From Fulvivirga aurantia (GTDB lineage: Bacteria; Bacteroidota; Bacteroidia; Cytophagales; Cyclobacteriaceae), in the NCBI RefSeq assembly GCF_009711475.1, contig NZ_SMMD01000934.1, forward strand, positions 1 to 21,601: a stretch of DNA of 21,601 nucleotides, read 5' to 3'. A program made the position numbers and the translations under genes. The notes under the pieces are model-generated. The model did no database searches. It saw only the letters and a program-made list of their open reading frames with translations, and was not told where the DNA came from. Shown here piece by piece: positions 1-21,601 of the stretch (within the stretch, counting starts at the first letter, position 1; each line of letters starts with the position of its first letter).

Positions 1-1722
1 TAAAGCAGCTTCCTTCTGCTCTTCAGCATCACGTTCATTGTCTTTAGCTATCTTTTCGTTTTTCTGTGCAAGTAAAGCATTAGCTTCAGCTCGTTGCTTT
101 TGACCTTCAGCTATTGTTCGTTGCTCTCTGGCTTCAGCGTTTTTGTAGAAAGCAAAAATCAGAAAAGCAATACAAACCACACATGCTGTACCCAATACTA
201 CAGCAACTATACGTGCCTGACGTAGTCTCCTTTTCTGCTGAAGTTCTTTTATGCGTTGCTCTGTTTCAAACTCCTTTCTTGAGTACTCAAGAAAAATCAT
301 CGTTCGCTCAAACGCTGGATGGTATCGTTGACCCCATACTAAGGTAGGCTTATGTTTGGCTTGCCAGTTGAGGGCCAATTGTAAATCGGGTGGCCGCCAT
401 AAACCGGCTTTCCCTACCTGATACATGGCCGCTGCTTCGCTTAGTCTAAGGTACATTTGTACGGCCTCAGCTTCATCGTCAACCCAATTTTTTAACCTGA
501 TCCAGATACGCATGAGGCTTTCATGCGAAATGTCGATCATCGACTTGGAGTCTAGTCTAATATGAGCAGCTGGGGTGAGTAATGAGCGACCGGGCTCTCT
601 GAATTTATCGATTACAGCTATAAGTTCAGCTTCAGATACATCGGCTATGGCAGCGATTTCTCCTAGTCGGGTGGGGCGTCTTATGCCAAAGTTTTCACCT
701 CGTTTTTCTGTAATTGCCTTAAAAAGAGATTCGCAAATTTCTTTTTGGTCATCAGTAAGTTCATCGTAAGCTTCATTGGCGTGTAGAGAAAGGGCTTCTT
801 CCATTGTGCCAATCGCCTCGTAATGTTTGATGTCTACTGGCTCATCAACACGATCTTTAAACCTTGACCAATAGCTCCAGGTACGCATAAGCGCATGCTG
901 TAAAATAGGCAACTGATCAGGATTGTCGCCCAAATCATTCAGCAATTGCTGGGTGAGTCTTGAAGTTATTTCTGCACCACCAACGGCTACCGGTCCAATT
1001 ATAGCCTTACGCTTTTGCTCGCGGGTCATCTGAGGGATGAGGTAGTGACTGTCGTTTATTTTTTTTGTAAGGTCAGGGAATTGAGCACAGTCACCAATAA
1101 AATCAGACCTCATGGTAATACCAATGTAAATTGGAGCATCGGGGTAGTCGACAGCCTCCATGAGTAGGTTTACGAAGGCCAGAGTTTCATTAACCGAACC
1201 AGCATCTGCACTATCTTTAAACCGAAATAGTTCTTCAAACTGATCGACCAAAATCAGGTAGTTTTTATCTTCTGACTTCCTTAATTGCAAGATGGCTTCC
1301 ACAAGCCCAATAGAGCTGCTCTTTAATAGCGTAGTAATGATCGTGCGCTTAATCCTTTTTTCGTCATCATCTGCGACAATGTAATCGGGATCTTTTTTTA
1401 GTAGAGATTCAGCTAAATTATCAATTGGGCCAGCTCCGGGGCGAGTAACCACGACTTCCCAGTTGGGGCTGGTATTCGTGAGAAAGCCGCCATAGAGAAT
1501 AGGGAGTACTCCGCAGTAGATAAATGAAGATTTACCACTACCAGATGGACCAATAACCCCTACAAATCGATTTTTTGAAAGCTTTAGAAGTACTTCATCA
1601 CTTTGTCCTTCACGACCAAAGAAAAGGTGACTTTCGTCTATTTTGAAAGGTCTCAGTCCGGGGAATGGATTAGCCCGATCAAGTTTACTTTTGGTTTCTT
1701 TTACTTCTAAAGCATCACTCAT
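1..1722 (-). CDS. nSTAND1 P-loop NTPase with TM helix and coiled coil (3' end outside window)
   Basis: I read this 574-codon open frame by translating the minus strand; it starts at ATG 1722 and has no stop before the left edge, so the protein is partial. Seen: the motif NPFPGLRPF at residues 18-26, Walker A GPSGSGKSS at 58-66, Walker B LILVDQFEELF at 156-166, and a later TMRSDF sensor-like strand. These are hallmarks of the nSTAND1 class of STAND NTPases. A helical region follows, then one hydrophobic segment at about 503-526 and a charged Ala/Glu/Lys/Gln-rich coiled coil from about 528 to the edge. In this family the missing C-terminus is usually a WD40 or similar repeat sensor; that is inference. 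Expected role: an ATP-dependent switch that oligomerises on sensing a ligand, anchored to the inner membrane. It starts 6 nt after the TIR-like gene stops, so the two are almost certainly co-transcribed. Proteins of this type are often misnamed high-affinity carbon uptake protein Hat/HatR in databases. Confidence 0.88.
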   Translation of the reverse strand, partial: MSDALEVKETKSKLDRANPFPGLRPFKIDESHLFFGREGQSDEVLLKLSKNRFVGVIGPSGSGKSSFIYCGVLPILYGGFLTNTSPNWEVVVTRPGAGPIDNLAESLLKKDPDYIVADDDEKRIKRTIITTLLKSSSIGLVEAILQLRKSEDKNYLILVDQFEELFRFKDSADAGSVNETLAFVNLLMEAVDYPDAPIYIGITMRSDFIGDCAQFPDLTKKINDSHYLIPQMTREQKRKAIIGPVAVGGAEITSRLTQQLLNDLGDNPDQLPILQHALMRTWSYWSRFKDRVDEPVDIKHYEAIGTMEEALSLHANEAYDELTDDQKEICESLFKAITEKRGENFGIRRPTRLGEIAAIADVSEAELIAVIDKFREPGRSLLTPAAHIRLDSKSMIDISHESLMRIWIRLKNWVDDEAEAVQMYLRLSEAAAMYQVGKAGLWRPPDLQLALNWQAKHKPTLVWGQRYHPAFERTMIFLEYSRKEFETEQRIKELQQKRRLRQARIVAVVLGTACVVCIAFLIFAFYKNAEAREQRTIAEGQKQRAEANALLAQKNEKIAKDNERDAEEQKEAAL

Positions 1723-1728
1723 GAGTAT

Positions 1729-3177
1729 CTAGTTTAGGTCTTTAAGAAAAGACTCTAGGGAGTCGATGGTAGAGTTAGTATTAGTATTTATTACAGTTAT
1801 GTCATGATTTTCATAAGCGCTGAGATCCATCATATTGTCTTTGCTACTTATGATAAGCTTTCCTTTTATTGGTTTTCGTCTTCCAAAGCCAGGTGCTTTT
1901 AATAGGTCTAGCAACTTCATGCGTACCCACTGGTCATTTACCTTGCCTTGATAAATAATGGCGGCATCAAAGTCTCGCAGATTGGTGATATGATGCTGGC
2001 GTAAGTCTAGCAATTCTCCATCAAACGTAGGTGTCAAAACCCTGTAGCCAGCGTCTTCTATCGTCTGCTTTATTTCTTTTACATTGTCGGTGTCGCTCTT
2101 ATCGTGTAGTACATAGATGGACGATTTGCCATTGGTACTACCAGTGGCCTTTGACAACCGCTTGTCGATTCCCACCTCAATGAGCTCTTCACGTACAATA
2201 TTCTTAAAATCTTCTAATGGGGTTTGTAGGATCTCTGCACCTTCTGATGACGCCAGGTCTCTTTTTATATTTTCGATAAAGGACAATTGCTTGTCACTGG
2301 CATTTTGAAGATTAGGCGATATCCAAATAAGGCGGGAAAAAGTAGCTTTATCTTTGATTTCGCTACTTCTCTCGGTAGCTAGTTTGTTTTGTAAATCAAC
2401 AACAGACAGGTCAGTGCCTTCCGGTATATCACCATAGCTGCTGCCAATTAAGTGAATTGACAGCTGACAATTGGCTAAGTCATTTTTTACCTGCGATTTT
2501 AGCAAATCCAAATCCTGAGGCTGGGTATGGTCAGGAAGTATTTTATAACCATGGCGCTGCAGGTCTCTTTTAATAATGTTTCTCTGGATCGAGAGGTCAT
2601 GGCCAGTTTCGGCCAGGTAAATATTTCTTCTTGAGTAAATAGATTTTACATCTCCTACATCGCTTTGATTTAGCGAGATATAAGACTCATGGATGTCATA
2701 GGCAAGATCTACCATTTTCATCCAATAATTCTTTTCAGCATCCGGTCCGAAAAAGTCTTTGTACTCTTCAATCTCACCGCTTTCTGGATTTATGAAGTAC
2801 AAGTCATAGCCCAATTTGTCTTTTAATTTCAAAGGCTGCTGATCTAAGGGCAGGGGTGTTTTCAGCACTTTGAATATTCTGTAGGGATCGCTCGGACTTA
2901 TGTTTTTATGAAATTCTTCAATCGTGTCAAGGCAAGCACCGGAAGACATAAATTCTTCTGATAAAACAGGAATCAATATGCCAACGTCCTGAAGATTTGC
3001 CGCAGTAATACTATCGTCTTCAGCCTTCATCAAAACGTTTGGTTTTTCGCCTAAAACCTGCAGAAGCATCATTTCTAAAAATCGTTTAAAGTCGGTAACC
3101 CAACCATTGCCGGTTTCTGAGGCTTGTGCGTTGTCAGACGCTGAATACACAATTAATATATCAATATCAAAGGCCAT
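1729..3177 (-). CDS. Triple TIR-like domain protein
   Basis: A 482-residue soluble protein without signal peptide or membrane segment. Three Rossmann-like TIR/DUF4062-like modules can be traced. Module 1 (about 4-165) opens with DIDILIVYSASDN and carries VGILIPVLSEEF followed by SGACLDTIEEF (79-89), which resembles the S-x-x-C-x-x-E region around the catalytic Glu of TIR NADases; E87 or E88 is the candidate. Module 2 (about 184-332) contains NIYLAETGHDLS, then LSIHLIGSSYGDIP (239-252), as in DUF4062/TIR-like folds, but I see Gln where a Glu would be expected. Module 3 (about 352-482) contains SIYVLHDKSD, DAAIIYQG and W417-VRMKLLDLLKAPGFGR, a pattern I associate with TIR proteins encoded beside nSTAND1 ATPases. 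The gene lies 22 nt after the transporter-HEAT gene and 6 nt before the nSTAND1 gene. NAD hydrolysis is possible but not shown; it may instead be a TIR scaffold or adaptor. Confidence 0.78.
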   Translation of the reverse strand: MAFDIDILIVYSASDNAQASETGNGWVTDFKRFLEMMLLQVLGEKPNVLMKAEDDSITAANLQDVGILIPVLSEEFMSSGACLDTIEEFHKNISPSDPYRIFKVLKTPLPLDQQPLKLKDKLGYDLYFINPESGEIEEYKDFFGPDAEKNYWMKMVDLAYDIHESYISLNQSDVGDVKSIYSRRNIYLAETGHDLSIQRNIIKRDLQRHGYKILPDHTQPQDLDLLKSQVKNDLANCQLSIHLIGSSYGDIPEGTDLSVVDLQNKLATERSSEIKDKATFSRLIWISPNLQNASDKQLSFIENIKRDLASSEGAEILQTPLEDFKNIVREELIEVGIDKRLSKATGSTNGKSSIYVLHDKSDTDNVKEIKQTIEDAGYRVLTPTFDGELLDLRQHHITNLRDFDAAIIYQGKVNDQWVRMKLLDLLKAPGFGRRKPIKGKLIISSKDNMMDLSAYENHDITVINTNTNSTIDSLESFLKDLN

Positions 3178-3199
3178 AAAGACTGTAAAATTTCGTTAT

Positions 3200-6100
3200 T
3201 TATTCGGTTACTAATTGTTTGCTTATATTTTTTATAAATCCCTGTGCCAGCTCATGATGATTGGCCATTACATTGTAAAAATCATGCACTGATAGTTTAA
3301 AAATTACCGTGCGCTTAATACCAACAAGAGCGTCAATAGAAGCAGGATTATCCAGTTCGAATACATTTCCAAATGCTTCTCCTTCGCTTAATCGTTTAAT
3401 TTCTACATCATTACTGTACAAACTCACCTCTCCCTCTGCAATAATATAAATTTGCTCACCTTCATCTTTCTTAGAAATTTGTAAAGTTTGATTAGCTGAA
3501 ATAATGGTGGTTGAAATCTTATCTACAAGATCACATAAAATGACACCTTTTATGTTCTCAAATGCATGTATTCCTTTCAATTTCATGACCATTTCTATGC
3601 CCAGAAAAAAGCCATCGTCAAGACCCTCTAGCAATCTGTTTTTTTCAAGAGAGTCTTCCAGAAATCTGCGTGTATCCGGTTTCAATCGCTGTGCAACAGC
3701 ATCAAATTTAGCACTGTCTTTATGGTAAATTACCCATGCCGCGGCCTCCTGGAGTAACTTATCACTATTAAAGAGTTGGGCAAGCAGCCCTCTACTAATT
3801 CTAAAATCTGGCAAAAAGGCAATGGCATGTAGCGCGCAGGCTTTTGTCCAACGATTGATTTGATTGTAATTTTTGTTTAGCAGGTAGTTTAATACCTGAA
3901 TCTCGTTATAATCCTCTCGTGGAAAATGCACCTGAAGTATTCTTACTTTCTCGGTCACTGAAATATCGTCTAACAAAGGGAATAACTTAGGCTTGAGTTC
4001 CTGGCTTACAAACAGGTCGAGTAGCTCAATGGCAAATGCGATCCCATCACTCGTGCCTCTCTCTATATTTTCTCTAACCAGCTGTACAGATTGCGGGTCG
4101 TAAAGAATGGAAAGAATAACATATATGGTATCTAAATTGCCAGCTATTTCTTCTTTTAAAGCCTCTCTTAAATAGTTGTAGTGCTCATCGTGAGAAAGTT
4201 CAGTAAGCGCTGCCAGATTCCAAATGGTCTTTCCTATTTCTGTTTCCAGCAGATTCGTGAGGTTATTAATCTCTTTTTGGTTAGCCTGGTAATTGAAATA
4301 GCGGTACGATAAAAGTATTTGCTTTACAATCCGCTTATCTGGATATTCTATTTTGTTCCAAAGCAGCTCTATAGCCTTATGCCCACCGATACGCCCCATG
4401 ATCTGTACTATCTTGAGCATAGAGTTATCAGTTTGTCCAGATTTATGGAAAGCTGATTCGAGATGAAATAATGCCGGTTGTCCGGCTTCGATAAGTGCGG
4501 CAGTTGCTGCACTACTATACTTGGGAGAATCAAGAAGCTCGATTAATATGGTCCATGTTTCAGGTCTCTTTACACTCCGGGCTGTTATAAGGGCTTGAGC
4601 CTTTACCTTAGGGTCAATATCTCTGAGCAGCTCAAGCAGAATGAAAATGTTTTCATCACTTATCAATTTTCTTAAAAGCTTAGCGGCCAATATGCGATCA
4701 CTGCTTTTTATTGATTTACTGAGCTTGTGTAATTTTTCAGGTGGTACCGAAAGCAGTTCATTATCTTCTGCCTCGAGGGCAGCTTTGCTTGCCAGTTTGG
4801 CGAGTTCAGTTCTGGGACTAAAAGACAGATCAAGAGCTTTAATTTTCTCTTTGGCATAATGCTTTACACTTCTTGAGCTACTTTCCTGCAGCTTTAAAAT
4901 CGAAGACTCAAATAGAGCAGGCTCGAGTTTCTCCATAAGTTTGAGCCCATACAATATCTTATGGTCATCTTTGCTGTTAATTTCCTTTTCTAAAACTCTG
5001 TTCACAGCATACTCCCGCTCTGAATCGTGCTCATGCTCAACTTTATTGTTGATCAGGGTATTGTGCAAAGTATGCCTATAGCTGTTGTGCATCTTTGTAG
5101 TTACGAAATACCAAATAGCTAATACTGGTAGTGTAAATATGGAGATGTGAATGAGTGAAAATACATCTACATTGTTTATAAGAATGATCAGACCACCTGC
5201 CATAAGTCCAGCAAATGCAGTGATTACACCCTCAACCTTAGTTTGTACATCAAAGCGAATGGCGCCATCGATCGGGAGGAAAAACAGCTTAAATGCAGGC
5301 CCATCGAGTGCATCTTTGAGGGAAGAGCTAAACAGCTTACTCATAGAGATGATGATAAAGAAGAAGATAAATGTCGTACTTTCTGAACCATATCCGAACG
5401 CATATCCCATGGGGATAGCTACAATCGTGAATAAAGCCAGTAGCAAAGGATTAATCAAAAGCGATACTTTCAAACCATACAAGGCAATGATTCTATCGGT
5501 AACGAATGTTTGAAATAGAAAACTAAAAATAACTACAGCTGCCTCAAATAAACTGAGAAAGCTTGGTAATGCGTTGTCGTTGAATTGTGCCGTAGTTACA
5601 CTTAAAAATGAGTAGTCGATAAACTTAACAGCCACCATAGAAACAATTACGAATAGTGCCATAAGCCCCATATACTTGTTTTTGATGATAGCTTTGTAGC
5701 CAACACTTTGGTTGTCGGCAATACTTTTCTTGATCTGTTTCTTAAAAGTGATGACAAGAAAAATCAGTAAATAACCGACTATGCTGAGAAGTGTAACAAA
5801 CAGCAGCTGTTGTGTAGTTATTACTTTATTAATTACAATCGGAATGGCAAATAGCGCTATTATCGAGGCTATGAGTTGCCCGGTATCGATGCTGCCGATA
5901 ATTCTTTTAGACTGCCTGAGGTTAAACATCCGACCGAATGTTCCCCAAAATATCAACAGTATAATAAAGTTTGAAGGCACGATAAACGTAAAAGCAAAAA
6001 AGTGAATAATTTCTACGTTTTCTACAGACCGGAAGGCGATTTCAATGGCGAGAAGAATAAGGGTAATTATGATTGTGGCGCCAATGGCCAGGCTGGTAAA

Positions 6101-6355
6101 CTTGACTTTACCCTGAAAGAAGTTATAAATGGCTGTGAAGATGATACCTAAAACACCAGAAACCAAAAGAGCCAGTGCCAGTTGCTGTTCGAGTTGAGCA
6201 CCTTCATAGCTTTGGAGAAATAGGGTAGAAGCACCTACCGATAAGGTGGCCAGGTAAATACCCATGAAGAAACCCATTCCCAATAAGAAAAATACGCGTA
6301 GAGATTCATCTTCCTCTACGTTGAGTATTTTTAATATCGTATTCTTAAAGCCCAT
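3200..6355 (-). CDS. Npt/NTT-like transporter fused to HEAT repeats and a cNMP-binding-like domain
   Basis: A 1051-residue three-part protein. Residues about 20-420 are highly hydrophobic with roughly ten to twelve membrane helices and look like the Npt1/Npt2 (ATP/ADP translocase, NTT) branch of MFS-type carriers; the segment FFLPIDGAIRFDVQTKVEG near 358-376 is typical of that group. Residues about 470-900 are alpha-helical pairs of HEAT type (for example DPKVKAQALITARSVKRP at 581-598). Residues 937-1051 form a Crp-like cyclic-nucleotide-binding fold with the GEVSLYSND strand pattern. The phosphate-binding cassette reads FGNVFELDNPASID (995-1008) and lacks the Glu and Arg that bind cyclic nucleotide in CRP, so ligand binding is doubtful. 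It is the first gene of a tight cluster with the TIR-like and nSTAND1 genes. Its role is inferred: a membrane nucleotide transporter, or a sensor or effector derived from one, with cytoplasmic protein-binding repeats. Transport substrate unknown. Confidence 0.8.
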   Translation of the reverse strand: MGFKNTILKILNVEEDESLRVFFLLGMGFFMGIYLATLSVGASTLFLQSYEGAQLEQQLALALLVSGVLGIIFTAIYNFFQGKVKFTSLAIGATIIITLILLAIEIAFRSVENVEIIHFFAFTFIVPSNFIILLIFWGTFGRMFNLRQSKRIIGSIDTGQLIASIIALFAIPIVINKVITTQQLLFVTLLSIVGYLLIFLVITFKKQIKKSIADNQSVGYKAIIKNKYMGLMALFVIVSMVAVKFIDYSFLSVTTAQFNDNALPSFLSLFEAAVVIFSFLFQTFVTDRIIALYGLKVSLLINPLLLALFTIVAIPMGYAFGYGSESTTFIFFFIIISMSKLFSSSLKDALDGPAFKLFFLPIDGAIRFDVQTKVEGVITAFAGLMAGGLIILINNVDVFSLIHISIFTLPVLAIWYFVTTKMHNSYRHTLHNTLINNKVEHEHDSEREYAVNRVLEKEINSKDDHKILYGLKLMEKLEPALFESSILKLQESSSRSVKHYAKEKIKALDLSFSPRTELAKLASKAALEAEDNELLSVPPEKLHKLSKSIKSSDRILAAKLLRKLISDENIFILLELLRDIDPKVKAQALITARSVKRPETWTILIELLDSPKYSSAATAALIEAGQPALFHLESAFHKSGQTDNSMLKIVQIMGRIGGHKAIELLWNKIEYPDKRIVKQILLSYRYFNYQANQKEINNLTNLLETEIGKTIWNLAALTELSHDEHYNYLREALKEEIAGNLDTIYVILSILYDPQSVQLVRENIERGTSDGIAFAIELLDLFVSQELKPKLFPLLDDISVTEKVRILQVHFPREDYNEIQVLNYLLNKNYNQINRWTKACALHAIAFLPDFRISRGLLAQLFNSDKLLQEAAAWVIYHKDSAKFDAVAQRLKPDTRRFLEDSLEKNRLLEGLDDGFFLGIEMVMKLKGIHAFENIKGVILCDLVDKISTTIISANQTLQISKKDEGEQIYIIAEGEVSLYSNDVEIKRLSEGEAFGNVFELDNPASIDALVGIKRTVIFKLSVHDFYNVMANHHELAQGFIKNISKQLVTE

Positions 6356-6450
6356 AGATCTTCGAAACTAGCTCAATTTAGTATTAAATATTAATAAATA
6401 GTCCTGATAATACTAAAAATGTAACCTTTTAGGCTATTCGAAGATTCTGG
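6356..6450 (-). promoter_or_regulatory. Nested inverted repeats in the leader of the transporter-TIR-nSTAND cluster
   Basis: Two nested inverted repeats fill this gap. The outer arms are 6358-6372 and 6433-6445 (ATCTTCGAA then TAGC after a 2-nt bulge, paired with GCTATTCGAAGAT). The inner arms are perfect 10-mers, TTTAGTATTA at 6377-6386 and TAATACTAAA at 6408-6417, with a 21-nt spacer. On the minus strand the downstream outer arm ends 2 nt before the ATG at 6355, so folding could hide the translation start. It could also act as an mscS terminator, but no U-run follows. Functional role is inference. Confidence 0.4.
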
Positions 6451-7356
6451 TTAAGTGTCGGAAGATTTGAGCTGTTCAAACCCACTTCTTAAATTGAGGT
6501 CTCTTTGAGGGAATGGAATTTCTATGCCCGCTTCTCTAAACCTTTTAAACACAGCAAAATAAAGCTGGCTTTTTAGAATATTTGGTCTATTGATGTACTC
6601 AGTAGTCCAAACGCGCAGGTGGAAGTCGAGTGAGCTGTCGCCAAACTCATTAAATAAAACCTGGGGGCCGGGCTTTTTTAAAACTCCGGAGTTATCTTCC
6701 GCTACTTCAAGCAGTATTTTTTTTACAAGTTTTGGGTCTTCTTTGTAGGAGACACTGATGTTATATCTAAAACTCACATTTCTGTCGTTGTGACTCCAAT
6801 TGATCACAGTAGAAGATATAAACTCAGAATTAGGCACGATGACCGATATATTATCATTGGTCACCACTGTGGTCGCTCTTGCTGAAATTTTAATTACATC
6901 GCCTTTTATGTCAGCGACTTCTATACGGTCGCCAACTTTTATAGGTTGCTCAAAAAGTATAATAAGACCCGAAATGAAGTTGTTGGTGATGTTTTGTAAG
7001 CCAAAACCGATACCAACACCCAACGCACCAGCAAGTATACTCAATGTACTTAGGTCGATTCCGGCCGTTTGTACAATAACTATAAGACCCACCACCAAAA
7101 TGATGTAACGAATAATGGTAGAAATAGAGTGAACTACCGAAGGGCTACTTGTGTACTTTACCAGTATAGACCTGCTTAATAATCTGCTAAATCGACCTGA
7201 AAGAAAAAACAGTAGAAATATGGCACCAGAGACATATACAAGTGTAAGCAGGGTGATGTCTGACTTGCCGAGGGTAAAAAGTGTTTCGTTAAAAAGGAGA
7301 CCAAAATCCCTTAAAAATTCCCAAATAAGATTAAAAAAATCTTTAACTCCATCCAT
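6451..7356 (-). CDS. Small-conductance mechanosensitive channel, MscS family
   Basis: A 301-residue inner-membrane protein. Seen: membrane helices at about 36-53 and 80-100, then the pore-lining TM3 region with the Gly/Ala-rich helix SILAGALGVGIGFGLQNI and the following NNFISGLIILFEQPIKVGDRIEV, the best-conserved stretch of the MscS family. A beta domain with VVTNDNISVIVPNSEF and a C-terminal alpha/beta cytoplasmic domain ending at FPQRDLNLR follow. Length matches E. coli MscS (286 residues). Expected role: opening under membrane tension to release solutes during osmotic downshock. It is transcribed in the same direction as the downstream transporter-HEAT gene but separated by a 95-nt structured gap, so operon membership is uncertain. 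It is divergent from the OmpA-family gene. Start at ATG 7356; no clear Shine-Dalgarno. Confidence 0.93.
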   Translation of the reverse strand: MDGVKDFFNLIWEFLRDFGLLFNETLFTLGKSDITLLTLVYVSGAIFLLFFLSGRFSRLLSRSILVKYTSSPSVVHSISTIIRYIILVVGLIVIVQTAGIDLSTLSILAGALGVGIGFGLQNITNNFISGLIILFEQPIKVGDRIEVADIKGDVIKISARATTVVTNDNISVIVPNSEFISSTVINWSHNDRNVSFRYNISVSYKEDPKLVKKILLEVAEDNSGVLKKPGPQVLFNEFGDSSLDFHLRVWTTEYINRPNILKSQLYFAVFKRFREAGIEIPFPQRDLNLRSGFEQLKSSDT

Positions 7357-7426
7357 GAGTAATGAACATATTATGTTATTATGAAGTTATTCCAATTTAA
7401 AAAATGTGCGAATAAATATATATAAT

Positions 7427-7434
7427 TAAATTTG
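7427..7434 (+). promoter_or_regulatory. Candidate Bacteroidota -7 box (TAnnTTTG)
   Basis: TAAATTTG matches the Bacteroidota primary-sigma -7 consensus TAnnTTTG and lies 50 nt before the ATG of the OmpA-family gene, giving a predicted 5' leader of about 45 nt. I see no clear TTG -33 element at the right distance, so this is a moderate-to-weak call. Confidence 0.35.
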
Positions 7435-7484
7435 TAGCTTATCTGAAGCTCATTGTAGCCGATGTTTATATAAATCAATTCAAG

Positions 7485-9809
7485 ATGAGACAATCTATTA
7501 CTACTACATTATTAACTTCTCTTTTGTTTTTATCGCTTCAACTGCATGCGCAGGATGCTGATAAACTCATTTCTGACGCTGATAAATATTTCAAGATCAG
7601 AAATTATAGTGAAGCACTTCCTTTGTATCTGGAAGCTATTGAAAAAGGAGCAAAAGATCCTATGACCTACTATAGGGTGGCGGTAAGTTATGAGCAATCT
7701 TTTGAGATTGATAATAAGGTTAAATCAATTCCATATTTTGAATATGCGATTGAGAATGGTCAGGATGGTTTACCAAAGAAAGTCTATTTTGATCTGGCTA
7801 ATGTATACCATCTCAATGAGCAAATTGACGAAGCCTTAACATATTACGAAAAGTACAAAGAGGCTGTTGGTAATGATAGAAGGGCACTAGGTGAAGTAAA
7901 TCGGGCATTGCAGGTAGCAGGCAATGCTCGTATGATGATGAACAGCCCTAGAGATATCGAAATATACAATTTTGGTACTGTTGTAAACTCCCAATATACA
8001 GAGTATAACCCTGTAGTTTCGGCTGATGAAAGTGTAATGGCTTTTACAGCGTTGAGACCTAATACAGGAAAAACGAGGTCAAATGAAGATTTTGTTGAGG
8101 AAGTTTATATTTCTTACAACAGCTCTGGCAACTGGACACAGCCACAGCCAATAGAAATTATTTCAGACTATAATGTGGGTACTGCGGGCCTTTCTGCTGA
8201 CGGGCAACGCATGATGGTTTTCATTGGTGGTGCTCAGGGAACAGGAAATCTATACTCGATCAGTAAATCAGGAGCAAGTTGGTCTAAGCCCACTTCGCTA
8301 GGAAATCGCATAAACTCAAGACACCTTGAAACCACCGCAAGTCTTACTCCGGATGGTAAAACCATTTATTTTGCCAGTAACAGACCAGATGGCTATGGTG
8401 GTTTAGATATTTATATGGCCAAAATGCAGGAAAACGGAGAGTGGGGAGCCCCTGTTAACCTTGGCCCTGAGGTCAATACCAAATACAATGAAGATGCACC
8501 ATTTATTCATCCAGACCAATGGACATTGTTTTTTACATCTGATGGCCATAATACAATAGGTGGTCGCGATATATTCGTAACGAGATTGTTTAATGAAGAG
8601 TGGACAACCCCTGAAAATATGGGTTACCCAATTAATACAACAGCAAATGACAATTATTTTAACCTGACGGCAGATGGTCGTAAAGGATACTTTTCTTCTG
8701 ATCGTAAAGGCGGCCAGGGCGGCCAGGATATTTATAGCATAGAAATGCCAGAAGAGGAGGCGAATATTCCGCTTACGATGGTAAAAGGTAGAATTTTAGA
8801 TGGTGAAACTATGAAGGCCCTACCAACCACCATCTATGTGATTGATAAGGAGTCTGGTCAGAAGTTAGATTTCGTATATCAGCCAGATCCGGAAACAGGA
8901 AACTACCTCATCATTTTACCTCCGGCCAAAAACTACGATATGATCATTGAGTCAGAAGGTTTTCTACCTTATACGCTTAATATAAACGTTCCGGGTCAGA
9001 CTTATTTTTATGAGTTGTATCAGGAAATACTCCTTAAAACAATTAAGCAGTTTGATGTTGTGGTTGGTCAGGAAGTAGAAGTTAGAAATGCCTTTTATGA
9101 TACACACGAAGATGCCGTTACAGACTTGAGGCAGTCGCACGAAGCTACATTGGTAAAATCAGATAGTGTAGATGTCTATGACATGATGAATGACCTTATT
9201 GCTGCTGAAGATCAAAAAGGGATTGAATACCTCACAGGTCTTATCTACATGGCAAACCCTATTGACGATGTTAAGTTTGCCAAGAGCGACAAGCTGGAGG
9301 CTGCATCACGCGTATATTATTATGATGAGAGTGACGAGAGCAAGTTTGAGAAAAAAGAAATAGACGGTAAGACCATATTTTCTTTACCTACCATGTATGT
9401 AACCGAGGAAGCTGAAAAGCAAAAGAAAATGGCTGATAAAAAGCCTAAAGAATATGCTTCTGAGATCATCGATAAAGAGGTGAAAATTTACTTCGATGTA
9501 GCGAAAAGCGAGCTTGATGCCAGTTATAACGGTAAACTTGATGAGGTGGTGACTATACTTCAACAAAATGAGGAGCTGGGAGTACAAATTTCAGGTTATG
9601 CCTCTGCCGAAGGTAATGCTGACTATAACAGAGAGCTTTCTAATAAAAGAGCCATTGCTGTGCTTGACTACATCAATCAGAAAGGTATAGTGAGAAGAAG
9701 GATAATCGCTAAGGGGCAGGGTGAAGCTGAAGAAAGTGCGAGTCAGGAAGAGGCCAGACGCGTTGAAATCGCGATTGTAGATCTTAACCAGTTTGGCAGG
9801 GTGAGGTAA
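7485..9809 (+). CDS. PorE-like TPR-PD40-CRD-OmpA family outer-membrane-associated protein
   Basis: A 774-residue exported protein. Signal peptide at 1-22 with cleavage predicted after LHA, leaving Gln at the mature N-terminus. TPR-like helices follow at about 24-150 (DADKYFKIRNYSEALPLYLEAIE), then a PD40/WD40-like propeller at about 165-425 with recurring units such as TPDGKTIYFASNRPDGYGG and ADGRKGYFSSDRKGGQGG. A carboxypeptidase-regulatory-like beta domain sits at about 430-515 and an OmpA/Pal C-terminal domain at about 655-770. This order is that of PorE, the peptidoglycan-linked part of the type IX secretion system, but Bacteroidota carry several paralogues, so the symbol is withheld. In the OmpA domain the motif reads GYASAEGN: the Asp that contacts diaminopimelate in GHTD-type domains is Ser here, while the later Arg (LSNKRA) is kept. 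Divergent from mscS; ends at a strong terminator. Confidence 0.88.
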   Translation: MRQSITTTLLTSLLFLSLQLHAQDADKLISDADKYFKIRNYSEALPLYLEAIEKGAKDPMTYYRVAVSYEQSFEIDNKVKSIPYFEYAIENGQDGLPKKVYFDLANVYHLNEQIDEALTYYEKYKEAVGNDRRALGEVNRALQVAGNARMMMNSPRDIEIYNFGTVVNSQYTEYNPVVSADESVMAFTALRPNTGKTRSNEDFVEEVYISYNSSGNWTQPQPIEIISDYNVGTAGLSADGQRMMVFIGGAQGTGNLYSISKSGASWSKPTSLGNRINSRHLETTASLTPDGKTIYFASNRPDGYGGLDIYMAKMQENGEWGAPVNLGPEVNTKYNEDAPFIHPDQWTLFFTSDGHNTIGGRDIFVTRLFNEEWTTPENMGYPINTTANDNYFNLTADGRKGYFSSDRKGGQGGQDIYSIEMPEEEANIPLTMVKGRILDGETMKALPTTIYVIDKESGQKLDFVYQPDPETGNYLIILPPAKNYDMIIESEGFLPYTLNINVPGQTYFYELYQEILLKTIKQFDVVVGQEVEVRNAFYDTHEDAVTDLRQSHEATLVKSDSVDVYDMMNDLIAAEDQKGIEYLTGLIYMANPIDDVKFAKSDKLEAASRVYYYDESDESKFEKKEIDGKTIFSLPTMYVTEEAEKQKKMADKKPKEYASEIIDKEVKIYFDVAKSELDASYNGKLDEVVTILQQNEELGVQISGYASAEGNADYNRELSNKRAIAVLDYINQKGIVRRRIIAKGQGEAEESASQEEARRVEIAIVDLNQFGRVR

Positions 9810-9829
9810 GCACTGCTTAGAAAAAATTC

Positions 9830-9863
9830 AAAAGGCTGTTTCAATATTGAGACAGCCTTTTTT
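9830..9863. terminator. Bidirectional intrinsic terminator
   Basis: A hairpin with 15-bp arms (AAAAGGCTGTTTCAA at 9830-9844 and TTGAGACAGCCTTTT at 9847-9861, one G-T pair) is followed by T residues on the plus strand and by a T-rich tract on the minus strand. It sits between two convergent genes and should stop transcription from both sides. Confidence 0.9.
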
Positions 9864-9875
9864 AGTTAACCTAAG

Positions 9876-11090
9876 TTAAGGCAAAAGTAAAGAACTGTCT
9901 CCATAGCTCAGAAAACGATAATTTTTATCCAATGCTTCCTGATATATCTTTTTCCAATCTTCGCCAATGAAGGCAGCAACAAGCAAAATAAGGGTAGAGC
10001 CTGGTAGGTGATAGTTTGTAATCAACCCATCACAAACTCGAAATTTATAGCCTGGGAAGATGAATATCTCTGTATGCCCATGTATTTGACTTACACCACT
10101 TTCTGTCATAAAGGTTTTTACTGCGGTAACCGCCTCTTTCATGGTCGGTAAGTCTTTTTCGGTGTGGTCGTAGGGGTAAAGCTTTGATATTTGAAAAGAT
10201 GTGCTCCCTTCTTTCAGTATTTTAACTCCAAACCAATAGAGACTTTCCAGCGTGCGCATAGAGGTAGTTCCAACTGCAATTACTTTTTCACTTTTTAGTA
10301 AAGTCTCGAGGTTTTCGGTTTTAATGACCACCTGCTCTGAGTGCATCGGGTGATCCAAAGCATTTTCTTCCTTGATTGGTTGAAAGGTACCGGCACTTAC
10401 GTGTAAGGTAAGGTAGTCCAGATTTACATGCTTACTTTTCAGTTGAGCCAAGACCTCATCTGTAAAATGCAAACCCGCAGTCGGTGCTGCAACTGCTCCC
10501 TCATGGGCAGAGTAAATGGTCTGGTAGCGATCATGATCCTCTTTTTCTACCTCTCTGTCTATATAGGGAGGTAAAGGCACCTTACCGGCAGCCTCTACGA
10601 TGTCTACAAACCTATGAGCCTCCGGCCAGGTAAAGGTGATCGCGATTTCTTCTCTATTGTCAATAGTGGCTATTAAATCAACTGCTTTTCCATCTATTTC
10701 AAGCGGCATAATCAGCTCAGCATCTCCCTTCCACTTTTTGAAGTTGCCTACCATACATTTCCATGTCGCAGATTCTTGTACAAGCATGGCTTCAGCGATG
10801 TCCCTTGTGGGCTTTATTGGCTCAAGTAGAAAAATTTCTATCAATGCCCCGGTTGCCTTTCTAAAATGAAGTCTGGCAGGAATTACTTTGGTGTCATTAA
10901 AAAACAAAGTAGCACCTGCAGGTATATGATCTGGGAGATCACTAAAGTTTTTATGAGTGATATTGCCTTTCTCATATAACTGTAATTTCGATTCGCTCCT
11001 GTTTTTTAAAGGAAATTTAGCGATTCGTTCTTCTGGTAATTCGTATTTGTAGTCAGACAGACTTATATTAGTTACGGCTGGGTCGATCAT
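9876..11090 (-). CDS. queA: S-adenosylmethionine:tRNA ribosyltransferase-isomerase
   Basis: QueA transfers and isomerises the ribosyl part of S-adenosylmethionine onto preQ1 at the wobble base of GUN-anticodon tRNAs, making epoxyqueuosine in the cytosol. Family motifs seen in order: TLFFNDTKVIPARL (61-74), the SAHEGAVAAPTAGLHFT block (194-210), LTLHVSAGTFQPIK (227-240), VGTTSMRTLES (273-283), LITNYHLPGSTLILLVAAF (356-374) and YRFLSYGDSSLLLP at the C-terminus. At 404 residues it is about 50 longer than the E. coli enzyme. Most of the extra length lies at about 285-330, between TTSMRTLES and the FIFPGYKF strand, as in other Bacteroidota. It is convergent with the OmpA-family gene and divergent from menC. 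A TAnnTTTG box just upstream suggests a leaderless or near-leaderless transcript. Confidence 0.96.
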   Translation of the reverse strand: MIDPAVTNISLSDYKYELPEERIAKFPLKNRSESKLQLYEKGNITHKNFSDLPDHIPAGATLFFNDTKVIPARLHFRKATGALIEIFLLEPIKPTRDIAEAMLVQESATWKCMVGNFKKWKGDAELIMPLEIDGKAVDLIATIDNREEIAITFTWPEAHRFVDIVEAAGKVPLPPYIDREVEKEDHDRYQTIYSAHEGAVAAPTAGLHFTDEVLAQLKSKHVNLDYLTLHVSAGTFQPIKEENALDHPMHSEQVVIKTENLETLLKSEKVIAVGTTSMRTLESLYWFGVKILKEGSTSFQISKLYPYDHTEKDLPTMKEAVTAVKTFMTESGVSQIHGHTEIFIFPGYKFRVCDGLITNYHLPGSTLILLVAAFIGEDWKKIYQEALDKNYRFLSYGDSSLLLP

Positions 11091-11094
11091 CGTG

Positions 11095-11102
11095 CAAATA
11101 TA
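11095..11102 (-). promoter_or_regulatory. Candidate -7 box for queA, very close to the start codon
   Basis: Read on the minus strand this is TATATTTG, an exact match to TAnnTTTG. It ends 4 nt before the queA ATG at 11090, placing the predicted transcription start at or next to the start codon. The -33 region shows no convincing TTG, so it may be chance. Confidence 0.35.
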
Positions 11103-11161
11103 GGCGCGTACGATTGATTAAGAGTGGATAATTACCTTCAATTTATGATTTTAAGGAATAT

Positions 11162-12241
11162 ATGGCATTAGCATTAACTTTTCAGAAATACGTACTCGAT
11201 TTTAAGTTTAGCGCAGGCACTTCACGCGGTGTACTCAAACAAAAGGACACATACATAATTAAGGTATCAAATGGCGACCATGTCTTTGGCTTGGGGGAAG
11301 CCGGTCCTTTGAAGGGCTTAAGCATTGACGACAGAGATGACATTTCTGAAAAGTTGGAAGCTGTAGCCATAGAAATCTCAAAGCATAGTTTGCCAGCTTC
11401 AGTAGAAGAGGTTTATACAATGTCTGACCAATTGGCCGGTAGAGAATTCCCTTCCATAAGGTTTGCTCTGGAAACTGCTCTTCTTGACCTACTAAATGGA
11501 GGAAGTAGAACCATTTTTGATAATGATTTCTCCAAAGGAAAGGGTAAAATTCCTATTAACGGCTTGGTCTGGATGGGCCATATGGAAGATATGCTTTCTC
11601 AAATCACACAAAAAGTTGAACAGGGTTTTACTTGTATAAAGATGAAGGTCGGCTCTTTAGACTTTGATAAGGAGTGTGACATACTTGAGTATGTGCGCAA
11701 AAAATATTACAAGAGCGAGCTTATTTTACGAGTAGATGCCAATGGAGCCTTTAGTCCGGAAGAGGCCATGGAAAAACTTGAGCGATTAAGCACTTATAAC
11801 CTTCACTCCATCGAACAACCGATAAAAACAAAACAATACGACTCTATGGCACAACTGTCTAAAACCTCACCAGTGTCCATCGCATTAGATGAGGAGTTGA
11901 TTGGAATCTACGAGTTAGAAGAAAAAAGAAGACTACTAGAAAGGATTAAACCGCCATACATAATACTCAAGCCAACTCTCCTGGGTGGATTTAAATCGAC
12001 ATTGGAATGGATACGACTAGCCAATGACATGCACATTGGCTGGTGGTTGACCTCTGCTTTAGAATCAAACATAATGCTCAATGCAATTAGTCAGTTTACC
12101 GCTGATTTAGAGGTTGTCAACCATCAGGGACTCGGTACCGGGCAGTTGTATCACAACAATATCACGTCACCTTTAGAAATTAAAAATGGCTACATCACGA
12201 GTACTGGTCAAAACTGGGATTTAAGCATGCTTGATTTATGA
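11162..12241 (+). CDS. menC: o-Succinylbenzoate synthase (enolase superfamily)
   Basis: MenC dehydrates SHCHC to o-succinylbenzoate in cytosolic menaquinone synthesis. This 359-residue protein has the enolase-superfamily barrel signature: acid/base Lys pair CIKMKVG (K160, K162), metal ligands D192 in RVDANGAF, E218 in SIEQPI and D243 in ALDEELIG, and the opposite catalytic Lys K270 in IILKPTLLGG, followed by WWLTSALESNI, typical of Bacteroidota MenC. The related dipeptide epimerases share the same KxK/D/E/D/K plan and are the main alternative, but the ALDEELIG and SALESN patterns favour MenC. No other men genes are in the window. It overlaps the VIT-family gene by 4 nt (ATGA), so the pair is probably co-transcribed and translationally coupled. 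Confidence 0.87.
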   Translation: MALALTFQKYVLDFKFSAGTSRGVLKQKDTYIIKVSNGDHVFGLGEAGPLKGLSIDDRDDISEKLEAVAIEISKHSLPASVEEVYTMSDQLAGREFPSIRFALETALLDLLNGGSRTIFDNDFSKGKGKIPINGLVWMGHMEDMLSQITQKVEQGFTCIKMKVGSLDFDKECDILEYVRKKYYKSELILRVDANGAFSPEEAMEKLERLSTYNLHSIEQPIKTKQYDSMAQLSKTSPVSIALDEELIGIYELEEKRRLLERIKPPYIILKPTLLGGFKSTLEWIRLANDMHIGWWLTSALESNIMLNAISQFTADLEVVNHQGLGTGQLYHNNITSPLEIKNGYITSTGQNWDLSMLDL

Positions 12242-12975
12242 AGGCGGTGACCGAAGATAAATTGCATGCGGAAGGTAACTTTTGGTTTTTCGATAAAGGA
12301 TACATTTCTGAGTTTGTATACGGTGGCATAGATGGCGCTATAACCACATTTGCCGTAGTGGCTGGTGCAGCAGGTGCTGATGCAGCCATTTACTGGGTGC
12401 TTATTTTCGGTTTTGCTAACCTTATTGCAGATGGTTTCTCTATGTCAGTAGGTAACTATTTTGCGGTAAAAGCAGAGCGTGATAATTATGAAAAACATAA
12501 AGCGGTTGAATACTGGGAGATAGAAAACCTGCGAGAAAAAGAAATTGAAGAAATAAGAGAGATTTATCAGGCTAAAGGCTTTGAAGGAAAATTGTTAGAA
12601 CAAGTTGTTGAAGTCATAACATCAAATGACGATGTTTGGGTCGACACGATGATGAAAGAGGAATTGGAAATGACCAAGGATGACAAAACGCCTGTAAGAA
12701 CTGCCATAGCTACTTTCTTATCATTTAATCTGATAGGCATTATTCCACTCTTATCTTACGTGGTAGCTGCCACTTTTGATCTTGCTCAAGATAATTTATT
12801 CATGATATCATGCCTGGCTACGGCTTCTGCTATGATCATTATCGGCTATCTAAAGAGCAGAGTCACCGAGAAGCCATGGATCAAAGGTGTATTAGAAACA
12901 TTAGCTTTAGGTGGCCTGGCGGCATTTTTAGCTTATTTCGTTGGTGATCTTTTGGCCTTGTACTTCCTTAACTAG
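12238..12975 (+). CDS. VIT1/CCC1-family Fe2+/Mn2+ transporter
   Basis: A 245-residue membrane protein of the VIT/CCC1 (DUF125) family. Seen: the conserved first membrane region FVYGGIDGAITTFAVVAG (26-43), then ANLIADGFSMSVGNYFAVKAE (60-80), a cytoplasmic acidic helical segment at about 80-150 rich in Glu that corresponds to the metal-binding domain, and three C-terminal hydrophobic helices. Family members move ferrous iron or manganese by proton exchange; bacterial versions are thought to export or detoxify the metal. Start at ATG 12238 overlaps the menC stop as ATGA, which fixes this start. The link with menaquinone synthesis is probably only shared transcription. Confidence 0.92.
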   Translation: MKAVTEDKLHAEGNFWFFDKGYISEFVYGGIDGAITTFAVVAGAAGADAAIYWVLIFGFANLIADGFSMSVGNYFAVKAERDNYEKHKAVEYWEIENLREKEIEEIREIYQAKGFEGKLLEQVVEVITSNDDVWVDTMMKEELEMTKDDKTPVRTAIATFLSFNLIGIIPLLSYVVAATFDLAQDNLFMISCLATASAMIIIGYLKSRVTEKPWIKGVLETLALGGLAAFLAYFVGDLLALYFLN

Positions 12976-12997
12976 TACTCTCCAGAAATATTTGTGA

Positions 12998-13050
12998 GTT
13001 GTTGGTGTAACCTTTAATTATTCGGGAAGTCTTCATGGTACAACAACAAC
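12998..13050 (+). promoter_or_regulatory. ECF-sigma-like promoter candidate embedded in an imperfect inverted repeat
   Basis: TGTAACC at 13006-13012 resembles the -35 element of ECF sigma promoters; 17 nt after TGTAAC comes GTCTT at 13029-13033, resembling the -10 core. The same stretch forms an imperfect inverted repeat: 12998-13012 (GTTGTTGGTGTAACC) against 13037-13050 (GGTACAACAACAAC), with one mismatch and one bulge. The right arm ends 9 nt before the permease ATG at 13060. Neither function is proven. Confidence 0.4.
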
Positions 13051-13059
13051 TTACAAACC

Positions 13060-15525
13060 ATGGTCAAAAATTACTTAAAGATTGCACTTCGCAGCATTCT
13101 CAAACACCGTATTTTTTCATTAATTAACATTCTTGGACTTGCTCTGGGTGGAGCAGCATTTTTGCTGATCGTACAATACGTAACCTTCGAAAAGAGTTAC
13201 GATCAATTCCTCAAACAGCCCGAGAACCTCTATCGTGTAACCTTAAATCAATACCTGAATAATGAGTTGATGATAAGCAGTGCCGAGAACTACCCAGGTG
13301 TCGGTCCTGCCATGCTTGATGAAATCACAGGAGTTGAAAGTTATGCACGGCTCTACAACATGGGTTACAAAAATAACATCATCATCACTTATGAAGATGC
13401 TGATGGGGAGTCCGTAAAATTTAAACATCGCAAATTTTTATATGCCGACTCTAGCTTTTTGCCTCTATTTGGTTACGAAATGCTCAAAGGCGAAGCTGCC
13501 ACGGCTCTAAGTGAACCCAATACAGCTGTTATTTCCGAAAAATATGCCAAAATGTACTTCGGAGATGAGGAGCCAATCGGTAAAATGTTGAGGCTTAAAG
13601 ATGATGACTTTAATGATGAACTCTGTAAGGTAACAGGCGTATTTAAAGATTTGCCAGCCAATACACACCTCAAATTTGATGTGCTTTTTTCATACAGAAC
13701 GCTTTACAGTCGATTTGAAGAAGCCCCAGCGCGCTATAACGAATCATGGCAACGTAAAGACATGTATACATACGTTCGCTTGAGACCTGAAACCAGCCCT
13801 GAAGAAGTAGAAGACATGCTGGTTGAGCTTGTCAATAAATATTCTCCTGATTTAGCCGAGTCTAACAGAAGAGATGAAATGGCCCTTCAGGCTGTCACAG
13901 ACATTCACCTAAAGTCAGCGCTTGCTGAAGAACCAGAAGCAAATGGAAATGCTAACACAGTTTGGGCGATGATGTTAATTGCCGTTTTCATAATTGTCAT
14001 TGCCTGGGTAAACTACATCAATCTATCCACAGCCAAGGCAATGGAAAGAGCCAACGAGGTAGGTGTTAGAAAAGCCATGGGTGCAATTAAGCACCAACTC
14101 ATGCGTCAATTTCTTTTAGAAAGTGCAATCATCAATTTTGTTGCGGTGGTAGTTTCAGTATTTCTAGTAATTCTGGCTTTGCCGCTTTTCAATAGCATTT
14201 CAGGTCTTTCATTTGAATTGGTCGATTTTATAAGTCCGCAGATTGGGCTTCTGCTACTGGGTTTGTGGCTGATGGGTACTCTGCTATCTGGCTTATATCC
14301 TGCTTTTGTATTAAGCTCATTTCAACCGGTAGTGGTGCTCAAGGGCAAGCTACGATCAAAAGGGAAGGGTATAATTCTACGAAAATCACTGGTTATCTTT
14401 CAATTTGTGGCTTCAGTTGCACTTATAGCAGGCACTTTGATTATTTACAACCAGCTTGATTTTATGCTTAATAAAGATATTGGTATGAACGTAGATCAGG
14501 TGATGGTAGTAGAAAGACCGGGTGTAGCTCCCAGAGATAGAGAAGAATTTAGATCTACAGTAGATGTTTTTAGAAATGAGTTGAGTAAAAGTGGGAACAT
14601 AGAGGCGGTTGCCATGTCTGTGACAATACCTGGTAAAAAACGAGAGTATAAAGTAGGAGTGAAGCCATATGGTAGTGGAGAAGAAGAAAGTGTGACACTC
14701 AGATTCAACAGCATGGATCACAATTTTCTAGATGTCTTCAAAATGAAACTTCTGGCTGGTCGCGTATTCTCAGAAAAGTTTATCAATGATCCGGACACGT
14801 CTGTGGTACTTACTAAATCGGCCATTGAATTACTTGGCTTTAATAGTCCCGAAGAAGCTATTGGGGCGACTTTATCAATTCCTGCGTTTAGGTGGAATCC
14901 GATAGTAGTGGGTGTTGTAAATGACTATCATCAGGAGGCGTTGCAAAAAACACAAGACCCAATCATTTTTTACTGCTCGCTCTACGGAGGCGAATTTTAC
15001 TCAATGCGACTACAGTCAAACAACTTAACCAATACAATAAGTCATGTGGAAGAATCATGGAACAAAGCTTTCCCGGGCAATCCATTCAATTACTTTTTCC
15101 TTGATGATTACTTCAATCGGCAGTATGCCAATGAGCAAAGGTTTGGACAGCTGTTTGGTGTATTTGCGATTTTGGCCATAATGGTAGGTTGCCTTGGTTT
15201 ATTTGGTCTATCGGCCTATACCGCACAACAGCGTACAAAAGAAGTAGGTGTGAGAAAGGTTTTAGGCTCTAGTGAAGGGCAAATATTTGTCTTACTGTCT
15301 AAAAGCTTTGTTTCATTGATTGGCATAGCCATCATTATTGCTATTCCCATTACTTACTATTTTATGGAAATGTGGCTTAGTACATTTGCCTACAAGGAGC
15401 CGATCTCTTGGCAGGTATTTTTAGTTGCAGCAGCAGCAATTTTAGTTGTGTCTTTTTTAACCATCAGTTTTCAAACAGCAAAGGCGATGAAAGTGAATCC
15501 GGTGGATTCTCTAAGGTATGATTAG
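13060..15525 (+). CDS. FtsX/MacB-type ABC transporter permease
   Basis: An 821-residue inner-membrane protein with the duplicated FtsX arrangement. An N-terminal helix lies at about 18-41 after NYLKIALRSILKHRIFSLIN, a MacB-like periplasmic domain at about 45-300, and three helices at about 304-325, 350-375 and 395-420. A further helix at about 445-467 is followed by a second periplasmic domain at about 470-695 and three terminal helices at about 700-808. The coupling motifs after the first helix of each FtsX unit are duplicated: EVGVRKAMGA and EVGVRKVLGS. Bacteroidota genomes hold many such stand-alone permeases without an adjacent ATPase; the ATPase must be supplied elsewhere. MacB-type systems do mechanotransmission or export rather than import; the substrate is unknown. 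No ATP-binding gene is in the window. Confidence 0.92.
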   Translation: MVKNYLKIALRSILKHRIFSLINILGLALGGAAFLLIVQYVTFEKSYDQFLKQPENLYRVTLNQYLNNELMISSAENYPGVGPAMLDEITGVESYARLYNMGYKNNIIITYEDADGESVKFKHRKFLYADSSFLPLFGYEMLKGEAATALSEPNTAVISEKYAKMYFGDEEPIGKMLRLKDDDFNDELCKVTGVFKDLPANTHLKFDVLFSYRTLYSRFEEAPARYNESWQRKDMYTYVRLRPETSPEEVEDMLVELVNKYSPDLAESNRRDEMALQAVTDIHLKSALAEEPEANGNANTVWAMMLIAVFIIVIAWVNYINLSTAKAMERANEVGVRKAMGAIKHQLMRQFLLESAIINFVAVVVSVFLVILALPLFNSISGLSFELVDFISPQIGLLLLGLWLMGTLLSGLYPAFVLSSFQPVVVLKGKLRSKGKGIILRKSLVIFQFVASVALIAGTLIIYNQLDFMLNKDIGMNVDQVMVVERPGVAPRDREEFRSTVDVFRNELSKSGNIEAVAMSVTIPGKKREYKVGVKPYGSGEEESVTLRFNSMDHNFLDVFKMKLLAGRVFSEKFINDPDTSVVLTKSAIELLGFNSPEEAIGATLSIPAFRWNPIVVGVVNDYHQEALQKTQDPIIFYCSLYGGEFYSMRLQSNNLTNTISHVEESWNKAFPGNPFNYFFLDDYFNRQYANEQRFGQLFGVFAILAIMVGCLGLFGLSAYTAQQRTKEVGVRKVLGSSEGQIFVLLSKSFVSLIGIAIIIAIPITYYFMEMWLSTFAYKEPISWQVFLVAAAAILVVSFLTISFQTAKAMKVNPVDSLRYD

Positions 15526-15839
15526 AGTGTTTGCTGAAATGCATTTGTTAACGAGTGGGAAAACCTTGTTTCAGAATTTTAACTACCAAAGTGACGTAGA
15601 GAGGAAGCGGCATTGATGAAATTGCGTTAAGAAATTTAAGATAGAGCCCTTAAAAAATTCAATTGTTAGAGTCACGCAGCGCGTGATGAGTTTTTGAATT
15701 TTAGGGCTTTTGATTAAATTTTAGCCTATTTCCTCATGGCCTTGACTTTTTTTGTTTCGTTTTTTGTGTTAAGACAAAAAATGAAAATAAGAACAGCTAA
15801 TACAGCAAGAAATAAACAAGTATGCTCCTTATCTAACTA
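15526..15839. other. 314-nt convergent intergenic region
   Basis: Between the ends of the permease and SDR genes. It contains the nested inverted repeat at 15645-15708 and, at about 15765-15781, a short A/T-rich inverted repeat (TTTTTTGT / ACAAAAAA). I see no convincing coding sequence: the forward open frame beginning at 15736 runs into the 3' end of the SDR gene on the other strand and looks spurious. The region may be an interspersed intergenic repeat or a transcription end region. Confidence 0.5.
15645..15708. repeat. Two-level inverted repeat (possible terminator or REP-like element)
   Basis: Outer arms: AGCCCT plus AAAAAATTCAA (15645-15662) against TTGAATTTTAGGGCT (15694-15708), with a small asymmetric bulge. 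Inside is a GC-rich hairpin, GTCACGC at 15671-15677 and GCGTGAT at 15681-15687, with a 3-nt loop AGC. The right side runs into TTTT. It lies between convergent genes, so a bidirectional terminator is the simplest reading. The two-level shape and GC-rich tip in AT-rich DNA also resemble dispersed REP/palindromic elements. Confidence 0.5.
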
Positions 15840-16535
15840 TTACCAATCAATCACCACTTTATCCCGTAGAAACTTGCCATTTGGAATATCCTCAGCGGTA
15901 GCTAGCCAAACGGCAGTTTCTGCACCTTTTTCAACACTACGGTGAGCGCCATGTCCGCCCATATCGGTTTTTACCCAGCCCGGGCACATGGCGTTTACTT
16001 TTATGTTTGTGTCATGTAAATCGGCAGATAAAATTTGGGTGTAAGCATTTAGAGCAGCTTTCGATATACGGTAGGCCGGGCTTCCACCAGCTGATAGAGA
16101 AGCTATAGCCCCCATACCACTACTCATATTGATGATGCGCCCTTCATCACTTCCTTTTAGAAGATTTAAAATGGTTTGACTAAGCAAAATAGGTCCTACG
16201 GTATTAATAAGCCAGGTACTTTGAAGTACGCCATAATCTATGTTTTTGGCACTTACGCCATCGTCTTCAAAAACGCCAGCATTGTTGATCAGTACATCAA
16301 TTTTTTCATATCTGCTGTATAGATCTTTCGCAAAATCATGAATACTTTGTTGATCAGTTAGCACGAGTTCTTTCACCTCGATATTCGATGTATTGTCAAA
16401 TTCCCTGACGGCTTCTTCACCGTCTTTGATATTACGACATGCCAGGATCACCTGGTGGTTGAGTTTGGCCAACTGCCGTACGATTTCTCTTCCTATGCCA
16501 CGATTACCGCCTGTAACTACAATTGTTTTTTGCAT
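15840..16535 (-). CDS. SDR-family NAD(P)-dependent oxidoreductase
   Basis: A 231-residue classical short-chain dehydrogenase/reductase. Seen, numbered from the ATG: nucleotide-binding TGGNRGIG (8-15), the structural NNAG motif (84-87), catalytic Ser in NMSSGM (138-139), the active-site pair Y155-RIS-K159, and the CPGWVKTDM segment after strand 6. It resembles plant/animal carbonyl-reductase-type SDRs that reduce carbonyls with NADPH; the actual substrate cannot be told. The ATG at 16535 is preferred: an in-frame TTG at 16547 lies inside the upstream CHAT gene. From the ATG the spacing is TAA-T-ATG, one nucleotide after the CHAT stop, with GGAA about 9 nt upstream. Co-transcribed with the CHAT and barrel genes, though a functional link is not obvious. 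Confidence 0.9.
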   Translation of the reverse strand: MQKTIVVTGGNRGIGREIVRQLAKLNHQVILACRNIKDGEEAVREFDNTSNIEVKELVLTDQQSIHDFAKDLYSRYEKIDVLINNAGVFEDDGVSAKNIDYGVLQSTWLINTVGPILLSQTILNLLKGSDEGRIINMSSGMGAIASLSAGGSPAYRISKAALNAYTQILSADLHDTNIKVNAMCPGWVKTDMGGHGAHRSVEKGAETAVWLATAEDIPNGKFLRDKVVIDW

Positions 16536-16536
16536 A

Positions 16537-19071
16537 TTAATTTCCAATTAGCACAAATGGCGCCCAATAGAATGGCTGGCTATATTGTGATTTAATCATC
16601 TCTACTTTAGCCTGTCGTAGAGACTTGCTGTAATCTTCTGACTCAATATTTTGGTAGAAATTGGTCATTAAGCTAGCCGTGGAGTTATCAGCCACCTTCC
16701 ATAAAGAAACCATGATGTTTTGTGCACCAGCGTAAACCAGCGCCCTTGATAGACCAATAATACCTTCCCCTTTAGATATCTTGCCCAGGCCAGTTTCGCA
16801 AGCAGATAGTGTAACTAAATCGGCACTTAAATTCAAATTATAAATTTCTCCAGAATATAGATTCCCATCGTTATCCTGATCATTGTCTTGTCTTAAAAAA
16901 ATACGAGAGAGCTCTGGTGAGTACTCATCTACAATGCCGTGTGTGGCAAAATGTAAATAGTTGTATTTGTTCAACTCCTTTGTTTTAAAGTCAGTTTCGG
17001 TGGCATTAGCTTCCAGCAATACATCTGGTTTTACCCCTTTATTTTCTAAAATGGTTTTCAAACTAGCCACTTCCTGACCAGAACCTGGTAAGTCCTGTAA
17101 TGTCTGAAATTGTACCGGTGCGCAAAGTAGAGCAGCTTTATCAGTTTCATCAGAGGTTGATTTTCCGGCATTTACATAAAAAAGGGTAGAGGCATATTGG
17201 TAAGAAACGGAGTAGTCATTTATTAGGTAAGGTAATTCAGCATAATTAAAGTCAGTTTGCTTGGTGTTTTCAGTAAGTAGGGCCTCAAATGGGATAGTGC
17301 CTAGTCTGCCTGCCGGTATTATTACCAGATGCTCTATGCTTTTCGACAACTTAGAAGGAAACAGTAAATCATAGAGTGCTTCTCCTGTAATTTTGTAAAT
17401 CTCTTTTTCTTTAAAATAAAGGCTGTTTCTAAAGCCACTCAGATACCTGTCAAAGTCTTCCGTTTGGCTTACGTTGTCAACCTTTAGTTTCTTATTGGTA
17501 ATTTGAAATATATAAATGCGTAAGGTGGCATCTGCAATAAAGTAACTTATAAGTGCTGTATTGTCTGATAAGCGATTCTGCAGTTTATCAATCGATGGTA
17601 TGTTAATGTTGTATTTCAGGTTGTAATATTCGGGGTATTCTTTTTCTAATGATTTAACGAATGCAGCATACTCTTTTTTCAGTTCGAATAGAGAGGTTCT
17701 GTATTGCTCAGAATCTGCCGTGTGTTCAGACAGTTTTTGTTCGTAAAATGCTATTTCAGTCTTAAACTTATTTTCTATTTCAATCTGACTTTTAGGGATG
17801 TTGGCAAAGCTTTTGGCAGAAGCATCTGAGATGGCCTGTAGCAGCACAGCAGACTTGCTTTTCTCAGCGAAATAAAAGGCGTGTTCAAAGTACTCATCTT
17901 TCTTCAATGAAAGGTCGGCCATAGCGTAACCAATCCTTACGCCATTTTCATAAACTTGGTCAGAAATAGCGCCTAGGGCTATTTTATCCTGCTTATTAGT
18001 AGACACTTTTCTGATTTCATCGATAAGCGAATCGCAGACATAGAGCGTGCTTAGGCTCATTTTCAGGTCTTTAAAATCCAGCGAAAAGTTAAAATGATAA
18101 TCTTCAAGCGCCTGTGCTTTAAAGTATAGCGAGTTCATCAGTGTATTGGCATCGAGATAATTGTTGTGAGTAGGGTTGTGTTCGATTCCAGTTTTTTCAA
18201 AATCATAAGTGTTGGCTATGAGTGCTTTTTGGTAAAAATTGAGTGCTTGTTCAAACTCACCTTCGCTATTTATCAGGTTTCCAATACGGTTATAGGTTCT
18301 GGCTATATCGGGATGTTTTTGTTCATAGACTTTTAGGTAGGTGTCTAATGCATTATTATAGGCTAATCTGGCATCTTCCATCTGGCCCATGGCAAAATAA
18401 GTATCACCCAGGCCGAAAAATATAAAGCCTTGAATCGGATGACCTGTCGGGTATAACTGTTGCGATAGGCTTAATGCTTCCTCAAAGTTGAGTATTGCAT
18501 CCCCATAAAATTCCAGCTGTCGGTACATACTGGCAATGTTTGATTTCACCTGAACCACCTTAGCTTCGTCAACATCTTTTTCAGCCTGGTAGAGTTTAAG
18601 TGCCTTGAGGTAATTATCAAGTGCGGCATCGGTATCAGAATTGCTCAAAATCAGACCAAAATCATTATAAGTGGCAGCAAGATCTTGTTGGCTTTTTTCT
18701 CGTATTTCAAGCGCCAGCAACATGTGGTTAAGTGCTTTGTTGTTATCTCCTGCACTCCAGGAAGCTAAAGCTATTTTGTTAAGTGCTTCTGCTTTTCCAC
18801 TTTCATTATTAGCCAGGTCGAGTGCTCTTTCGAAATACAGAAGGGCCTTGTCTGTTTGTCCTTTTCGTAGGTGATATTCTCCAATTTGGTTTAAGCACAG
18901 TGAGTTGCTTTTATCAGCTTCAAATTGACTAACTAAACTGGCTGCTTCAAGAAGTTTTCCAGCTTCAATGAGCGCATCGAGCTTTTCACACTGTTGAGCA
19001 GTGGCACTTTGTAGTACAAAAAGTAATGTTAGGGTTAAGAAAACCCGATATGTTTTAGAAAGTAAGGACAT
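16537..19071 (-). CDS. Secreted TPR-CHAT domain protein (caspase-like peptidase fold)
   Basis: An 844-residue exported protein. Start taken at ATG 19071 because it gives a clean signal peptide (MSLLSKTYRVFLTLTLLFVL...ATA, then QQCEK); an in-frame ATG at 19089 would add six residues. TPR repeats cover roughly residues 30-290 (GQTDKALLYFERALDLA, GEFEQALNFYQKALIAN and others), a helical linker follows, and the C-terminal third is a CHAT domain of the caspase/separase clan. Catalytic residues appear intact: His711 in LHFATHG and Cys758 in LSACETG; IPFEALL and the terminal FYWAPFVLIGN are also family-typical. The signal peptide places it in the periplasm or at the outer membrane, unlike cytoplasmic CHAT effectors such as those of gRAMP systems. 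It overlaps the end of the upstream barrel gene by 17 nt and is followed at once by the SDR gene. The protein target is unknown. Confidence 0.9.
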   Translation of the reverse strand: MSLLSKTYRVFLTLTLLFVLQSATAQQCEKLDALIEAGKLLEAASLVSQFEADKSNSLCLNQIGEYHLRKGQTDKALLYFERALDLANNESGKAEALNKIALASWSAGDNNKALNHMLLALEIREKSQQDLAATYNDFGLILSNSDTDAALDNYLKALKLYQAEKDVDEAKVVQVKSNIASMYRQLEFYGDAILNFEEALSLSQQLYPTGHPIQGFIFFGLGDTYFAMGQMEDARLAYNNALDTYLKVYEQKHPDIARTYNRIGNLINSEGEFEQALNFYQKALIANTYDFEKTGIEHNPTHNNYLDANTLMNSLYFKAQALEDYHFNFSLDFKDLKMSLSTLYVCDSLIDEIRKVSTNKQDKIALGAISDQVYENGVRIGYAMADLSLKKDEYFEHAFYFAEKSKSAVLLQAISDASAKSFANIPKSQIEIENKFKTEIAFYEQKLSEHTADSEQYRTSLFELKKEYAAFVKSLEKEYPEYYNLKYNINIPSIDKLQNRLSDNTALISYFIADATLRIYIFQITNKKLKVDNVSQTEDFDRYLSGFRNSLYFKEKEIYKITGEALYDLLFPSKLSKSIEHLVIIPAGRLGTIPFEALLTENTKQTDFNYAELPYLINDYSVSYQYASTLFYVNAGKSTSDETDKAALLCAPVQFQTLQDLPGSGQEVASLKTILENKGVKPDVLLEANATETDFKTKELNKYNYLHFATHGIVDEYSPELSRIFLRQDNDQDNDGNLYSGEIYNLNLSADLVTLSACETGLGKISKGEGIIGLSRALVYAGAQNIMVSLWKVADNSTASLMTNFYQNIESEDYSKSLRQAKVEMIKSQYSQPFYWAPFVLIGN

Positions 19072-20020
19072 AAGACAGGGAAAGTACATTGTCTCGTGTT
19101 AGCCCATCCGGGTTTACATCTCTATCTGTAATTTTTAAACCATACAAGAGTCGGGTTGTATGCTTAGTATTAAAGTGGTAAGCTACATTTAGCAATCCTG
19201 TAAGCGCCATACCTGTAGTGCCTTCCAGCTTTATTCTTTCTCCTGAGTCTCTATCTAAAATTTCATCTTTAGATATCCTGAAAATAGGAAGCAGACCTGC
19301 TCTTATGTCAAGGTTTGAGAAGTGAAAAGCGCGCTCAACCCTCAGCATGACATCGGTACCTCTCTCAAGATTTGTAGCCAAATCATAATCTCTTAGATAG
19401 GCAGGGTCAGGGTAATTTTGCCACTGGTCGTATTGAAAATCATTTTCATTATTGTGTGCTATTGGTGTTTGGATCCCTGCCGCAAACATCCATTCTTTAC
19501 TAATAAAAGCACCACCAAGTACGAGATCAAAAGTCCCTAAGCTGGTCTGATAGTACATCGGCAGATCAGCGGTTTGCACTCCATCAGTTAGGTTTTCGCT
19601 GTTTAGCTCTTCATCTAGGTCACCATTGTTTGTTGGAATTTTAAACCCAAGCGTACCATTGATGTGAAATTTCTCGGTGGAGTACATATTACGAGTCAGG
19701 CTCAACGATAAATCTGCGACTCCTGCAGTATTTCCCAGACTTCCATCCACCCATTGATAGGGCAGCTTAAATTGAAGGTTTGTCTTTTCGTTGATACCGA
19801 AAGTAAAATCTAAAGTAGCTGCGTTTATGGTAGGGGTGAGTTCAGTTTCTCCTTTATAGTAGCTAAACTCTAGCGCTCTAAGTTTGAAATTTATCTTTTT
19901 GGTATAAACCTGGCTCGGTCGCATGGCACCCATAGAACAAAACCCGGCATCGCTACACCCCTGGCTGTAAACACTACCCTGAACCAAAACAAAAGCCAAC
20001 AATCCTAAGACATATTTCAT
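19055..20020 (-). CDS. Outer-membrane beta-barrel-like protein of unknown function
   Basis: A 321-residue exported protein; start chosen at ATG 20020 because it begins a clear signal peptide (MKYVLGLLAFVLVQGSVYS) with Gln at the predicted mature end. The open frame extends upstream to 20086, but those extra residues are hydrophilic and lie in a structured intergenic region. The mature protein starts QGCSDAGFC with two Cys close together, then shows alternating hydrophobic/polar strands throughout (INFKLRALEFSYYKG, TNLQFKLPYQWVDG, FHINGTLGFKIP, NVLSLSYVLTF) and ends in a C-terminal Phe strand, all as in outer-membrane barrels of the transporter/phenol-degradation-protein-like type. SQGC is not a good lipobox. 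I do not recognise a specific family. Its end overlaps the CHAT gene by 17 nt, suggesting the pair is made together. Confidence 0.75.
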   Translation of the reverse strand: MKYVLGLLAFVLVQGSVYSQGCSDAGFCSMGAMRPSQVYTKKINFKLRALEFSYYKGETELTPTINAATLDFTFGINEKTNLQFKLPYQWVDGSLGNTAGVADLSLSLTRNMYSTEKFHINGTLGFKIPTNNGDLDEELNSENLTDGVQTADLPMYYQTSLGTFDLVLGGAFISKEWMFAAGIQTPIAHNNENDFQYDQWQNYPDPAYLRDYDLATNLERGTDVMLRVERAFHFSNLDIRAGLLPIFRISKDEILDRDSGERIKLEGTTGMALTGLLNVAYHFNTKHTTRLLYGLKITDRDVNPDGLTRDNVLSLSYVLTF

Positions 20021-20059
20021 GTGCGTAAATTTTTTTGAAATTACATGAATATGTATTTC

Positions 20060-20101
20060 ATAATAATTTCTATTGAGATTTGTCAAGATAGAAATTATTA
20101 T
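20060..20101. repeat. Perfect 14-bp inverted repeat between symporter and barrel gene
   Basis: ATAATAATTTCTAT at 20060-20073 pairs exactly with ATAGAAATTATTAT at 20088-20101; the 14-nt spacer can extend the stem by TGA/TCA with a 2-nt bulge. It starts 31 nt after the symporter stop and lies 40-81 nt before the barrel-gene ATG. There is no U-run after the stem, so it is either a weak terminator of the symporter or an operator/leader structure for the barrel-CHAT-SDR operon. Confidence 0.5.
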
Positions 20102-20131
20102 AAAAAAGAAGAAGTGCTGACTAAGCCTTTT

Positions 20132-21514
20132 TTAAGCCTGCTGCTCCTTAAGCTTGCCAAAATATTCTATGGCAGCTTTTTTAACCTTAGGGGCCAATAG
20201 TATGGCGGAGGTCATGGTTGGGATGGCCATAAGTGCAAAAGCTCCATCAATCATACTAAATATGGTGCTTAGAGAAGCTACAGAGCCAAATATGATAGTA
20301 ACTACATATATATAATTATAATAGTGCTTCCGTTTCTCGCCAATCAAAAATGCCATACATCTAGACCCATACCAGCTAAAACTAAAGAGTGATGATGATG
20401 CAAAAAAGAAAATACAAGTCAATAGTATATAATTTCCAAATCCTGGAAATGCAGATTCAAATGCTAAAGAAGTAAGTGTTACACCATCTGCGTCTGTAGT
20501 TTGCCACACATTGGTAATCATTATGGCCAATGCAGTTAGTGTACATACAATTAGGGTGTCAATTGCCGGACCGAGCATTGCCACAAGTCCTTCCCTTACG
20601 GGCTCATCGGTTTTTGCAGCTCCGTGAGCGATAGGCGCTGTACCTATTCCTGCTTCATTTGAGAAGGCAGCTCTACGTGCTCCTGTAACGATTACAGCAC
20701 CAATTACACCTCCGGCTACCGATTTGCCTGTAAAGGCATCTGAAACGATGAATCCAAGCATTTCAGGTACTTCTGTTATGTTCATCAGTAAGATGATAAT
20801 TACCGCTGTAAAGTAAATGACTATCATAAGCGGAACCATCTTACTGGCTACATTGGCAATTCTTTTAAGGCCGCCAAAAATAACTATACCTACCAGCACA
20901 GTTAAAAACAGGCCTACATATAAATCTGTGTGTCTTATGTCATAACCAGCCACTGACCAAAACTGATCTCCCATTCCGTTAGGTATAATGAGTACGTCTC
21001 TTATAACCTGTGTAAGCTGGTTGGCCTGAAAAATCGGAAGACAACCAATAAGACCAAAAAAGCAAAACAGGTAGGCTAGTGGTAGCCACTTTTTTCCCAG
21101 TCCTTCTTTGATCACATGCATAGGCCCACCGTGCACTTGTCCGTCTTCATCTTTACCACGATACATGATAGAAAGTGTACACGTAAAAAACTTTGTAGAA
21201 ATTCCTGCAAAAGCACTTACCCACATCCAGAAAATTGCTCCCGGGCCACCAGTGGCGATGGCAATGGCAACACCTGCAATATTTCCCATGCCTACAGTCG
21301 AGGCCAGGTGAGTTGCAAGGGCCTGATAATGATTTATTTCACCCTTTTCTTCCGGGTTATCATATTTACCGCGTAGTACATTTATGGCATGACCAAAATA
21401 TTTAAATGGAAGAAATTGCGAATAGAGCATGAAAAATATGCCACCACCAAGTAAGAGTACGAGCAGCGGGTAACCCCATATCCAGTTAGCAAAGTCAACT
21501 ACGTATTCTTCCAT
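20132..21514 (-). CDS. Sodium:alanine (AGCS) symporter family protein
   Basis: A 460-residue inner-membrane transporter with about ten to eleven membrane helices. The AGCS family signature is complete: GGPGAIFWMWVSAFAG at 89-104, preceded by ASTVGMGNIAGVAIAIATGG. Other conserved stretches are HGGPMHVIKEGLGKKW, GARRAAFSNEAGIGTAPIAHGAA and SWYGSRCMAFL. Family members take up alanine or glycine with Na+ (sometimes H+); the exact amino acid is not determined. Length is normal for the family. Start at ATG 21514; no Shine-Dalgarno is apparent. It is transcribed towards the barrel-CHAT-SDR run but separated from it by about 110 nt carrying a strong inverted repeat, so it is probably its own unit. 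Confidence 0.95.
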   Translation of the reverse strand: MEEYVVDFANWIWGYPLLVLLLGGGIFFMLYSQFLPFKYFGHAINVLRGKYDNPEEKGEINHYQALATHLASTVGMGNIAGVAIAIATGGPGAIFWMWVSAFAGISTKFFTCTLSIMYRGKDEDGQVHGGPMHVIKEGLGKKWLPLAYLFCFFGLIGCLPIFQANQLTQVIRDVLIIPNGMGDQFWSVAGYDIRHTDLYVGLFLTVLVGIVIFGGLKRIANVASKMVPLMIVIYFTAVIIILLMNITEVPEMLGFIVSDAFTGKSVAGGVIGAVIVTGARRAAFSNEAGIGTAPIAHGAAKTDEPVREGLVAMLGPAIDTLIVCTLTALAIMITNVWQTTDADGVTLTSLAFESAFPGFGNYILLTCIFFFASSSLFSFSWYGSRCMAFLIGEKRKHYYNYIYVVTIIFGSVASLSTIFSMIDGAFALMAIPTMTSAILLAPKVKKAAIEYFGKLKEQQA

Positions 21515-21539
21515 AAATAAAAGTACTGTCGGTTAAACA

Positions 21540-21568
21540 AGCCGCTAATATATCAATAATTAGCTGCT
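21540..21568. promoter_or_regulatory. Inverted repeat upstream of the symporter gene
   Basis: AGCCGCTAAT (21540-21549) and ATTAGCTGCT (21559-21568) are near-perfect inverted copies (9 of 10) around a 9-nt spacer. The nearer arm is 25 nt from the symporter start codon. Position and symmetry fit an operator or a 5' leader hairpin; the evidence is symmetry alone. Confidence 0.3.
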
Positions 21569-21601
21569 ATCGCCCATTTACATTGATTAAAATCGGTTTA
21601 T

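Follow-up and report, generated by a model that had tools for sequence, protein, structure and literature searches.

Gene organisation of the locus

The window, the whole 21,601-nucleotide stretch of Fulvivirga aurantia DNA analysed here, is contig C230 in its entirety. Its minus strand carries three open reading frames in tandem, and ORF calling reproduced the arrangement described in the first-pass annotation, with spacings of 22 nt and then 6 nt. These genes encode a fusion of an NTT carrier, HEAT repeats and a cyclic-nucleotide-binding domain (cNBD; NPT), a TIR-like protein (TIR) and an nSTAND1 NTPase (NST) that is truncated by the contig end (Table 1). The missing part of NST, with the coiled coil and WD40 domain, is very probably the start of a separate contig, C267 (L084:1-1380), on which an outer-membrane barrel protein (OMP), a lipoprotein-like protein (LP) and a giant protein sorted by type IX secretion (T9SS) are encoded next. 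Copies of the operon in this genome number three, fragmented over contigs. These three genes are the inner half only of a longer operon: the three-gene cassette originally proposed is indeed an old and conserved unit, but one that runs on into OMP, LP and T9SS genes.

Table 1 Features of the window and of the contig that very probably continues the operon
Feature	Location	Strand	Description
NPT	3200..6355	-	1051 aa; NTT-family carrier (~1-440), HEAT (~440-920), degenerate cyclic-nucleotide-binding fold (~920-1051)
TIR	1729..3177	-	482 aa; TIR-like / DUF4062 / TIR-like, no conserved catalytic Glu, no leader
NST, 5′ part	1..1722	-	574 codons, open at contig end; nSTAND1, TM helix, start of coiled coil
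TPR-PD40-OmpA gene	7485..9809	+	Divergent neighbour outside the operon; domain order like PG1058
OMP	L084 1377-2417		After the probable NST remainder on contig C267
LP	L084 2414-3619		After OMP on contig C267
T9SS-sorted protein	L084 3640-9549		1969 aa; after LP on contig C267

A conserved operon with a near-fixed NST-OMP pair

Relatives carry at least three further genes beyond NST, in the order NPT, TIR, NST, OMP, LP and a giant T9SS-secreted protein; these orders rest on simple six-frame gene calling together with profiles from 16 loci. The order NPT to LP is exact in 55 of the 62 named loci that have at least 7 kb of sequence on the right-hand side of NPT; the other seven comprise three without TIR, three gene-call variants and one (L202) with NPT alone. 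This named set keeps 80 of 208 relatives, and most of its loci come from related Cyclobacteriaceae/Flammeovirgaceae MAGs. NPT, TIR and NST share a locus at 25 of 39 NPT loci from other genomes of the order Cytophagales, spanning 12 families (40 regions chosen among the matches, mostly the best, with the 3.1-kb contig L016 excluded). Rare co-occurrence outside close relatives, which the first-pass annotation had named as evidence against a system, is thus not what is seen inside the order. Beyond it, 10 of 12 fetched NPT relatives have no NST within the fetched stretch, and the other two (L103 and L105) have NST in another arrangement. NPT is solitary at L045, L063, L064, L066 and L072.

NST and OMP form a near-fixed pair. 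Among 94 distinct NST genes, 93 were testable and 88 of these are followed on the same strand by a gene matching OMP/TPR models (98 of 103, from 105 NST, before strict removal of duplicates). Where the locus includes NPT the count is 80 of 82, and where it does not, 8 of 11; since most NST genes were fetched through NPT, the pairing is best judged by the 11 NPT-free cases. The five exceptions among the 93 are L065, L126, L207, L208 and L212, the last from a genome in which OMP lies further on, at L235. At L203, L205 and L206 the TIR-NST-OMP-LP-long-gene operon is complete and NPT, missing there, is located elsewhere in the genome.

Upstream neighbours vary between families. Within the family, the TPR-PD40-OmpA gene (OMPA) adjoins NPT in all five fetched main-copy loci and the QueA flank is kept in four of the five, at odds with the variable genomic placement anticipated earlier; a genus of the same family, g3, has an NPT match in none of five genomes. 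Such an OMPA gene lies at most two genes upstream of NPT in 27 of 65 named loci. We did not find the operon described in the literature searched, which consisted of published papers, few of them from subscription journals, and the available part of PMC7159879 mentions neither nSTAND, NTT nor the outer membrane.

Domains and predicted topology of the encoded proteins

Profile searches bear out the nSTAND1, HEAT and NTT assignments made from the letters alone. Window NST matches nSTAND1 (PF20703) with E 5.9e-94, and its Walker A/B residues (G58, S60, G61, G63, K64, S65 and D160-Q-F-E-E) are invariant across 20 sequences. A TM helix begins at residue 505, and the full-length relative L034 has WD40. 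A hydropathy script combined with charge finds one TM in 79 of 94 distinct NST proteins; the remaining 15 have two or three hydrophobic stretches. Lys plus Arg per 15 residues averages 5.87 before the TM versus 2.55 after it, with the excess before in 93 of 94. Read by the positive-inside rule, this charge pattern would place the NTPase with TIR and NPT, and WD40 with OMP and LP; we infer an inner-membrane NST with a cytoplasmic NTPase and a periplasmic coiled coil and WD40 propeller. Joint loss of the C-terminal Cys pair in L042 hints at a disulfide. We rejected this disulfide as proof of a periplasmic site and treat it as suggestive, given that exactly two Cys follow the TM in just 46 of 94 proteins (three in 30, four in 11). 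The available text of PMC12635249, on disulfide-linked outer-membrane proteins in gliding, offers no direct link to the operon.

NPT contains a HEAT_2 match (E 6.7e-9) and a cNMP_binding match narrowly under the cut-off (26.6 versus 27.5 bits). Its N-terminal part resembles solved NTT ADP/ATP carriers as a single sequence (E 2.1e-7), and a profile of 13 relatives matches the solved NTT 9j3n over residues 113-425 (E 4.8e-23). The N-terminus is therefore homologous to these carriers, and nucleotide transport is a predicted activity. The phosphate-binding cassette of cyclic-nucleotide-binding domains, as in PKA and CAP, carries an Arg; the NPT cNBD shows no conserved Arg across 22 sequences in an alignment judged by eye. 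Because the cNBD lacks it, cyclic-nucleotide gating of the carrier is not favoured.

Window TIR falls just short of the DUF4062 cut-off (24.4 versus 24.7 bits) and matches TIR_2 below threshold, and across 43 family members scanned, DUF4062 is found in 42 and TIR_2 in 40 (E<=0.05). Similarity of the first domain to the TIR chain of TLR6 is weak (E 0.073), so a count of three TIR-like domains, proposed in the first-pass annotation, is plausible and unproven. In SARM1 the catalytic Glu (E642) lies four residues past a conserved Trp. The third TIR domain has W417 and K421 in 43 of 43 sequences, which puts an invariant Lys at that position. In the first domain the position of T85 is variable, and E269 of the second, conserved in 33 of 43, lies outside the catalytic motif. 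With the catalytic Glu not conserved, NAD hydrolysis by this protein is not favoured. By these alignments key residues of both TIR and cNBD are lost, and the TIR protein is a probable cytoplasmic scaffold or adaptor.

The remaining genes point to the envelope. Leader-like N-termini occur in 64 of 66 OMP and 61 of 66 LP proteins, against 3 of 66 for TIR as a control. OMP joins a TPR domain to an outer-membrane barrel, which may be a small one (PF13568) or a TonB receptor carrying the same TPR domain; at the three loci scanned, the TonB variant comes with an extra protein of Reg_prop-Y_Y_Y type that also has a SpoIIE or HATPase_c domain. A crude pattern finds a lipobox in only 37 of 66 LP proteins, and one of three LP proteins scanned for domains matches no family. 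Candidates for gene 6 end in a type-A T9SS sorting domain (PF18962/TIGR04183) in 14 of 15 tails, the copy at L084 with E 1.2e-15; the fifteenth candidate (L097) carries an ATPase domain of histidine-kinase type and probably does not represent gene 6 of the operon. Four scanned copies of the giant protein show PKD/Ig-type and sorting domains only. SprA is encoded in the window genome. NST, TIR and NPT are not known to be T9SS parts.

Divergence and co-variation of operon blocks

Over 66 operons, a set that includes five near-duplicates, the NST NTPase part has the highest mean identity of all blocks (75%), followed among those compared here by OMP TPR (49%), NST WD40 (39%), OMP barrel (28%) and LP (26%). 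The fast-changing nSTAND1 C-termini expected of a conflict system do not appear, WD40 diverging at a rate between those of the two parts of OMP. Given the rest, the NTPase co-varies with TIR (0.69-0.76 over three subsets), and in 29 non-redundant operons WD40 goes with OMP/LP (0.35, versus -0.19 with cytoplasmic blocks). The two directions recur in 200 and 195, respectively, of the 200 half-samples, against only 155 and 168 for the internal controls, slow TPR and fast cNBD. When all 66 operons are used, TPR has no preference (0.14 versus 0.12) and that of WD40 is slight (0.20 versus 0.02). The split in part mirrors rate classes; co-evolution groups the NTPase with TIR/NPT, and WD40 with OMP/LP, more weakly than the charge evidence does.

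A sister group beside contractile injection systems

A sister group of NST lies beside or within gene clusters of contractile injection systems (CIS), which carry sheath, tube, spike, gp25 and baseplate-J genes. The grouping comes from a rapidly built tree that covers 63 of 109 rows over the first 560 residues, with long branches flagged; it holds one gene twice (L078 and L080) and four near-identical rows, and L077 was labelled CIS by inference before the tree was made. Of the best 83 of 89 genomes with a match, 37 have both an NPT-family gene and a sheath gene; in 14 of these 37 the two are no more than 30 kb apart, versus 0.6 expected under uniform gene placement. The 14 span eight genera, with four in g67, three in g38 and two in g42. 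Since 3 of 14 control genomes also match the sheath family, some of these sheaths could belong to phage or pyocin tails. The NPT relatives of genomes G061 and G088 are of a longer kind. No CIS genes stand beside the window operon.

A proposed trans-envelope STAND signalling system

Switches of the STAND/NLR type have mostly been described as sensors in the cytosol. The products of this operon are likely to span the envelope, judging from gene order, domains, the single TM of most NST proteins, positively flanked towards the NTPase, the near-fixed NST-OMP pairing and the gene-6 sorting signal. For the role of this assembly our best reading, which we hold at about even chance, is trans-envelope STAND signalling with a contact or ligand sensor; outside-in sensing, a direction that we propose, could equally be right or wrong. 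The periplasmic WD40 propeller of NST would read the periplasmic TPR domain of OMP, which in turn would connect to the lipoprotein and the giant surface protein. A surface event, be it contact, a ligand or load borne by the giant protein, would be relayed to the NTPase, which would then switch state and assemble with both the TIR/DUF4062 scaffold and the HEAT-cNBD region of NPT. The output, the least certain step, may be that the NTT carrier is gated or that a client in the cytoplasm is recruited; in the sister group this client would be a contractile injection particle.

The docking and firing of non-T6SS CIS at the envelope are little understood. A possible but doubtful reading is that NST, OMP and NPT form an envelope-spanning docking and trigger complex for Cytophagales CIS, the window's T9SS operon being a paralogous branch in which the giant surface protein replaces the injection machine. 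The STAND switch would feel outer-membrane contact and let a cytoplasmic contractile particle dock or fire, and the window genome would hold both kinds, the CIS kind on contigs C924, C629 and C326. The NST sister group is a concrete and testable candidate for a part in CIS docking or firing.

The same anatomy could serve traffic in the other direction, a reading to which we give tentative weight: NST would spend ATP on building, energising or retaining a surface apparatus of outer-membrane and T9SS parts, sensing nothing, with the giant protein as adhesin or filament and TIR and NPT-HEAT as assembly or regulatory platforms. The placement of OMP, LP and the giant protein after NST fits this, as do the gene with PG1058-like domain order near NPT in 27 of 65 named loci and the conserved NTPase set against divergent barrels and lipoproteins, as if one motor served several surface parts. 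STAND NTPases, however, are known as switches, not motors, and the TonB variant brings regulator-like genes. Import of nucleotides from lysed prey or debris through barrel, lipoprotein and NTT carrier, regulated by NST and TIR, would draw on the carrier family of NPT and on the OMP and LP genes, but complete operons stand without NPT beside them and the giant protein, in the four copies scanned, offers nothing beyond PKD/Ig-type and sorting domains; we consider this improbable. That the genes are neighbours by descent without joint function is suggested by the relatedness of most named loci and seems to us very improbable: NPT, TIR and NST remain linked in 12 families although upstream neighbours differ, and the NST-OMP pair persists without NPT, with the other barrel type and in the CIS setting.

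The first-pass annotation had proposed a conflict system in which NST senses invasion, TIR consumes NAD and NPT shifts nucleotide pools. Both nSTAND1 and TIR do occur in predicted conflict systems (PMC8195603 and PMC10907252, available parts), and the operon is patchy between genera, as the five g3 genomes without an NPT match illustrate. Against this defence role, PADLOC returns only marginal, partial P-loop, TIR and cNBD matches (best 8.4e-6, on the NPT cNBD), the window genome has three fragmented copies, and the TIR protein was not found in 50,697 phage records and partially matched in 2 of 72,556 plasmid records. The TIR without catalytic Glu, the cNBD without Arg, an NST that is conserved and has no hypervariable part, and synteny within the family make an anti-phage function unlikely, with little probability left to it in our view, and the outer-membrane, lipoprotein-like and T9SS genes inside the operon are not predicted by a cytosolic defence model.

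Were trans-envelope signalling correct, it would constitute a new bacterial route for surface information inward, with a STAND switch wired to an outer-membrane barrel. It would also give a role to NTT-HEAT-cNBD proteins, which the available text of Major, Embley and Williams (2017; PMC5381601) describes as common across bacteria and of unknown function, the HEAT part being proposed for protein contacts.

Relation to known systems

NPT has the same three-part architecture as those fusions. That text, as far as available, treats the protein alone, without the STAND, TIR or outer-membrane partners present here, and the cNBD of our NPT differs in lacking the phosphate-binding Arg. TIR-like and cNBD folds recall Thoeris, CBASS-TIR and PycTIR effectors, from which the operon differs in having no conserved catalytic Glu, a degenerate cNBD and no signal synthase seen among its genes. 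Gene 6 shares the type-A sorting domain of type IX secretion substrates, and the TPR-PD40-OmpA gene near the window operon resembles in domain order PG1058, a T9SS component according to the available part of PMC5053529. Among extracellular CIS, AlgoCIS is reported to have particles in the cytoplasm that are never membrane-anchored (PMC8894135, available text, which mentions no transporter, cyclic or AAA terms); the NST sister group adjoins CIS gene clusters, whereas the window operon does not. The periplasmic NACHT-CLec STAND protein predicted in the DGR study, in the available part of PMC10907252, is different from the present operon. Another likeness is to nSTAND1-WD40 STAND/NLR-like receptors (PF20703), with which NST shares the Walker A/B motifs, the nSTAND1 domain and a C-terminal WD40 propeller; it differs from them in the TM between NTPase and propeller, in a propeller predicted to be periplasmic, in the absence of an effector fusion and in its near-fixed outer-membrane barrel partner.

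Operon content and spread

The three genes at the left of the window encode an NTT carrier–HEAT–cNBD protein (NPT), a TIR-like/DUF4062 protein (TIR) and an nSTAND1 NTPase–transmembrane (TM)–coiled coil–WD40 protein (NST), and our ORF call placed them on the minus strand with the intergenic gaps of 22 and 6 nt reported in the first-pass annotation. The window is an entire contig (C230) of an assembly of 947 contigs with 98.9% completeness. Fulvivirga, Cyclobacteriaceae, other Cytophagales or Bacteroidota are the names among the best-listed 120 relatives of NPT and of TIR, and of the 194 genomes searched in the order, 89 hold an NPT match. We fetched 39 further NPT loci from the order: all three genes occur together in 25 from 12 families (with an additional ORF inside the set in L036, L051, L061 and L067), NPT and NST without TIR in six (L043, L053–L057), NPT and TIR without NST in three (L069; L044 and L046, both near a contig end) and NPT alone in five. 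The proposal that NPT, TIR and NST form a conserved unit agrees with these counts but places the boundary too early: further genes of the operon lie 3′ of the cassette. The gene 3′ of NST encodes about 360 aa with a leader-like N-terminus, a TPR-like domain and a PF13568 barrel (OMP); a lipoprotein-like protein of 390–470 aa (LP) follows, with SBBP/delta-60-like repeats in two of three scanned; and the third gene is very long, the T9SS sorting domain PF18962 being present on 14/15 last-gene tails. The exact order NPT>TIR>NST>OMP>LP is found in 55 of the 62 loci, from a named set of 80, that have at least 7 kb right of NPT; the others comprise three without TIR, three with a missed, split or extra ORF and one NPT alone.

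Features of the window and of related loci
Feature	Location	Strand	Remark
NPT	3200-6355	minus	ORF, left part of window
TIR	1729-3177	minus	ORF, left part of window
NST	1-1722	minus	ORF, left part of window; open at contig end
MscS-type channel gene	6451-7356		between NPT and TPR-PD40-OmpA gene
TPR-PD40-OmpA gene	7485-9809
TPR-CHAT protein gene	16537-19089		850 aa
Gene just before CIS	L222:7649-9424
Gene just before CIS	L234:1321-3180
CIS clusters beside or around NPT/NST/OMP	L070/L099, L071/L100, L212/L235, L215/L236
CIS clusters beside or around NPT/NST/OMP	L222, L223, L224, L237, L238, L239, L240/L241, L243

The first gene piece on contig C267 of the window genome is the C-terminal half of an NST, which aligns with residues 577–1054 of a relative; OMP, LP and a 1969-aa protein with a leader-like N-terminus, PKD/Ig domains and a T9SS tail follow. 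T9SS SprA is present in the genome. C267 fits as the continuation of the NST cut at the window's edge, and we infer this contig join. Two further fragmented copies lie on C647/C107, where TIR is missing between the end of NPT and NST, and on C924/C629. The C629 copy carries one in-frame TAG within its NST match, possibly a true end, decay or an assembly error.

Elsewhere in the window, an MscS-type channel gene stands next to NPT; the five main-copy loci fetched from the family lack it at this place. The TPR-PD40-OmpA gene resembles the T9SS component PG1058 in domain order and lies at most two genes upstream of NPT in 27/65 named loci. The TPR-CHAT protein (CHAT E 1.9e-64), a candidate caspase-like peptidase, is flanked by ORFs of 343 and 235 aa.

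Topology and partners of NST

A single hydrophobic segment occurs within residues 400–620 in 79 of 94 distinct full-length NST proteins (two or three in the other 15). Because Lys and Arg are more frequent before than after this segment in 93/94 (5.87 versus 2.55 per 15 residues), sequence predicts the NTPase inside and the coiled coil and WD40 outside. A conserved RNM-EW-YV-TC motif lies at the C-terminus; L042 has lost both the motif Cys and its partner Cys, weak support for this topology since the number of Cys beyond the TM segment is exactly two in only 46/94 proteins.

The gene directly 3′ of NST matches the OMP/TPR models in 88 of 93 testable cases, 80/82 where the locus includes NPT and 8/11 where it does not. 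L203, L205 and L206 hold TIR-NST-OMP-LP and a long gene with no adjoining NPT, and L204 and L210 likewise retain the NST–OMP pair. An alternative barrel, a TPR domain on a TonB-dependent receptor, is found by Pfam in L103, L105 and L110 and assigned in L119 from size and TPR match. In this variant a small gene separates receptor and NPT (GNAT, FeeM-like, in L110; no Pfam match in L103 or L105), and a Reg_prop-Y_Y_Y protein lies 3′ of NPT, with SpoIIE in L105 and HATPase_c in L103 and L110. L103 and L105 lie outside the order; NST was not found in the fetched stretches of 10 other NPT relatives from outside it. A separate tandem pair of nSTAND1 proteins of about 1350 aa occurs in L217 (adjoined by a 533-aa gene with a TIR-model match) and in genomes G019, G064, G078 and G002.

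Co-evolution of operon blocks

We cut 66 complete operons, 5 being near-duplicates, into 12 blocks and correlated pairwise distances given the rest. One cluster joins the NPT carrier, HEAT and cNBD, TIR1–3 and the NST NTPase; the other joins the NST coiled coil and WD40, OMP TPR and barrel, and LP. The blocks thus form two sets, and NST therefore divides at its TM segment. In a refined run (rank distances, balanced control, 29 non-redundant operons, 200 half-samples), correlations with blocks of other proteins were 0.60 (cytoplasmic) and −0.27 (envelope) for the NTPase and −0.19 and 0.35 for WD40, the direction being kept in 200/200 and 195/200 half-samples. Rate classes may contribute to this split: the slow TPR and fast cNBD, the blocks that separate rate from place, took the predicted direction in only 155/200 and 168/200 half-samples, and across all 66 operons TPR is without preference (0.14 versus 0.12) and that of WD40 is small (0.02 cytoplasmic versus 0.20 envelope).

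Active-site residues

The third TIR domain has W417 and, four residues on, K421 in 43/43 proteins; the matching position in the first (T85) is variable, and the second has E269 in 33/43, outside the motif. Judged by the SARM1 motif, a conserved catalytic Glu is in place in none of the three. By eye, no conserved phosphate-binding Arg was seen in 22 cNBD sequences at the place expected from the phosphate-binding motif. The carrier domain of NPT is truly homologous to NTT proteins, and NTT-HEAT-cNBD fusions have been reported before (Major et al. 2017, PMC5381601).

Association with contractile injection systems

In L070, L222, L223 and L224 (one genus) and in L071, NPT-TIR-NST-OMP is followed by a contractile injection system (CIS) cluster with Pvc16-like, sheath, tube, spike, gp25 and baseplate-J genes, identified by Pfam on L099 and by BLAST against L099 elsewhere. 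An NPT-TIR pair directly adjoins the CIS cluster in G047 and G102; G097 has an OMP fragment and LP before the cluster and NPT after it; G077 and G131 hold NST (E ~1e-217), OMP (~1e-60) and NPT (~1e-84 to 1e-90) among the CIS genes; and the stretch fetched from G090 contains OMP and NPT. The sheath family matches 65/194 genomes of the order and also 3/14 control genomes. Sheath and a listed NPT-family match are both present in 37 genomes, and lie at most 30 kb apart in 14 of these (8 genera, 5 families) versus 0.6 expected.

In a quick NST tree of 63 rows, a branch with SH-aLRT 100 separates 50 rows from 13, the latter comprising nine with a same-contig CIS (four near-identical), the C629 copy, L204, L208 and L216. 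Contig C326 (L234) of the window genome holds a CIS cluster that probably belongs to the third module copy (C924, C629), given the gene order of relatives and the NST tree. The proteins encoded just before the CIS in L222 and L234 are 57% identical. Both have a leader-like start and may be GH18-like glycoside hydrolases.

Signalling, assembly or defence

The first-pass annotation had proposed a defence cassette, a reading that loses ground here. Comparison with PADLOC gave nothing beyond marginal matches, and flanks are conserved in the family (OMPA, the TPR-PD40-OmpA neighbour, in 5/5 and QueA in 4/5 main-copy loci, L034–L038). The window genome holds three fragmented module copies, the NST NTPase is slow (75% mean identity across the 66 operons), and NST shows no hypervariable part. 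TIR occurs in no phage record and as partial matches only in two plasmid records. Defence is further disfavoured because the operon ends in surface genes. We consider anti-phage defence unlikely.

Gene order, domains, NST–OMP pairing, charge asymmetry, T9SS tails and active-site residue losses are the observations from which we draw a model. The barrel would extend a TPR arm into the periplasm and be grouped with a lipoprotein of propeller-like form and a giant protein displayed through T9SS; NST would read this barrel/TPR assembly with its WD40 on the periplasmic side; and the NTPase would then join the TIR/DUF4062 scaffold and the NPT HEAT platform, with carrier gating or client recruitment (the CIS in the sister group) as candidate outputs. 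We favour such outside-in sensing, at roughly an even chance, over an ATP-driven inside-out role in assembly, which we consider unlikely.

The operon and its CIS link were not found described in the literature searched, whose coverage leaves out preprints and most subscription papers. AlgoCIS particles are reported to be cytoplasmic and never membrane-anchored (PMC8894135). Every component falls in a known family, and no known match to the whole was found; the system could be judged a variant form of STAND signalling.
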